From Nostoc sp. LPT (GTDB taxonomy: Bacteria > Cyanobacteriota > Cyanobacteriia > Cyanobacteriales > Nostocaceae), in assembly GCF_017115165.1 (NCBI RefSeq), contig NZ_JABXKF010000139.1:123638-187637 (forward strand): a DNA stretch of 64,000 bases. Direction: 5' to 3'. Position numbers and translations under genes: made by a program. Of this stretch, positions 1 through 64,000 are shown piece after piece. The notes below the pieces were generated by a model, which was not told the DNA's origin, searched no databases, and saw only the letters and a program-made list of their open reading frames with translations. Positions within the stretch are counted from its first letter, which is position 1. Each line of letters opens with the position of its first letter.

Positions 1-56
1 AGGCGATCGCTTATGCTCAGGTTTGGGAGTGCTTGGAGAATTTCTTTAGTTTCCAT
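1..56 (-). CDS. Partial gene: second copy of the N-terminus of the 62-aa upstream antitoxin-locus protein
   Basis: The minus strand from 56 to the window edge encodes METKEILQALPNLSISDR, identical to the first 18 residues of the ORF at 984-1172. It lies inside the ~151-bp direct duplication (1-151 and 1117-1267). The rest of the gene lies outside the window, so whether this copy is intact cannot be seen. Confidence 0.6.
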   Translation of the reverse strand, partial: METKEILQALPNLSISDR

Positions 57-151
57 ATTAATTCAGAGAGCAACTTATATTACTAATGGTAGTGAAATTA
101 TGATAAGCGATCGCCTACAAAAATCTCCACAGTGCGTAGGTGAAGCCTGCC
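1..151. repeat. Direct repeat copy A (with 1117-1267)
   Basis: Bases 1-151 align without gaps to 1117-1267 at a constant offset of 1116, with about seven mismatches. The copy starts within the reading frame of the METKEILQ protein, crosses its start codon and promoter region, and ends in the GCGTAGGTGAAGCC interspersed repeat. The two copies flank the DUF433/DUF5615 pair. The left edge of copy A may lie beyond the window. Confidence 0.85.
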
Positions 152-244
152 GTTCGCGGAGCGTCTCGTAGAGAAGGCATCGCCTGCAAAATCTTCACCG
201 TGCGATCGCTACGGTAAGCTACACTAACAAATAATCAACTTAAC

Positions 245-607
245 TTATATCGGTAATCGCCTTATCCGGAAAGTTTCGTTACTGACAGAAATAATCGCCC
301 CTAGTTCTAAATCTGCCTGACATTCCCTTAAAACTTCTGTCAAACGCTCATTAATTGCGTTGTAATTTTCATTTCCTAATCTAAACAAAATTACACTGGG
401 TAAATTATCCCCACTAGTGGCTAAAAGTTGGGCAAAATCCAAGTCTACAGTTAATAAAATCCTCTCTTCTGTACGAGCTTTCACTAAAATCTGATCATCT
501 GGTAGTTTTTGCAATCCTTCATCGCGCAAATGTACCACATCATAACCAGAACTACGCAACCAAAACACAGTGCGTAGAGAAATTCCCATATCAGCTAAAA
601 ATTTCAT
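245..607 (-). CDS. DUF5615-family PIN-like toxin
   Basis: 120-aa protein with the pattern of DUF5615/Mut7-C-like PIN proteins: an N-terminal MKFLADMGIS with an early acidic residue, a middle DDQILVKARTEERILLT segment, and TVDLDFAQLL carrying paired acidic residues expected to bind metal. Family members are predicted ribonuclease toxins paired with DUF433 antitoxins. The gene starts 9 nt after the DUF433 stop, so the two are almost certainly co-transcribed and may be translationally coupled. Family assignment is confident; toxicity is inferred from the family. Confidence 0.8.
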   Translation of the reverse strand: MKFLADMGISLRTVFWLRSSGYDVVHLRDEGLQKLPDDQILVKARTEERILLTVDLDFAQLLATSGDNLPSVILFRLGNENYNAINERLTEVLRECQADLELGAIISVSNETFRIRRLPI

Positions 608-616
608 TTTACTGAA

Positions 617-847
617 TTAAGCGGTTTTGAAGGGATAAACCCGTTCTTGAGTTAACCAAGCTGCGTAAAGTAAAGATTGACGAATATCCTCTAGTTCTAA
701 ATCAGGATATTCTTCTAAAATCTCTTCTACAGATTTGCCATTAGCTACCAAATTAACCACCAATGAAACTGGAATCCGCATCCCGCGAATACACGCTTGT
801 CCCGCCATAATGCGAGGATCAAATGTAACTCTTTCCAAACCTAACAT
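617..847 (-). CDS. DUF433 antitoxin
   Basis: 76 aa with the DUF433 signature: RVTFDPRIMAGQACIRGMRIPV followed by EEILEEYPDLELEDIRQSLLYAAW, a winged helix-turn-helix-like fold. These proteins are the usual upstream partner of DUF5615 PIN-like toxins, which is exactly the arrangement here. The start ATG overlaps the stop of a frameshifted upstream reading frame (ATGTTAG), evidence that the upstream gene was once part of the same operon. Expected role: neutralise the toxin and autoregulate the promoter. Confidence 0.82.
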   Translation of the reverse strand: MLGLERVTFDPRIMAGQACIRGMRIPVSLVVNLVANGKSVEEILEEYPDLELEDIRQSLLYAAWLTQERVYPFKTA

Positions 848-1172
848 AAATTATTTTTTGTAATATCTTCTAGTTTCTCATAAATTTCCTGAGCATAGAG
901 GGGATGCCTCCAGTTCACCTCTGTACATAATTCTTTGAGTTGTGGAAGTCTTCATCTGGATAGTCACAAAAGTCTTCTCCTTCTCAGTCAGAGAATATAT
1001 CTAATTCACTACCAGGTGCATAGTCTACAATTGCTGTGATTGCGGCTAGTGCTAATTGGCGTTTTTGCTCATCTTTAGCTTGAAGAACCAATTGCAGGGC
1101 TGATTCAGCTATCTTCAGGCGATCGCTTATGCTCAGGTTTGGGAGTGCTTGGAGAATTTCTTTAGTTTCCAT
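841..1172 (-). pseudogene. Broken upstream gene of the DUF433/DUF5615 operon
   Basis: The listed 62-aa ORF (984-1172) ends in ...GSELDIFSD at a TGA. Reading through that stop in the same frame gives EGEDFCDYPDEDFHNSKNY, and after a frame change LPQLKELCTE and VNWRHPLYAQEIYEKLEDI, ending at a stop (841-843) that overlaps the DUF433 start. The composition looks like real protein throughout, so I read this as a gene of about 110 codons with one nonsense mutation and one frameshift. The alternative is a genuinely short 62-aa protein. The family is not recognised beyond a general resemblance to small cyanobacterial addiction-module proteins. Confidence 0.6.
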
Positions 1173-1267
1173 ATTTATTCATAGAGCAACTTATATTAGT
1201 AATGGTAGTGAAATTATGATAAGCGATCGCCTGTAAAAATCTCCACAGTGCGTAGGTGAAGCCCGCC
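1117..1267. repeat. Direct repeat copy B (with 1-151)
   Basis: Second copy of the ~151-bp duplication. It includes the first 18 codons and upstream region of the METKEILQ gene and ends at GCGTAGGTGAAGCCCGCC, after which the two copies diverge. Confidence 0.85.
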
Positions 1268-1445
1268 AAAGGCATCGCTCTCTTCTTACTCTGTATCCTC
1301 TGCATCTCTGTGGTTGGCTAAAAAGAGCGATCGCATAACCTACTTAATTAAAATACGTTCGCCCTAAACTCGTTTTGGAGTATCGCATTCCCCGATTTGC
1401 TGTAAGTGCGATATCTTGGGATTAATTAAGCGTCTAGACCTGACA

Positions 1446-1676
1446 ATGCCAAAGAAAATCAGGGAACTTAAACAAATGTTGGTAAGAGCGAATTTTACAG
1501 AAATTCCAGGTAAAGGAAGTCATACAAACTGGATACATCCTTTATATGCAGGAAAACTCACGGTTTCTGGTAAAGACAGTTCAGACGCGAAACGCTATCA
1601 AGAGAAAGACGTTCAACAAGCAATTCAAGAAGTAGAAGAAAAACAGCGAGAGAATCAAGAAGATGAGCAAATTTAA
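1446..1676 (+). CDS. hicA: HicA-family mRNA interferase toxin
   Basis: HicA-like dsRBD-fold toxin: MPKKIRELKQMLVRANF, then GKGSHTNWIHP with the catalytic-type His after GS, then the LTVSGK strand and a basic helix. The track starts at a TTG (1416); the ATG at 1446 gives the usual HicA start and about 76 aa, so I prefer it. The last 14 nt overlap the start of the HicB gene, the normal toxin-first order. Expected activity is ribosome-independent mRNA cleavage. The C-terminus is longer and more acidic than the shortest HicA proteins. Confidence 0.85.
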   Translation: MPKKIRELKQMLVRANFTEIPGKGSHTNWIHPLYAGKLTVSGKDSSDAKRYQEKDVQQAIQEVEEKQRENQEDEQI

Positions 1677-1881
1677 ATATCAAATGCTAATTCAATGGTC
1701 TGATGAAGACAACTGCTTTTTAGTCGGATTTCCCGATTTCCCTGGACAGCCTTTTCGGACACATGGCGATACTTATGAGGAAGCTGTTGCAAATGGTGCT
1801 GAAGCATTGGAGTCACTGATAATGGCTTATGAAGCCACCGGGGAAGCACTTCCAAAACCGACTGTTTGTAAGGCGGCTTAA
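1663..1881 (+). CDS. hicB: HicB-family antitoxin
   Basis: 72 aa with the HicB partial RNase H fold: YQMLIQWSDEDNCFLVGFPDFPG followed by HGDTYEEAVANGAEALESLI. The short C-terminus (GEALPKPT...) has no added helix-turn-helix or ribbon-helix-helix domain, so DNA binding, if any, would need another protein or the complex. It overlaps hicA by 14 nt, implying coupled translation. Confidence 0.87.
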   Translation: MSKFKYQMLIQWSDEDNCFLVGFPDFPGQPFRTHGDTYEEAVANGAEALESLIMAYEATGEALPKPTVCKAA

Positions 1882-1970
1882 ATGGGTAGTGCGTTGACAA
1901 AGTGACTTGCTTGTTTTGTCTTGTCTAACCTGACTTTATAAGCTAGGCGATCGTTTGCTTTTTCTTGAAA

Positions 1971-2043
1971 TGCGTAGGCAAAGCCCGCCGTACCCCTACG
2001 GGGAAGCAAGCTACACGTAGCGTCTGGTAGAGAAGGCATCGCC
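1971..2043. repeat. Interspersed cyanobacterial repeat
   Basis: TGCGTAGGCAAAGCCCGCC ... CTACACGTAGCGTCTGGTAGAGAAGGCATCGCC: the same family as at 131-183, 1247-1278, 12420-12560 and 62565-62600. It carries short internal inverted repeats (GTACCCCTACGGGG) and lies in the spacer after hicB. This repeat type is abundant in Nostoc genomes; function unknown. Confidence 0.75.
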
Positions 2044-2225
2044 TCTTCTTCTTTGTGTCTTAATGTCTTTATGGTTCATTAATAAACAATCTGGTAACAG
2101 AGAAAAACCAGTTGTAAGACGCAAAAACGTAGTGATGTGATTATACAAAACACCCCACTCCACATTAGCCTCAGCCAAAGTGAAATGAGGTGCTTTTATT
2201 ATTGGTAATTAAACAGACTTTAAAA

Positions 2226-2981
2226 TTAATCCAATGACTTGCCAGCTTTACTTAAAAGCTTACCCAATCTTTGAATTGGCCCCTTAAATCCCCTTGGGGC
2301 TTCAGTTGCAGCTTGTTGAGTTTGTTCACTCAGTTTTGTCAGCACCTCGGCAAAGTCAGCACCTTTAGCGGTTTTGCGCTTCAAGAGTTGCTTAAGTTCT
2401 TTAAGTCCATTAGCAACTTCTTGGAGATTCTCGTTTTCAGACTTATGCAATAAGCTGTACCACGTATCAATTGCACCTTGCGCCGCCTCAGGTTCAATTT
2501 TAGTCAAGTCTCCTTCAAGGGTTTCTATTACTGATTCTATGTATTCAATCTGTTCGCGGTCTTCCGCCTTACCTAGTGAAACACCTATATTGCGAAGTTG
2601 CTTACCCAACTTCTGTAACGGAGTTTTTAGTTCCTTATCAGTATCAGAAGCAACATTACTTGTTTGCTCACCGATTTCAGTTAGCACTTCACCAATTTCA
2701 TGACCTGTGGCCTTACCGCTTTTCACCAGTTGCTTGAGTTGCTTGAGGTTATCGGCAATTTCTTTGATTTCTGGCTCTTTAGTTTTGTGTAAATAAGTAT
2801 ACCACTCCTCGATTAAGCCAGTGGCAGTTTCGCTATCAAGAGCAGTCAAGTCTCCTTCTAGTGCAGAAACAAGTGAATCTAAATCCAAGTTATCAGCTTT
2901 ATCAGCTTTTTTAGCTGCTGTGCTTTCTTTCTTGGCAGCAGTTTCCCCTTGTTTACTATTGGGTTTTTGTTGAGAACTCAT
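2226..2981 (-). CDS. Two-repeat helical protein of unknown function
   Basis: 251 aa. After a Lys/Ala/Glu-rich, low-complexity N-terminus (residues 1-30) come two homologous blocks of about 105 residues, each LExLEGDLT...W(Y)xxLHK...ELKQL(V/L)K...EVLTxxxEQT...P(L/I)Q(K/R)LGK. The predicted structure is all-helical and very charged, with no signal peptide or membrane segment, so a cytoplasmic protein is likely. Single gene, about 340 bp from the kinase on one side. No family recognised; the internal duplication is directly visible. Confidence 0.7.
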   Translation of the reverse strand: MSSQQKPNSKQGETAAKKESTAAKKADKADNLDLDSLVSALEGDLTALDSETATGLIEEWYTYLHKTKEPEIKEIADNLKQLKQLVKSGKATGHEIGEVLTEIGEQTSNVASDTDKELKTPLQKLGKQLRNIGVSLGKAEDREQIEYIESVIETLEGDLTKIEPEAAQGAIDTWYSLLHKSENENLQEVANGLKELKQLLKRKTAKGADFAEVLTKLSEQTQQAATEAPRGFKGPIQRLGKLLSKAGKSLD

Positions 2982-3321
2982 GGTGTAATTTCCGTAACAA
3001 AATTAAATAAGTGTACAGGTATCACTTTATAAATACTCTACGGAATTGCCCTCATTCTTAGGTAAGACTTACGCACTATATAAATCTATAATTATGTATA
3101 TTAATAGGAATCAAACTTTTCAGACCTTTAGTGAAAGCCTAACGACAAGTAGTATTCACTTTTTCTGTAAGCTTTCCTATAGAGTAGCTGTTCTCGAAAC
3201 TAGGGGCTGATTGTAGCATAGGTGTAAAAGTACTAATAAATATTTCTACCTTTGAGCGAAATATAAAAAAATTATCGTCGTCTGACAGTGCTGTGTTGGG
3301 CTTAGAGTTCTTCTAGCTAAC
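2982..3321. other. Intergenic region, no gene seen
   Basis: A 340-bp AT-rich spacer between the end of the multi-GAF kinase and the start of the two-repeat protein. It contains the short motif AGACTTACGCACTATA, which recurs at about 23065, but I see no ORF, RNA or strong terminator. Confidence 0.5.
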
Positions 3322-6300
3322 TCACAGTTTGCTCGGAATTTGGATACAGAACTCAGAGCCATTACCAGGTTCAGAAACATACTTGAGTTGACCGCCGTGT
3401 TTTTCTACAATAATTTGGTAGCTAATAGATAACCCCAAGCCAGTGCCTTGTCCAGGTTGTTTGGTGGTAAAGAAAGGTTCAAAAATGCGCGATTGCACAA
3501 TCTCTGAAATTCCACAACCATTGTCAGCAATCGTAATCAGAACAGTATTCCCTTCTATGATTTCTGTACGTATGCAAATTTTAGGATTATTAATTATTTT
3601 TCCACTAGTTACTGAGTTTTCCAGTGCATCGATTGCATTGTTGAGAATATTCATAAACACCTGATTCATCTGGGCTGCATAGCAGACTACTGGGGGCAAT
3701 TCACCATATTGCTTAACTACCTCAATGGCAAAAGAATTAGTTTGTGGTTGCAGGCGATGTTGTAAAATTAGCAAAGTACTGTCGATACCTTCATGAAGGT
3801 CAACAGGCTTCATTCCTGCTTCGTCAAGTCGAGAAAAACTTCGTAACGACAAGATTAATTGAGAGATCCGCTCTGCCCCCATCTTCATGGAAGTCAGAAT
3901 TTTGGGCAAGTCATCACTAATGAAATCTAAATCCACTGCTGCTATTTGCTTTTGAATTTCTCCTGTTGTTATAGGATACTGTTTCTGATAAAAGCGCAGT
4001 AATTTAAATAAGTTTTCGCTATGTTCAGTAACATAAGTGATGTTGCCATAAATGAAACTGATCGGGTTATTAATTTCATGTGCTACACCAGCAACTAACT
4101 GCCCTAAGCCCGCCATTTTCTCACTTTGAATTAACTGGCTCTGAGTGTGCTGTAATTCTTTAAGAGTCTGGGTCAGCTCTTCTTTTTGATGTTGAGTTTG
4201 TTCGAGTAATTCCGCTTGCTGAAGTCCTACCCCTAACTGAGTACCGATCTGCATCAGCAAATCTACCTCATCTTCTTGCCAATCACGGGGTTTAATATTT
4301 TGATAAGCTGCTAGTAATCCCCAAAGTTTCTCACCTTGAAAAATCGGCACAATCATATATGCCCTAGCCTCCATTCGTTCAATCAAGGCAATACAAGGAA
4401 TAGAATCATCTGTGCTGTAAATATCCTTAATGACCAGAGTTTTACCATTAGCAAAGTTTCCTACTTGATTTTTTTGCAAGTAATCATCTGCATGGGCGTA
4501 GCCCGTCGTAGACATCGCGGGTACAATTTTCTTTACTGATGTCCAACCTTGGGCTAAAGACTCAGCAACAAATTCGCCACTCCAATCAGCTCGGAATCGA
4601 TAGATTGTCACTCGGTCAACTTCTAATAACCGTCGGACTTCTTCTGTACTAGTAGCAAAAATGGTGTCAATATCAAGAGAGTGGCGGATTTTCTCTACGG
4701 TTGCAGCCAGGGCCTTCTCTCTTTCGGCTGCTTTCCGTTCTCGTTCGGCGGCTTGAGCCAGTTTTTGGGCTTGCACCTGCATCTGTGTCAAGGATTCAGC
4801 TTGCTGTAATGCTACTCCCAATTGAACGCCAACTTGTGCTAGCAAGTTGATTTCTTCATCTTGCCAATAACGAGGCTGGGAGTTTTGATAGGCTACTAAC
4901 AATCCCCAGAGTTTTTCGCCTTGAGAAATTGGGACAAAAACTTCATTACGTGCATATTTACCTGCTTGTTTTCCTTGCACAAGTACGCGTTCTGTCACTG
5001 GCTGCGGCTTAACCATTGGTGTCCAGCCATCAACGATGGAATCAGCCACAAATTCCCCACTCCAATCAGGATAGAAGCGATAAATTGCGACTCGTTCCAC
5101 TTCTAATAGCCGACGAACTTCTTGAGTAGTGGTTTTAAATATGGCTTCAATTTCAAGAGACTGACGAATTTTTTCTACTGTGTGCGCCAACGCCCTTTGC
5201 CTTTCAGCAGCTTTACTGATATCTGCTGCTTGGATTTGCATTTGTTGGATAAATTCTGCTTGCTGCAAAGCTACACCTAGTTGGGTGCCCACTTGAGTAA
5301 GCAAGTAAACCTCATCTTTTTGCCAATCACGATATTCAGCATTTTGGTACGCTGCTAGCAAGCCCCAGAGCTTTTGACCGTGGTAAATGGCAACGATCGC
5401 ATAAGCTCTTGCTTGATATATCTCTAAAATTTTAATGTAGCAGTCACTAAAGCCTGAATTGTAAATGTCATTACAAATTCGATACACTTCACACTGAGTG
5501 AAGTTACCACCCTCTGTATCTTGTAAGTAGGTATCAGCGACTGGGGGGTTAGCTAAATCTTTAGTGCTACATTCGCTGACGTTCTCTTTCAATTCTGGCC
5601 GTTGCGACTGTCTCTCTATAAGGGAAACCCAACCCTCTGCGACTGATTCAAACACGAATTCACCACTCCAATCGGAATTGAAGCGATAAATAGCCACGCG
5701 ATCGGCATTTAGTAGCTGCCTAAGTTCTGCGGTGGTTGTGTGAAAAATACTTTCCAAATCGAGGGACTGACGAATTTTCTCAATGGTAATGGCTACGGTT
5801 TTCTGCCATAGGGCTGCTTTTTCTCTGGCTTTTGCTTGTGCTAGTTCTGCTGATTGTAGTTTGACTTGTTCCAGGAAATCTGATTGCTGTAAAGCAACTG
5901 CTAGATGTTCGGCGATTAATTGCACAAACTCAATTTCTGATGCTTCCCATTGTCGAGGATTACCACACTGATGAATACATAACAATCCCCATAAATCTTT
6001 ACCTTTGATCAAGGGGGCAGTTATATTGGCACGTACTTGGAATTTTTCCAGAATCTGGATGTAGCAATCACTAGCATTAACTTGATAAATATCAGCTATT
6101 GCTCTAATCCGACCTTGCTGATACAAGTGTGCGAACTCTTCGCTAAAGCAGTGGTCGCACACTTTGGCTGCTAATGCCGAATTCCATTCTGTTGCTACAT
6201 CTTCGTAGATAAATTCTCCTTCCCATGCCAAATCAGGATAAAAACGAAACACGCTAACCCGATCGCTTTTCAGAAGTTGGCGAACTTCAGTGACTGTAAT

Positions 6301-6462
6301 TTTGAAGATAGTTTCTATGTCTAGAGACTCCCGAATGCGGGCAATAACTCTAGATAAGGCTTTTTGTTGCTCATTCTGACGCAAGGAGAATGTCACGTCT
6401 GAATAAGATTCTTGCGGTTCTGAATTTGGTTGTGTGGGTTGAGTAGTAGAGGAGTTTTCCAT
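3322..6462 (-). CDS. Four-GAF sensor histidine kinase with candidate cyanobacteriochrome domains
   Basis: 1046 aa, soluble. GAF1 (about 35-195) has DHCF with Cys105 and SDCY with Cys133, 28 residues apart, plus RANITAPL and LWGLLCIHQC: the two-cysteine layout of DXCF cyanobacteriochromes. GAF2 (about 215-400) has DTYLQ.TEGG and GFSDCYIKILE with Cys341, like red/green types but Cys-Tyr instead of Cys-His. GAF3 (about 425-555) lacks the segment carrying the chromophore cysteine. GAF4 (about 590-750) keeps the fold with Cys690 shifted by one position. Then a coiled coil, HisKA (HEINNP, His795) and HATPase (NNAIDAL, DNGCGI, GTGLGLSI). Likely a light or bilin-responsive kinase; no response regulator is adjacent. 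Chromophore binding is inference. Confidence 0.88.
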   Translation of the reverse strand: MENSSTTQPTQPNSEPQESYSDVTFSLRQNEQQKALSRVIARIRESLDIETIFKITVTEVRQLLKSDRVSVFRFYPDLAWEGEFIYEDVATEWNSALAAKVCDHCFSEEFAHLYQQGRIRAIADIYQVNASDCYIQILEKFQVRANITAPLIKGKDLWGLLCIHQCGNPRQWEASEIEFVQLIAEHLAVALQQSDFLEQVKLQSAELAQAKAREKAALWQKTVAITIEKIRQSLDLESIFHTTTAELRQLLNADRVAIYRFNSDWSGEFVFESVAEGWVSLIERQSQRPELKENVSECSTKDLANPPVADTYLQDTEGGNFTQCEVYRICNDIYNSGFSDCYIKILEIYQARAYAIVAIYHGQKLWGLLAAYQNAEYRDWQKDEVYLLTQVGTQLGVALQQAEFIQQMQIQAADISKAAERQRALAHTVEKIRQSLEIEAIFKTTTQEVRRLLEVERVAIYRFYPDWSGEFVADSIVDGWTPMVKPQPVTERVLVQGKQAGKYARNEVFVPISQGEKLWGLLVAYQNSQPRYWQDEEINLLAQVGVQLGVALQQAESLTQMQVQAQKLAQAAERERKAAEREKALAATVEKIRHSLDIDTIFATSTEEVRRLLEVDRVTIYRFRADWSGEFVAESLAQGWTSVKKIVPAMSTTGYAHADDYLQKNQVGNFANGKTLVIKDIYSTDDSIPCIALIERMEARAYMIVPIFQGEKLWGLLAAYQNIKPRDWQEDEVDLLMQIGTQLGVGLQQAELLEQTQHQKEELTQTLKELQHTQSQLIQSEKMAGLGQLVAGVAHEINNPISFIYGNITYVTEHSENLFKLLRFYQKQYPITTGEIQKQIAAVDLDFISDDLPKILTSMKMGAERISQLILSLRSFSRLDEAGMKPVDLHEGIDSTLLILQHRLQPQTNSFAIEVVKQYGELPPVVCYAAQMNQVFMNILNNAIDALENSVTSGKIINNPKICIRTEIIEGNTVLITIADNGCGISEIVQSRIFEPFFTTKQPGQGTGLGLSISYQIIVEKHGGQLKYVSEPGNGSEFCIQIPSKL

Positions 6463-6547
6463 TCCCAGTGGAACTTTAAATATTGAAAGTCTTCTATTTC
6501 ATGATTCCCGTTGCGATCGCAAAGGTAACAGTTATTTCCTGGGAATG

Positions 6548-6727
6548 TCATAAAAAACAGTCTAGGGACACGATAGTATCCTTTTGACTCAATCTCAGGG
6601 GTTTAAAACTCAGAGGCGATAGCAATGTGTAGATTTTTTGCTCTATTTCCTCTATTGGCGGCATCGGTACTTGTTTTTGCTGCCGCAGGTCTGGATTTCC
6701 TGTTTGCGCTGGTCGTTTTCTTGCCAT
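6548..6727 (-). pseudogene. N-terminal fragment of an IS transposase
   Basis: A 59-aa ORF just below the track cut-off: MARKRPAQTGNPDLRQQKQV, then PMPPIEEIEQKIYTLLSP and FKPLR, resembling from memory the N-terminus of IS4-type transposases in cyanobacteria. After about residue 45 the sequence reads into the opposite IS end and stops. It lies between inverted repeats at 6563-6592 and 6795-6824, consistent with an internally deleted element. Confidence 0.6.
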
Positions 6728-6824
6728 GATGTATCTCTAAGAACATCATTATTCATGTTCCTAGATTACATCTTTTGCTTACTTTTTGCTTAAGTTGACA
6801 CCAATGGATAGTATCGCGTCCCTA
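6563..6824. mobile_element. Internally deleted IS (non-autonomous element) with terminal inverted repeats
   Basis: Left end TAGGGACACGATAGTATCC and the reverse complement of the right end TAGGGACGCGATACTATCC match at 17 of 19 positions; extended to 30 bp (both ending in TCAA) 24 of 30 match. The 262 bp between them holds only the start of a transposase reading inward from the right end. No clear target duplication is visible at the edges. Confidence 0.65.
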
Positions 6825-6959
6825 CGGGTGTACCTCACGCAAACAAAAATGCTATATATATTACTTTGTTAATTAAGTAATTATTCTGAATTTAGCAGAG
6901 GACATATTGTTGACTTGCCCTGTTAGAAGTAAGAAACCTTTTTAAAGTCGGATGAGTAT

Positions 6960-7364
6960 TCACTCCAAACTAATTTTCCACAACCCATCTAGCGGATTAG
7001 ACAGTTGGAATTGATTATCATTGCTACCGAGCCAATTATTGTCATACACCAACCCAACACTGAATGTTCTATTTAGAGGATATTGTCCTAGTTTTCCAAA
7101 ACCTTCAATATTCTTTGAGTCAGCGATCGCTTGCTGGTTCAACTGTATAGTTGTTTGGTTGCCGTCGTCAAAGTAAATTGTGGCTCGTTTGTTGTGAAAG
7201 CGCACCTGAACTTTGTAGACTCCACCAGTTGCATAGTAATAAGCTCTAGCAGGCAGCTTTTGACCATCAATATTTTGTCCTTTAAGCTCAACTGCCATAG
7301 CAGGACTGCATAGCAGCAACAGGACTGGCAAGATTAACCCTAAAACTTTCATTGGTAGTAACAA
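6960..7364 (-). CDS. Small secreted protein of unknown function
   Basis: 134 aa (130 from the second Met). Clear signal peptide: MKVLGLILPVLLLLCSPAMA, with cleavage likely after AMA. The mature part of about 110 residues is beta-rich (VYKVQVRFHNKRATIYFDDGNQTTIQL) and ends GLWKISLE. No cysteines occur in the mature part and no family is recognised. It stands alone between the IS remnant and ilvD. Periplasmic or extracellular location is inferred from the signal peptide. Confidence 0.7.
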   Translation of the reverse strand: MLLPMKVLGLILPVLLLLCSPAMAVELKGQNIDGQKLPARAYYYATGGVYKVQVRFHNKRATIYFDDGNQTTIQLNQQAIADSKNIEGFGKLGQYPLNRTFSVGLVYDNNWLGSNDNQFQLSNPLDGLWKISLE

Positions 7365-7568
7365 ACACTTTCAATCAACTATTTCTACTTTAAAACATAA
7401 GTAGAGCGACTTAAAAAAAGCAGACTATGTGAAGATAAGTAAATACGGGTCGTGATCGCAGGAAAAAACAAGAAGCATACATTTCCGATTTTGACATCCA
7501 GCGATCGCTAAAAGATGAAATAAGTTTCACAGCCAATGCTAGAAAGTCGTCTTTCCATACTCTTGTAG

Positions 7569-7592
7569 AGAGACGCGATATATCGCGTCTCT
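7569..7592. terminator. Perfect palindrome downstream of ilvD
   Basis: AGAGACGCGATA followed by its exact reverse complement, 12 bp downstream of the ilvD stop. A very similar palindrome (AGACGCGATTAATCGCGTCT) follows the gene at 21267-21704. It could act as a bidirectional terminator but has no long T-run here; the sequence is also a common cyanobacterial repeat. Confidence 0.5.
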
Positions 7593-7603
7593 AACCTTAC
7601 TCC

Positions 7604-9310
7604 CTACTCATGAAATAAATCCAAGTCTGTGACAGCACCAACACTACTAGAGGAAACTAACTTAGCATATTTTGCTAAGATGCCTTTTGTATAACGGGGT
7701 GGACGGGGTTGCCATTTAGCGCGGCGACTAGTTAATTCTGCATCAGAAATGTTGATTTGTAACAAGCGAGAATTAGCATCGATAGTGATGCTATCACCTT
7801 CTTCGACCAGAGCGATCGCACCGCCAACGGCGGCTTCGGGAGCAACGTGTCCAACTACCATCCCGTAAGTACCGCCTGAAAAGCGTCCATCAGTAATTAA
7901 CCCGACTGCATCACCTAAACCCGCACCAATAATTGCTGAGGTGGGTGCTAGCATTTCCCGCATACCAGGGCCACCTTTGGGCCCTTCATAACGGATGACA
8001 ATCACATCACCGACTTTAATCTTACCTGCAAGGATGGCATCTAAGCATTCTTCCTCGGAATCAAAAACCCGTGCAGAACCGATAATGCCGGGATTTTTTA
8101 TCCCTGTAATTTTTGCTACTGCTCCCTCTGTAGCGAGATTCCCTTTGAGGATGGCTAAATGACCTTGGGCATACATCGGGTTATTCCAAGGACGAATCAC
8201 ATCTTGATTGGTGGGTGGTTCATCGGGGACATCTGCTAAAATTTCGCCGATGGTTTTACCTGTGATGGTGATACAGTTACCGTGAAGTAATCCATGTACC
8301 AATAGCATTTTCATCACTTGGGGAATACCACCAGCTTGATGTAAGTCTGTGGCGACATATCTACCACTGGGTTTTAAATCACATAAAACAGGGACACGAT
8401 CGCGGATAATTTCAAAATCATCTAGATTAAGTTCTACACCAGCCGCACGAGCGATCGCCAGAAAATGTAACACGGCGTTAGTTGAACCACCCACAGCCAT
8501 AATTACAGAAATAGCATTTTCTATAGATTTGCGCGTGATAATGTGCCGGGGTAAAAGTTGATTACGAATTGCTTCTACTAATACCTTGGCTGATTCTTCG
8601 GTGCTATCGGCTTTTTCATCATCTGACGCCGCCATTGTGGAAGAATAGGGTAAACTCATGCCCATCGCTTCAAAGGCCGAAGACATAGTATTGGCTGTGA
8701 ACATCCCACCGCAAGAACCAGCACCAGGACAAGCGCGGCGTTCTAATTCCATCAGTTCGGTGTCGTCAATTTTACCAGCACTGTATTCACCCACAGCCTC
8801 AAAGGAACTCACAACAGTCAAGTCGCGACCCTCATAGTGTCCGGGTTTAATTGTCCCACCGTAAACAAAGATAGCCGGGATATTCATCCTTGCTATTGCA
8901 ATCATTGCCCCTGGCATATTTTTATCACAGCCACCGATGGCAATCACGCCATCCATACTTTGACCATTACAGACGGTTTCAATGGAGTCAGCAATCACTT
9001 CTCGTGACACTAGGGAATATTTCATCCCCTCAGTTCCCATCGAAATCCCATCACTAATAGTAATTGTGCCGAACATTTGCGGCATTGCCCCAGCTAGTTT
9101 AATTCCAGCTTCAGCGATGAATGCTAGTTTATTAATCCCCATGTTACAGGGAGTGATGGTGCTGTAGGCATTAGCCACACCGACAATTGCTTTTTTAAAG
9201 TCTTCATCTTGAAAACCTACTGCACGCAGCATAGCGCGATTTGGCGATCGCTGTACTCCTTGTGTGACAACTTTACTTCTAAAATTATCTGAGGTTGTTT
9301 TTTCACTCAT
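7604..9310 (-). CDS. ilvD: Dihydroxy-acid dehydratase
   Basis: Converts 2,3-dihydroxy-3-methylbutanoate/pentanoate to the 2-oxo acids in valine, isoleucine, leucine and pantothenate synthesis. IlvD/Edd family: [11 protein letters not shown] near the N-terminus, [11 protein letters not shown] and [17 protein letters not shown] carrying the Fe-S cysteines, and [11 protein letters not shown] and [10 protein letters not shown] near the C-terminus. Length (568 aa from MSEKTTSDN) is normal and I see no break. The track start (9328) adds six residues, MIEARA; the ATG at 9310 fits the family better. Monocistronic by its surroundings. Confidence 0.96.
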
Positions 9311-9414
9311 TGCTCTGGCCTCAATCAAATCTCTGTACGAGTATGATATGTAGCCTTTTTTGAGATGTCCAATATATATTTATTTAAAATTGAGACCTAT
9401 AAAGTATCAAAAAT

Positions 9415-9474
9415 ATGGGACTATGACACCTGCGCTACTTCATTGCTGTAGCTGAGGAATTACATTTCAGCAGG
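9415..9474 (+). pseudogene. Fossil of a LysR-family regulator N-terminus
   Basis: From ATG 9415 the frame reads M-G-L-stop-HLRYFIAVAEELHFSR, the classic start of LysR regulators (xELRHLRYFIAVAEELHF), with Arg4 replaced by TGA. It then runs into AGGACTTACACA, a common insertion-element end motif, and the similarity stops. Too short to function; it marks a former regulator gene upstream of ilvD. Confidence 0.5.
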
Positions 9475-9536
9475 ACTTACACAAACGTATAATTTTATTC
9501 AGCAATAAATCGAATGGCTCTCTGCGTTAATATTAC

Positions 9537-9812
9537 TCACCCGCAGAAATTATCAACCCTCAACTCGCGCCACACATCAGACGGTTGCCAGCCAGAGTTA
9601 CCAACAGAGCGCAAAGGGCGATAATCTTCCCAGGTGTAGTCCGATTCGGATGCTTCGATGTACACAGGTGGATTTGGTTCAACCACCGATTCAGGAATAT
9701 CTCGACTCTCAGGCATCTCAATGGGTTCAGTCGATGATGGAGTTACTTCTGTTTTCTTGCGAATTGGGTTAGAGGTTTTTTTGATGAGTCGTTGCATATT
9801 CATAGTCATCAT
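9537..9812 (-). CDS. Hypothetical acidic/proline-rich small protein
   Basis: 91 aa from ATG 9812 (the track uses GTG 9824; GGAGAG stands just upstream of the ATG). A basic N-terminus (QRLIKKTSNPIRKKTEV) is followed by a Pro/Glu/Ser-rich, probably disordered middle and a C-terminal YTWEDYRPLRSVGN plus WQPSDVWRELRVDNFCG with several Trp. No signal peptide, membrane segment or known family. Coding status rests on composition and a plausible RBS only. Confidence 0.4.
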   Translation of the reverse strand: MMTMNMQRLIKKTSNPIRKKTEVTPSSTEPIEMPESRDIPESVVEPNPPVYIEASESDYTWEDYRPLRSVGNSGWQPSDVWRELRVDNFCG

Positions 9813-9824
9813 TTGGCTCTCCAC

Positions 9825-10164
9825 AAGGTAGGATATCCCAGAATACAGTAAGTTATCAGAAAATCCGAAATATTTTGTCGAAAAATTTCATCAAAAATTC
9901 CATACTAAAAGATAATCGTTCACAGAATCTGACTGGAAAGTGCTGTTAGCGGTAGCGGGGCGTTTAGCCCGTGCTGTTAGCGGTAACGCTCTTTTGGTTC
10001 TACCGCTCCCTTTATGTAAAAAAAATAAATAAGACGAATAAAACAAAATAAATATATAAAAAATAAACACCTGAAAGTCTTGCTATGTAACCTTTTTTAG
10101 CATTGAGAATTAAGTGCGATCGCTAACTAGTATCTAATCAGAATAGCATAAATTAAATTCGGGG
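9825..10164. other. Intergenic region with GCTGTTAGCGG repeat
   Basis: 340 bp. Around 9942-9990 is GTGCTGTTAGCGGTAGCGGGG...TTTAGCCCGTGCTGTTAGCGG, a repeat whose relatives occur at 23308-23345 and 51958-52023. The rest is AT-rich with no ORF. Confidence 0.5.
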
Positions 10165-10173
10165 GTGCTAATA

Positions 10174-10620
10174 ATGACATTAGCTATTGAAAAAATTCTG
10201 AATATACCAGGAATAAAGGTATTAAATTGTCAGGAATTTGAAGGTATAGGAATAATTATAGAAATCGAGGCAGAAACGAATTCTTGTAGTTGTCCTAAGT
10301 ATGGGACTAGAAGTCAAAGCATATACCAAAACCACTGGCACATAGTTCAAGATTTACCAAGCCCCGTTGGGGCGGGTGTGGGGGTGTGGGGTTGCATGGT
10401 GGTAGGGGATATCTAGCCCCAACCACCCGCATGAGTCAAAAGCCCAGCTATAAGTTGGGCAACCGTGAAGTCCTTTAATCTCAATCCAAAGGACTTCACC
10501 TTACACTCTTAAACCCTTACACCCTTACACCCCTAATGAACCTGGAGCGGCAAAACAGTATTACTCCGAATAAATCGCCGTCAGTTTCGATGTAAAAAGT
10601 GTCGTAAAGCCGAAGCGTGA
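10174..10620 (+). pseudogene. ISL3-family transposase remnant split by an insert
   Basis: 10174-10359 encodes the ISL3 N-terminus: LNIPGIKVLNCQEFEG, a degraded zinc-finger-like SCSCPKYGTRSQSIYQNHW and HIVQDLP. The same protein resumes at 10546-10620 as SGKTVLLRINRRQFRCKKC followed by RKAEA and a stop. The roughly 186 bp between do not belong to it. The rest of the transposase is missing. The listed 83-aa ORF is the first fragment plus read-through into the insert. Confidence 0.75.
10360..10545. mobile_element. Structured insert inside the ISL3 remnant
   Basis: This segment interrupts the transposase frame between ...DLP and SGKTV. It begins with GCCCCGTTGGGGC and contains two further hairpins: GCCCAGCT-ATA-AGTTGGGC (10442-10460) and GTGAAGTCCTTT with AAAGGACTTCAC (10465-10499), and then TTACACTCTTAAACCCTTACACCC. 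No ORF. Possibly a MITE or an IS end; no target duplication recognised. Confidence 0.5.
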
Positions 10621-10621
10621 G

Positions 10622-10647
10622 AATTTAAATTTTGCAAAATTTAAATT
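10622..10647. repeat. 26-nt perfect AT palindrome
   Basis: AATTTAAATTTTG and its exact reverse complement, directly after the truncated ISL3 fragment. It may be an insertion junction or a relic end; it has no GC-rich stem, so it is a weak terminator candidate. Confidence 0.5.
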
Positions 10648-10961
10648 GGTATTGTCCCCAATTGTGTAAAAAGGCGCTAATTTCCTAAAAGCACGAAATG
10701 AGAAATTTGTACAGTACCTAAATCCTATTTATAACAAAGAGGTAGGAGGATAAGAGTAAAAATGATTATTTATGAGATTATTATACGTTGTTAACGTATT
10801 TAGTATTGATAAAAGCATCATACTTAAGAAAAAAACATGACGTATTTAATACTCATTAAGATAGATATTCACGCGAAAATAAACCAGTATTTTATTATTA
10901 ATTCTACAAAGTATTAATTGTACCAATTAACAACAAATTAACAACAAAAATACGTCAAGCT
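10648..10961. other. AT-rich spacer upstream of glf
   Basis: 314 bp with no ORF. It presumably carries the glf promoter; I see several A/T runs and repeated ACGTATTTA motifs (ACGTATTTAGTATTGATA, ACGTATTTAATACTCATT) but no operator I can name. Confidence 0.4.
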
Positions 10962-12164
10962 ATGATAAAACTGATTGACTCTGCCATTGCAGCCCGTGAT
11001 AGTGAAGACAAAGTTAACTCAAAAAGTACAGATGATAAACAAGCAGCAAATATCATTACCAGAGAATTTGTCTTCGATTACTTAATTGTCGGCGCTGGTT
11101 TCTCTGGTAGCGTTATTGCTGAACGTTTGGCAACTCAGTCTAGTAAAAAAGTGCTGGTTGTAGATAAGCGCAACCATATCGGTGGCAATGCTTACGATCA
11201 TTATGATCAACATGGCATCCTCGTACACAAATACGGCCCCCACATCTTTCACACCAACTCCCGTGAAGTCTTTGAATATCTCTCACGCTTTACTCAATGG
11301 CGGTCTTACGAACATCGCGTCCTTGCAAGTGTAGACGGGCAACTTGTTCCTATTCCTATCAACCTCGACACCATCAACAAGCTGTATGGTATGAATCTCA
11401 ATTCCTTTGAGGTAGAGGAGTTTTACAAATCGCTTGCTGAACCAATAGAACACATTAGCACTAGTGAGGATGTGGTAGTAAGTAAAGTTGGTCGAGTACT
11501 GTATGAAAAGTTTTTCCAGGGTTATACCAAAAAGCAATGGGGACTCGACCCGTCGGAACTTGATAAATCAGTAATTGCCAGAATTCCTACACGTACTAAT
11601 CGTGACGATCGCTATTTTACTGATACCTACCAAGCGATGCCCCTACACGGCTTTACGCGGATGTTTGAGAATATGCTTAATCACCCGAACATCAAGATAA
11701 TGCTCAACACAGATTATCAGGAAATTGAAAAAGCAATACCTTGTCGCGAGATGGTTTACACGGGGCCTGTTGACGAATTCTTTGATTATCGCCACGGCAA
11801 ACTACCATATCGTTCGCTTGATTTCAAGCATGAGACGCACAACACCACTGTGTTTCAACCAGCGCCAGTAATTAACTATCCCAATCAACACCTTTATACT
11901 CGTGTTACAGAGTTTAAATATTTAACTGGTCAGGAACACTCTAAAACTAGTATTGTTTACGAGTTTCCGAAACCTGAGGGAGACCCTTATTATCCTATAC
12001 CGCGTTCTGAGAATCAGGAAATTTATAAGAAATATAAGGCGCTGGCAGATGAAACTCCAGGGATCTATTTTGTGGGACGATTAGCAACCTACAAGTACTA
12101 TAACATGGATCAATGTGTCGCTCAGGCTCTGTCTGTGTATAAACAAATCGCGGTCAAGGCTTAA
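10962..12164 (+). CDS. glf: UDP-galactopyranose mutase
   Basis: Flavoenzyme interconverting UDP-galactopyranose and UDP-galactofuranose for surface polysaccharide. N-terminal FAD-binding GAGFSGSV (about residue 44) and VVDKRNHIGGNAYD; GPHIFHTNS; FQGYTKKQWGLDP; the RIPTRTNRDDRYFTDTYQAMP segment of the mobile substrate loop; C-terminal VGRLATYKYYNMDQC, the second FAD contact. 400 aa is near the family norm; an N-terminal extension of about 35 residues precedes the FAD domain and may reflect a start further in. A glycosyltransferase gene follows after a repeat block. Confidence 0.95.
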   Translation: MIKLIDSAIAARDSEDKVNSKSTDDKQAANIITREFVFDYLIVGAGFSGSVIAERLATQSSKKVLVVDKRNHIGGNAYDHYDQHGILVHKYGPHIFHTNSREVFEYLSRFTQWRSYEHRVLASVDGQLVPIPINLDTINKLYGMNLNSFEVEEFYKSLAEPIEHISTSEDVVVSKVGRVLYEKFFQGYTKKQWGLDPSELDKSVIARIPTRTNRDDRYFTDTYQAMPLHGFTRMFENMLNHPNIKIMLNTDYQEIEKAIPCREMVYTGPVDEFFDYRHGKLPYRSLDFKHETHNTTVFQPAPVINYPNQHLYTRVTEFKYLTGQEHSKTSIVYEFPKPEGDPYYPIPRSENQEIYKKYKALADETPGIYFVGRLATYKYYNMDQCVAQALSVYKQIAVKA

Positions 12165-12607
12165 ATGATTCGTAATTCGTGAGGGAGTCGGAGTCTTGGT
12201 GAGTCCACTTGCCGTCTTGGCGCTTTGCGTCGTTAGCGCAGCGTTAGCGAGTCTTCTCCCTTGGCAGTTAGCCTCTCCCTTTGGGAGAAGCTAACGCCAA
12301 GGGCGAACGAGCGTCTGGCAAAGTGGCGAACCCGTTAGCGCAGCGTTAGCGACGAAGGAGCGTCAGGGCGGTTCCCGTCGAGTCCGAACTCCCGTTAGCG
12401 AGCTTGCGTACTCTGTAAGAGTTGCAAGCTACGCGCAGCGTCTCGTAGAGAGCGTCACCCGAAGGGTAATTCCGAGGGGGAATCGTAGCTTTTGCGTCCC
12501 GTGAGGCAGGCGATCGCATTCCTGCTGGTGCAAAGTGCGATGTCTACGACGGGCTACGCCTACGCACCACAACAAAATTTAGAAAAGTAATACTTCTTGA
12601 TTAAAAA
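12165..12607. repeat. Repeat-rich spacer (interspersed palindromic repeats)
   Basis: 443 bp with GTTAGCGCAGCGTTAGCGA occurring twice (about 12231 and 12334), GGCAGTTAGCCTCTCCC paired with GGGAGAAGCTAACGCC as a long hairpin, then CTACGCGCAGCGTCTCGTAGAGAGCGTC and GTCTACGACGGGCTACGCCTACGCACC. Nested inverted copies of the same cyanobacterial repeat family. No protein gene. Confidence 0.75.
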
Positions 12608-13525
12608 ATGTCTAATTATCCGAGTAATGCCATAGGTTTTATCTTACTAACTCATAATAAGCCTTTACAAACTTACAGGCTAATTAATAAGTTAAATAGT
12701 ATGTTTAATTATCCTCTAATTGTGTGCCATCATGATTTTTCAAAATCTGATTTATCTGTAAACAGTTTGTCAAAAAATGTTTTATTAGTACGCCCTCACA
12801 TAGAGACGAAGTGGGCAGATTTTTCTGTTGAAGAGGCTACAGTGAAGGCAATTAAAGTAATGTACGAAAATACAGAACCACCGGATTGGTTTGTATACCT
12901 TAGTGGAGCAGACTATCCTATTAAAACTGCAAGAGAAATATTAGATGAGCTAACCTCAAGTTCATATGATGCTTATGTTGAGCATGAGCAAATCACATAC
13001 GAAAATTATATATCTGATGTAATACCACCAGATATGTTGTGGCTAAAAAATTCCTATCAAAGATACTGTACGAAGTCGTTTTCTTTTCAGTTTTTAAGAA
13101 AATACTTTGCTCAACTGAATATAGAAATACGCTTAGAACATCCTTTATTAACGAAACCTTTTCTTCCTTTTTCAAAGAAACTTGCTTGTTTCAGTGGAAG
13201 TCAATGGTTTAGTGCCAATCGCAAAGCTGCTGAGTACATTATCGATTTCCACGAACAAAGAAATGCCGTAACCTTACATTACAGTCAGGTCAGGTATACA
13301 GAAGAGGGGTATATTCAAACTATACTTGGTAATTCACCTCACCTTAAACTAAAAAATGACTGTCGGCGATATGTCGATTGGTCAACTGGAGGCCCTCATC
13401 CAAAAATATTACTTACGGAAGACCTGCCAAATCTGCTTGCATCATCTGCTCATTTTGCTCGGAAATTTGACATTGATATAGATAGCAATATTCTCGATGA
13501 ACTTGATAGAATTACATCTGAATAG
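12608..13525 (+). CDS. GT14-like glycosyltransferase (core-2/I-branching type)
   Basis: 305 aa matching the Branch/GT14 pattern: N-terminal IGFILLTHNKPLQTYRLINKL, then VCHHDFSKSDL, WADFSVEEATVKAIKVMY, PDWFVYLSGADYPIK (the LSGxDxPxK motif typical of the family) and GSQWFSANRKAAEYI. No transmembrane anchor or signal peptide, unlike eukaryotic members. With glf upstream it probably builds a capsule or exopolysaccharide; acceptor and donor cannot be read from sequence. Composition is more AT-rich than glf, which may indicate separate acquisition. Confidence 0.8.
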   Translation: MSNYPSNAIGFILLTHNKPLQTYRLINKLNSMFNYPLIVCHHDFSKSDLSVNSLSKNVLLVRPHIETKWADFSVEEATVKAIKVMYENTEPPDWFVYLSGADYPIKTAREILDELTSSSYDAYVEHEQITYENYISDVIPPDMLWLKNSYQRYCTKSFSFQFLRKYFAQLNIEIRLEHPLLTKPFLPFSKKLACFSGSQWFSANRKAAEYIIDFHEQRNAVTLHYSQVRYTEEGYIQTILGNSPHLKLKNDCRRYVDWSTGGPHPKILLTEDLPNLLASSAHFARKFDIDIDSNILDELDRITSE

Positions 13526-13533
13526 GCATCAAA

Positions 13534-13710
13534 ATGCAGTTAACAATTGCTTCAGAGAAGGTGATGGCAGAGCAAGCAAAGCAATTAACTCAGCGCAGTT
13601 TAGAACCAAGCGATACAAGAACTCATCGAATATTTTTAAACAGCAACCAAATGCAGCGCATTTATTTGGATGAGTTAGGCACTCCCAATACTCTTTCGCC
13701 ATTTTTATAA
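13534..13710 (+). CDS. Short ORF of 58 aa, possibly a gene fragment
   Basis: MQLTIASEKVMAEQAKQLTQ ... RTHRIFLNSNQMQRIYLDEL ..., ending TLSPFL. It starts 8 nt after the stop of the glycosyltransferase. It weakly recalls the N-terminal pattern of cyanobacterial DUF1822 proteins and would then be truncated. Below the ORF-track cut-off; confidence is low. Confidence 0.3.
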   Translation: MQLTIASEKVMAEQAKQLTQRSLEPSDTRTHRIFLNSNQMQRIYLDELGTPNTLSPFL

Positions 13711-13799
13711 TTTTAGATTGCGAGCTTTATTCAAGTGGCATTTTAATATGAATTATTCATAAAGGGAACGGTAGAACCAATGATATTTTAGTGATTCTG

Positions 13800-13928
13800 A
13801 TGGCACAGGTATTAAAAGAGCTTTCTGTATATTATCAGATTGATACTGCCTTAGATTGGCTGGAAGAACATAAGAAGGAAGTTATAGATGTGGTCGAGGG
13901 AATAGATTTTAAATACAAGAATGTTTAA
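13800..13928 (+). CDS. Short ORF of 42 aa, unknown
   Basis: MAQVLKELSVYYQIDTALDW then LEEHKKEVIDVVEGIDFKYK, ending NV. Amphipathic and coding-like, about 90 bp after the 58-aa ORF. Could be the C-terminal remnant of a larger gene. No family assigned. Confidence 0.3.
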   Translation: MAQVLKELSVYYQIDTALDWLEEHKKEVIDVVEGIDFKYKNV

Positions 13929-13993
13929 CAAATATTGCACTTTGTGCTATCTACATCTATCCTACGGGTTCTGCTTGCAGTATGCGCGAAACA

Positions 13994-14025
13994 CAAAAAA
14001 AGGATAAGCTAAAAAGCCTATCCCC
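13994..14025 (-). terminator. Intrinsic terminator of ahcY
   Basis: On the minus strand GGATAGGCT-TTTT-AGCTTATCC is followed by TTTTTTTG: a 9-bp stem with one wobble pair and a T-run, starting 28 nt after the ahcY stop. Confidence 0.85.
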
Positions 14026-14052
14026 TCAAAAAAAAATCAACTAATCAGTGTA

Positions 14053-15336
<1,284 letters not shown>

Positions 15337-15359
15337 TTACCTCAAAAAATTAAGAAAGC

Positions 15360-15376
15360 TGCGTAAAGTTTACGCA
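15360..15376. promoter_or_regulatory. Dyad in the ahcY leader
   Basis: TGCGTAAA-G-TTTACGCA: two 8-bp inverted half-sites, 30-46 nt upstream of the ahcY start codon. Too tight to fold as a hairpin, so a repressor or operator site is more plausible. No regulator assigned. Confidence 0.35.
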
Positions 15377-15704
15377 CTCTACTAGGTTATTCTACTACTG
15401 GCGATTTTTGCTTGTATGAAAGCAAATCACTAGTGAATAGTCTTCAGGACTAGCTTGACGTTTGATCGGCAGAATGTCAACTTCCTCCCCAGCTTCTTCC
15501 TTTTTGTTTTATCTTTGGTAAGAGTAAGATTCTAATCAGCCTTATCTGCTAATTTTCAATATTTTGTCATCTGTCCAAAGATAGAGGATAAAAAAATCTC
15601 AAAATTTCATCGTCTAAAGGGAAAACCCCAACTTTAGATAGGTACATTTACCCAAAATAATTGCGGAGGATAGTTATAGAAGTAGTCACTAGTAGATTTG
15701 ATTT

Positions 15705-15712
15705 AAGGAGGT
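15705..15712 (+). promoter_or_regulatory. Strong Shine-Dalgarno deciding a GTG start
   Basis: AAGGAGGT ends 6 nt before the GTG at 15719, a near-perfect match to the anti-SD. It supports the non-ATG start of the MscS-like protein, whose first residues then form a signal peptide. Confidence 0.7.
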
Positions 15713-15718
15713 GTTTGA

Positions 15719-17365
15719 GTGCGTTTTCAATTTTTGGCGATCGCCAGTTCAATGGCCATATGCGTTGTATCTGTGCCAAAAGCCACAGCCCAGATTCCTT
15801 TTTTACCGCAACTGCAAGCTCCTAGCAGTGTGAGTAATGATTCAGATAACAGAGTTGTTTCGGGCTGGATTTATTTAGATGGTCGTCGGTTATTTCAAAT
15901 AGCGGCAACAAGAACCAATTTTCCTGAGCGTTCAGAAGATATTCAAAAGAAGTTGCAGAAAATTGGCCAAAATTACTTTCAATCACCAGTAAAAACAGCA
16001 GTTAAGGTAGAAGTTCGCCAAGTAAACGAATTACCAGTAATTTATGTCAACGGTCAATATCTGATGACCGTTACTTCTGAAGATGCTGCACTGCGACAGG
16101 TAGATGTATCGACATCGGCAAATCAAGTCAAAGAATCGTTAGAAGAAGACTTACAACAAGCAAAGCAAGAAAGACAAACTCCATCTCTAATCGACCAAGG
16201 TAAAATTGCTGCTGGTACCGGAGTGGCAATGGTGATTATCAGTTTGGGGCTATATGGCTGGCAGCGGCGTTCCCAAGAGGATTTAGAACGCTCTATTGCC
16301 TCCCAACCGCAAAGGGAACTCTTCAACTACCCAAAACCAGCAGATCAAGCAATTACAACACAACTCAATCAACGGCAACAGCAACATCTCCAAGAAGCCA
16401 AGAGACGATTATTTCAGCTCGGTCAAGCCGGAATTTGGGGAGGTGGAAGCTTCTTTATATTGGGTCTATTTCCCTATACACGAGCTTTTCAGGTAGCAAT
16501 TCTCATAGCCGCCCAATTTCCTTTGCGATTAGGTGTCGTATGTCTAGGTATCTATGTAACAATTCGTTTGACCTACGCCCTAATTGACCGCTTCGCCTCC
16601 ACTCTGATTAGCAGTGGTGCCTTCCTCACCCCAGAAAGTTCTGAACGGCTGCAACTGCGAGTTTCCACATTTTCTGGTGTAACTAAAAGTATCACTACTG
16701 TTATCTGGGTAGGAGTAGGTTTCTTGATAGCGCTGATATCCTTGGGTATAGATATCGTTCCCTTGCTAGCGGGTGCGAGTTTAGTTGGTGTTGCGGTGTC
16801 TTTGGCGTCGCAAAACTTAATTAAAGATGCGATTAACGGTTTCTTAATCATTTTAGAAGACCAGTATGCTTTAGGCGATGTGATTAGTGTGGGAGACGTA
16901 GGAGGCTTAGTAGAAAATTTGAATCTGCGGATGACCCAACTGCGGGATTCTGAAGGACGCTTGATCACAATTCCCAATGGTGAAATTAAAGTTGTTGCCA
17001 ATCTTTCTAGTCGTTGGTCGCGAGCCGATTTAACAATTCCCATCGCCTACCAAGCCGATACAGAAGAGGCTTTGAAGTTGATTGCAACTATTGCCGATAA
17101 GATGAATCAAGAAATGCAATGGCAGAGTCAAATTTTGGAACCGCCGCAAGTTTTGGGAATAGATCAATTTGGCGATCGCGGTTTGATTATTCGTGTCTGG
17201 ATTAAAACACAGCCCCTCAAACAATGGGATGTCGCACGGGAATTTCGCCGCCGCCTGAAAGTTGCCCTAGACGAAGCTGGAATTTCCATCTCTGTGCCTC
17301 AACAAGCAATTTGGGTCAATGACGATCAGTTGTTAAATGTTCCGAGTAATGGCAAAGATAATTAG
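15719..17365 (+). CDS. MscS-family mechanosensitive ion channel
   Basis: 548 aa, inner membrane. Signal peptide (MRFQFLAIASSMAICVVS..ATAQ), a periplasmic domain of about 120 residues, TM at about 160-175, a cytoplasmic loop, TMs at about 238-290, then the MscS core: pore-lining TM with IALISLGIDIVPLLAGASLV and GVAVSLASQNLIKDAINGF, and the beta domain DQYALGDVISVGDVGG...LITIPNGEIKVVANLS. The C-terminal alpha/beta cytoplasmic domain follows. Likely releases solutes on hypo-osmotic shock. GTG start supported by AAGGAGGT. No operon partner; 325 bp separate it from the RND gene. Confidence 0.9.
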   Translation: MRFQFLAIASSMAICVVSVPKATAQIPFLPQLQAPSSVSNDSDNRVVSGWIYLDGRRLFQIAATRTNFPERSEDIQKKLQKIGQNYFQSPVKTAVKVEVRQVNELPVIYVNGQYLMTVTSEDAALRQVDVSTSANQVKESLEEDLQQAKQERQTPSLIDQGKIAAGTGVAMVIISLGLYGWQRRSQEDLERSIASQPQRELFNYPKPADQAITTQLNQRQQQHLQEAKRRLFQLGQAGIWGGGSFFILGLFPYTRAFQVAILIAAQFPLRLGVVCLGIYVTIRLTYALIDRFASTLISSGAFLTPESSERLQLRVSTFSGVTKSITTVIWVGVGFLIALISLGIDIVPLLAGASLVGVAVSLASQNLIKDAINGFLIILEDQYALGDVISVGDVGGLVENLNLRMTQLRDSEGRLITIPNGEIKVVANLSSRWSRADLTIPIAYQADTEEALKLIATIADKMNQEMQWQSQILEPPQVLGIDQFGDRGLIIRVWIKTQPLKQWDVAREFRRRLKVALDEAGISISVPQQAIWVNDDQLLNVPSNGKDN

Positions 17366-17689
17366 AAATTTAGATTCATTACCGCATTTTTCAGTTGATT
17401 AGACCCAACTGTGACTTCTCCTAGCAGGAGAGCAGGGGGGACTCGGGGCCCCCTCTGGGGATAGGGGGGAGAGGGGAGCAAGGGAGCAAGGGAGCAGAGG
17501 AGAAATTGCAGTAAGTTTTTCCCCTCTGCACCTCTGCACCTCTGCCTCTCTGCGCCTTTGCCCCTCTGCCTCTTGTACCCAATCGCCAATTTCCAATCTT
17601 GCGCGATCGCCGACACTAAACCTTAATAAATTCTTATATTAATAAAAAGCTACTATCTCACTAACAAGTATTGAACTTTTCCTTGATTT
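17366..17689. other. Low-complexity intergenic region
   Basis: 324 bp. About 17430-17580 is strand-biased: GGGGAGAGGGGAGCAAGGGAG then CCTCTGCACCTCTGCACCTC and CTGCCTCTCTGCGCC. Overlapping ORFs on the minus strand here are products of the low-complexity sequence and not genes. Confidence 0.6.
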
Positions 17690-20600
17690 ATGTTTGTCAA
17701 TACCTTCATCAAACGTCCAGTCCTGACGACGGTCTGTACGTTCATCATTTTGTTGCTGGGAAGTATCTGTATTCCGATCCTGCCTATTTCTCAGCTACCA
17801 GACCTCGCTCCGGTGCAAATCACCGTTAGCTCCAACAATATTGGTGCGGATGCTCAAACAACAGAAAGCACTGTTACCAACATTATTGAGCGACAAATTA
17901 ATGGTGTTAAAGATGTATCTTATATATCTTCTAACACGGGTAATGATGGTTCCAGTAATATAACTGTCTCCTTCCCAACTAACGTTAATAGCGATATTGC
18001 TCAAGTAAACGTTCAAAATAAACAATCACTTGCCGATCCTCAACTGCCAGATGTTGTTCAACGAACAGGTGTCACTGTTGAAACGGCATCGAGCAGTCTG
18101 CTTCTGGTTTATGGGTTTTACTCAGAAAATAATGAGTATGACAACATTTTTATCAGTAACTATGTTGACCTGTATATTTTCGATCAGATCAAACGGCTTC
18201 CTGGTGTAGGAAAAGCCACAATTTTTGGGGAGCGCAAATATGCCATGCGTCTTTGGCTCGATCCCAACAAGCTTGCCCAACATCAACTAACTCCTCAAGA
18301 TGTGACAACTGCCCTGCAAGAACAAAATATTCAGGTGGGTGCAGGGGCGATTGGTAAGGAACCAGCACCAGATAATCAAAGCTTTGAATTTGCTTTACGG
18401 GCAACCAGTCGATTTAAAGATGCGGCTGAATTTGAAGACATGGTGCTGAAGGTGAGTCGAGGTGGCACTAATAGCACCACTAATAGCACCGACACCACTA
18501 ATAGCACCACTAATAGCGCCACTAATAGTACCCTAGTTAAGGTCAGAGACATCGGTAGAGTTGAACTGGGAGCAGAGAACTATCTTGCTGATGCCAAATT
18601 CACCATCCCAGGAAATGCTCCCAAGGCAGCCGTGGGTTTGGGTATATATCAACTTCCGGGTAGTAATGCCCTGAACGTTGCTCATGCTGTTGAAAACCAG
18701 ATCAAAATATTAGAGAAGAATTTTCCACCTGGACTAAAAGCACAGGTGGCATTTGATACCACTCCATTTGTAGAAATTTCTTTAGAAGAAGTTCTGCACA
18801 CTCTAGTTGAGGCGATTGTCTTGGTGGTCTTGGTAATTTTTGTCTTTTTGCAAGACTGGCGTACCACGATTATTCCTACTGTTGCGATCCCCGTTTCCTT
18901 GATTGGGACGTGTGCGGCTTTGTTGGTTTTAGGATTTCAAATTAATACACTGACCTTATTTGGTTTCGTTCTCGCGATCGGGATCGTCGTCGATGATGCG
19001 ATTATTGTAGTGGAGGCAGTTGCGGTCAAACTAGAGGAGGGCATGAGGCCCTTTGAGGCGGCTGTCGAAGCCATGAAGGAGTTAACTGGGGCAATCATTG
19101 CCACTTCACTTGTGCTCATGGCGGTATTCATTCCAGTTGCATTTATTCCGGGCACTACTGGGATTGTCTACAAACAATTTGCGTTAACGGTTGCTTGCTC
19201 GATTGGCATCTCGACCTTCAATGCCTTAACCTTCTCTCCGAGTATGGCAGCCATTCTCATGCGCCCAGCTCAGACTCCACGGGGCCCTTTAGGTTGGTTC
19301 TTTACGCAGTTTAATCGGGGATTTAGCTGGTTCACGCGCCGATATGTCGGGTTTGTTAGCTACCTTACCCATGTCAAGCCGATTGTAATTGGGGTTTTCA
19401 TTACTGGTTTAGTCGCAACGGTTTTGATGTACAGAGCAGTGCCTACCGGATTTATTCCAGAGGAAGACCAAGGTTACTTCTTTGTCATTGTCCAAGGGCC
19501 AGACGGGGTTTCTTTGAAATACACTGAATCTGTTATGGATCGGGTTGTCAAGGAAGTCACATCGCTTCCCGAAGTTCAAGCTAGTTTTATGATCAGTGGG
19601 TTTGGTTTCGATGGTAATGCTTCTAATTTAGGCATTGCCTTTGCTAACCTGAAACCCTGGAAAGAAAGAACTGAAGAATCTCAATCTGTCTATGGAATAC
19701 TTCAGAGACTGAACAAAAAGCTCTCTGCAATTACAGATGCTAGAGCGATCGCAGTGAATGCTCCTCCAGTGAGAGGATTAAGTACTACGGGTGGTTTTGA
19801 GTTTATCATTCAAGACAAAACTGGAAGTGCGCCGATTGAAACCCTAATTGAGAATGCTCAAAAATTGATTGGGGCGGCAAATAAAAATCCTGTTCTCCAA
19901 AGAGTCTTCACTCAGTTCACCGCAGACACTCCTCAATTTGATATTCAGGTAAACCGCAATCAAGCCAAAGCTCTCAACGTCGAACTCAACGATATCTTTG
20001 GAACGTTGCAAAGTTACTTGGGGTCGCAATATGTGAATGACTTTGTGCAGGGACAGCGACAGTATCGAGTGTATGTCCAAGCAGATGGGGTGTTCCGCTC
20101 TAATCCAGATGATATTAGCAAGCTGTATGTTCGCTCTGCAAATGGTGCAATGATTCCGTTGAGCAGTTTGGTGAAAATTACTCCCTTTGTGGGGCCGAAA
20201 ACCATCTCCCATTACAACTTGTACAGGTCAATCAAAGTACAGGGCGCTCCTGCTCCCGGTGCTAGTTCTGGACAGGCAATTAAAGCGATGGAGCAAATTG
20301 CAGCAGAAGTCTTGCCTCAAGGATTTGGTTATGAGTGGACAGGGACTTATCTCCAAGAGAAGACATCTGGGGGAGCTACGGGCTTGATTTTTGCCTTAGC
20401 GATCGTGATTGTCTTTCTGGTGCTATCGGCTCAGTATGAAAGCTACGTTGACCCGATTATTATTTTGCTGACGGTTCCTCTAGCAGTCTTGGGAGCGATG
20501 ACAGCCCTTTGGCTACGATCAAATATTTTCATGGTAGGTAGCCTCTTCCCCAAAGTGGTGGATGATATCTATTGCCAGGTAGGTCTGGTGACTTTGATTG

Positions 20601-21037
20601 GTCTAGCTGCAAAAAACGCAATTCTAGTCGTAGAATTTGCCAATCAGCTGCATGAGCAGGGCATGAGCTACACAAGGGCAGCAGTGAAAGCGGGGCAAGA
20701 ACGTCTGCGACCGATCTTAATGACTTCCTTTGCAGCGCTGTTAGGATTTTTACCCTTGGTAATCTCTCAAGGGGCTGGAGCTAGCAGCCGTTGGTCTTTA
20801 GGAACAGCGCTCTTTGGGGGGCTGCTGCTTTCGACGTTCTTGAGTTTGTTCTTAGTGCCAATTCTTTACATCTTAGTCAAGACTCTGGCTCAGGCTATAT
20901 TTTCTCGCAAGCGATTAGGAGGTTCAAAACCTCCAGATTCTCCAAATGGAACTTCGGGATCAAGACATGAGGCTCTACCTGCTGGCTCAAGTCAGCCAGA
21001 GACGCAACTTAGGTCTCAGCAGGATGGGATAACCTAA
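17690..21037 (+). CDS. RND efflux pump inner-membrane subunit (HAE1 type)
   Basis: 1115 aa, AcrB/MexB-like proton-driven exporter. N-terminal FIKRPVLTTVCTFIILLLG, periplasmic porter domains, TM4 with GIVVDDAIIVVEAV carrying the two proton-relay Asp, and a repeated second half ending GAGASSRWSLGTALFGGLLLSTF. A Ser/Asn/Thr repeat (about residues 258-282) interrupts the first porter domain, and the last 40 residues are a Pro/Ser/Gln-rich tail. No membrane-fusion protein or outer-membrane channel gene is adjacent, so it must borrow partners encoded elsewhere. A good intrinsic terminator follows. Substrate unknown. Confidence 0.93.
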   Translation: MFVNTFIKRPVLTTVCTFIILLLGSICIPILPISQLPDLAPVQITVSSNNIGADAQTTESTVTNIIERQINGVKDVSYISSNTGNDGSSNITVSFPTNVNSDIAQVNVQNKQSLADPQLPDVVQRTGVTVETASSSLLLVYGFYSENNEYDNIFISNYVDLYIFDQIKRLPGVGKATIFGERKYAMRLWLDPNKLAQHQLTPQDVTTALQEQNIQVGAGAIGKEPAPDNQSFEFALRATSRFKDAAEFEDMVLKVSRGGTNSTTNSTDTTNSTTNSATNSTLVKVRDIGRVELGAENYLADAKFTIPGNAPKAAVGLGIYQLPGSNALNVAHAVENQIKILEKNFPPGLKAQVAFDTTPFVEISLEEVLHTLVEAIVLVVLVIFVFLQDWRTTIIPTVAIPVSLIGTCAALLVLGFQINTLTLFGFVLAIGIVVDDAIIVVEAVAVKLEEGMRPFEAAVEAMKELTGAIIATSLVLMAVFIPVAFIPGTTGIVYKQFALTVACSIGISTFNALTFSPSMAAILMRPAQTPRGPLGWFFTQFNRGFSWFTRRYVGFVSYLTHVKPIVIGVFITGLVATVLMYRAVPTGFIPEEDQGYFFVIVQGPDGVSLKYTESVMDRVVKEVTSLPEVQASFMISGFGFDGNASNLGIAFANLKPWKERTEESQSVYGILQRLNKKLSAITDARAIAVNAPPVRGLSTTGGFEFIIQDKTGSAPIETLIENAQKLIGAANKNPVLQRVFTQFTADTPQFDIQVNRNQAKALNVELNDIFGTLQSYLGSQYVNDFVQGQRQYRVYVQADGVFRSNPDDISKLYVRSANGAMIPLSSLVKITPFVGPKTISHYNLYRSIKVQGAPAPGASSGQAIKAMEQIAAEVLPQGFGYEWTGTYLQEKTSGGATGLIFALAIVIVFLVLSAQYESYVDPIIILLTVPLAVLGAMTALWLRSNIFMVGSLFPKVVDDIYCQVGLVTLIGLAAKNAILVVEFANQLHEQGMSYTRAAVKAGQERLRPILMTSFAALLGFLPLVISQGAGASSRWSLGTALFGGLLLSTFLSLFLVPILYILVKTLAQAIFSRKRLGGSKPPDSPNGTSGSRHEALPAGSSQPETQLRSQQDGIT
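18469..18534 (+). repeat. Coding 12-bp tandem repeat in the RND gene
   Basis: Units of ACTAATAGCACC (with variants ACTAATAGCGCC and ACTAATAGTACC) encode Thr-Asn-Ser-Thr runs. The repeat keeps the frame and lies in the periplasmic porter region. Confidence 0.8.
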
Positions 21038-21093
21038 TTGCCCTTAAGTCTCCTAGCAAAGTGCAGATAACCTGAGAATGCTTGCCAGTGTTA

Positions 21094-21127
21094 GGGGACT
21101 TCTCTTAGTCCCCGCATCTTTTTTTTA
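21094..21127 (+). terminator. Intrinsic terminator after the RND gene
   Basis: GGGGACT-TCTCTT-AGTCCCC followed by GCATC and an eight-T run, about 57 bp after the stop. Confidence 0.85.
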
Positions 21128-21266
21128 GCGATTTGAACTATGCAGGTTATAAAGCGTATCAGCTTATCCACAACATCCTCTAACTCTGATACCATTTTCT
21201 GTAATTTCCTGCTTGCTAAAAAAATTAGTCGAATAGAAATTAAGTACTTAGATAAGGAAGAGTGAA

Positions 21267-21704
21267 ATGGGACTTAGCGACGGACTTTTGAACCCGACCA
21301 AAAAGACTATGGTCATAGAGGACTGTTGCAACATGATCGAAGGACAGCTTGCATCCAAGTCAGGGATGAGTGGTATCGCTTTGAAAACTGCCTTTGCTGC
21401 TTTGAAGGGGGTTAAACCAGGGTACATTCCCTATGTCGTTGAGCAGATATTACCGCAATGCTTTACCGCTCTCGATCCCATCTGGAGTCAAGGCCTAGAG
21501 AAAGGCGACCCAGTTGAATATCTAAGTGCAAATCGCTCTAATACAGCAGATGCACTACTGAGTGTTACTGATGCGAGAGTCAAGAACTCAAACCGCCAAA
21601 TCGTACGAGGAACTTATGAAAAACTTCGCGGTTCAGCCAAAAAGCACGTAGAAGAAGCAGTGCCAGACTTAGCCAAAGTAATCGATAATTACACTAAGGT
21701 CTAA
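21267..21704 (+). CDS. Conserved protein, probably DUF6918 family
   Basis: 145 aa, soluble: MGLSDGLLNPTKKTMVIEDC, CNMIEGQLASKSGMSG, YIPYVVEQILPQCF, NTADALLSVTDARV, VRGTYEKLRGSAKKHVEEAVPD. I match it from memory to a small bacterial family annotated DUF6918. Four Cys, no signal peptide, mostly helical. Single gene with a palindromic terminator 13 bp after the stop. The biochemical role is unknown. Confidence 0.7.
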   Translation: MGLSDGLLNPTKKTMVIEDCCNMIEGQLASKSGMSGIALKTAFAALKGVKPGYIPYVVEQILPQCFTALDPIWSQGLEKGDPVEYLSANRSNTADALLSVTDARVKNSNRQIVRGTYEKLRGSAKKHVEEAVPDLAKVIDNYTKV

Positions 21705-21717
21705 GCCAGAGAAGTAG

Positions 21718-21740
21718 AGACGCGATTAATCGCGTCTTTT
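21718..21740 (+). terminator. Palindromic terminator after the 145-aa gene
   Basis: AGACGCGATT-AATCGCGTCT, a perfect 20-nt palindrome, followed by TT and an A/T run, 14 nt after the stop. Relative of the palindrome at 7569-7592. Confidence 0.65.
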
Positions 21741-21783
21741 AGATTAATCGATCGCGCAGTGTCTCTTCTGGAGAATCGCCTTT

Positions 21784-21849
21784 TTATATCAGTCGATCGA
21801 TTAGTTCAATTGTCTCGTCTGGCAAGGTGATGTTAATCTGGCGATGCAT
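21784..21849 (-). pseudogene. Relic of a ribbon-helix-helix antitoxin
   Basis: Minus-strand ATG at 21849 reads MHRQINITLPDETIELIDRL-I-stop (21 aa), the standard N-terminus of CopG/RHH antitoxins. After the stop the same frame continues KGDSPEETLRDRLI and stops again. Too short for the RHH fold; a truncated gene. Confidence 0.55.
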
Positions 21850-22052
21850 AATTTTTCACTCAGTTTTGCCCATCAAATTTAATATAGACATCTAAAGCAA
21901 TACAGTTCAGACCACCTCAAGAAAGTATCTAAAAATACTGCCTAACGCTTTTGCTCTCACTCATTTCTCTGGTTGTTCGACATGAAGTCAATGGAATCCA
22001 CTGTCGAGCTATTTTCGTTTGCTTTAGTACTGGAGTTTAGATAAAACTTTAA

Positions 22053-22856
22053 TTATTTTCTGTAACATCTGGTAGAACCACTTACACCAAATTGGTCAGA
22101 ACTAACTTTAAGAAACCATTCACCAAAATTGTCATATACATTTACGTTTTCTTTACCCCCTTGAAATTTCCCTGCAATCCCTATTAAAAAACAAGCAGCA
22201 TAATTAGAACCTAAATCAACGGTAGATTCACCTTTATCTAGTGGTTGCAGCAAAGTAGTTTCGTTCGTTAATTTAGTATAATTGTAGGCAGTTGGGATAC
22301 AGTATGCACTGGCACTAACCCCACCCCCAATCTGTTTGGAATTTATTTTTAATATCCATTCTCTAGAATAAGGATCAAGAGTAACTTGTACCTTTTCGGC
22401 ACCACCCCTAAATTTGCCTGAAATGCTACCTAAGAAACAAACACCATCCCCCTCATTAAAGCCATTTAGATTTATACTAGCTTCTGTTTCGTCGTCATTT
22501 TGGCTGAGATTGTAAGGACCAAAAACTGCTCCACTTGCACCTACTAAGTCAGTCCATTGAACACAATAAGCTTCCCCCCTGACACCACCACCAGATTGAT
22601 CAGAATCCCCGTTGAGAAACCACTGACCGTTTTTTATGTTGATTTCAATCTTCTCTCTACCACCTTCAAATTTACCTTGAATAGTTTTTAGAAAACATAC
22701 CCCTTTCCTAGCGTTTATCATAGGTTTAGGATTTCTATCAAAGTCTTGATTCCATTCAAACGACTCGCCTGCCATAGCTGAAGATGGCGAAAACACCCCA
22801 GAACTGATTAAGACCACGAAACCTAGCTGCTTTCCTAACTGTTTGATAAATTGCAT
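22053..22856 (-). CDS. Secreted protein with three tandem repeats
   Basis: 267 aa. Signal peptide (MQFIKQLGKQLGFVVLISSG...SAMA). The mature protein has three homologous units of about 75 residues, each with CFL..I.GKF.GG.E.(I/V).(I/V), then W.LK..S.Q.G.G and a closing Tyr-Cys or Arg-Cys: GKFEGGREKIEI, GKFRGGAEKVQV, GKFQGGKENVNV. Two conserved cysteines per unit suggest one disulfide in each repeat. A compact beta-rich extracellular protein seems likely; no family recognised. Standalone gene. Confidence 0.7.
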   Translation of the reverse strand: MQFIKQLGKQLGFVVLISSGVFSPSSAMAGESFEWNQDFDRNPKPMINARKGVCFLKTIQGKFEGGREKIEINIKNGQWFLNGDSDQSGGGVRGEAYCVQWTDLVGASGAVFGPYNLSQNDDETEASINLNGFNEGDGVCFLGSISGKFRGGAEKVQVTLDPYSREWILKINSKQIGGGVSASAYCIPTAYNYTKLTNETTLLQPLDKGESTVDLGSNYAACFLIGIAGKFQGGKENVNVYDNFGEWFLKVSSDQFGVSGSTRCYRK

Positions 22857-23669
22857 TACTTAATCTCCATTAACAACAAGTGAACTGTACAGTTTCGCTA
22901 TTGAGGATGTTGATTTTTCCAAACTACCTAAGACAGCCATAGTTTGAACCTCTGTAGTTTCAAAGGATTAATTGTGTTGCAGAGTGTATTATTGCTCTTA
23001 CAACTTGATATTAGCAGTATACAAAAATTTTAGATAGTACTTAGACTGCATAAAATTTAGAACTTACGCACTGTACAAATTTATAATTTTGTGTGTTAAC
23101 GAAAATACGTTGTTACAGGCTGCGATTAATCATCCTTTGATAAATACTGGAATTTATACTAAAAGCCATACGAGAGAACCGCAAATCAAATAGTGGTCAG
23201 AGTTTCTACTCCATCCATTCCGCCAAAACCATGAGGTATAGCCGTAGCCACATAGTTAGGACAATGTTGATTGCTAAAAGCCTTGATTTCACGCTTGTTT
23301 ATACTCAGCACGGGCTAAACGCCCCGCTGACGCTAACAGCACTTTGCACTTTGCTATAAATCTCCTGACTGGAAGACCGGACAGTCGCGGGCTAGTAGAA
23401 TTCGCTATTCAATCGTTAAAAAGCGTACTAGTACTTCACGTAAGACTGAGCAAAAACCTGCTTGATTTCTAATTTTTTTAATTTTTCTTTTTGCTTCTGC
23501 TCAACTCAGCTTCCCTGAGTCATTTTGTGCTTTTTAGTCTAAAGTCCAGTTAGTATCGTTACGCAAAAAAAGCGATAATGCTATAGTAGTATGGAAATCC
23601 AGCAAGATTTCCCTAAATTTATCGCATTTGAGTGTAGAATAAATACTCAAATGTCTGAATAATATAGTT
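22857..23669. other. Intergenic region with repeat and possible gene relic
   Basis: 813 bp. At 23308-23345 AGCACGGGCTAAACGCCCCGC...GCTAACAGCAC is an inverted copy of the repeat at 9942 and 51958. On the minus strand about 23195-23300 reads INKREIKAFSNQHCPNYVAT followed by AIPHGFGGMDGVETLTTI and a stop, coding-like but with no start and no family known. ORF 23534-23860 only overlaps the tRNA. Confidence 0.4.
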
Positions 23670-23754
23670 GGAGAGGTGTCCGAGCGGTTCATGGTGACGC
23701 ACTCGAAATGCGTTTTGGGGAAACTCAACGGGGGTTCGAATCCCCCCCTCTCCG
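23670..23754 (+). tRNA. tRNA-Ser (CGA)
   Basis: 85 nt, class II. Acceptor stem GGAGAGG pairs with CCTCTCC; D-arm GTCCGAGCGGTTCATGGTGAC; anticodon arm ACGCA-CTCGAAA-TGCGT gives anticodon CGA; a long variable arm (TTTTGGGGAAACTCAACG) and T-arm GGGGTTCGAATCCCC. The 3' CCA is not encoded. It reads serine UCG codons. Confidence 0.96.
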
Positions 23755-23777
23755 TCCAAAAGATTACTGAAAATTTA

Positions 23778-23901
23778 GGCGTTGCTGAATCAAGGGATGA
23801 TTCTTGTAGGGTGGGCGACACGAGAGCCCTGAAATACAAGGGACGGGCTTTTCGGCCCATCCCACAAAACTAGCAAAATCATCCCGCAAATATGCAACGC
23901 C
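23778..23901. mobile_element. 124-bp MITE with 8-bp target duplication
   Basis: Ends GGCGTTGC...GGGATGATT and the reverse complement of the right end GGCGTTGC...GGGATGATT match at 19 of 25 positions. Direct repeats AAAATTTA stand at 23770-23777 and 23902-23909, a perfect 8-bp target-site duplication. The inside holds the hairpin GGGACGGGC-TTTTC-GGCCCATCCC and no ORF. Inserted 23 bp after tRNA-Ser. Confidence 0.85.
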
Positions 23902-24095
23902 AAAATTTACTACAATGTGGCTGAAATTTGCCTACCTTTAACAATAATCTTGAGCAACTTGTCTGTTTATTTGCAAGTGAAATAGGATTATCGCTTAATA
24001 ATTACGTAGTCAAATATTTGCTAATAAGCACTAAAATATACATCACTAACACAGATTTTTGGGATAAACTAATGCCATCGTGTGAGGAGTGAACG

Positions 24096-25280
24096 ATGGT
24101 AGATCGCAGCTTGAAGCAAGTATTCTCATTTAGTCTTATTAGCATTTGTTTATATCTGGGTATTAGTATAGGAGTCATTATCCGGCTTGGGCAATCACAG
24201 CGATTAAACGCTGCTACTACACCTACTGAGCCTGGGCAATTTCCATTAGCTATTCCTGAACTTACGCCATTAATAACAGAACAACAAACCTTTCCAGATA
24301 CTATTACCATCAAAGCCGTTGGAGATATTATTCCCGGCACTAATTTCCCTAACTATAGATTACCCCGCTTTCAAGATCAATTATTACCAAAGTCAGTGAG
24401 AACTCACTTGCAAGGAGCTGATATCTTGTTTGGTAATTTTGAAAGTAGCCTAACTAATTATCCCTATACTGCCAAAGATATTAGCCGAGGACAAGTCTTT
24501 GCCTTTCGCTCTCCACCTGGATATGCTCGGTTTTTTGCTGAAGCTGGTTTTGATGTGTTCAATATGGCAAATAACCATGCAATGGACTTCGGCCCGATAG
24601 GGTTCAAAGATACAATGAAAAATCTTCAGACTGTGGGTATTGCAACATTAGGTCATAAAAATCAAATTCTTTATTTGGAAGCTAACAATATCCCCGTGGC
24701 AATGGTCGGGTTTTCTCCTTATGAAATGTATAATTCCATCCATAATTTAGGAGCAGCTAAAGCACTCGTGGCAGAAGCCAAAAATAAAGCCAATATTGTA
24801 GTAGTATCGATGCACGCTGGAGCGGAAGGAACGGGGGCACTACACGTTAAGAATCAAACAGAGTTTTTTTATGGAGAAAACCGAGGTAATGCGATCGCCT
24901 TTGCTCGAAACATGATTGATGCAGGAGCAGACTTAGTACTAGGACATGGACCTCACGTTCCCAGAGCGATGGAAATTTATAAGGGAAAAATCATTGCCTA
25001 TTCTTTAGGAAACTTTTTGGGATATCGGACTTTATCTACAAATGCCCAAACAGGTGACTCAATGATTTTAGAAGTCAAACTCAACTCAGCAGGAGATTTG
25101 GTTTCAAGTAAAATTATTCCCGTTCGGATGGATCGGCAGGGAATTCCTCATATTGATCGGAGTTTTCAAACTGTGAGACTTATGCGTTATTTGAATAATC
25201 AAGCTTTTCCCAAGAATCCGGTAAAGATTAATAAGAAGGGGGAAGTTGTTATACAGACTAGTACAGCACGGCGTAAATAA
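24096..25280 (+). CDS. CapA-family protein (poly-gamma-glutamate-type metallophosphatase fold)
   Basis: 394 aa. One N-terminal membrane segment (VFSFSLISICLYLGISIGVI), then the CapA domain: TIKAVGDIIPGTNFPN, ADILFGNFESSLT, FNMANNHAMDFG, VVVSMHAGAEG, GADLVLGHGPHVPRAMEIYKGKIIAYSLGNFLGY. These Asp/Asn/His positions form the calcineurin-like metal site. The domain probably faces the periplasm and acts in envelope polymer handling; in Bacillus CapA belongs to capsule export, but no CapB/CapC genes are nearby. GAGGAG upstream of ATG 24096 supports the start. Confidence 0.87.
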   Translation: MVDRSLKQVFSFSLISICLYLGISIGVIIRLGQSQRLNAATTPTEPGQFPLAIPELTPLITEQQTFPDTITIKAVGDIIPGTNFPNYRLPRFQDQLLPKSVRTHLQGADILFGNFESSLTNYPYTAKDISRGQVFAFRSPPGYARFFAEAGFDVFNMANNHAMDFGPIGFKDTMKNLQTVGIATLGHKNQILYLEANNIPVAMVGFSPYEMYNSIHNLGAAKALVAEAKNKANIVVVSMHAGAEGTGALHVKNQTEFFYGENRGNAIAFARNMIDAGADLVLGHGPHVPRAMEIYKGKIIAYSLGNFLGYRTLSTNAQTGDSMILEVKLNSAGDLVSSKIIPVRMDRQGIPHIDRSFQTVRLMRYLNNQAFPKNPVKINKKGEVVIQTSTARRK

Positions 25281-25489
25281 ACATACCATTTCAAATGGTG
25301 TAAAAGCCCGAAATACAATTATGCGTGACTTTTGACTTTTGACTTCCGCCTTGCGGTACTAGGCTCGATCCTTCCTAAAATAATTACTAATTCGGAATTC
25401 GGAATTCGTAATTAGTTAATAGGAGTCAGCGCTGTGCTGGACTCACCGCGCTGCTTCACCAAAATCCCAAATTGAAAATCTCAAATTGA

Positions 25490-27112
25490 CTAGTTATTGT
25501 CATCCTGTGGCTTTTCCTCAAACTTTTGAATATTCTGGGATTGACTATTAGTCGGTGAATTTTGCTTTTCCAGTGTTGGTACTACCACAGCAGAAGGATC
25601 TGATTGTTTGGATTCTGTTGGTGGTGCTGGTGGTATAAGTACGGGTTTTGACGGACTTACGGGTTGAGGGGAGGCAGGATTTTGACTAGAAGCGGGTAAG
25701 TTATTTTGTGGAAATGGCAATGGTGCGGGGGAAGCATTTCGAGATGAGCGGATTGCCCGTAGTTTCTCCACTAAGGAGGGTGTGGGTGAAACGCTAGGCG
25801 AAGGTGTGGATTGTTCGGAATTACCGCGTTGCGATTCTCTTGTAGGGCTGCTGGTAGATTCTTCTTGGGAAGAACGACGATTGCGGCGACGCTGCTTGGA
25901 ATTAGAGCCAGATCCTGTTTCCGTTCTTGAGGTAGTGTTAGTCTTTTCACCTGAAGGTGAAGATGTAGTATCAAAATTAGGTGCTTTCGCGCCTGATTCT
26001 TGAGTTGGCTTTTCAACAATTGGCTTTGCGGACGGCTGCTGAGATTTGGGTAATATACTCGCGATCCCAAAACCTGCTGTAGCAGCAACTAGGGCTACAC
26101 CCATACCAATAAATATCTTAGACGATCCTAGCTTTTTAGCCAGTACGGTTTCCTTGGCGATGCCTGGGTTGGGTTGCGCCAACACAGATGGTCTATGAAT
26201 AGAATTTTGGGCTGTTTTCCCAATTAAAGTTGCTGCTTGCTGGGCTGATAAATTGACAGTTGGCACTGCGTAAGTGGGTAAAACTTGCGATGTCCCATTC
26301 ACCTCATTTCCAGGTAGCAATTGCAGCCATTCAGCAACTGTCGCTGGCCGAAAACGAGACTCTACCGCCATCCCACGCATTACTGCCTGGTTGACAACAG
26401 CACTCAAGTGTGGTTGCAGTTCGCGGGGGGAAGGCATTTGTTCGCGATCGCGCAATAATGCTGGCATAGGAACTTGGGCTGTCAACAGTGCATACAAAGT
26501 TGCTGCCAAACCATAAACATCCGTGGCGGGTGTACGCGCCGCTTGCGTCATATACTGCTCAATGGGAGAATAACCCTCAGAAACCAGACCTGTGTGAGTC
26601 TGTCTGACACCGCCATTAAATTCTCTGGCAATACCAAAATCAATCAGTACTACTTCCTGTGTTCCTTGGCGAAGAATGATATTATCTGGTTTGACATCGC
26701 GGTGTAACAAACCGTTGTTATGTACTACCTGCAACGCTGCTCCAATTTGCCGGATGTAATGAATTGCTGTGGCTTCAGGCAAAGTTATCCCTGGTAATAC
26801 AAATGCGTCTCCCAAGGTTTCGCCAGGAATGTATTCCATCACCATATAAGGCAGTCCGGCTTCCACAAAAAAGTCACTAACTCGGACTATATTTGGGTGA
26901 ATACACGTCGCTAATCGTCTGGCTTCATCTTGGAATTGGCGCTCGAATTTGGCAAAATCAGGATGTTGTCGCAGCCGTTCATTGATGGTTTTCATCACCA
27001 CCTTCTGACCCAAGTAGTGATGTGTAGCTTTAAAGGTAATGCCAAAGCCACCCCGCCCTATTTCTTGAATTAAGGTATATTTTCCATCCTGCAAAATTGT
27101 GCCTGCTAACAT
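25490..27112 (-). CDS. Membrane-anchored Ser/Thr protein kinase (PknB type)
   Basis: 540 aa. Hanks-type kinase domain at 11-270: glycine loop GRGGFG (19-24), VMKTI with Lys41, [11 protein letters not shown] catalytic loop, [15 protein letters not shown] and [11 protein letters not shown] juxtamembrane stretch, one TM segment (about 332-352, [22 protein letters not shown]) and a Pro/Ser/Gln-rich, probably disordered tail follow; no PASTA or other sensor domain is seen. Family members phosphorylate proteins on Ser/Thr. All catalytic residues are present. Monocistronic by context. Confidence 0.92.
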
Positions 27113-27594
27113 AAAGAGTCCTGAGTCCTGAGTGAGCAGATAAGTACCGAGTCCTGAGTTTTAAGAGATTTCTCAAAAATTTTCCCATATTTTTATCAGG
27201 CAGGGTTCTTGCCTGTCTATTTTACGGGATGATTTAGTTGTTGAAATTCCTGAAGTGAGAAAGACCTCCCCACGATCGCAACAGTTTTATCTTTCTCAGA
27301 TGATAGCGCGGGAGTGCGGCAAGCTTAAAGCGGAAGACGGGCTAAGGCTATTTTTTAGGTTTTATAGAAAAGTAGGCTAAAGTTTCGTGTCACGCAATAG
27401 TTTTGTTATTAAAACAGAATTCAGGAGTCAGGAGCAAAGCCAAAGACGCTCCGCCAAAGCGTCAGAATTCAGGATGAATTCTTTACAACTAGCGAATTTT
27501 GTTAAATTTCTGTTTCAACTCACTAGAATCTTGCTTAGTTTTGGATTTTAGATGTATCTGAAATCTAAAATCCAAAATCTAAAATCCAAAATTC
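27113..27594. other. Intergenic region with hairpin repeat
   Basis: 482 bp. Short direct repeats (GAGTCCTGAGT three times; CAGAATTCAGG-type words) and at 27539-27576 TTTGGATTTTAGA paired with TCTAAAATCCAAA, a long AT stem just downstream of rpiA that could serve as its terminator. Similar stems occur at 43716-43750. No ORF. Confidence 0.5.
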
Positions 27595-28302
27595 TTACAG
27601 TTGCCGCACTAATGGCTGACCATCTTTGACTTCACCAATCAAAACTAAATCGACACAGTTAACGAAGATGCCATTTTCCAGAACGCCGGGAATGTTATTC
27701 AATGTCTTTTCTAGTCCGGCTGGATCTTCAATAGAGTCAAATCTGACATCTAAGACAAAGTTCCCTTGGTCAGTGATTACTGGCCCAGCTTTTTTTACAC
27801 CCATGCGGAGTTCTGGTTGACCACCGAGTTTTTTGATGGCACTGGTTACAGGAGTAATTGCCATTGGAATTACTTCCACGGGCACAGCGAAACTAGAACC
27901 TAAGCGGTCTACTAACTTACCACTGTCTACTACGACGATGAACTGTTCTGCTAGGTAGTCTACGACTTTTTCGCGGGTATGTGCTGCACCACCGCCTTTA
28001 ATCAAATTCTTCTGCGGATCGACTTCATCTGCGCCATCAATGGCAATATCGATGCGATCAATAGCATCTAAGGTGGCCAGAGGAACACCGTACTGCTTCG
28101 CCAGCACTTCTGACTGAAACGAGGTAGGTATACCAATGATATCTTTGAGTTCACCAGACTTGAGGCGATCGCCCAAAAACTGAATCGTATATGCTGTAGT
28201 TGACCCCGTACCCAACCCGACAATGGAACCCGACTTGACTAGGGCGGCGGCGGCTTTGCCAACTTCTTGCTTCATCAACTTTACGGGATCTGCTGCTGTC
28301 AT
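27595..28302 (-). CDS. rpiA: Ribose-5-phosphate isomerase A
   Basis: Interconverts ribose-5-phosphate and ribulose-5-phosphate in the Calvin cycle and pentose phosphate pathway. [16 protein letters not shown] (phosphate-binding), [24 protein letters not shown] (catalytic Asp/Lys/Glu region), [17 protein letters not shown] and the C-terminal [14 protein letters not shown]. 235 aa from ATG 28302, the usual length; the track's TTG start adds two residues. No break. Expected to be essential for carbon fixation. Confidence 0.96.
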
Positions 28303-28494
28303 TCCCAAAACTCCTGAAAAACTGACTATAGTCCATAGTAGTGGGCAGATAACGTCAAAAGATAAAAGGTAAAAAACAAGTTTTTGCTAGTTTCTACTTC
28401 CTTGATTAGGGACTTCCAAAAAATAAAACATCCTAGTGTCCGGAACAAAGGAGATGACTGATGTAGAAATAATGTATATTAATATACGAATTTA

Positions 28495-28974
28495 ATGAAC
28501 CACCCCCAGTACACCGTTCCTACTTTTAAGCAACTTTTCGCTGAGATTGACCCGGAAATAGCAAATACCTTCACGGTAGAGCAATTAGAAGCGATAAAAA
28601 AGGGTTTGTCCTCTCGTGCTAGGACACGTCATTCTATAGACATAAGAGTTTCAGTACCAATTCCCGGATTAAGGTTTTATCTGGTGTTGCTAGCAGGTTC
28701 AGAACGTCGCTCTCAAGTGCGTTTACGCTCTGAAAAAGGTTTATATCCTTTTTGGACTCCTGCCAATATCTTGTTCCTCATAGGATTTCTAATCATTCTA
28801 TCGACTTGTAGCTACACTATATTTTCTTTTGCATTGTCTTCACTTACTCCCACATCTAGCTCCTATTACCCTACTTCAATTCCTTGGATTGACGATAAAT
28901 CAGAATGTGAACACACTGGTAGAATCTGGAATCATGGGAAGTGCTGGGATACTGAACACAGTCCTAATTTTTAA
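28495..28974 (+). CDS. Small membrane protein of unknown function
   Basis: 159 aa. A soluble N-terminal half (FKQLFAEIDPEIANTFTVEQ, then LEAIKKGLSSRARTRHSIDI), then one TM helix (WTPANILFLIGFLIILSTCSYTIFSF) and a short Ser/Tyr-rich tail with two Cys (ECEHTG, GKCWD) likely in the periplasm. The phrase RHSIDIRVSVPIPGLRFYLVLLAGSERRS suggests a folded beta segment. No family recognised. Confidence 0.6.
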   Translation: MNHPQYTVPTFKQLFAEIDPEIANTFTVEQLEAIKKGLSSRARTRHSIDIRVSVPIPGLRFYLVLLAGSERRSQVRLRSEKGLYPFWTPANILFLIGFLIILSTCSYTIFSFALSSLTPTSSSYYPTSIPWIDDKSECEHTGRIWNHGKCWDTEHSPNF

Positions 28975-29125
28975 AATTTATAGCCACACCCTGCGTAGCT
29001 AAAGCAACATTGCCCAGCCTAAATTCGTCACTAGCTGAGTTACAGGTTATTAGAAACACCAAATTTTGCGTTAACCTCAGTAACGTAGTTTTTTAAATTC
29101 ACGTTAGTAGTTAAAAGTGCTTATC

Positions 29126-29803
29126 ATGATGCGTCAGCTTTCAATTTCTCTATCTTTAATGGCACTACTACAAAGCTTGCCAGCAATTGCTCAAGTACCA
29201 GAATCTACTTCTGGAATCCCATCTGATTCCATTCAACAGGTAACTGCTGTCAAATGGATGACAAACTTTCCCGATGGCAAATTTTATCCCGAAAGGTTAG
29301 TGAGTCGGGCAGAATTAGCCTCGATTATGGTAAAAGCATTTCGCCTAGATAAAAGAGAAGCTGTTACCAAAGAAAATTTAACTATTCCAGATGTTCCTCG
29401 TTCTTATTGGGCATTTAATGATATACAGACAGTCTTAAAAACTGACATCATGAAAGGCTATCGAGGCAATGAATTCTTCCCTAACCAAAAGGTGACAAGG
29501 GCAGAAGCTTTGGCTATTTTCGCCCAGGCTTATGGTGTATTTCAATTTCCTGATGCCGCTGTGAATGAGATTCTAGCTTCACATCCAGATGAAAAATCTA
29601 TCCCAGCTTGGGCTAGAAAAGCGATCGCTACAGTCGCTACTGAGGGATTTCTGAATACAGATGCTCAAGGCAATATTTCTCCATTAAAACCCGTAACCCG
29701 TGGGGATATGGCTTATGTATTGAGTAAATATTTGCAACGACAACAGCAACAACCCGAAACACCAGAAGTTCCGATGATTCCAAATAGCCCACAATCACCT
29801 TAA
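29126..29803 (+). CDS. S-layer-homology (SLH) domain protein
   Basis: 225 aa. Signal peptide MMRQLSISLSLMALLQSLPAIAQ; the track start is an upstream GTG, the ATG at 29126 is preferred. Three SLH-like segments: VKWMTNFPDGKFYPERLVSRAELA, YWAFNDIQ...MKGYRGNEFFPNQKVTRAEA, IPAWARKAIATVATEGFLN...VTRGDMAYVLSKYL. SLH domains bind cell-wall polymers at the cell surface or periplasm. Short, without the porin domain that follows SLH in cyanobacterial outer-membrane porins, so probably a wall-associated accessory protein. Confidence 0.82.
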   Translation: MMRQLSISLSLMALLQSLPAIAQVPESTSGIPSDSIQQVTAVKWMTNFPDGKFYPERLVSRAELASIMVKAFRLDKREAVTKENLTIPDVPRSYWAFNDIQTVLKTDIMKGYRGNEFFPNQKVTRAEALAIFAQAYGVFQFPDAAVNEILASHPDEKSIPAWARKAIATVATEGFLNTDAQGNISPLKPVTRGDMAYVLSKYLQRQQQQPETPEVPMIPNSPQSP

Positions 29804-29834
29804 CTAGACTTTATCAAGCCAACGTACTCAAAAT

Positions 29835-31100
29835 CTAGTTTTGACCCGGATTTCTATACTTGTCTTGAAGTTGACGAAGAAGATATAAGGAATTAGATTG
29901 TGTTGGTTGCTGCAAGACATTATTCCCATAATTAGTTTGTGGTGGTTGGGTCGGTTGCTGCAAGCCATTATTCCCATAATTAGTTTGTGGTAGTTGGGTC
30001 GGTTGCTGCAAGCCATTATTCCCATAATTAGTTTGTGGTAGTTGGGTCGGTTGCTGCAAGCCATAATTCCCATATCCCACAGGGTTTGTGGGTGTGACAA
30101 CACTTTGACTCGGACTTTGGCTAGAGTAAGGTACAGTATTACTTGGTACTACATTAGGCACTACTTGACCGTTATTTAAATTATTGTAGGGATTTTGCGG
30201 TAAGTTCGTACCCGTAGTTAACCCATTATTAGGCAATACCTGACCGTTATTTAAATTCCTGTAGGAATTTTGTGGTAAGTTCGTACCCGTTGACGTGTTG
30301 CCTGTCACAGGAGTTAACCCAGTGCTTGGTATAGAATTCTGACTGGTTAAGCTATTGATGGGTGGCATTAAGGTTGTTCCTGGAACGGAGACTTGCCCTA
30401 AAGCATTTGTCTGAGTTGCAGTGGTACTATTGAAGCTAGACAATTTCTGGTTTGTCGATTGATTAAGCGCTGCTTGCAGAGGGTTGATAGAGAGAGAATT
30501 TTGATTCTTATTGGTTTGATTAGTGAATCCAACATCCAGGCTAGAAGATGTTTGGTCTCCCCCTGTTGGTGCAGACGCCGCATTTAAGGTTTTAAAACCT
30601 AGAAACTGGTTACTACTATTAACTGTTCCAGTACGCAATAAATTGTCTGTTTGTTGGACAAAGGGATTTTTCGCGGTTGAGGAGGTGTCGCCGTTAACGC
30701 CTAAATCAGGATTTAATTTGGTATTATTAGCAGACTTTTGTTTGTTAATTACATCATCTAATAAGCCTTTGCTCTTTTTTGCCTCAGTCTTTTGCTCAGA
30801 CCCATTTGCGGTTGATGAGACAGTTGCTTGCTCAAAGTCATTAAATAAAACTGGCAGGTTATCAATATCTGCGGCAATAGCTTTGTTTTCTTGTGACAGG
30901 GAGGAATCAGCAGATTTTTCTAAAACGACAGGTTTTTTTTGCTTATAAACGAAAATATCTGGGTTTGACCAGTATTCCCAGGTTGCTAGCCCAACTACAG
31001 ATAAAAAAATCGCAGTTCCCCAAAAACCAGGCCGCCCTAGATTCCATAACCTGGCTTTTAGATAGCGTAAGTAGGCGGGAGGATAATGACGATTTGGCAT
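29835..31100 (-). CDS. Single-pass membrane protein with Asn/Gln-rich repeat tail
   Basis: 421 aa. Basic N-terminus (PNRHYPPAYLRYLKARLW) then one TM (WGTAIFLSVVGLATWEYW), and a long Asn/Ser/Thr/Gln-rich, probably disordered exported region. Near the C-terminus are units of NYGNNGLQQPTQLPQT (16 residues, about 3.5 copies) and earlier repeats around LNNGQV(L/V)PN and TGTNLPQN. No family recognised. The repeat is nearly identical at DNA level, so copy number may vary between strains. Confidence 0.65.
   Translation of the reverse strand: MPNRHYPPAYLRYLKARLWNLGRPGFWGTAIFLSVVGLATWEYWSNPDIFVYKQKKPVVLEKSADSSLSQENKAIAADIDNLPVLFNDFEQATVSSTANGSEQKTEAKKSKGLLDDVINKQKSANNTKLNPDLGVNGDTSSTAKNPFVQQTDNLLRTGTVNSSNQFLGFKTLNAASAPTGGDQTSSSLDVGFTNQTNKNQNSLSINPLQAALNQSTNQKLSSFNSTTATQTNALGQVSVPGTTLMPPINSLTSQNSIPSTGLTPVTGNTSTGTNLPQNSYRNLNNGQVLPNNGLTTGTNLPQNPYNNLNNGQVVPNVVPSNTVPYSSQSPSQSVVTPTNPVGYGNYGLQQPTQLPQTNYGNNGLQQPTQLPQTNYGNNGLQQPTQPPQTNYGNNVLQQPTQSNSLYLLRQLQDKYRNPGQN
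29905..30075. repeat. 48-bp coding tandem repeat
   Basis: About 3.5 near-perfect copies of a 48-bp unit (GGTTGCTGCAAGCCATTATT ...) in the C-terminal part of the 421-aa gene, encoding 16-residue units. Period divisible by three. Confidence 0.88.
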
Positions 31101-31834
31101 GGGATTTGGTAAGTGAGATTTACTAGAAATTGATGAAATTCGACGGAAGAGGCATTGCTGTTTGATGCTTTTATCTGCCTGGGAAGGAAATGTCTCAACT
31201 AAAGTTCGATTGTGATTTCATCGTAACTTCTCAAGAAATTATTAGTCATTAGGAAGTCAAAAATTTACTATTTACGTTTTTATACTAAACATTTTAGTTT
31301 AACAGGTTTTGAGTATCTTAGCTGCGATCGCCCCAGCTTCCATTTTCGCTATCTTGATTTTCTACAGGACTAACAACTTATTGATGGTGCTTACCGAAGA
31401 ATGGATAGCTTTTACAATATCTACAATATTCACTTTGAGTAGCAGAGGTGGCATCTGTGTGGTGGAAATATTTAAAATACCCCGCTTTTGTCACTCTCCG
31501 AAAACTTTTGCCATAGAAAACTGCTGTAGTTAATAAAAAATAATTACCAACTGTAACTTTTTTGTAACGATTCAGGTGCAGGGATAGGGCAAATGCATCT
31601 CAATTTTGACAAACTGGTAAGTAGAGGTGTGTTTAAAGTAGTATAAATAGACTAAATGACTAATTAAGTGAGCGATCGCTAGTTCTACCTCTTTCAATAA
31701 ATCCTAAATATGTCAGAGATTGCTGATTTCTCGGCTTCTAAGCTTTTGTCGTTAGATTGCGATCGGGGTTTGCGGTGCAGTTTCCGAAATAAGCAGGCGC
31801 AGGGATGCGTTGATGTTTAATATAAACCTGTTTT
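31101..31834. other. 734-bp intergenic region, no supported gene
   Basis: Contains the hydrophobic 74-aa ORF 31309-31533 (TTG start, no convincing RBS), two GGTGCAGGGAT/GGCGCAGGGAT words and a HIP1 site. I cannot identify a gene or RNA. It separates the helicase operon from the repeat-tail protein and would hold the operon's terminator. Confidence 0.4.
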
Positions 31835-34141
31835 TCAATTTTCAATTAATACCTTTGCCACTTTTTGTAGCAAAGATGATTGACTATTATCACTGATCTT
31901 TAAAACATTTTGAGTTAATGTACTAAAATGTAAAGCTGTGATAGGATGCTCGATAAGTTCAGATGTATGAATTGGCGTTTGGGAATATGTCTTCCCAATC
32001 AAATGATAAACTCTAAACCCTTTATTAAGAGAACTATCCATATTTTTACCAGGCGGAACATAATACTGAACAAATATTTTGTTTTGCAAATCAAAACATA
32101 TCATATTTTGTATTCGCTTAATGGGTCTAACTTCACCACTATAATACGATACCAAGGGGAATAATCTACTACTATTCTCATCTTGAATTTCTCGGTTAAT
32201 TTTTAAAGTTCCCTTTTCCATGTCTTCAATAATACCATTGCGTCCAATTAAAGTTGGTGTATAAAAGTCATTTGTATAGCAACTAATATATAACTGCTCC
32301 GATTCATCTACAAAATATTGTTGATCGTCAATTAACTTTTCTGACTTATTTTTCTGTCTTCTTAAAAATGGAAATTCCTTTTCGATCTGTTTCATATCGC
32401 GCATTATATTTTTAATATATATGCAACTATCTTTATATAAGAATTCTACTGCTACTGCTTTAGCTTTCTTTTTTCGTGGGCTACGTACATATATAGTAAA
32501 AAACTTTTTTTCGGTAAATGATTGAGGAGCAATTTGCAAGCCAAAGCTAGAATCTACAAGACTTTGCCTCATCCAATTCTTAATTCCCAATTCAATCAAG
32601 ACCTTCTGAAATTCAGGTGCAATATTTACCTTGTAATTATCGCAGAAATTTTTCCATTGTTCGCCATCTGTTTGACCTTTTAAATAGCATAAAATAGAAT
32701 CCTCTACGTCCAAAAATTTCCCATTCGTAAAAGCTTGTGTATCCTGGCGCAGAGTATCTTCATCAATTTTCTTATCTATATAATTGAGAACAGACCCAGA
32801 ATATTTTACTCCAACAGCCCTAAATTCTGTTATGTTTATCCCCTGTGTGCTAAAAAACTCTCCTGTATCCAAATATTTAAATTTTCTCTTTAACTGTGAA
32901 TAGAAATCTACTTTCACTTTATTATCTATTTGTGTTGATGGATACCAGAAACCATCGTCTTTCTGGTAAGCCATTGAACCCACTTCTTTCTCCAACTGTT
33001 TATTAAAAACTAAATAATTTTTTCCCTTATCAAGTTTAATATTCGACCAGGAAACCACTTCAGTAATTTTCCAGCAAGGCTCGTCCTCATTTTCCACTAC
33101 TTGTTCATAAGTACTAACAGTCTTTCCTGAATTATAAAATGTGAGTAAAAATATCCCTTGATGTTTAAGAAAATTTTTCATAAATTGTTTGTCAGATTCA
33201 GTCAGATCAATTCCCGTATTGTTAATAATCTCTAATAATTCTACAGATTCTATATTTTTGATAAAATGGTTTTCTAAGTAATGGTCAGCCTGAAAATGAA
33301 GGAGATTAAAATTAATACCACACTCACTTAAAAAGCTCTCAAGTTTTGTCATAAGATTTTGATAATGATAAACCTGAGTCTTTTTGAACTTGTCAAAATC
33401 TTCCTGAACTTTAGGAAATTGCATAAAATGAATAGAATTTTGGCGACGAGCATCAAGGTCACGTTCAAAGTAGTAGTTCTTATTTTTATAGACTAACAAC
33501 TCTCCCAAATCATCACTATCTGTAGTTATATACTCATCATTTGGTAACAATAGTCGCCTTTTTCGAGATAAGGTTAATGTGAGTACATTATGGTTGTTGT
33601 ATTTGATTAAAAGATTCTGTCCCCAGACTATTAGAGCATTTTCTGATTTGCTAAGACTCCTAGAATGCTGTAATAGTAATTCCTCAAATCCATTCATTGT
33701 TTCTACAGATAAACCTTGAGACAGAAGATAAAATTTAAAAACTAAGTTAAAAATTCTTTCTTGATTCTTACTAAATAACTGTTTCCATCCAGAATGACTA
33801 TTATTTGGGGATAAAAAGAACACATTTTTTTTATCATCAACGTAGGAAAGAAAGTATTGAATATCTGAATATTTAGATTTTACTCCATTCACAGAAAGTC
33901 GTTCTTGTATTTGACTTTTAATGAATTTATGCCGTTTTTTATAATAATTAGTCTGTGAATCTTCATCTTGGGAATTCTCATCTTCAGGAACTTGATATTC
34001 AGGAGTAAAATGCTCAATCCCTATATTGTTCTTAAACAGATATAGGAAAAGTTTTTCAGCAACCTCTTCTGGCTTCATTAATATCTCTAACTGGTTGGTT
34101 CTTGATTTATCTGAGAATGCTTTAGTCATTTTATCTTTCAT
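31835..34141 (-). CDS. Large protein of unknown function, partner of the helicase gene
   Basis: 768 aa from ATG 34141, one nucleotide after the helicase stop (TAA-A-ATG) with AGGA upstream; the track start 34210 lies inside the helicase gene and is less likely. No signal peptide or TM. A charged N-terminal half has LTLTLSRKRRLLLPND. The central part reads GIFLLTFYNSGKTVSTYEQ, WKITEVVSWSNI, KNYLVFNKQLEKEVGSMAY, FWYPSTQIDNKVKVDFYSQL: alternating strands and helices like a nuclease or PIWI-type core, though I see no decisive catalytic set. The C-terminus has a basic RSPRKKKAKAVAVEF and a mixed alpha/beta domain. AT-rich like its partner. Function unknown; tight coupling implies a shared complex. 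Confidence 0.75.
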   Translation of the reverse strand: MKDKMTKAFSDKSRTNQLEILMKPEEVAEKLFLYLFKNNIGIEHFTPEYQVPEDENSQDEDSQTNYYKKRHKFIKSQIQERLSVNGVKSKYSDIQYFLSYVDDKKNVFFLSPNNSHSGWKQLFSKNQERIFNLVFKFYLLSQGLSVETMNGFEELLLQHSRSLSKSENALIVWGQNLLIKYNNHNVLTLTLSRKRRLLLPNDEYITTDSDDLGELLVYKNKNYYFERDLDARRQNSIHFMQFPKVQEDFDKFKKTQVYHYQNLMTKLESFLSECGINFNLLHFQADHYLENHFIKNIESVELLEIINNTGIDLTESDKQFMKNFLKHQGIFLLTFYNSGKTVSTYEQVVENEDEPCWKITEVVSWSNIKLDKGKNYLVFNKQLEKEVGSMAYQKDDGFWYPSTQIDNKVKVDFYSQLKRKFKYLDTGEFFSTQGINITEFRAVGVKYSGSVLNYIDKKIDEDTLRQDTQAFTNGKFLDVEDSILCYLKGQTDGEQWKNFCDNYKVNIAPEFQKVLIELGIKNWMRQSLVDSSFGLQIAPQSFTEKKFFTIYVRSPRKKKAKAVAVEFLYKDSCIYIKNIMRDMKQIEKEFPFLRRQKNKSEKLIDDQQYFVDESEQLYISCYTNDFYTPTLIGRNGIIEDMEKGTLKINREIQDENSSRLFPLVSYYSGEVRPIKRIQNMICFDLQNKIFVQYYVPPGKNMDSSLNKGFRVYHLIGKTYSQTPIHTSELIEHPITALHFSTLTQNVLKISDNSQSSLLQKVAKVLIEN

Positions 34142-34142
34142 T

Positions 34143-37100
34143 TTATTTTCCTGTTTGGAATAAAAATTTTTTGAGTATATTAGATTCGACTGGAATATTG
34201 TAGCGATCAAAGTAAATCAAATTGCCTGAAAATAAGGTTGATGAGTATTGATGATTTTTTTCTTGTTTTGCGTGCAAATTTAGAAGTAAACCTTTCACAG
34301 TAATAAATTCTGGATAGTCTGAAACAATAGCATTCAGCTTTTTTTGGGTTTTTTCCAACGTCTGATTTGAAAGGCGATTTCCCGAAGCTATACTCCATGC
34401 TTTAACATCAATACAAAACAGCGTATTGTCCTTGATATAGTACAAATCAAACCGCTCATACAACTTGGGATATTTTTTGAAATCTAACAATTGCTCAAAA
34501 CCGTAGGTGTCTTTTATAGCTTTCCAGTCTTTATCTTTGAAAACTACATCTTTAATCCAGCGTTCCGTGAAATTTTCGGTCAGTGATGGATACAACACAT
34601 CATAAAAGAAATGTGGACGCGGAATGTAATTATTAAAAATTTCCGGTTGTGGGATCAACTCGTTGTACAATCTGTAAATTGAATCAGTTGAAGGATTCAA
34701 CAAGCCAATTTCATTTCCTTCTAAGTCATAGCTTTGAGCGTTTGTTTTGAGATATTCAGGATATAACCGCTTCTGATAAGGATAGATTTTTTCTCCATTG
34801 ATGCTATCACTGATAATCTGAAACTTTTTCCCATCTTCCTTTACAGAAGCTAAATATGGGGTAAATTCAGATTGTTCAACGTTGTGATAAAATAATGAGT
34901 CAAGAAATTCATCAGGAAATAGCTTTAACTCTCTTAAATTTTTTAGATATCTATCTGGCTCTTTAAAAACAACAGGCTCGCGTAAAGCATTCCACTTTTT
35001 TGTGATAGCAAAGGTATTGTTATCTTGGTGATGGTGAAAATTATCAATTTCATCTAACATTTTTTCTCTAAAGTTTTGGAAATATAGAAAAGCATTAGCC
35101 TCATGATAAACATGCTCATCATAATCATTAATTACTCTTTTTTTCTCTTCTTCTTGAACACTTAAATAAACTTTGTAATTATTAACGGAAAATTTACGGA
35201 TTTCATTAGGTTCTTCTTGCTTCAGATATCTGTAAAAATTCACTAAATTTTTTCTGGTTTCTTCATTTACAAAAATTTTAATCGCTTGGTTGGGAAAATC
35301 ACGTCTCTCAGATCTGCCAATAGCTTGCAAAATTGCTTTTCCTAATAAAATTTGGTGTTGCTGGTCTCGAAATGCTCCAGCTTCTGGTTGACTCAGATAT
35401 TTGTTGAAATCTTTGATTTCCAGATTAGAGTCTCCCAAATTTACAATACTTTTCATCAATGCAAAATGATAACGTGTCGTAGATTTCTCAGACTCTTTTG
35501 ATTTCTTAAGTGATGGTTTCATGACTGTATAGTAACTGTCCATTAACAAAACCAAAGAGTCAAAATCTTTTTCATCGCCGTTGTGATTTTTTATGATAGG
35601 GTTCAATCCTTTTGATGCTGACTGATAAGCCGAGATAAAGAAAATTTTCTGCCCTTCTTCTTCAACAAGCTCATTCAAATATGTTTTTTTAGTTGTTTTA
35701 TCAAAGTAAAGACTATTGAAGGATGCTTCATAAAAAATTATTTTAATACGAATATTACTCTGATATTTTTTATGCCTTAAGTTGACGTAATATATGTTTG
35801 GATGTTCTGATGATTTCTCAAGTCCAAAGTTACCATGATGAAGTTTATCCCAAAAATTCATCAACTTTTTAATCCAGCGTAGGGTTTGAGTAAAAGCGAT
35901 TGTTTCTTTAATTAAATCTTCTTCAAAGAGGTAAAATAAAAAACGAATAAAATTTTTTATTTCTTGAATTTTGTAAATACTAAACCAAGTACCATCATTT
36001 TTACAATCATTAATAAAATCTTTTAAAATATTGTTTTCAAATCTTTCTGCAACTTCTTGAGTTTTGTTATTGGGAAAAGATGATAAATTTTCGTTGAAAA
36101 AACTTACTGTAATCTGTCGCTTGGAACCACGCTGATTTCTGATCTCTTCACAAAGCAATATTTCTTCTTCAACCATTGCCTTAAATGAACTTTTACCAGA
36201 TTCATTACGTAAATTATCTTCTAAATAACGCATATCATAACTTGTACTTAAATCTCCAAAGACCCCTCCTGTTGCTGAGATAAGAAAAATTACATTACTA
36301 TTATTACATAACATTGAATTTATCTTGAATTCTGGTGAGGTCAATATTGCAGTACTCCCAATAGAAACTTCCCTAAGCGTGTGATCAATCAAGTTATTTT
36401 TGGGATTTTGATAACGAGAAATTTCTTTAATATTTATGATAGACTTATAACTTTCATAGACATAGGTACGGTTTAAGTATTTTAGCAGTTGATTTGGTAA
36501 TGAGCTTTCTTCACTTGCTTTTTGGACTTTAGCTATCTGTTTTGACCAAATATCTAAAGAACGAGATTGAGAATCTTCAGCATCTAAAACATTAGCCAGA
36601 AAATCTTTGATGGTTTTGATTTGTAATCGAACAGTCAGAATGGCATAAATCAATTCTGCTACAGAGGTATTGTCTGCAATTTTTTCCTCAGTTATGTGAA
36701 CATGACCACCGGCAGGTCTGGTTAAAAACAATTTTTTCAGAGATTCAATATTGTAGATGTATAGGTTGTTATATGAGAAAATGCTCATCAATTCATCACT
36801 GATTTTGTTGTAAAGCTGCTGAGGAATCAATAAACTTCTATTGTTCTCAAATTTTGAAAAAACTCTGCATAACATTTCAAAATTTAATACAATGGGATTC
36901 TCTTGCTTGGAATCATTTAAAATTGCAATAATTTCTTCCCTTGATTTATCAAGCCCTTTTTTAATCGTTACTACCTTTTCTAAAAATTTGATAGAGTTTC
37001 CTTCCTCGAAGGTTAGCCGTTGATATACGGGGGCAAACTTTTGCAATTTTGGGTCAATATCTTTGTTTTTATCAAAATGTTCTTGAAATTCGTGGAAAGC

Positions 37101-38087
37101 TCCTTTATTCTTCTCTACAAAATTTAGAAATTCTCTGTTTTGAATAGAAAAAAGAATAGAAAGTTCCCTAGTAATAGATGATAGTGCATTATTAATTGCC
37201 AACATTTGAGGTGAGATGATATCAATTTTTTTATCTAGCATAATTTGATAACCATCTTCCTGCTCATCAAATGCAAGGATAAACTTTCTGGAGTTATTCG
37301 TGTGCTGAATAATGTATTTGTCAAGCTCGTTGCTTTTTTTTACCCATGTTTTATCTTTATAGACAAAGTATGGAATAAAGGTTTCAAATTTATCATAAGT
37401 AAGCATTAAAATACCAGATTTATCTTGCAGGAGATGAAGGGGAAAAAATATCTCAATTAACTTTAAACATTCATCAGTCCAACTTGAACGCTCCAATTTA
37501 GATTTGATTGTAAATTCTAAAAAGTCTTCAAGTAAATTATTTATTTCACGTCTTGCTTTTGTAGTCTCAGAGCTATTCAATTCCTCATCTCCAAAGCCCA
37601 CAGTTTTGATATACTCAAGACGGCTTATGACTTTTTCTACTGTCTTAAGTTTTTGTTGATTTTCCTGAACCTTTTCATGAGGATATACTTTTGGATCAAT
37701 CTTCCAAAACTGTTTATTTTTAAGGATTGAATGTATACATTTTTTGTATAATTTTATATATTTATCCGCCATTTTCATTTCTAATGAATTTAGTTTATAG
37801 ACGGGAATATCTGGATATTGAGTAACGATTGAATTTGGAACACATAAATGTTCTCTTAATGGGGCAACATATATTCCAATTATCTGAGTATTTGGATACT
37901 GTTGAATCGTTTTATAAATTGCTTGAAACAATTGGTGAGTCTTTCCTGACCCTGTACCATAATTGATGAGTTTGAGTTGGGAACGGTTTTCTCGAAAACT
38001 ATCTTCAATTGTTGTAAGGTAGGAATTCAGAATTTGGGAACGAGCAGATTCTGAATGCTGGCTAAAAGAGTTTTGTGGCTTTTGCAT
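34143..38087 (-). CDS. Large SF2-like helicase with candidate C-terminal nuclease domain
   Basis: 1314 aa. Walker A INYGTGSGKTHQLFQAIY (Gly44-Thr50), IIGIYVAPLREH (motif Ia-like), a divergent Walker B ILAFDEQEDGY (about 273-279), ISATGG (motif III, about 602), SAYQSASKGLNP (motif V-like), ILQAIGRSERRDF (motif VI, about 920). Large insertions separate motifs I and II. Near the end FDLYYIKDNTLFCIDVKAWS (about 1212-1231) has the D-(x)n-(D/E)xK spacing of PD-(D/E)XK nucleases. No signal or TM. Very AT-rich. The next gene follows one nucleotide after the stop. Suggests an ATP-driven DNA or RNA processing enzyme in a defence-type operon; partner and substrate are inference. Confidence 0.82.
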   Translation of the reverse strand: MQKPQNSFSQHSESARSQILNSYLTTIEDSFRENRSQLKLINYGTGSGKTHQLFQAIYKTIQQYPNTQIIGIYVAPLREHLCVPNSIVTQYPDIPVYKLNSLEMKMADKYIKLYKKCIHSILKNKQFWKIDPKVYPHEKVQENQQKLKTVEKVISRLEYIKTVGFGDEELNSSETTKARREINNLLEDFLEFTIKSKLERSSWTDECLKLIEIFFPLHLLQDKSGILMLTYDKFETFIPYFVYKDKTWVKKSNELDKYIIQHTNNSRKFILAFDEQEDGYQIMLDKKIDIISPQMLAINNALSSITRELSILFSIQNREFLNFVEKNKGAFHEFQEHFDKNKDIDPKLQKFAPVYQRLTFEEGNSIKFLEKVVTIKKGLDKSREEIIAILNDSKQENPIVLNFEMLCRVFSKFENNRSLLIPQQLYNKISDELMSIFSYNNLYIYNIESLKKLFLTRPAGGHVHITEEKIADNTSVAELIYAILTVRLQIKTIKDFLANVLDAEDSQSRSLDIWSKQIAKVQKASEESSLPNQLLKYLNRTYVYESYKSIINIKEISRYQNPKNNLIDHTLREVSIGSTAILTSPEFKINSMLCNNSNVIFLISATGGVFGDLSTSYDMRYLEDNLRNESGKSSFKAMVEEEILLCEEIRNQRGSKRQITVSFFNENLSSFPNNKTQEVAERFENNILKDFINDCKNDGTWFSIYKIQEIKNFIRFLFYLFEEDLIKETIAFTQTLRWIKKLMNFWDKLHHGNFGLEKSSEHPNIYYVNLRHKKYQSNIRIKIIFYEASFNSLYFDKTTKKTYLNELVEEEGQKIFFISAYQSASKGLNPIIKNHNGDEKDFDSLVLLMDSYYTVMKPSLKKSKESEKSTTRYHFALMKSIVNLGDSNLEIKDFNKYLSQPEAGAFRDQQHQILLGKAILQAIGRSERRDFPNQAIKIFVNEETRKNLVNFYRYLKQEEPNEIRKFSVNNYKVYLSVQEEEKKRVINDYDEHVYHEANAFLYFQNFREKMLDEIDNFHHHQDNNTFAITKKWNALREPVVFKEPDRYLKNLRELKLFPDEFLDSLFYHNVEQSEFTPYLASVKEDGKKFQIISDSINGEKIYPYQKRLYPEYLKTNAQSYDLEGNEIGLLNPSTDSIYRLYNELIPQPEIFNNYIPRPHFFYDVLYPSLTENFTERWIKDVVFKDKDWKAIKDTYGFEQLLDFKKYPKLYERFDLYYIKDNTLFCIDVKAWSIASGNRLSNQTLEKTQKKLNAIVSDYPEFITVKGLLLNLHAKQEKNHQYSSTLFSGNLIYFDRYNIPVESNILKKFLFQTGK

Positions 38088-38397
38088 TACGTGTCATAGC
38101 TTGATTTAAAGTAATACATAATACCTAAGCTTGCTTAACTGACATATCTTTAGCTCAAGGCGGTTGAAATCGCTGTATATTAGGGCAAATTTGGACTGCA
38201 CTTACTATATATAAAACTTTTCTTAAATCTCAAAAATATACCAGAATCCTCCGTTGATTTACCCAATCTGTCATAAATATATAACAAATATCCGTGTAAT
38301 TCACCCTGATATTTAGAACTTTTGCGAATATCATTCACTAGCGCTACTCGACTCTATCGATAGCTGTACAGACGCGCTCCTAACTTCTTCTTTGCTT
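38088..38397. other. Divergent promoter region
   Basis: 310 bp between the helicase operon (minus) and the DUF3131 gene (plus). AT-rich with several TATAAAA/TATATA-like runs; no operator or ORF identified. Confidence 0.4.
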
Positions 38398-41307
38398 ATG
38401 CTATACAAGCACCATCAACAAAAGCTGTTGAGATGGATTGCATTGTTTCTAATTGGAACATTTCTGCAATTTTTGTTTTACATCCCGACACCAGTCTTAT
38501 CTCAAAATTCTAATAGCTGTAGCAATATTACAACCCCGCTCACATCTGAAGAACAAACTTATGCTCGTGCGGCTTGGCAGTATTTTGTCAAAAATTATCA
38601 GCCAGCAACGGGATTTACCAATTCTACTGGGGGTTATCCTTCAGGTACACTCTGGGATATGGGTAACTACCTGATGGCATTAAATGCTGCACGATGGTTG
38701 AATCTTACCGATCAAGCAGACTTTGATTCCCGCCTCAATAAGTTTTTGACGACTCTCAACAGCCTGAAATTATTTGAAGATGCTTTGCCCAATAAAGTCT
38801 ATAACGCAGCTACCGCAAAGATGGTTGATTATGGTAACAATCCACTAGAACAAGGTATTGGTTGGTCTGCTTTGGATGTTGGGCGAATACTGGCTGCGTT
38901 TGATGTCATTCGTACCTGTCATCCTCAATATAATGACTGGCTCAAGGGAATTGTCGCAAAATGGCAGGTGGCGCGATCGCTCAAAGATGGACAACTTTTT
39001 GGCGCTACTGTTCTCCCTGACAAAAAAACCTTACTCGTGCAAGAAGGACGACTCGGCTACGAAGAATACGGCGCTAGGGGTTATCAACTTTGGGGTTTCT
39101 CAGCACCCAAGGCTATTGCTTTAGAACCGTTTAAGTTAGTTGAAATTAATGGTGTGCAAATTCCTGTTGATAGCCGTGACTTTCAAAGCACCAACGCTAA
39201 TAATTATGTTGTGAGTGAGTCTTATATCCTTGATGGGATTGAATTTGGCTTACAAGGTGAGTTAGCTGATTTTGCTGCCAGGGTTTTAGATGTGCAAAAA
39301 CGACGTTTTGATACCACAGGTCAGTTAACTGCGGTAACAGAAGATAATATCGACCAAGCACCTTATTTTCTCTACAACACCGTTTATGCCAACGGTGCAA
39401 ACTGGGCAACTATTACCGATGCCAATCAACCTTATCCACAGTTTCGCAGCATCAGTACAAAAGCTGCTTTTGGCTGGCGCTATCTGTTTCCAGATAATGC
39501 TTATGCCCAAAAAGTTTTTGATGCAGTCAAGGATCTCCGCAGTCCTGATGATAGTGGTTACTATGCTGGGATCTATGAAGAATCAAAACAACCCAATAAA
39601 GCTTTGACGGGTAATACTAATGGGTTAATTTTGGAGATTTTATACTACAAAGCTAGGGGAAATCACCCTTTAATTGCTTCCACTTCTGCGAGTGTGTCTA
39701 GTGGTAAGCCGAGTGAAAATGCTTCTGGTGTAACACCCTCAAATCAACCGAATTCTACTGGTAATCCCAGTGAAAATGCTTCTGGTGCAACACCTGCAAA
39801 TCAACCGAATTCTACTGGCAACCCCAGTGAAAATGCTTCTGGTGCAACACCTGCAAATCAACCGAATTCTACTGTTAAGACACCGATCGCAACTCCTGCG
39901 GATACTTCTAAACCTACAGAAGTGACCGTTGCACCTATTCCAGCAGTGGATAGTCCCCAGCCATCATCTAATCTGAAACTAGATCGATCGCTGACGCCTG
40001 TTGAACGGCGCTATGCAGAGGCGGCTTGGCGATACTTTCAAGCGAATTATCACGCCAAGAGTGGGCTGATAGACGATCGCAGTGATTTCAAAGGTGCAAC
40101 CCTTTGGGGATTGGGAGATTATCTCGCAGCACTCCATGCGGCGGGATCGCTCGATACAATTACTCCCAAAGAATTTGACCAGCGCACTCGCCATCTCTTA
40201 GCAGCCTTGACAAAGTTACCGTTATTTGCTGGGGAATTGCCGAGTCGGAGTTATGATACCAGAACTCTCCAACCAGTTGATTATGGTGGAAATCCAGTTC
40301 CAGAAGGAAACGGTTGGTCAGCTTTAGATTTAGGTAGAATGCTGGCAGCGCTGTACAACTTAAAAAGCTGTCATCCAGAATACACGGCTGCCGTAGATAA
40401 AATTGTGCTGGATTGGTCATACTTGCGTGTGGTGCGCGAAGGTATTCTTTCTAGTGCCACCGTTACCAAAGAGCAAGATGGGCGATATCTCACCCGCGTT
40501 AACCCCGAAACTCGCTTGGGTTATGAGGAATATGCCGCTCGTGCTTTTCAATTATGGGGGTTTAATCTTGATCGTTCTGCTGTTGGGGGTGAATATCAAA
40601 CTACCTCAGTGGAGGGATTGAAAGTCCCAATTCAACGCCATCGCACAGATACTAATTCCAAAAACCAATACACAGTTAGCAATCCTTTTGTACTCTATGC
40701 ATTGGAGTTTGGATTAGATCGACAAATGCGATCGCTCTTTGAACCAATTTTTCAAGCACAAGCTGAACGTTACCGTCGCACCGGCATCTTCACAGCCTCA
40801 GCCACCACCTTAATCGATCGTAAACCTTACACTGTCCACAGTACAATTACTGGACAAGGGAAGTCTTGGGTAGCTTTAGGAGATGACGGTAAACCTCTAC
40901 CAAAGGAGCGATTGGTAAGTACAGCAGTAGCTTTTGCCTATAATTCTCTGCTTCCAGAAAATAAGTATAGTCAACAGTTACTGCAAGGAACCACTGACTT
41001 ATATAATCCATTAGTTGGATTTTATGAGGGCTTCTATGAAACCACAGGCAAAACAGCAGTTGGTTTTACCAGCAGCACCAACAGTATGATTTTGCAATCC
41101 TTGCTATACAATGTGACAAATCGACAACCCTTAATTCGTCCGATTACCACTATGAACTCCCTTTGGTGGCAGACAGTTACTAAGGGAGATTCTGGGCGAG
41201 GTCTACCAAACAGCGCCACACAACAAACCAAGTTAACTTCTGATAGTTCTGGAAGTTACTGGGTTTCAAATAGTGAAAATACTCAACTAGTAACTGGCAC
41301 AAAATAA
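38398..41307 (+). CDS. Double DUF3131 exported protein
   Basis: 969 aa from ATG 38398 (track start is an upstream TTG). Signal or anchor segment WIALFLIGTFLQFLFYIPTPVLS, then two DUF3131 domains (about 35-425 and 530-925) with parallel motifs: AARAAW/AEAAW(R/Q)YF, TLW(D/G)(M/L)G(N/D)YL.AL.AA, GWSALD(V/L)GR(I/M)LAA, RLGYEEY(G/A)AR, FAYNSLLP. The domain resembles alpha-helical toroid glucoamylase-like folds and often accompanies polysaccharide synthases. A flexible linker of three 19-residue repeats joins the domains. The cellulose-synthase-like GT2 gene lies downstream, so a role in exopolysaccharide processing is likely. Confidence 0.85.
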   Translation: MLYKHHQQKLLRWIALFLIGTFLQFLFYIPTPVLSQNSNSCSNITTPLTSEEQTYARAAWQYFVKNYQPATGFTNSTGGYPSGTLWDMGNYLMALNAARWLNLTDQADFDSRLNKFLTTLNSLKLFEDALPNKVYNAATAKMVDYGNNPLEQGIGWSALDVGRILAAFDVIRTCHPQYNDWLKGIVAKWQVARSLKDGQLFGATVLPDKKTLLVQEGRLGYEEYGARGYQLWGFSAPKAIALEPFKLVEINGVQIPVDSRDFQSTNANNYVVSESYILDGIEFGLQGELADFAARVLDVQKRRFDTTGQLTAVTEDNIDQAPYFLYNTVYANGANWATITDANQPYPQFRSISTKAAFGWRYLFPDNAYAQKVFDAVKDLRSPDDSGYYAGIYEESKQPNKALTGNTNGLILEILYYKARGNHPLIASTSASVSSGKPSENASGVTPSNQPNSTGNPSENASGATPANQPNSTGNPSENASGATPANQPNSTVKTPIATPADTSKPTEVTVAPIPAVDSPQPSSNLKLDRSLTPVERRYAEAAWRYFQANYHAKSGLIDDRSDFKGATLWGLGDYLAALHAAGSLDTITPKEFDQRTRHLLAALTKLPLFAGELPSRSYDTRTLQPVDYGGNPVPEGNGWSALDLGRMLAALYNLKSCHPEYTAAVDKIVLDWSYLRVVREGILSSATVTKEQDGRYLTRVNPETRLGYEEYAARAFQLWGFNLDRSAVGGEYQTTSVEGLKVPIQRHRTDTNSKNQYTVSNPFVLYALEFGLDRQMRSLFEPIFQAQAERYRRTGIFTASATTLIDRKPYTVHSTITGQGKSWVALGDDGKPLPKERLVSTAVAFAYNSLLPENKYSQQLLQGTTDLYNPLVGFYEGFYETTGKTAVGFTSSTNSMILQSLLYNVTNRQPLIRPITTMNSLWWQTVTKGDSGRGLPNSATQQTKLTSDSSGSYWVSNSENTQLVTGTK
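39706..39876 (+). repeat. 57-bp coding tandem repeat (interdomain linker)
   Basis: Three copies of a 57-bp unit encoding (K/N)PSENASG(V/A)TP(S/A)NQPNST(G/V). Units 2 and 3 are almost identical at DNA level, indicating recent duplication. Confidence 0.88.
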
Positions 41308-41675
41308 GATAACTGAAACCCTGTGTTCTAGGGTTGCCCTCATCCCCTAACCCCTTCTCCAATATGGGAGAAGGGGAACTAAAGTAGAGAATTTGCTCCC
41401 CTCTCCTAATTTTGGGAGAGAGAGGGGCTGGGGGTGAGGGCAAAACTCATACAGTCAGAAGATTTCAGCTTAAGTTGATACCAAATGATTAATAAATTGC
41501 CCCTACAGTGTGTAGTTTTGCATAAATCCTAGTAATATCAAAATTCTTGTAGAGACGTAGCTCAATAGAGCAACACAAATTTTGGGTTGGTCGAGAAAAA
41601 TTTGTTAGTTACAAATTTAACTAGGGAATACTTGTTTTGATGAGGATGCAGATACATTAACTATTGAGTACTAAG
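41308..41675. other. Intergenic region with complementary GA/CT-rich repeats
   Basis: 368 bp. CTTCTCCAATATGGGAGAAG is a hairpin, followed by CTCCCCTCTCCTAATTTTGG and GAGAGAGAGGGGCTGGGGG, a second GC-rich hairpin. These occur widely in cyanobacterial spacers and may terminate transcription after the DUF3131 gene. No ORF. Confidence 0.5.
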
Positions 41676-43670
41676 ATGACTTCAGTTTCTCTTACAAACT
41701 TTTCTGGTAACAGCCGCTCATTACTCAAAAAAAGAACGCTGTTATTTCGCTACCTGGCAGAAATCAATTTAATTTTTGGTATCTGGTATTTGCAATGGCG
41801 CGTCACCCATTCCATCAATTTTGATGCCCTCTGGATCTCGATTCCTTTGCTGATAGCAGAAATTTATAGCTATTTCGGTGGCATGATGTTTGTAATTGGG
41901 TTATGGCGACCTTTAGTCAGACAGATTAAGTCTCTCGACCAGATGATCCCACCTCTACCCAGATCCGACTGGCCAACAGTGGATGTGTTTGTCACCTGCT
42001 ACAACGAGCCACCAGAAATTGTCGAAGAAACTGCCAAAGCTGCTCTAGCAATGGATTACCCGCCAACAAAGTTACGGGTTTATGTGCTGGATGATGGTAA
42101 CTCGGCTGATATACGAGCTATGACAGAAAGATTGTGTATTCAGGATTTGCAATCACCACAACTACAACAAGAAGCAAATCGGATTGATGCAGAACACTCT
42201 TGTTTGTTAGAGCGCCTGAAGCAACTGGAAAATCTAACACCTAATACTCAAGCCGCAGAACAATGGCTGCAAGCATCATCAGAATCAGTGGTGAACCAGC
42301 CTGCTACTGGATTTGTGCAAAGTTTGCGACAGTTTATTCTTTGGCTACCTTCGACTCATCAAAGTATTAGCGATTCTCCTGCAAAGACGCTACGCGATCG
42401 TCTAACTACCGAACGCAAAGCTTTAGAAGAAGCTATTCGTAATAAAGAACTAGAACTAGTTGAACTCGCTCGTTTTCGCTACATTGCTCGTCCCAAACCG
42501 GCTGGTGTACCCCACCACGCTAAAGCGGGTAACCTCAATTACGCTATTTTTTCTGGAGAAACTTCAGGACAGTTTATTCTTACCCTAGATGCTGACCATA
42601 TTCCCAAACCACAATTTCTCAAGCGAGTTGTGCCTTATTTTTACACCTATAATCTTTTAACAGGGAAATATGAGCATAATCAAATTGCTTTTGTACAGAC
42701 ACCCCAAGATTTTTACAACATTCCTCCAGGCGATCCCTTTGGGCATCAAGCACATTTATTTTATGGCCCACTCCAACAGGGAAAAGATGGCATGAATGCC
42801 GCCTTCTATACAGGAACAGATGCAGTATTAAGGCGTGAGGCATTGATTAGTGTTGGACTGCAATATTTTGCTGATGAGTATGCCAAAGATGAAAAACGTT
42901 TAGATGAATTTCAATTAGTTGGGGGTGTATCCAGTAACAGTATTACAGAAGATATGAATACAGCCATGCGTCTACATGGTGCTGGCTGGAAATCTGTTTA
43001 TCATCATGAAGTTTTAGCAGAAGGTTTAGCACCAGATGACTTAAAATCTACCCTAAAACAGCGACTACGTTGGGCACAAGGTACTATCCAAGTGCTACTG
43101 AGAGAAAATCCATTGACAAAACCAGGGCTAACGTTTTGGCAACGATTGCATTACTTTAAGACAATGTATAGCTATTTTTCTGGTTTTGCTACTGTTGTGT
43201 TTATTTCTTGCCCAATCATCTATTTTTTCACAGACATTGTTCCAGTTAAATCCTACGGCCCTGATTTTGCCCTGCACTTTTTCCCAGCTTTTATTATCAA
43301 CCGGTTGACTTTCATTGCCGCTACTTGGGGCATTCCGGCTAGAGAAGTTTGGCGAGCCGAACAATATGCGATCGCTTTATTTCCCTTATTCATTCAAGCC
43401 GTATTAAGTGTGTTTTTCGGGGGTAGCCTCAAATTCCAAGTAACACCTAAGCAGCGGCAATCTGGAATTTATCTCCAATTGGTTTGGCCCCAACTGGTTA
43501 TTTTTGTCCTCACTATTCTAGGAATATTATGGAGCTTTTACCACTTTGCAATTGGCGATCTAAATAATCCTTCAGTTCACCTACTCAATGGTGCATGGGC
43601 TATCTATAACTTGTTACTTTTGTCAGCTATCATCCGCGCCTCTGTTTGGCAACCTCCAAAAGAAGCCTAA
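41676..43670 (+). CDS. Cellulose-synthase-like glycosyltransferase (GT2)
   Basis: 664 aa from ATG 41676 (the track's TTG adds four). Two N-terminal TM segments, then the GT2 domain: DVFVTCYNEP, YVLDDGNSADI (first Asp), HHAKAGNLNYA, LTLDADHIP (DxD), the gating FYTGTDAVLRREAL, ITEDMNTAMRLH (TED) and QRLRWAQGT (QxxRW). Four or more C-terminal TM segments form the export channel. An insertion of about 100 residues lies between the first Asp and HAKAGN. There is no PilZ domain, so direct c-di-GMP control as in BcsA is unlikely. Probably makes and exports a beta-glucan-like polymer. Confidence 0.9.
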   Translation: MTSVSLTNFSGNSRSLLKKRTLLFRYLAEINLIFGIWYLQWRVTHSINFDALWISIPLLIAEIYSYFGGMMFVIGLWRPLVRQIKSLDQMIPPLPRSDWPTVDVFVTCYNEPPEIVEETAKAALAMDYPPTKLRVYVLDDGNSADIRAMTERLCIQDLQSPQLQQEANRIDAEHSCLLERLKQLENLTPNTQAAEQWLQASSESVVNQPATGFVQSLRQFILWLPSTHQSISDSPAKTLRDRLTTERKALEEAIRNKELELVELARFRYIARPKPAGVPHHAKAGNLNYAIFSGETSGQFILTLDADHIPKPQFLKRVVPYFYTYNLLTGKYEHNQIAFVQTPQDFYNIPPGDPFGHQAHLFYGPLQQGKDGMNAAFYTGTDAVLRREALISVGLQYFADEYAKDEKRLDEFQLVGGVSSNSITEDMNTAMRLHGAGWKSVYHHEVLAEGLAPDDLKSTLKQRLRWAQGTIQVLLRENPLTKPGLTFWQRLHYFKTMYSYFSGFATVVFISCPIIYFFTDIVPVKSYGPDFALHFFPAFIINRLTFIAATWGIPAREVWRAEQYAIALFPLFIQAVLSVFFGGSLKFQVTPKQRQSGIYLQLVWPQLVIFVLTILGILWSFYHFAIGDLNNPSVHLLNGAWAIYNLLLLSAIIRASVWQPPKEA

Positions 43671-43796
43671 GAGGGGAGTATGGCACAAGGAGAAAAACTC
43701 CTAACTATGCCAATTTTGGATTTTAGATTGAAGGAAAAATCTAAAATCTAAAATTGAAAAACTCCTTGTTGATAAATCTAATCTAGAAAAACACCT

Positions 43797-44510
43797 ATGA
43801 ACACTTATTCAGACTCAAACAACTTTGGTCAGCGAAATGTCTTAACAATCTATGCTCATGCTGATGATGAAGTTTTACCTGCTGCTGGTACTCTCAGTCT
43901 GATGTCCAAAGCAGGATGGAATGTTCGTTGCTTAATTTTGACTGATGGCGGTTTTTCTAGTTCGCCTATTAAGGGTACACGTCATCAAGAAGCAGATGCA
44001 GCTGGTAAAATCATCGGTGCAACTTATGAGTTTCATGCACTTGAGGAGTGCAATTTCTCCACACAAGCAGTGATTAAAGTTACTGAAGAAGCTCTTGGGC
44101 GTTGGCAACCGGATCTGATTATTACTCACGCACCACAACCTGAAAAATATGGACATAGAGATCATGAAGTGTGTGCGATCGCAGTTTCTAATGTTGCTAC
44201 CCGCAAAAATATACCCCTGTGGTATTCAGCACCACCTGTTTTTTTGCGCGGTTTTGAACCCAACTTTTTTGTGGATATCACCTCTGTAATTGAGGAAAAA
44301 GTTGCAGCGATCGGTTGTTATGAATCGGAGTTAAATAAAGCATTTATGCAACTCGATGCCATACTTGTTCTGTCTCGCTTTTGGGCACGAGAGTTAGGTC
44401 AGAAAGATGGCTATTTTGAAGCCTTTGAAATTTCTCGGCAATGGGTTGATGCTAGCTTTTTTACTGCAATAGCAAATAATAGTAATCGGCAAGTAGTAAA
44501 ACAAAGCTAA
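43797..44510 (+). CDS. PIG-L family deacetylase
   Basis: 237 aa of LmbE/PIG-L fold: LTIYAHADDEVLPAAGTL (AHADDE at 20-25, zinc ligands and general base), LILTDGG, THAPQPEKYGHRDHEVCAIAV (HRDH at 120-123, third metal ligand). Family members hydrolyse N-acetyl groups from N-acetylglucosaminyl conjugates. Cytoplasmic. It sits 126 bp after the GT2 gene and in the same direction, suggesting action on a GlcNAc-containing precursor of the same polymer; this is inference. Confidence 0.9.
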   Translation: MNTYSDSNNFGQRNVLTIYAHADDEVLPAAGTLSLMSKAGWNVRCLILTDGGFSSSPIKGTRHQEADAAGKIIGATYEFHALEECNFSTQAVIKVTEEALGRWQPDLIITHAPQPEKYGHRDHEVCAIAVSNVATRKNIPLWYSAPPVFLRGFEPNFFVDITSVIEEKVAAIGCYESELNKAFMQLDAILVLSRFWARELGQKDGYFEAFEISRQWVDASFFTAIANNSNRQVVKQS

Positions 44511-44598
44511 TTGCAGACTTTATCTATTGCGGTTTAATTAGGTCAATGCCAAAATATAACTACATAGTTTTCAAGCCAAATAATCGGAAAATAAAACC

Positions 44599-44925
44599 AT
44601 GAGTTTGAATGTAAAAGTACTAGAAATATCTGGGATTTTAGATGGTATTAGAGGTAACGAACTACGTCGTGAAGTTAGTGGTCTGCTAGCAAACGGAGCT
44701 GATATTTTGTTGATCGACATGAAAGAAGTAAAGTTTATTGATAGCTCTGGTTTAGGTGCTTTAGTATCAGCAATGCAAATGGTACGAACTGCTAACGCTA
44801 AACTGTTTGTTTGTTCGATAAGCGATCAAGTCAGGATGTTATTTGAACTAACTAAAATGGATAGAATTTTTCAAACCTTTGCTGACAAAGATGAATTTTA
44901 CCGCCAAGTGTTAGCAACACAATAG
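44599..44925 (+). CDS. STAS-domain anti-sigma factor antagonist
   Basis: 108 aa, SpoIIAA/RsbV-like: ILLIDMKEVKFIDSSGLGALVSAM contains the conserved phosphorylatable Ser in DSSGLG, followed by NAKLFVCSISDQVRMLFELT and a short C-terminal tail. It would bind the RsbW-like kinase encoded at 46304-46732 when dephosphorylated by the PP2C protein encoded convergently at 44967-46154. Downstream of PIG-L by 88 bp. Confidence 0.92.
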   Translation: MSLNVKVLEISGILDGIRGNELRREVSGLLANGADILLIDMKEVKFIDSSGLGALVSAMQMVRTANAKLFVCSISDQVRMLFELTKMDRIFQTFADKDEFYRQVLATQ

Positions 44926-44966
44926 GCTGTTAAACAATCTAAATTTAAGTATACATACCTGATATT

Positions 44967-46154
44967 CTAACCAAAATTAACTTTTACTAAAGATAAGTCA
45001 TCATCAAGATTATCTTGAGTATTTAAAGTGAGAATCTTCGTTAAAAGTTGATTGAGGTTACAGGTATTCTGACTATATTTGGTTAGTAAGTCAATGAAAG
45101 CATCGATCCCCCAAATTTTACCATCTGACTGATTAATTTCATAAGCACCATCACTAAAGATGTATAAAGTGCTGTTTTCTTCAACCTCAAAAACAGCATC
45201 TTCAAATTGAACTTCCGGCAAAAAGCCAATTGGTAAATCTAGAGAAGTTAGCTGTTTAACTTCGATGTTGTTCGTGGAGGTATTAGATAACAGTAAAGCT
45301 GGTGGATGTCCGGCATTGGCATAAATGAGTTGACGTTTAAGGCGGTGATAAACTCCATACCAGATTGTAAAGTATTTATCACCGTGCTTGCTCATTTGGA
45401 AGGCATGATTGAGGGCTTTTAGGACTTCACTTGGTTGAGAAAAGTTAGTGTTCGGTAGAGATTGCGATCGCAAAACATTCAACACCGATACCGATAGGAG
45501 GGCTGAACCGACTCCGTGACCAGATACATCCAACAAATAAATTGCCAAGTGATCCTCGTCAATCCAATGATGGTCGAAACAATCGCCCCCTAGTTGTGCT
45601 GAGGGAATAAACAGATTTTCTGTAGTTACTGCTCCGACAAGCGGTGAGGGTAAAAGCGATCGCACATAATCAGCAGCCTCAGCCAATTCTGCTTCTAAAA
45701 TTTGCTTTTGAGTTTGCAAATCCTGATTTAGTGTCTCCAAAGCTTGCTTTTGACTTTGTAAATCCTGATTTAGCTGGTGTAACCTTAGTCCTGCTCTTAC
45801 CCGTGCTTTCAATTCATTCATCTCTATTGGTTTAGAGATAAACTCATCCGCTCCAGCGTCAAGTCCCCTAACTCTATCTTCTTCCTCTCCTCGAGCTGCT
45901 CCCTTAGCCGTCAATAGAATAAAAAAAGTAGTTGCCAACTCTGGATCTGTTCTAATTCGACGACACACTTCTAGCCCATCTACCTGGGACATCATCCAGT
46001 CACAGATAATCAGGGCAGGATGTAGCAGTTGTGCTTTTATAATTCCTTCTTCGCCATTACTGGCTACAGTAGTCTCATAACCCTGCCTTTGGAGTGTACT
46101 TTTCAGTACTGCTCGCACTGTCGGATCATCATCAATAACCAGAATTTTAAACAT
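44967..46154 (-). CDS. Response regulator-PP2C (RsbU-like) phosphatase
   Basis: 395 aa. REC domain (1-120) with VIDDDPTVRAVL, phospho-acceptor Asp52 in IICDWMM, and FILLTAKG, Lys at SKPIEMNEL. A coiled-coil linker (about 125-160, QSQKQALETLNQDLQTQKQ) then the SpoIIE/PPM domain: GGDCFDHHWIDEDHLAIYLLDVSGHG, YANAGHPPALLL, IFSDGAYEI. It should dephosphorylate the STAS antagonist in response to a histidine kinase. Convergent with the STAS gene, divergent from the RsbW-like kinase gene. All metal-binding Asp are present. Confidence 0.92.
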   Translation of the reverse strand: MFKILVIDDDPTVRAVLKSTLQRQGYETTVASNGEEGIIKAQLLHPALIICDWMMSQVDGLEVCRRIRTDPELATTFFILLTAKGAARGEEEDRVRGLDAGADEFISKPIEMNELKARVRAGLRLHQLNQDLQSQKQALETLNQDLQTQKQILEAELAEAADYVRSLLPSPLVGAVTTENLFIPSAQLGGDCFDHHWIDEDHLAIYLLDVSGHGVGSALLSVSVLNVLRSQSLPNTNFSQPSEVLKALNHAFQMSKHGDKYFTIWYGVYHRLKRQLIYANAGHPPALLLSNTSTNNIEVKQLTSLDLPIGFLPEVQFEDAVFEVEENSTLYIFSDGAYEINQSDGKIWGIDAFIDLLTKYSQNTCNLNQLLTKILTLNTQDNLDDDLSLVKVNFG

Positions 46155-46303
46155 AAATTACAGTTTACTAAGTAAAACGAGCGTAAATAGTTGCTTTAAT
46201 TTAACTTATATGCAATTGAGTTTTTAATGTATAGTAAAAATACTCAAATTAAATAAACTAATTAAGGAATATGATGATTTAACAATATTTTATTAGTTAA
46301 GAA

Positions 46304-46732
46304 GTGAATAATAAAATTTCTCTCAAAGTCAACACAGACCTGACAGCTTCATCTCAAGTTTTGTCTTGGTTCGAGCAGATAAATCAACCACCTATTACCG
46401 ATAAACAAATTTGGTGGCAATGTCAAACTCTGATGATAGAAGGCTTTACTAACATTGTTGAACACGCCCACAAAAATTTACCTATTGAAACTCCGATTGA
46501 GATGGAAGCTGTGCGGTTAGATGAATATATAGAAATTCGCATTTGGTCTGAAGGTGAACCATTTGATTTAGAACAGCAATTGCGCCAAACATCTGAATTT
46601 GAGGATAACGATCAAGAGCGCGGGCGTGGTTTAAAAATCATGTCCGCCATTGCCGACAAATTGAGTTATGAGCCGACAGAAGATAATCGTTACTGTTTAT
46701 TTATTAGTAAATCGTACAAAAAAGACCTATGA
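46304..46732 (+). CDS. RsbW-like serine kinase (HATPase_c)
   Basis: 142 aa with a GTG start. GHKL ATPase of the anti-sigma/RsbW type: MIEGFTNIVEHAHKNLP (N box, Asn and His), IRIWSEGEPFDL (G1-like, with Asp-x-Gly replaced by Ser-Glu-Gly), ERGRGLKIMSAIADKLSYEP (G2). It likely phosphorylates the STAS protein and holds a target factor. No sigma factor gene is adjacent. Divergent from the REC-PP2C gene with a shared 149-bp promoter region. Confidence 0.88.
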   Translation: MNNKISLKVNTDLTASSQVLSWFEQINQPPITDKQIWWQCQTLMIEGFTNIVEHAHKNLPIETPIEMEAVRLDEYIEIRIWSEGEPFDLEQQLRQTSEFEDNDQERGRGLKIMSAIADKLSYEPTEDNRYCLFISKSYKKDL

Positions 46733-46752
46733 TTGGAGTAGGAAGACACTGA

Positions 46753-49176
46753 CTACTGACTACTGATTAAAAACTCTTGGATGCGCTTAATAAACTCTTC
46801 TAACTCTACGATTAAGTTAGTAGTACCTCGACGTTCTTGGTTTATCGCTAATTGTTCTAGTTTTTCTGCTGCCAGGTGCATGGTTGTAACTCCCATATTG
46901 GCACTAGCACCTTTAATTTGATGGACTTGGAGCGCTATTTGCTCAAAGTCATGAGCTGCGATCGCTATTTTAATTAACTCTAGACGAGGTTGAATATCTT
47001 CAACAAACATTTGCAGTAGTTCCAATTCAAATTCTGGGTTGTTTTCTGAAAGTTGATGCAAGCGTTCCCAATCAATTGGGAGGTCAACCGAACCGACATC
47101 TGTTGTAGAAATCTGCTCTGTGGCTTCTTTTGCTCTGAATATTACACTTCCCCAATACTCTAGCGTCGCGGCCAAATTTTCTTTCATCACCGGCTTGCTC
47201 AAATAGTCGTCCATTCCGGCATCTAGACACATTTGTTTGTCTTGTTTCATTGCATTAGCTGTCATCGCAATTACCACAGGACGACGACCATTAGCAAAGC
47301 TACTTTCTTGCCAACGATGAATTTCTTTTGTGGTTTCCAAACCGTCGAGAATCGGCATTTGGCAATCCATCAGAATTAAATCATAAGGAATCTTTTCTAA
47401 TAGCTGCAATGCTTCTTTCCCATTATTAGCGACATCAGCACTGTAGCCCAGGGTTTTGAGTTGCTTCAAGGCTATTTTCTGATTCACCAGATTATCTTCA
47501 GTTAAAAGAATTCTTAATTTATGTAGGTCAGGAGACGGGGAAGAAGACGCGGGGACGCTGAATAACTCCTGACTCTTTAACACCAGTTGCTCCACTTGGG
47601 GAGACTCGATGGCTTTTGGTATCTCCTGTTGAGGGAAGACCGCACTGGCTCCTGCCGACTCCTCTGGAATAACAGAAGCGGCAATCGTAAAGTAAAATGT
47701 ACTACCTGCATTAAGCACACTTTCAACCCAAATTCTGCCACCCATTAACTCGCATAGTTGCTTGCAGATGGCAAGACCTAAGCCAGTACCGCCATATTGT
47801 CGAGTAATGGAGGAGTTAACTTGACTGAAGACTTTAAATAAACGCTTCACGCGATCGCGTGGAATTCCGATGCCTGTATCTTTAATACTAAACTGAATTT
47901 CGTCAGTATTTGCAGCAGAAGAATGATTAATATCGCTATTCTTGCGGGTTATAACTGAAACTTCTATGCTTCCAGTTTCGGTAAATTTAATCGCATTACT
48001 GATTAAATTAATCAAGACTTGGCGCAGTCTGGTGATATCTCCCACTATCGTAGTAGGAAGTTCAGGACTATCTAAAAATGTGAGTTTTAAACCTTTTTCT
48101 CTAGCTGTAGGTGCAAGCATATAAAAAGCCTCATGAATGCAATTTCGCAAAGCAAAAGGCTCCTCTTCGAGTTCTAAGTTGCCCGATTGTATTTTGGAGA
48201 AGTCAAGGAAATCGTTAATAATTTTGAGTAAAGAATTTCCACTGGTATAAATGGTTTCAACAAAGTCTTGCTGTTCAGCAGTCAATTCAGTATATTGCAG
48301 CAAACTGGCCATACCAATTACTGATGCGATCGGAGTCCGAACTTCATGGCTAATCATCGCTAAGAATTCCTGTTTAGCAAGTTCTGCCTGCTTTCGTTCA
48401 GTCATGTCTCGTAAAATGTAAACATAACCTTGAAAATGTTCAATTTCTGTTTTTACGATTGAAGATGAAAAAGCTACAGGAATTGTTTTACCACTTTTGG
48501 TATAACAAACGGTTTCTACTTCTTTTACTAAAGAATTTATGTCTGGCCTGTGGGATATATCAATATCTTCAATTATCAATGGATACTTATTGACTTCTCT
48601 AATAACTTTTGCGATCGGTTGACCAATAAGTTCTATTTCGTTATATTGCAATAAAATTTGTGCGGCATAATTCATTTTTTTTATCTCGCCTGATAGCGTT
48701 GTCACTAACAAGGCGTCTGCCATTGATGTCACAATTTGGTCAATATATTGTTTAGAAGCTTTTAAGTTACGTAGCAAAAGATTTGCTTCATTTGCACCTT
48801 GAAATAAAGATTGCTCAAGTACCATCCGTTCTGTAGCGTCTTCGACAACGATGGTTAGTCGATTGCTGGAATGGTCTTCTTGAAGATTATTAGTAATACG
48901 AATATCAATATACAAAGGAGAAGCCGTATCTTGCGATCGCATAATTCCTTTTAATTCAAAATTATCTTGTTCTCCCTGTAAAATTGCATCAAAAATATCT
49001 TCAAGTCCCTCTAATTCTGGAAACACAATCCGAACATCTTGATCGACCTTTAATTCATTAGGAATATCGACAAAATGATTTAATCCCAAAGATATTTCTA
49101 TAATCTTGAAGTTTTCATCAATTATCAAATATTCAATACTACATATAGATAACAACCTTGTCGAAAATGAATTCAT
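46753..49176 (-). CDS. Hybrid histidine kinase (PAS-HisKA-HATPase-REC-Hpt)
   Basis: 807 aa, soluble. Two PAS domains (about 10-125 and 140-262, the second ending [10 protein letters not shown]), HisKA with [17 protein letters not shown] (phospho-His about 276), HATPase ([26 protein letters not shown]), REC ([23 protein letters not shown]), Hpt ([11 protein letters not shown]). Complete internal phosphorelay. Its start is 5 nt from the GTPase stop, so it is the last gene of a minus-strand operon. The REC-Hpt part is almost the same as that of the 1564-aa kinase upstream. Confidence 0.92.
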
Positions 49177-49181
49177 CTTAA

Positions 49182-49706
49182 TTAAATTAAACGAATGGCT
49201 AAAGTTTGAAATATTTTATCAACATTATTGCCAGTTTTAGCTGAAGTTACATAAGTGTCTAATATATTAGCTTGATTGGTGAATTGATACATTTGACGAA
49301 TATTTTCTAAATATTCGGCTGCAATCATATCTGATTTGTTCAGTGCAACAACAACATAACTGTTGGGATTAACAGCTAAAAAAGTTTGAATATGCTCCTG
49401 GATATGATTGAGTGTTTCTGCTTGTGTCACATCACCGACTATCACAGCACCTTTAGAACCTTGAAAATAATTGTTAGCAACTGCCTTAAACTTATTACTG
49501 CCTTCAATATCCCAAATTATCAACTGTAATTTTTGTTCACTAAGTAGATTTTTTTCGGAAACACTAACCAATTTACGAGAGATTTTTACTCCTACAGTTG
49601 AAAGGTATTCATCACTAAACTGACACTCCACAAATTGGCGAATCAGACTAGTTTTACCAACACCAAAATCACCAAATAAGCAGATTTTTTTAGAGATTGT
49701 AGACAT
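49182..49706 (-). CDS. Ras-like small GTPase
   Basis: 174 aa, complete Ras fold: G1 GDFGVGKTSL (12-21), G2 Thr in STVGVKI, G3 DIEG (66-69), G4 NKSD (123-126), G5 TSAK (154-157). The residue after G3 is Ser and not the catalytic Gln of Ras/Rab, which predicts slow intrinsic hydrolysis and need for a GAP. No C-terminal lipidation signal. It sits between the OmpA/BON protein (50 bp) and the hybrid kinase (5 bp), so it is part of one operon. Related in type to MglA and other prokaryotic Ras-like GTPases. Confidence 0.92.
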   Translation of the reverse strand: MSTISKKICLFGDFGVGKTSLIRQFVECQFSDEYLSTVGVKISRKLVSVSEKNLLSEQKLQLIIWDIEGSNKFKAVANNYFQGSKGAVIVGDVTQAETLNHIQEHIQTFLAVNPNSYVVVALNKSDMIAAEYLENIRQMYQFTNQANILDTYVTSAKTGNNVDKIFQTLAIRLI

Positions 49707-49756
49707 AGTTGAAGAAAAATAGAGAATGTTTTATCCGAATCATAGCTACTATAAAC

Positions 49757-51937
49757 TTAAAATTGCTTGTTTATCGGTTCTAGAGCGACACAGCGGCTTA
49801 ACCACAAGGGTTGAGTTTCATCAATTCCTGGTGGTAAATTTGTCCTACCAATGACCTGTAGGCGAGATGGCTTGATGCCTAATTTAATCAGTGCTTGTTG
49901 TACAGCCTTTGCTCGCGCCAGTGCCAATTTTTGAGATTTGTTCGCACCAGTATGGTCACTATAACCAATAATTTTTAAATGCTTATTTGGGTGCCGATCG
50001 AGGAAAAACTTGACCTGTTGAATCTTATGCGCTATGTCTGCCTTCATTAAACTCGCTGAGTCGGGTTGAAAATAAAATCGAACTTCAATCTGTGGGGGTT
50101 CTACTCGCACCACACTAGACACAGATTTTACGCCTGGAATTTGTTCAAATGCATTCTTCATAATCTGAGCATCTGCAATTCGGTTGACAGTTCCTTCAAC
50201 AGCTACTTTACCAGCGATGTATTGAGCGGAAATTGCTATATCGTCAGTCTGATTTAAAACTGCTGTGACTCGTTTGACTTCAGCAGCAGCTAATACGGGG
50301 TCTGCTGGTACATCTACTAATAAAATTTGATTGTTAATCAACCAATTAGGAGAGGTGATTTTGACTGTTTGCTCGGCTTTCTGGCGAAGAAGTTGATTAG
50401 GTAATCGTCCTGTTAATTTTAATTTGTTGTGTTCTACTTTTACAGTGAGCCGATATACTGCTAGTTCTGGAACAGAAGTTAGAGCCAACAAAGTTTGATT
50501 TTCAATGGAATGTATAACCCCACTACGGTATTGCCAAATACCCCAAGGAATGAAAATGCTACTGATAGCTGTTAAACCTAATACCAGTAACGGTGAGATT
50601 TTTGTTTTCTTTTTCTCCTGAATACCTGTATTTTTCAGTTCTTCTAGAAGTGTATGAATTTCAATAGGAATTAAATCTGGGTCGCCATCATACTTTTCAA
50701 TTAAATCACCATATTTTTTAATGATTGTGCTGAAGACTTGCCGCATTTTCCCAATAAAGTTTTTGCTTGGCTCTCCGCGCACAACAATCGCTAAATAACA
50801 GTATCCTGCAACTTCTAAAATTATTTTGGATGTCCCGTATTCAATTGCATCTAATTCTGTTATGCTTCCAGATTGATTGATGCAATCATTAGCAAAGCTG
50901 CGAATTGCTGTCAGCATTCCTGCTACCATTTCAGCTTCTAACTGCTCTACATCAGAGTGCTGAATATCTGAGATCACTAAACCAGATGCTTTATGAATCA
51001 AGAAAATAGCTTGAATTGTAAATGGTAGAGCTTCTCTAAGAATTAATTCTGCTTCTGAAACTCCCTGTAGCTTGGCACGAATTTTACGTTTAATGCCTTC
51101 AACGCTGAGGGTTTCTTCAACTTGTCGGTTAATGGCACGGATTGTCTCTGCCATATATTTGGCTATGGTACTACCAATAACTGGGTAGAGTGCATCCACC
51201 ACAATATTCTGCTCAATTTCAATTTGCTTTTTTATGGCTCGTCCCATTGCCGGAGCGATCGCATCTGAAACTTCTTCTGGAGCTATAATAATCTGTTGGG
51301 AAATAGCTAGAGGGATTACAGGTGCGATCGCCTCACTCATGCTAACTTTATCCTGTTCAGTGCGACTGCGGATAGTCTCATCGATAATAGGAGCAATTAT
51401 CTTGACAATTTCCTCTTTCGACTCTGTAATCTTCAGCCTTAAAAGCTCAGAAATCAACGGGAGTAGTAGATTTATTAGCTCTTTAGGATCGTAAATTTGA
51501 TGTTCTATTTTTGTTAATTTTTGTTCGAGTTTAGCTGTAATATTGTTTACTTCTGCTAGCTCATATCCGACCAATATCTCCCGTAATTTTTGCAATGCAT
51601 CCTCTGAGTTATCTAATTTTTCCTCAAATTCTGTAAATATTTCAATAGATTCTTCTAACTCTTCTTGAGTAGTTTGTGAGTAATTAGATATATCTTGAGG
51701 AAAATTAAAATTCGATTCTAAATAAGCTTCACATACTTCTAATGTCACTGGAGGAAGTTGCAGTAATTCAATTTCTTCTGGAATATACTCATTACTATTA
51801 TCAGTTTCTGATGGTAATAAAGGAGATTGCTCAGGGGATTCGATAATTTTGAGATCGATAAGCAAATGCAGCAAATTGTCAAGCTGCATAGCTGTTTCTG
51901 ACTTCAACTCAACAGATTGAGAAACCGAATTTTCCAC
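49757..51937 (-). CDS. Inner-membrane OmpA/BON protein with helical repeats and possible Roadblock-like domain
   Basis: 726 aa. N-terminal acidic region (1-120); helical repeats at about 155-285 with AIAPVIPLAISQQI, AIAPAMGRAIKKQI, ALYPVIGSTIAKYM; then IQAIFLIHKASGLVISDIQH...MVAGMLTAIRSFAND, which resembles a Roadblock/LC7 fold; a TM helix (about 457-475, LLVLGLTAISSIFIPWGIW); two BON-like modules; and a C-terminal OmpA domain (VRFYFQPDSA, GYSDHTGANKSQKLALARA) that should bind peptidoglycan. It links cytoplasm to cell wall. The GTPase gene next to it suggests GTPase control. The Roadblock assignment is tentative. Confidence 0.83.
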   Translation of the reverse strand: MENSVSQSVELKSETAMQLDNLLHLLIDLKIIESPEQSPLLPSETDNSNEYIPEEIELLQLPPVTLEVCEAYLESNFNFPQDISNYSQTTQEELEESIEIFTEFEEKLDNSEDALQKLREILVGYELAEVNNITAKLEQKLTKIEHQIYDPKELINLLLPLISELLRLKITESKEEIVKIIAPIIDETIRSRTEQDKVSMSEAIAPVIPLAISQQIIIAPEEVSDAIAPAMGRAIKKQIEIEQNIVVDALYPVIGSTIAKYMAETIRAINRQVEETLSVEGIKRKIRAKLQGVSEAELILREALPFTIQAIFLIHKASGLVISDIQHSDVEQLEAEMVAGMLTAIRSFANDCINQSGSITELDAIEYGTSKIILEVAGYCYLAIVVRGEPSKNFIGKMRQVFSTIIKKYGDLIEKYDGDPDLIPIEIHTLLEELKNTGIQEKKKTKISPLLVLGLTAISSIFIPWGIWQYRSGVIHSIENQTLLALTSVPELAVYRLTVKVEHNKLKLTGRLPNQLLRQKAEQTVKITSPNWLINNQILLVDVPADPVLAAAEVKRVTAVLNQTDDIAISAQYIAGKVAVEGTVNRIADAQIMKNAFEQIPGVKSVSSVVRVEPPQIEVRFYFQPDSASLMKADIAHKIQQVKFFLDRHPNKHLKIIGYSDHTGANKSQKLALARAKAVQQALIKLGIKPSRLQVIGRTNLPPGIDETQPLWLSRCVALEPINKQF

Positions 51938-51957
51938 CTGAGTTATCCTTTTTAGAG

Positions 51958-52023
51958 TGATGTTAGCAGTAGCGGGGTGTTTCGCCCGTGCTGTTAGCAG
52001 TAGCGGGGCGTTTCGCCCGTGCT
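51958..52023. repeat. Tandem GTGTTAGCAGTAGCGGGG repeat
   Basis: Two copies of (T)GTTAGCAGTAGCGGGG(T/C)GTTTCGCCCGTGC in a row, about 34-bp period; relatives at 9942-9990 and, inverted, at 23308-23345. The inner GGGGCGTTTCGCCC can form a hairpin. Located between the coiled-coil gene and the OmpA/BON gene. Confidence 0.75.
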
Positions 52024-52109
52024 AAGTTAGGGGTTATTAGTTTGGAGTTTGGAGTCATTATCTCCTTCATCTCTCTTTACTTAATTACGAATGTAATTCT
52101 GCTCTACTG

Positions 52110-52745
52110 TTAGAGTGAGTTAACACTTACTTTTGACAACTTTGTAGTTTCTAGAAGCGGTACAGCAGTATATTCGTCGCTGCGTTCATTGGCTGCTTCT
52201 CGCAATTTAGGAATAAATTCAGTTTCTTTCAAACGCATTCCTAAGGCAAACAAAGTTTCAGCCATATCGTCTTTAGAAACTTTAGTGTCTGTCAACTGCG
52301 AGAAGCGTCGCTCTATTTCTTCTAAAATCAGATCGCGTAATGCCGTAACATCATCTTGTAATTGAACTTTAGTTTGAAATATTTCATCTCGAATCGAGGT
52401 AGTTTGGCTATCTAAGGTTTCATCAAGCGACTGAACGCTGCTAGAAAACTTTTTATTAAGTCTATCAACCTGTTGCCGTAAGTCAAGAGTTTCTTCTTGA
52501 GTTGCGAGGCTAAATGACTTCAGCTTTTTATCCAGGGACTCAAACCCCGCTTTTAGTTCAGCCGAAAAGTTGGACTTGAGTTGCTCGACATGCAATCGCG
52601 TCTGTTGTTGCAGGAGAGATATATCAGACTCCAGCTTGCTAAATCGATTTTCGTACTCTCTTAGCTGTGTTCCAAGAATAATATCGCGGATCTGATCGAT
52701 ATTGCCAAGTCTTTCTCGTACATCGTCTCTACTCATCTGACTCAT
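52110..52745 (-). CDS. Coiled-coil protein of unknown function
   Basis: 211 aa. MSQMSRDDVRERLGNIDQIR, then long heptad-rich stretches (YENRFSKLESDISLLQQQTR, ...LRQQVDRLNKKFSSSVQSLD) to about residue 150, then FSQLTDTKVSKDDMAETLFALGMRL and a flexible tail. No TM or signal. It lies between the large hybrid kinase and the OmpA/BON-GTPase pair in the same direction; a scaffold for these proteins is plausible but unproven. Confidence 0.7.
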   Translation of the reverse strand: MSQMSRDDVRERLGNIDQIRDIILGTQLREYENRFSKLESDISLLQQQTRLHVEQLKSNFSAELKAGFESLDKKLKSFSLATQEETLDLRQQVDRLNKKFSSSVQSLDETLDSQTTSIRDEIFQTKVQLQDDVTALRDLILEEIERRFSQLTDTKVSKDDMAETLFALGMRLKETEFIPKLREAANERSDEYTAVPLLETTKLSKVSVNSL

Positions 52746-52990
52746 TAGTAAAACCTCACTTTTCAGGAATCAATTGGGAATAAGAGGTGATGCATTTAAC
52801 TGACATTTAGGCTAAAAATTCTTAGCTTATGATGCAGCTAACTCACCGAATATACTTTGTTAGTATTCCCAATCGTTCACGCTTTCTATCTGAAAAATAG
52901 GAAATGAGTAATGAGAAATGGAAAATCAGTGTTTTTCATAACTTACTCAGAAAAAATGCTCCAGTTAATTTATTAATAAATATTATTTTT

Positions 52991-55900
52991 TCAGTTTTTG
53001 GCGTTACTATCTTTACAGTTCAAAAATTCTTCGATGCGTTTAACAAAGTCTTCTAACTCTACGATTAAGTTACTAGAACCTCGACGCTCTTGGTTTATCG
53101 CTAGTTGTTCTAGTTTTTCTGCTGCCAGATGCATGGTTGTAACTCCCATATTGGCACTAGCACCTTTAATTTGATGCCCTTGGAGCGCTATTTGCTCAAA
53201 GTCATGATCTGCGATCGCTATTTTAATTAACTCTAGACGAGGTTGAATATCCTCAACAAATATTTGCAGTAGTTCCAATTCAAATTCTGGGTTATTTTCC
53301 GAGAGTTGGTGTAAGCGTTCCCAATCAATTGGGAGGTTAACTGCACCGACATCTGTTGTAGAAACTGTTTGCTCTGTGGCAGCTGTTTCTTTTGCCTGGA
53401 ATATCACATTTCCCCAACGCTCTAGTGCTCCCGCCAATTTTTCTTTTATTACTGGCTTGCTCAAATAGTCATCCATTCCGGCATCTAGACACATTTGCTG
53501 GTCTTCTTTCATGGCATTAGCTGTCATTGCAATTACTACAGGACGATAACCACTGGCAAAGTAGCTTTCTTGCCAACGATGAATTTCTTTTGTGGTTTCT
53601 AAACCGTCGAGAACTGGCATTTGGCAATCCATCAGAATTAAATCGTAGGGAATTTTTTCTAATAGTTGCAAAACTTCTTTCCCATTACCAGCAACATCAG
53701 CACTATAACCTAGACTTTGGAGTTGCTTCAAAGCAACTTTCTGATTCACCAAATTATCTTCAGCTAAGAGAATTCTTAATTTATGGGAGTTAGGAGGTGA
53801 GAACCGCGAACTAGGAGAATAATAGTTGCGGTTGTTTTCATAATTTTTCAGTTTTAAGTCCTGAATTCTGACTTCTGACTCTTCTTCGAGCTGCTTTCCT
53901 AAAATAGTCATGATGGTATCGAGGAGTCGGGACGGCTTAATAGGTTTGACTAAATAAGCTGCAAATCCTATTTTTAGCGCTCGTTGGATTTCATCGCGTT
54001 GATTAGTAGAGGTAAGCATAATCAAGGGTAGCCCAGCGATCGCTGAATTTGCCTTAATTTGTTCTCCTAAAGTCATACCATCTACTTCTGGCATCTGCAT
54101 ATCAATTACAGCTATGTCATAGAAATTTTTTTGCTTGGCGGCTTCCTGAATAGCTTTGAGGGCAGTAGTAGCCGAAGCAGCCTGATCCACTAGCATCCCC
54201 CAACGGGTAGCTTGATGGTGGATGATTTTGCGATTAGTAGCATTATCATCTACTACTAACAAGCGCCGATTCAGCAAAAGTTCGCGTTCGCCTTCTAAGG
54301 AAATAGGGTCAAGTTGCTTGGCGAGAGTTACTTCAAACCAAAACTTAGATCCTTTCCCCAAGCGACTTTCTACGCCCATTTCTCCTCCCATCAAGCTTAC
54401 CAGTTGCTTGCAGATGGCTAATCCCAAACCTGTGCCGCCATATTTACGGGTGGTGGAAGCATCTACTTGAGTAAATGGCTTAAAGAGTTTGGATTGATCT
54501 TCAGGGGTAATGCCAAGACCGGTATCTGTAATCGCAAAATAGATAGTGGCTGTAGTCAGGGAAAGCGTACGCAATTCTGCTCGTAATACTACCTCTCCCT
54601 TGCTGGTAAACTTGATCGCATTGCCAATCAGGTTCATGAGAATTTGTCGCAAGCGGCCAGCATCGCCTTGGAGCTGGGTGGGGACGTTGCTGTAGATTAA
54701 TCCTGCAATTTCTAATCCCTTATGATGAGCTGAGGGAGCCAATAATTCCAACACCTCTTCTACACAGGTAGATAAGTCAAAATCTAGAGTTTCTAGTGCC
54801 ATTTCCCCAGCCTCTAGTTTGGACAGATCCAAAATTTCGTTAATCAGGCTTAAGAGAGCATCGCCACTAATGCGAATTGTTTCCATAAAATCCCGCTGCT
54901 CGGAGTTTAGGGGAGTTTCTAACATTAAGCTTGTCATTCCCAACACAGCATTCATGGGAGTCCGAATTTCATGGCTCATGTTGGCCAAAAAGGCACTTTT
55001 GGTTTGAGAAGCTAATTCAGCTTGGTGACGAGCAATTTCGAGTTCTCGTCGCTGTTGAGTTTCTGCATCTAACATTTGGGCTTGGGCTAAAGCAATACCT
55101 ACTTGGTCAGCTATTTGTCGTAAAAGATGAGTTTCAAAGCTAGACCATTGGCGAGAACTGCCGCACTGATGGACAATCAGCAAACCGCAAAGTTCTTCTT
55201 TGACAAGAATGGGTATGACTAAATTACACTGGACTCCAAATTGTTGCAGTAATTCGAGATGATTTTTTTGGACTTCAGCTATATCTAAGTCAGCAAGCCC
55301 CAGATTCGGTTTTTGACGGTACTGTTGTAGATAGTACTGCTGGATGTATTCGGCTTGAAAGTAAGTATCAGTAAGCTTTTTATCTTTAATTGCCAGCCAG
55401 CCAGAAATTACTGCCTCAACCACGGTGGCTCCAGAGCCATCAGCCTTTGGCTGATAAATCAAAACTCGGTCGCTATGGAGAATTTTTTGCACCTCGGTTA
55501 CAGTAATTTGGAGAATTTCTTTGATTTGCAAAGACTGACGAATTTTGAGGGTAATTTCAGTAAATAGTTGCGATCGCAAGTTTTGGCGTTGAAGTTGTTC
55601 TTCTGCCTGCTTGCGCTCAATAAACTGCCCTACTTGCTCACCAATCGAATTCATGACTTTTGCCAAATCTGGGTCAGCTTGCTGGATCTTATGGCTAAAG
55701 CAGGTAATGACACCGATAACTTTTTTACCACTACGGATCGGAAAACCGAAAGCTCCGTGCAGTTCTGCTTCGGCAGCGATTTGAGAGCGGATGAAACTTT
55801 GATCTTTAGCGACATCAGCAATCCAAACAGGTTCAAGACTAGCCCAGACACGACCAGGCAGCCCAATTCCTGGTGCAAACGTAATCTGCCGACTGAGGAT

Positions 55901-57685
55901 GTCAAATTCTTGCATCTCGAAGGAGATTTTATACCATGAATTTAACAAAGACAGTAGATTTGATCGCGGATCTAGCATCCAAAATTCACTTAAATCCCAT
56001 CCCAAACTTTCGCAGATTCCTTGCAGGATTTGGGGCATGGCTTCGTTGATTGTAGTTGACTCTGCCAAGACGCGGGTTGTAACATACTCAGCTTTCAGAT
56101 GTTGTTCAGCTCGTTTGCGTAAGCGCAGCTCCTCGAAGACATCGGTGATATCGATACCTGTAGCAACAATGTATTCAACGTAGCCCTTATGGTCTTGCAA
56201 GGTAGTGTTAGTCCAGGCAATCAGCCGCCGACTGCCATCCTTAGCTACCCAATAGTTTTCGTACTCATTGGGCCCTTCACCAATTCGCAACTGCTCAAAA
56301 ACTGCCTTAACTTGCTCTACCTCTTCAGGAAGTAAAAACAGGTTCCAGAAATGCCTTCCTTTCACCTCATCAAATGAGTAACCAGTTATTTGTTCACAAG
56401 CTTGATTGAAGCGAACGATTTGTCCTTGTGTGTCAATAACTATTACCAAAGCGCTGGCTGTATCAAGGACTGCTGAGATAAAGTTGCGTTCTTGGTTTAG
56501 TGTTTCCTCTGTTAATTTACGCTCTTTTACCTCACGAGAAATTAAATAGTAGACTATAGCCAGAATCAGAAAACTTAGAAAAATAGCAAAAGCCAGTGTC
56601 AAAAGCGTGGTGTTAGCACTGGCTTTTGCAGCTTGTGACTGCTGTTGGAGCAACCTTTTATCCTCACTCTCTATCTCATGTATGACCTTACGGATATCAT
56701 CCATGAGATGTTTTCCCTGATTTGTCTGGATTAACTGCAACGCTGCGTCGAATCCCTGATTTTGACGCAGGTCTATAGTCTTCTTGAGTATGGCAAGTTT
56801 TGCAGCTATCAGAGATTCAAGGGTTGCGAACTGCTTTTGTTGGTTAGATTGATCTGCGATTAAATCCCTCAGTTCGACAATTTTGCGATCAATGTTTTTA
56901 ACTACTGCTTGATAGGGTTCTAGATAACTTTCTTGTCCAGTGAGGATGTAACCGCGTTGTCCAGTCTCAGCATCTTTCATCTCGGACAGTACTTCTTCTA
57001 GTTTATTGATTTTATCTTGGGTTTTTTGTACTTGCTTATTTGTATCAATCAATATACGTGTGTTTTGAGAAGAAATCACGCCAATCAAAATTAAAATTGC
57101 CGATGCTAATCCAAACCCTCCGGCTATTCTTTGAAAAAATTGTTTGCGTGTCTTCTGCGCCTGTTTGCGTGTATCACTTGCCAATACCAAACTTGCTAAA
57201 GTGCGGCGCATTTCTAGTTGTTTAATTACCTGGCGACCGAGAATTCGTAATGCTTCAAGTTGTTCTGGAGAGAGGTTTCTTGGTACATGGTCAATTACAC
57301 AAAGTGTTCCTAGTGCATATCCTTCAGGGTTCGTCAGCGGGACACCAGCATAAAACCGAACATTTGGGTCAGAGGTAACAAACGGGTTTGTCGCAAACCT
57401 TTCATCTTCTGTGGCATCAGGCACAACAAAAACTTCAGGTTGCAGAATAGCATGGGCACAGAATGCCAAATCGCGGGGTGTTTCTAGGGCATCCAAACCA
57501 ACTTTTGACTTGAACCACTGACGATTAGTATCAATTAAGCTGATTAAGGCAATGGGAGTTCCACAAATATATGAGGCTAAACGGGTGAGGTCGTCAAAGG
57601 CAACTTCCGACCGAGTGTCGAGTATTTTATACTCCAAAAGAGATTCGATTCGCTGTGTTTCGTTATCAGGTAATGGTGCTTTCAT
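52991..57685 (-). CDS. Large membrane hybrid histidine kinase (GAF-CHASE3-PAS-GAF-GAF-HisKA-HATPase-REC-REC-Hpt)
   Basis: 1564 aa. N-terminal GAF (about 20-165), TM ([19 protein letters not shown]), CHASE3 ([40 protein letters not shown]), TM ([20 protein letters not shown]), PAS ([20 protein letters not shown]), GAF, GAF (phytochrome-like [13 protein letters not shown] but no Cys at the bilin site: [10 protein letters not shown]), HisKA ([17 protein letters not shown]), HATPase ([17 protein letters not shown]), REC1 ([11 protein letters not shown]), REC2 ([13 protein letters not shown]), Hpt ([11 protein letters not shown]). All phosphorelay residues present. First gene of the minus-strand cluster running to 46753. 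Input signal unknown. Confidence 0.92.
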
Positions 57686-57917
57686 TCTTCAGCCTTATAC
57701 CATTTTGGATTTTAAAAAACAGAATTCAGAATTCAGAATTCAGAATTCTGAATCCAGGAGTTAGGAGTCAAAATTAAGAATACTTTGATAGTCAAAGTTT
57801 ATAATTTGAAGAAAATCAAAAAATCAAAAATGTATAGTGCGCTTGATTCTATATTCATTCTGAATTCTGACCGGAGCAACGGAAACGTCTCCGGCTCCGC
57901 TCCTGAATTCTTTTTTG
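57686..57917. other. Intergenic region with AGAATTC repeats
   Basis: 232 bp containing CAGAATTCAGAATTCAGAATT and later copies of GAATTCTGA; simple short tandem repeats common in cyanobacterial spacers. No ORF. Confidence 0.6.
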
Positions 57918-59231
57918 TTAAAACTTGACCCGCAACTGTCCTGTGAAGGAATTACCACCGTAGGTACTTCCGCCGGTTTCTTGATTGCGGACATTACTAA
58001 AGCTATAGCCCAAGTCTGCTTCTATACTGGGCGACAGTTTTACCGTACAACGCGTTTGATAGGTATTGGCATTGTCAAATTCTCCTTTAAGTCGCTGCCG
58101 TCCTAAATTGGCAGCGAGGCGACAGCGTAAGAAATTAGTAATATCTCCCTCCCAAGCTACCTCACCGTTGTAAACTAGAAAATCTGGTGGAGAAAAATAA
58201 CCGCTTGTGCGTTCTAAATCGCGATCGTAACTCCAAGTAAATAAGTTAGCTGCCAAAGAAAATTGTCCGAATTTGCGCTCTAACCTACTAAAAGACTGCA
58301 CATCTGAATTACCATCGTTGTAACTACCCAAACGCAATGATGAAAACAAGCTAGTGTCACGGTCAATCTGCCAGTATAAATCAGGCCCAAATCGCCAAGC
58401 AGTAATTTGATTGTTTAAAGTTCGAGCATTGGATTTATAAGGCCCTTGTTCTAAATTACCTGATAGTACTACTACCGATAGCAATCGACCTGATGACGAA
58501 ACTCGCGGCGGCGAAATAGGAGCCTCCACCTTAGCATTGAGATTGATAGCTGTGGGTAAACGATTGAACACATCGACTCCAGCTGCTGTTTGTAGAGTCA
58601 CTTGTCCAATTTTTCCTTGCCATCCAACTTGCAAGGGAAAATTGGTTACTGATTCAACACCCCGTTGCTCAAATAAGTTAAAACCTGTCTTGAAAAATAC
58701 TTTATTGCCATTTCTCAATCGAAACTGAACTGTTGGCTCAAGGAAAAAATTAGTTTGACCAAAGTTGTCTGTCTCATAGTGATAGTCTGTATCAATACTT
58801 TCCAAAACTGCATCCGGCGTTTTTGGTTTGGTGGAAGTTGTTGGTGGACTAGGATTCTGCTGCGGTGGTTCGGGTAGCGATGGTGGACTAGAATTCTGCT
58901 GCGGTGGTTCGGGTAGCGATGGCGGTAATCGCAAATCAGGATTGAAGTTTTCGGGTGCCACCAGCAAAATAGGTGTTGGCTCTAACCGATAGGGGAGTGG
59001 TTTTGAGTATTGCTCTGCTAACTCAGGATTAACTGTGGTGACTTGCTCAGTCAATTTTAAAGGTGATTTCCAGGTCTGATGTGCTTGGGCTGCTTGTAAT
59101 TTAGCTGCTGATAATATCCAAATACCTACGCTACAGATTACTCCCAATTGAATCTGTAGGCATCCCAAAAGAAACATAGTGTACAAACTATATCGAGAAA
59201 CAAAGAGATAAGGTCTAAAACTATATACCAT
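57918..59231 (-). CDS. Outer-membrane beta-barrel-like protein with proline-rich linker
   Basis: 437 aa. A hydrophobic N-terminal segment (TMFLLGCLQIQLGVICSVGIW, signal sequence, cleavage not obvious), a Pro-rich stretch with SLPEPPQQN(S/P)SPP repeated, then alternating amphipathic strands (TVQFRLRNGNKVFFKTGFNL, QVTLQTAAGVDVFNRLP, ...) and a terminal GQLRVKF ending in Phe, the signature for outer-membrane barrel insertion. Probably a cyanobacterial porin-like or structural outer-membrane protein; no substrate can be named. A 39-bp DNA repeat encodes the proline-rich part (58862-58925). Confidence 0.7.
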   Translation of the reverse strand: MVYSFRPYLFVSRYSLYTMFLLGCLQIQLGVICSVGIWILSAAKLQAAQAHQTWKSPLKLTEQVTTVNPELAEQYSKPLPYRLEPTPILLVAPENFNPDLRLPPSLPEPPQQNSSPPSLPEPPQQNPSPPTTSTKPKTPDAVLESIDTDYHYETDNFGQTNFFLEPTVQFRLRNGNKVFFKTGFNLFEQRGVESVTNFPLQVGWQGKIGQVTLQTAAGVDVFNRLPTAINLNAKVEAPISPPRVSSSGRLLSVVVLSGNLEQGPYKSNARTLNNQITAWRFGPDLYWQIDRDTSLFSSLRLGSYNDGNSDVQSFSRLERKFGQFSLAANLFTWSYDRDLERTSGYFSPPDFLVYNGEVAWEGDITNFLRCRLAANLGRQRLKGEFDNANTYQTRCTVKLSPSIEADLGYSFSNVRNQETGGSTYGGNSFTGQLRVKF

Positions 59232-59421
59232 CGGTTGATACTACATTTATAAATGAAAAACTGGCTGCCAAATAGTTTTCTGGCTGCTAGCTGATGTATT
59301 CGGACTGGGATTATGATGCCCATAATCGATGCTTGTTAAGACATGAGAAAAGGCAAAAGGCGTAAAGACCTTAATTTGGCGGGATATAGAAGTTCCCAGG
59401 TGCATGAAGTACATATTAAAA

Positions 59422-59474
59422 CCTCACCCCCAACCCCTTTTTTTATCAAGAGGTTGAGGGTGAGGCTAAGTTGT
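59422..59474. terminator. Long imperfect hairpin
   Basis: CCTCACCCCCAACCCCT, a T-run spacer, and AGAGGTTGAGGGTGAGG pair over 17 positions with two mismatches. It lies between the barrel gene start and the RHH gene end and is likely to stop transcripts of the RHH gene; the sequence type is a common spacer repeat. Confidence 0.5.
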
Positions 59475-59514
59475 ACCTCATTCTGATTAGGAAACACTAT
59501 ATTCGAGTCGATAG

Positions 59515-59727
59515 TTAGTGTGATTTTGACCAACTACCAACAGTGATTTTTGAGTCTGCTGTTTCCATCTCAGAGTTTTCAGCATTGTCAACCTCAAGAC
59601 TTCGGAGCAATTCTCGAATTACATCTGTTGCTGGTCTTCCTGTGAGAGTACAGTATTGTTCAAGTTTCTTCATTTCCTCGGTTGTGAGATTTACTGTCAA
59701 TCGTTTAACAGCCCATTTTTTCTTCAT
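59515..59727 (-). CDS. Ribbon-helix-helix (CopG-type) protein
   Basis: 70 aa. KRLTVNLTTEEMKKLEQYCT, LTGRPATDVIRELLRSL: the beta strand then two helices of the RHH fold, as in CopG-type repressors and antitoxins. The C-terminal 22 residues are acidic and probably flexible. No toxin gene is adjacent, so it may be a stand-alone regulator or a left-over antitoxin. Confidence 0.72.
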   Translation of the reverse strand: MKKKWAVKRLTVNLTTEEMKKLEQYCTLTGRPATDVIRELLRSLEVDNAENSEMETADSKITVGSWSKSH

Positions 59728-59803
59728 AATTTTCTTTGATCTTCAATATGTTGCTTTTTCTTGAAATCACCAAGTCATTACAATTACTCCCGTAGTCCAT
59801 AGC

Positions 59804-60295
59804 CTACACCACGGACTTATAAATCAAACATCTTTCATTATTTTCTTCCAACTTGAGCAAAGGAATGCCATAACCTTTGTCACAAACTTGAATAATCGCC
59901 CGTTATTGAAGCCGATCTAACTTAAAAATTATGGGTGTGTCAACATCAGAATACTTAATGGCATTATCAATTAAATTTAATAACACTTGTTTAAAGCGGC
60001 TATAATCTGCTTTTATTTCAAGTGGAGAAATCTCTGACTCGATTGTAATTGTGCGATCGCTATATTTTTTTGCGATTATTACAACTTCTTCAACCAAGTT
60101 ATTCAGCACATAAGATTTCATTTGAAAATATAAATAACCGCTATCCGCACGTGCTAAATCAAGGAAATCTTGTAGCAGACGGATAGTGCGTTCAGCTTCT
60201 GATGCCGCAGTTTATAAAGCTTCTTGTTGAGTTTGGGTTAAGTTATTCTGCCTTCGCAAGACACTTTGCAAATAACCATGTAAGTAGATAGACAT
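59804..60295 (-). pseudogene. Histidine kinase pseudogene, C-terminal part
   Basis: Minus frame from 60295: HGYLQSVLRRQNNLTQTQQEA-L-stop (TAA 60212-60214)-TAASEAERTIRLLQDFLDLA-RADSG, then the ORF 59903-60121 with LLNLIDNAIKYSD (N box), a second stop at 59903-59905, and RAIIQVCDKGYGIPLLKLEE (G1 box). This is the HisKA second helix plus HATPase of a sensor kinase, broken by two in-frame stops and missing the H-box start. Matching TM-HAMP sequence is found on the same strand at 61513-61640. Confidence 0.8.
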
Positions 60296-60346
60296 GAAAA
60301 ATTATAAGATAAGAGTATGGATCACTGGAGTTTAGACTAAATGGTG

Positions 60347-60378
60347 AAAAAAAGCGGTCAGTCCTGTTGAACTGACCA
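60347..60378 (-). terminator. Intrinsic terminator on minus strand
   Basis: GGTCAGT-TCAACAGG-ACTGACC followed by GCTTTTTTT on the minus strand; about 160 bp downstream of the GST stop. It could terminate GST transcripts or belong to an IS end. Confidence 0.6.
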
Positions 60379-60424
60379 CGTTTTGGTCAATGCTGAGATT
60401 TAGGGAAAAATACACAGATTGACT

Positions 60425-60540
60425 ATGATATTTGATAAGCGTAAAACTTTTCCGAGGTGGAGTGTACAGCCTCTTGGGTAACGGCAAAGACGCACTATTT
60501 GACTTGATGGATGCAGTGTTAGTCACACGTAGCGCTAGTC
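60425..60540 (+). pseudogene. Transposase N-terminal relic
   Basis: MIFDKRKTFPRWSV, then after a frame change VYSLLGNGKDALFDLMDAVL-VTRSA. From memory this phrase is the start of a common cyanobacterial IS4-type transposase. A small deletion explains the frameshift. It ends at the GST stop codon region, so the IS relic borders the GST segment. The listed minus-strand ORF 60332-60526 is its shadow. Confidence 0.6.
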
Positions 60541-61204
60541 AGCCAGTCGGTTGCTTGCCAGTGAAAAGCTCTAATTGAGCGGCGAAAGCACGCTTGAAGG
60601 CGGGCCGCGCTTCGCCACGGGCGACATAGGTAGAGAGATTCGGATAGTCGTCCAGCATACCCGAGTCTTTCAACCTGAGCAGCACTTCCACCATCATCAG
60701 GTCGCCTGCGCTGAATGCGCCATCGAGCCAGTCGGCATCTCCAAGGTGACTGGAAAGTTCTCCCAGCCGGTTACGGATGCGACCTTCGACGACACGCAAG
60801 CGCTGCTCGTACCAGGCCTGATCACGCTCTAAGTACGTGGCGATTTCCCGATCAACGATTGGCGGCTCCATCGTGTTAAGTGCGGCAAACATCCATGTGA
60901 TCGCTCGCGCTCGACTATTCGCATCGTCTGGCAACAGCCCTGTATGGCGCTCCGCGATATGGAACACTATCGCCCCCGACTCGAACAGGGCGAGATCACC
61001 TGACTCATAGGTTGGAATTTGCCCGAAAGGATGAAGCACACGGTGTGCGGGTTGCTTCATCTCACTGAACGAAACAAGACGAACGTTGTAAGGTTGGCCT
61101 ACTTCTTCGAGCGCCCAGCGAACGCGCATGTCACGCGCCAGTCCCTTGCCGCTATCAGGCGACCGTTCAAAGGCGGTAATGGTGGGTGTCATTGTCAGGG
61201 TCAT
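60539..61204 (-). CDS. Glutathione S-transferase
   Basis: 221 aa from ATG 61204, which has AAGGAG 8 nt upstream; the track start at 61306 adds 34 residues with no family support. Thioredoxin-fold N-domain (ITAFERSPDSGKGLARDMRV, then HPFGQIPTYESGDLALFESG with the cis-Pro and glutathione-binding Glu-Ser) and an all-helical C-domain (WLDGAFSAGDLMMVEVLLRL). Likely conjugates or reduces electrophiles with glutathione. GC-rich codons contrast with every neighbouring gene, and the segment interrupts a histidine kinase, indicating transfer, probably from a proteobacterium. Confidence 0.9.
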   Translation of the reverse strand: MTLTMTPTITAFERSPDSGKGLARDMRVRWALEEVGQPYNVRLVSFSEMKQPAHRVLHPFGQIPTYESGDLALFESGAIVFHIAERHTGLLPDDANSRARAITWMFAALNTMEPPIVDREIATYLERDQAWYEQRLRVVEGRIRNRLGELSSHLGDADWLDGAFSAGDLMMVEVLLRLKDSGMLDDYPNLSTYVARGEARPAFKRAFAAQLELFTGKQPTG

Positions 61205-61332
61205 GGTGATTTCTCCTTTCGGTCCAATTTTCTGCTTTGGGTGTGTGTTCTGTCCGGCAAGAACAGCAACTCTAGATATCAGCGTCAAAGCTGGCATTAA
61301 AAGCACCGGCGGAACTATCGCAAAAAGACAGA

Positions 61333-61359
61333 TGTAACACTATTGGTAATAGTGTTACA
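61333..61359. promoter_or_regulatory. Perfect dyad operator 1
   Basis: TGTAACACTATT-GGT-AATAGTGTTACA: 12-bp perfect half-sites, about 130 bp upstream of the GST start. A TetR-type operator is likely. It shares its TGTAACA half-site with operator 2. Confidence 0.65.
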
Positions 61360-61439
61360 TTTTGCGCGGCTGATGCTGCCGGCATCAGTTGGCCGCGGTC
61401 GCTCATGACCGCCTTGCCAACACTGGCGCTTGGTGGCAA

Positions 61440-61467
61440 TGTAACAGTTATTTACGGCATTGTTACA
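61440..61467. promoter_or_regulatory. Dyad operator 2
   Basis: TGTAACA-N14-TGTTACA directly before the divergent short ORF start at 61469. Two related sites between divergent starts suggest a repressor controlling both the GST and its own gene. Confidence 0.5.
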
Positions 61468-61468
61468 T

Positions 61469-61579
61469 ATGAGCGAAAACGACCTTTTCGACCGGCATGG
61501 CAACCGCCTCTACAATCTTCAGCGGAAATCACAGAAGCCATTTGATTTAGCTGGCGCAGAGGTTGCAGAGAACGCTTAA
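61469..61579 (+). pseudogene. Truncated divergent ORF (regulator or recombinase N-terminus)
   Basis: MSENDLFDRHGNRLYNLQRK, then a change into local AT-rich sequence (the fused frame ends at 61579). The first about 17 residues are GC-rich like the GST; the rest is read from the opposite strand of the histidine-kinase HAMP sequence. The start resembles tyrosine recombinases (LFDRxGxRxYL), or it may be the missing repressor. Only a stub remains. Confidence 0.45.
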
Positions 61580-61640
61580 TATAAAATGCGATCGCAGGAG
61601 TTAAAACAATAATTGCCAAAACAAATCCACGAATTATTGT
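61513..61640 (-). pseudogene. Histidine kinase pseudogene, TM-HAMP part
   Basis: Minus strand: IIRGFVLAIIVLTPAIAFYI (TM), KRSLQPLRQLNQMASVISAED (HAMP helix 1) and then a switch to foreign GC-rich sequence. It fits as the upstream piece of the kinase whose HisKA/HATPase remains lie at 59804-60295; the GST segment and an IS relic lie between. The N-terminal sensor part is missing beyond a TAG at about 61641. Confidence 0.7.
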
Positions 61641-61972
61641 CTAATAATAATATAAATGCATTTACTAGTAATTAAAATAATTTCTGCTGAGAATTACCTT
61701 AATATTTTGAATCCTCGAAATTGATTCTGAGCCGGGGTAGTAACAACAAGGCTTTATTCCCTGATGTAAATATTTGAAGCATTTTCATAAAGGCGACAGA
61801 GAATCTGATTTGGATGTTGTTATGTTAAAGCGATCGCGTCTTTATCCTTGATAATTTTTTACTTCTTTAAACAGGTCTTTATACTCTGCACAATATTCAT
61901 CTATGATGGAAACTGTTGGGTGAGCATAAGAAAGCCAAATGTTTCAAAATTTGTAATTATACATCCATTGCC
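61580..61972. other. Decayed spacer with transposase relic
   Basis: 393 bp between the GST segment and the VOC pseudogene. It includes the HAMP fragment end, a HIP1 site and the IS701-like relic at 61842-61937. No intact gene. Confidence 0.5.
61842..61937 (-). pseudogene. IS701-like transposase N-terminal relic
   Basis: Minus frame WLSYAHPTVSIIDEYCAEYK then DLFKEVKNYQG and a stop. The pattern PTVxxxDEYCxxYKxLFxxVxxxE is, from memory, the N-terminus of IS701-type transposases of cyanobacteria. About 31 codons, no start; a fossil. Confidence 0.55.
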
Positions 61973-62511
61973 CTACTTACCTTTTTGTAGCGCTTCGTGA
62001 AAACCCTGAAATGAAGCATCAACGATCAGGCAAACTTCGATATGCATACCATCAAGATCGGAAAATACAAGTTACAGCTATTTTCAGGTAAATAGATCCA
62101 CGCGGTAGGGGCGCAAGGCCTTGCGCCCCTACGACAGGTGTGGTTCAAATACATGAAAATTGCTGTAAGTACTGGGCCAAGGTCGGCAATCGCGCCATCA
62201 CTCACACCTCGTCGATCTATGAGTTTGCGGCGGATAATCTGAAATGCTGATTCTGTTGGGGCATTCAAAGCTAAGTGGTCGATGTGTCCTCGCCCAAACA
62301 TATCCGGCAATCCAGAACTATGAATATTATTAGGCATCTCTGCTGCGTGAAGCACGCTTTGCAATCCAGCTAGCAGAAGTGCGTGACGAAAGGCTGGGGT
62401 CGTCTCTTGAAAGATTACTGGCATCTTGAATACATCAGTATAGAAGCCGATAAACCGGTCGATATCTGCTGTCACCACTGCAACATGGTGGATACCTGAT
62501 ACAAGATTCAT
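61973..62511 (-). pseudogene. VOC/glyoxalase-family gene disrupted by a MITE
   Basis: The listed 161-aa ORF starts as a normal vicinal-oxygen-chelate protein: SGIHHVAVVTADIDRFIGFY, VLHAAEMPNN, GRGHIDHLALNAPTESAF, SDGAIADLGPVL. After GPVL the frame enters a 95-bp MITE (62073-62167) and reads nonsense. Beyond the MITE, in another frame, the family's end appears: VFSDLDGMHIEVCLIVDASF then QGFHEALQKGK and a stop at 61973-61975. Removing the MITE and one copy of its 3-bp target gives ...GPVL-VFSDLDG... in frame. The metal-binding His and Glu positions are all present. The substrate is unknown. As it stands the product would lack its last beta strands. Confidence 0.85.
62073..62167. mobile_element. 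95-bp MITE inside the VOC gene
   Basis: Ends TACAGCTATTTTCA and, reverse-complemented, TACAGCAATTTTCA (13 of 14). AGT direct repeats at 62070-62072 and 62168-62170 form a 3-bp target duplication. The middle is a perfect palindrome, GTAGGGGCGCAAGG and its reverse complement. Insertion plus duplication adds 98 bp, hence the frameshift in the host gene. Confidence 0.85.
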
Positions 62512-62617
62512 GGTGTTACTCCAGTTGGATTGTGCAATTTCTTTTCTATGAATAGGCAGCGGTAACTTCTCTACGAGACGCTGCGCGTAGCTTGCTTAAG
62601 AGTAGGGGTACGTTAAG

Positions 62618-63589
62618 CTACACCTTAGTGAAGCGCTGGCGATCGTGCCGTTGGTCAAAATCAATAATCGGCCCCTTCGGCACAATTCGATTTGGATTAA
62701 TATCAGTCATACTCATGTGATAGCCGCGCTTAGTATAGTCTAGATTGCAAGTCGCTTTGAACTCAGGACGCTGATATAGGTCTAGTAGATAATTCCAGAG
62801 ATTTGGATAGTCGATAATTCGCCGCAAATTGCACTTAAAGTGACCGTAATACACTGAGTCGAAGCGATACAGAGTTGTAAACATACAAATATCGGCTTCG
62901 GTGAGTTGATTGCCGCATAAATACCGCTGCTCGTTCAGAATGGCTTCCCATCGATCTAAACTCTTGAAGAGTTCAGTTACCGCATCTTCGTAGGCTGCTT
63001 GCGAAGTCGCAAAACCAGCGCGATATACACCAGCATTGATTGGCAAATAGATTGCATCGATCGTTTCATCAATCTTATGCTGTAGGTCGTGTGGGTATAA
63101 GTCTATTTTTTGTGTTGCCAATTCCCCAAACTCTACATCAAACATCCGCATGATTTCGCGAGATTCGTTATTGACGATCGTTTGAGTTTGCTTATCCCAC
63201 AACACCGGAACAGTGACTCGTCCTGTGTATTTGGGATCGGCTTTCAGATAAATCTCTTGCAAATATTGAGTGTGATTCACCCAGTCAGGAATAGCTCCCG
63301 GTGCTTCAGTAAACATCCATCCCTTGTCGCTCATAATCGGATCGACGATAGAGACTGAGATTACATCATTCAAACCTTTGATTTCTCGCATAATTAAGGT
63401 GCGATGCGCCCACGGACACGCCAAGGAAACATAGAGGTGATAGCGTCCTGCTTCTGCCTTAAACCCACTAGAACCATCGGCGGTTATGCAATCGCGAAAC
63501 GTTGTCGGCGTTTCATTGAACTTACCGCTGGGATCTGATTTATTCCCATCGGTTGTCCATTTGCCTTCGATCATCATTCCTGACGGCAT
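62618..63589 (-). CDS. Glutathionyl-hydroquinone reductase (YqjG/ECM4 family GST)
   Basis: 323 aa. SLACPWAHRTLIMREIKGL carries the catalytic Cys in CPWAHRT; PVLWDKQTQTIVNNESREIMRMF is the glutathione-binding TIVNNES segment; LFKSLDRWEAILNEQRYLCG, TEADICMFTTLYRFDSVYYGHFKCNLRRI is the family's C-terminal helical domain. Xi-class GSTs reduce glutathionyl-quinones back to hydroquinones. Cytoplasmic. It lies near the VOC and GST genes, but spacing and repeats between them argue against an operon. Complete length, no break. Confidence 0.93.
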   Translation of the reverse strand: MPSGMMIEGKWTTDGNKSDPSGKFNETPTTFRDCITADGSSGFKAEAGRYHLYVSLACPWAHRTLIMREIKGLNDVISVSIVDPIMSDKGWMFTEAPGAIPDWVNHTQYLQEIYLKADPKYTGRVTVPVLWDKQTQTIVNNESREIMRMFDVEFGELATQKIDLYPHDLQHKIDETIDAIYLPINAGVYRAGFATSQAAYEDAVTELFKSLDRWEAILNEQRYLCGNQLTEADICMFTTLYRFDSVYYGHFKCNLRRIIDYPNLWNYLLDLYQRPEFKATCNLDYTKRGYHMSMTDINPNRIVPKGPIIDFDQRHDRQRFTKV

Positions 63590-63757
63590 AATTTCCTCCT
63601 AACACTAACACTAGGGCGTGTCTATAAACTTTTGAAGATTACTTCAGCATTACGTCTTTCCTTTTCTGAAGGATGTTAATTTCTTAAAAATTCTTGACAA
63701 AATCGACTTTGTAGACAATCTCCCAATACGATTCGGATAAACAGGAGATTCGCCGTA

Positions 63758-64000
63758 TCAACTCGTTGTCGCCAACCAAGCACGCAAAACCTCTGCTACT
63801 GTCCACGCTTGCGCAATACATCCCCGTGGAGTCATCGGAGCATCACCATCAAAAATTTCGCTGAGACTACCAACACCGTGCGTGTTGAGGTGATTAGCCA
63901 TTGGTTCCAAAAATTGACGAGCCTGCTCAGGATTTTTGTAGACGCGCAAGTGTGCTAAGACGAACGGCCCCAACAACCAACCCCAAACTGTCCCCTGGTG
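63758..64000 (-). CDS. C-terminus of a glycogen-debranching-type enzyme (partial)
   Basis: The frame is open to the window edge: [20 protein letters not shown], ...[58 protein letters not shown] and PxGCxAQAWSVAEVLR are typical of the GH133 amylo-alpha-1,6-glucosidase C-terminal (alpha/alpha) domain, with the catalytic-site Glu in SEIFDG. About 80 residues are visible; the rest lies outside. The track ORF starts at an internal TTG and is not the real start. Confidence 0.85.

Follow-up and report, generated by a model that had tools for sequence, protein, structure and literature searches.

Cyanobacteriochromes of the DXCF family have blue dark states and photoproducts that range from teal to orange (PMC6628166; PMC5578081). 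In TePixJ, the bilin is attached at two cysteines, C494 and C522 (PMC6955287). The trapped-twist photoproducts of teal-DXCF and red/green domains have been tied to phenylalanine residues on strand beta2 and on the bilin-binding helix (PMC5240096), and the beta2 Phe was also linked to teal photoproducts in PMC5578081. The insert-Cys domains are defined by a CXXR/K motif (PMC5240096, PMC5578081). The papers found deal with the role of the residue beside the canonical Cys only for engineered fluorescent proteins and domains of the red/green type. The substitution H87Y was critical in turning NpR3784 into the fluorescent biliverdin-binding protein miRFP670nano (PMC6336887), a CH-to-CY change in SPI1085g3 raised both biliverdin binding and fluorescence, and NpF2164g5 is a natural CY protein with a high fluorescence yield (PMC9378818).

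The multi-GAF kinase and its predicted sensor domains

The window, the whole stretch of 64,000 nucleotides from Nostoc sp. LPT that was analysed, encodes a multi-GAF histidine kinase with the following features.

3322..6462, minus strand: ORF of the soluble kinase, 1046 aa, ATG start, with the layout GAF1-GAF2-GAF3 (degenerate)-GAF4 (decaying)-HisKA-HATPase
5866..6321, minus strand: GAF1, aa 48-199, DXCF-type cyanobacteriochrome domain by sequence, tree and predicted fold
6211..6213, minus strand: F84, the beta2 Phe (V in TePixJ), a tuning position in teal-DXCF and red/green domains (PMC5240096)
6157..6159, minus strand: Cys102, an extra Cys one residue ahead of the DXCF Asp (Cys in 1/43 orthologues, Arg in 30/43)
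6145..6156, minus strand: DHCF motif, D103-H104-C105-F106, with C105 the predicted second (C10) chromophore Cys
6148-6150, minus strand: codon TGC of Cys105, inside DHCF
6064..6066, minus strand: Cys133, codon TGC, predicted canonical bilin-attachment Cys, aligned with TePixJ C522
6061..6063, minus strand: Tyr134, codon TAC, replacing the usual His (TePixJ H523)
6040..6042, minus strand: F141, Phe of the bilin-binding helix where TePixJ has L, the second position linked to tuning (PMC5240096)
5242..5760, minus strand: GAF2, aa 235-407, predicted insert-Cys cyanobacteriochrome domain by motifs and tree
5569..5571, minus strand: Cys298 in the insertion loop (CSTK, a CXXR/K motif), predicted second Cys of GAF2, in 43/43 orthologues
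5440..5442, minus strand: Cys341, canonical Cys of GAF2, with Tyr as the next residue; Cys in 43/43 orthologues
4783..5154, minus strand: GAF3, about aa 437-560, without the canonical-Cys segment, the best conserved domain
4198..4674, minus strand: GAF4, about aa 597-755, canonical Cys in only 15/43 orthologues; the kinase of the window has Pro689 at this position, and its Cys690 comes one residue later
3331..4104, minus strand: HisKA/HATPase kinase module with phospho-acceptor His795, N box and G boxes all present

Translation of positions 5850-6462 (minus strand) gave, in succession, KVCDHCF, ASDCYIQ, RANITAPL and LWGLLCIHQC. The initial annotation had placed Cys105 in DHCF and Cys133 in SDCY with 28 residues between them, and had pointed to the retained RAN.TAPL and LWGLLCIHQC segments and to Tyr where His is usual; the translation and the located codons bore out each of these. 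Its comparison of the spacing with TePixJ was also right, as C494 and C522 are likewise 28 residues apart and align with C105 and C133. The same spacing was present in 103 of the 104 distinct two-Cys DXCF domains collected, which, together with the conservation of both residues in orthologues, argues against a chance arrangement. Overlooked in that annotation was Cys102, which is strain-specific and adjoins the DXCF motif; it could complicate thiol chemistry in experiments. Identity of Cys102 with the Cys of the CXDXXL motif (PMC11284453) was ruled out, since that Cys lies two residues before the Asp and Cys102 only one.

To place GAF1 among its relatives, 150 GAF domains were analysed in a maximum likelihood tree by the 'quick' method, with SH-aLRT as the only support measure. 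GAF1 fell in a clade of 62 rows, mostly DXCF domains (SH-aLRT 99), whose sister was a 50-row red/green-type clade (100), the join between the two having a support of 93. TePixJ and other DXCF domains branched further out, and the phytochrome-type GAFs split off at 99. A phytochrome-type or non-cyanobacteriochrome identity was rejected by this tree, and the phylogenetic check proposed with the initial annotation thus placed GAF1 inside the DXCF clade and away from phytochromes. Among PDB sequences, GAF1 was closest to PPHK, NpR6012g4 (6bhn), miRFP670nano and TePixJ (E 1e-40 to 1e-27). An AlphaFold model based on 107 sequences had a pLDDT of 89.8 and a pTM of 0.86, and Foldseek matched it with a probability of 1.00 to bilin-bound cyanobacteriochromes (PPHK, AnPixJ, miRFP670nano and TePixJ). 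GAF1 accordingly exhibits a cyanobacteriochrome GAF fold in the predicted model, a canonical Cys on the bilin-binding helix, the DXCF Cys 28 residues upstream and the corresponding position in the tree, while the His after the canonical Cys, typical of DXCF domains and not defining, is replaced by Tyr134. Sequence, phylogeny and predicted fold all support the original assignment of GAF1 to the DXCF cyanobacteriochromes, and point to a conserved domain that is ordinary in kind.

The GAF2 insertion loop contains C298 in NVSECSTKDL, and the domain has both the CXXR/K loop Cys and the canonical Cys of insert-Cys domains. In the alignment and in the tree (support 90), its partners were the insert-Cys-like GAFs 2 and 3 of L119, a protein of the same genome that has seven GAFs and matches the layout reported for NpF2164, including a CY sequence in the fifth GAF. 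GAF2 looks like a second dual-Cys sensor, different from GAF1 and of the insert-Cys type. In GAF3, the whole canonical-Cys segment is missing; nonetheless, its mean pairwise identity among orthologues (92%) was the highest of the protein's domains, and its role is therefore probably a non-bilin one. The canonical Cys of GAF4 required five changes on the orthologue tree.

The kinase motifs are intact in the sequence of the ORF and His795 was present in 43/43 orthologues. No response regulator was found among the immediate neighbours of the gene, and a comparison of the orthologous loci, whose immediate neighbours differ, revealed no conserved operon partner or response regulator. Bilin supply is plausible, as the genome encodes a full-length heme oxygenase and contains three matches to the Fe-bilin-reductase family. 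Elsewhere in the window, at 52994-57688 (minus strand), lies a hybrid kinase with CHASE3, PAS, GAF, HisKA, receiver and Hpt domains. Its last GAF is cyanobacteriochrome-like (DTYF), with Asn at the canonical Cys position.

Conservation and history of GAF1

Using a cut-off of E <= 1e-75, GAF1 orthologues were identified in 49 of 53 Nostoc genomes; they were also present on contigs named as Nostoc, Desmonostoc, Anabaena and Trichormus. The genome of this strain itself contains 63 GAF1-like matches. Residue counts refer to 43 full-length orthologues, the window protein included. C105 was conserved in 42 and C133 in 41 of these, and the bilin-pocket residues D103 (42/43), F106 (43/43), L138, N146 (41/43) and H164 (43/43) were each found in 41-43 sequences. 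On the orthologue tree, C105 changed once and C133 twice, compared to the five changes of the GAF4 canonical Cys. In L087 (Nostoc sp. NMS8), both GAF1 cysteines are lost (DRYF, SDSY) and the remaining kinase is intact. In L100, C133 is lost along with an eight-residue insertion at the motif, a changed N146 and other pocket changes. Both exceptions look like coupled decay. Judged by this conservation, the small number of changes and the loss patterns in L087 and L100, the two cysteines of GAF1 behave as one functional unit.

Of the 43 orthologues, 27 have Tyr at residue 134 and 16 have His, and Tyr followed the canonical Cys in 3 of the 12 two-Cys DXCF domains of this genome. Because the orthologues vary between Tyr and His and a quarter of these domains have the Tyr, Tyr134 does not, on sequence grounds, disqualify GAF1 from the DXCF family. 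The 12 domains were taken from the examined loci of the genome, with one misaligned entry discounted. At one of the loci, L111 (about 4900-4960 of the locus; contig C83 of the genome), a multi-GAF paralogue whose DXCF domain is of the CY type is split into two frames. The split adjoins a short tandem duplication (CCAGACTTTTATAGTT twice) and is either real or an assembly error; in related Nostoc, this paralogue is a single frame of about 1008 aa.

The history of residue 134 was followed on a GAF1 DNA tree from which the codons around this residue had been omitted. Only two Tyr/His changes were needed on this tree, versus seven on the rest-of-protein tree. In the former, ten His-type GAF1s grouped together (support 91); in the latter, they were scattered. 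Monophyly of these ten was rejected by the rest-of-protein data (p-AU 2.5e-7), as was a well supported rest-of-protein clade by the GAF1 data (p-AU 5.8e-5), both values being optimistic, as the tested groups were picked after the trees had been seen. The conflict was large, at 178 and 101 log-likelihood units. The GAF1 segment (5866-6321, minus strand; orthologues L060-L109) thus has a history that differs from that of the rest of the protein, and because the two trees conflict, homologous exchange of this segment among Nostoc lineages appears to be the best reading.

Residues 134 and 137 varied together, in the combinations Tyr134-Ile137 and His134-Met137 (phi 0.90, the top value among variable columns). 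With only three independent pairs (p 0.25), a coupling of the two positions was rejected in favour of linked inheritance in a recombining GAF1, and the pattern fits two alleles. The two forms of GAF1 might even be interchangeable tuning cassettes, whole domains that recombination swaps between Nostoc species such that photochemistry (colour, dark reversion, fluorescence) is set by habitat; we regard this extension as speculative and quite improbable.

Predicted photochemistry of GAF1

F84 and F141 of GAF1 together correspond to the beta2 and helix Phe signature of teal-DXCF domains (PMC5240096). Within the set of 12 two-Cys DXCF domains, both residues were Phe in three: GAF1, the L111 paralogue and one domain in L112. 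Based on this pair of Phe residues, GAF1 is predicted to be blue/teal over blue/green, a prediction drawn from these two residues and not from the tree, which holds no characterised teal-DXCF protein.

We consider it probable that GAF1 belongs to the Phe-containing (teal-like) branch of the DXCF-type cyanobacteriochromes and would work as follows. Phycocyanobilin would attach to Cys133, with probable isomerisation to phycoviolobilin. A second thioether, between Cys105 and C10 of the bilin, would give rise to blue/violet absorption in the dark state. Light would flip the C15=C16 bond and break the Cys105-C10 bond, yielding a teal-to-green-absorbing photoproduct in which the D-ring twist would be held by F84 and F141. 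The state of GAF1, together with that of GAF2 as a predicted near-UV/violet insert-Cys sensor, would then be relayed to the soluble HisKA/HATPase module.

That GAF1 is a working DXCF photoreceptor of the blue/green type, like TePixJ, would agree with the presence of TePixJ among the neighbouring DXCF rows of the tree and with the DXCF and HQC motifs common to both, but the two Phe residues, tied to teal photoproducts (PMC5240096, PMC5578081), stand where TePixJ has V and L, and we regard a blue/green cycle as unlikely. Loss of the photoreceptor function, with GAF2 as the light input of the kinase and GAF1 as a structural domain or thiol/redox sensor, is highly improbable. GAF2 does keep both cysteines in all 43 orthologues, and L087 has dispensed with both GAF1 cysteines and kept the other parts of the protein; against this, the bilin pocket of GAF1 (D103, F106, L138, N146, H164) is almost invariant and loss of its cysteines is rare, unlike in GAF4.

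A different concern is raised by Tyr134. As CH-to-CY changes in red/green relatives raise fluorescence and biliverdin binding, this residue may alter the photochemistry of GAF1 or weaken its photoconversion. In the open-access literature, no DXCF domain that has been characterised was found to carry Tyr at this position. In the stronger form of this argument, the bilin would sit on Cys133, but Tyr134 would cause poor photoconversion, lasting fluorescence, or a chromophore that is either kept as phycocyanobilin or taken up as biliverdin, and the Cys105 bond would not be usefully reversible. The H87Y change that led from NpR3784 to miRFP670nano (PMC6336887), the CY form of SPI1085g3 and the fluorescent natural NpF2164g5 (PMC9378818) favour such an outcome. 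These precedents, however, are all red/green domains without the second Cys. It would also be unexpected under this reading for C105 to persist in 42/43 orthologues, the majority of which are CY. Residue 134, moreover, switches between Tyr and His among orthologues that retain both cysteines. We hence view this outcome as rather unlikely and prefer the reversible dual-Cys photocycle proposed above.

Comparison with characterised cyanobacteriochromes

What the locus contributes is a Nostoc photoreceptor kinase that is well conserved and has two predicted sensors of the dual-Cys kind, one DXCF and one insert-Cys. The pairing of these two types in GAF1 and GAF2 is a slight extra, as are the natural Tyr/His chimeras. 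The orthologues offer a natural series of CY, CH and double-Cys-loss forms in otherwise similar proteins, with which the residue beside the canonical Cys can be probed in a DXCF domain.

The TePixJ GAF domain (blue/green DXCF; PDB 4fof/3vv4) has both cysteines at a spacing of 28, the DXCF Asp and Phe, the RAN segment, the HQC strand and the GAF fold in common with GAF1, with approximately 35% identity in the fold alignment. It differs in having His after the canonical Cys and V and L at the Phe positions. NpR3784 and miRFP670nano are 42-44% identical to GAF1 in the fold alignment, and miRFP670nano has the same Tyr after the canonical Cys (the engineered H87Y), where it is compatible with covalent biliverdin. 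Unlike GAF1, these two proteins have no DXCF Cys (DRYF), and the parent is of the red/green type.

Teal-DXCF domains such as NpR1597g1 of Nostoc punctiforme match GAF1 in the beta2 Phe, the helix Phe and the DXCF motif. In NpR1597, g1 was described as teal-DXCF and g2 as insert-Cys (PMC5240096), which is the order of GAF1 and GAF2, the proteins being compared by description only. Orthology was not adopted despite this shared order, since NpR1597g4 was reported to be photoactive (PMC6121604) and GAF4 of the window protein has lost its canonical Cys. The likeness to the insert-Cys cyanobacteriochromes NpF2164g2/g3 and NpR1597g2, which have a CXXK Cys in the loop in addition to the canonical Cys, belongs to GAF2 and not to GAF1.
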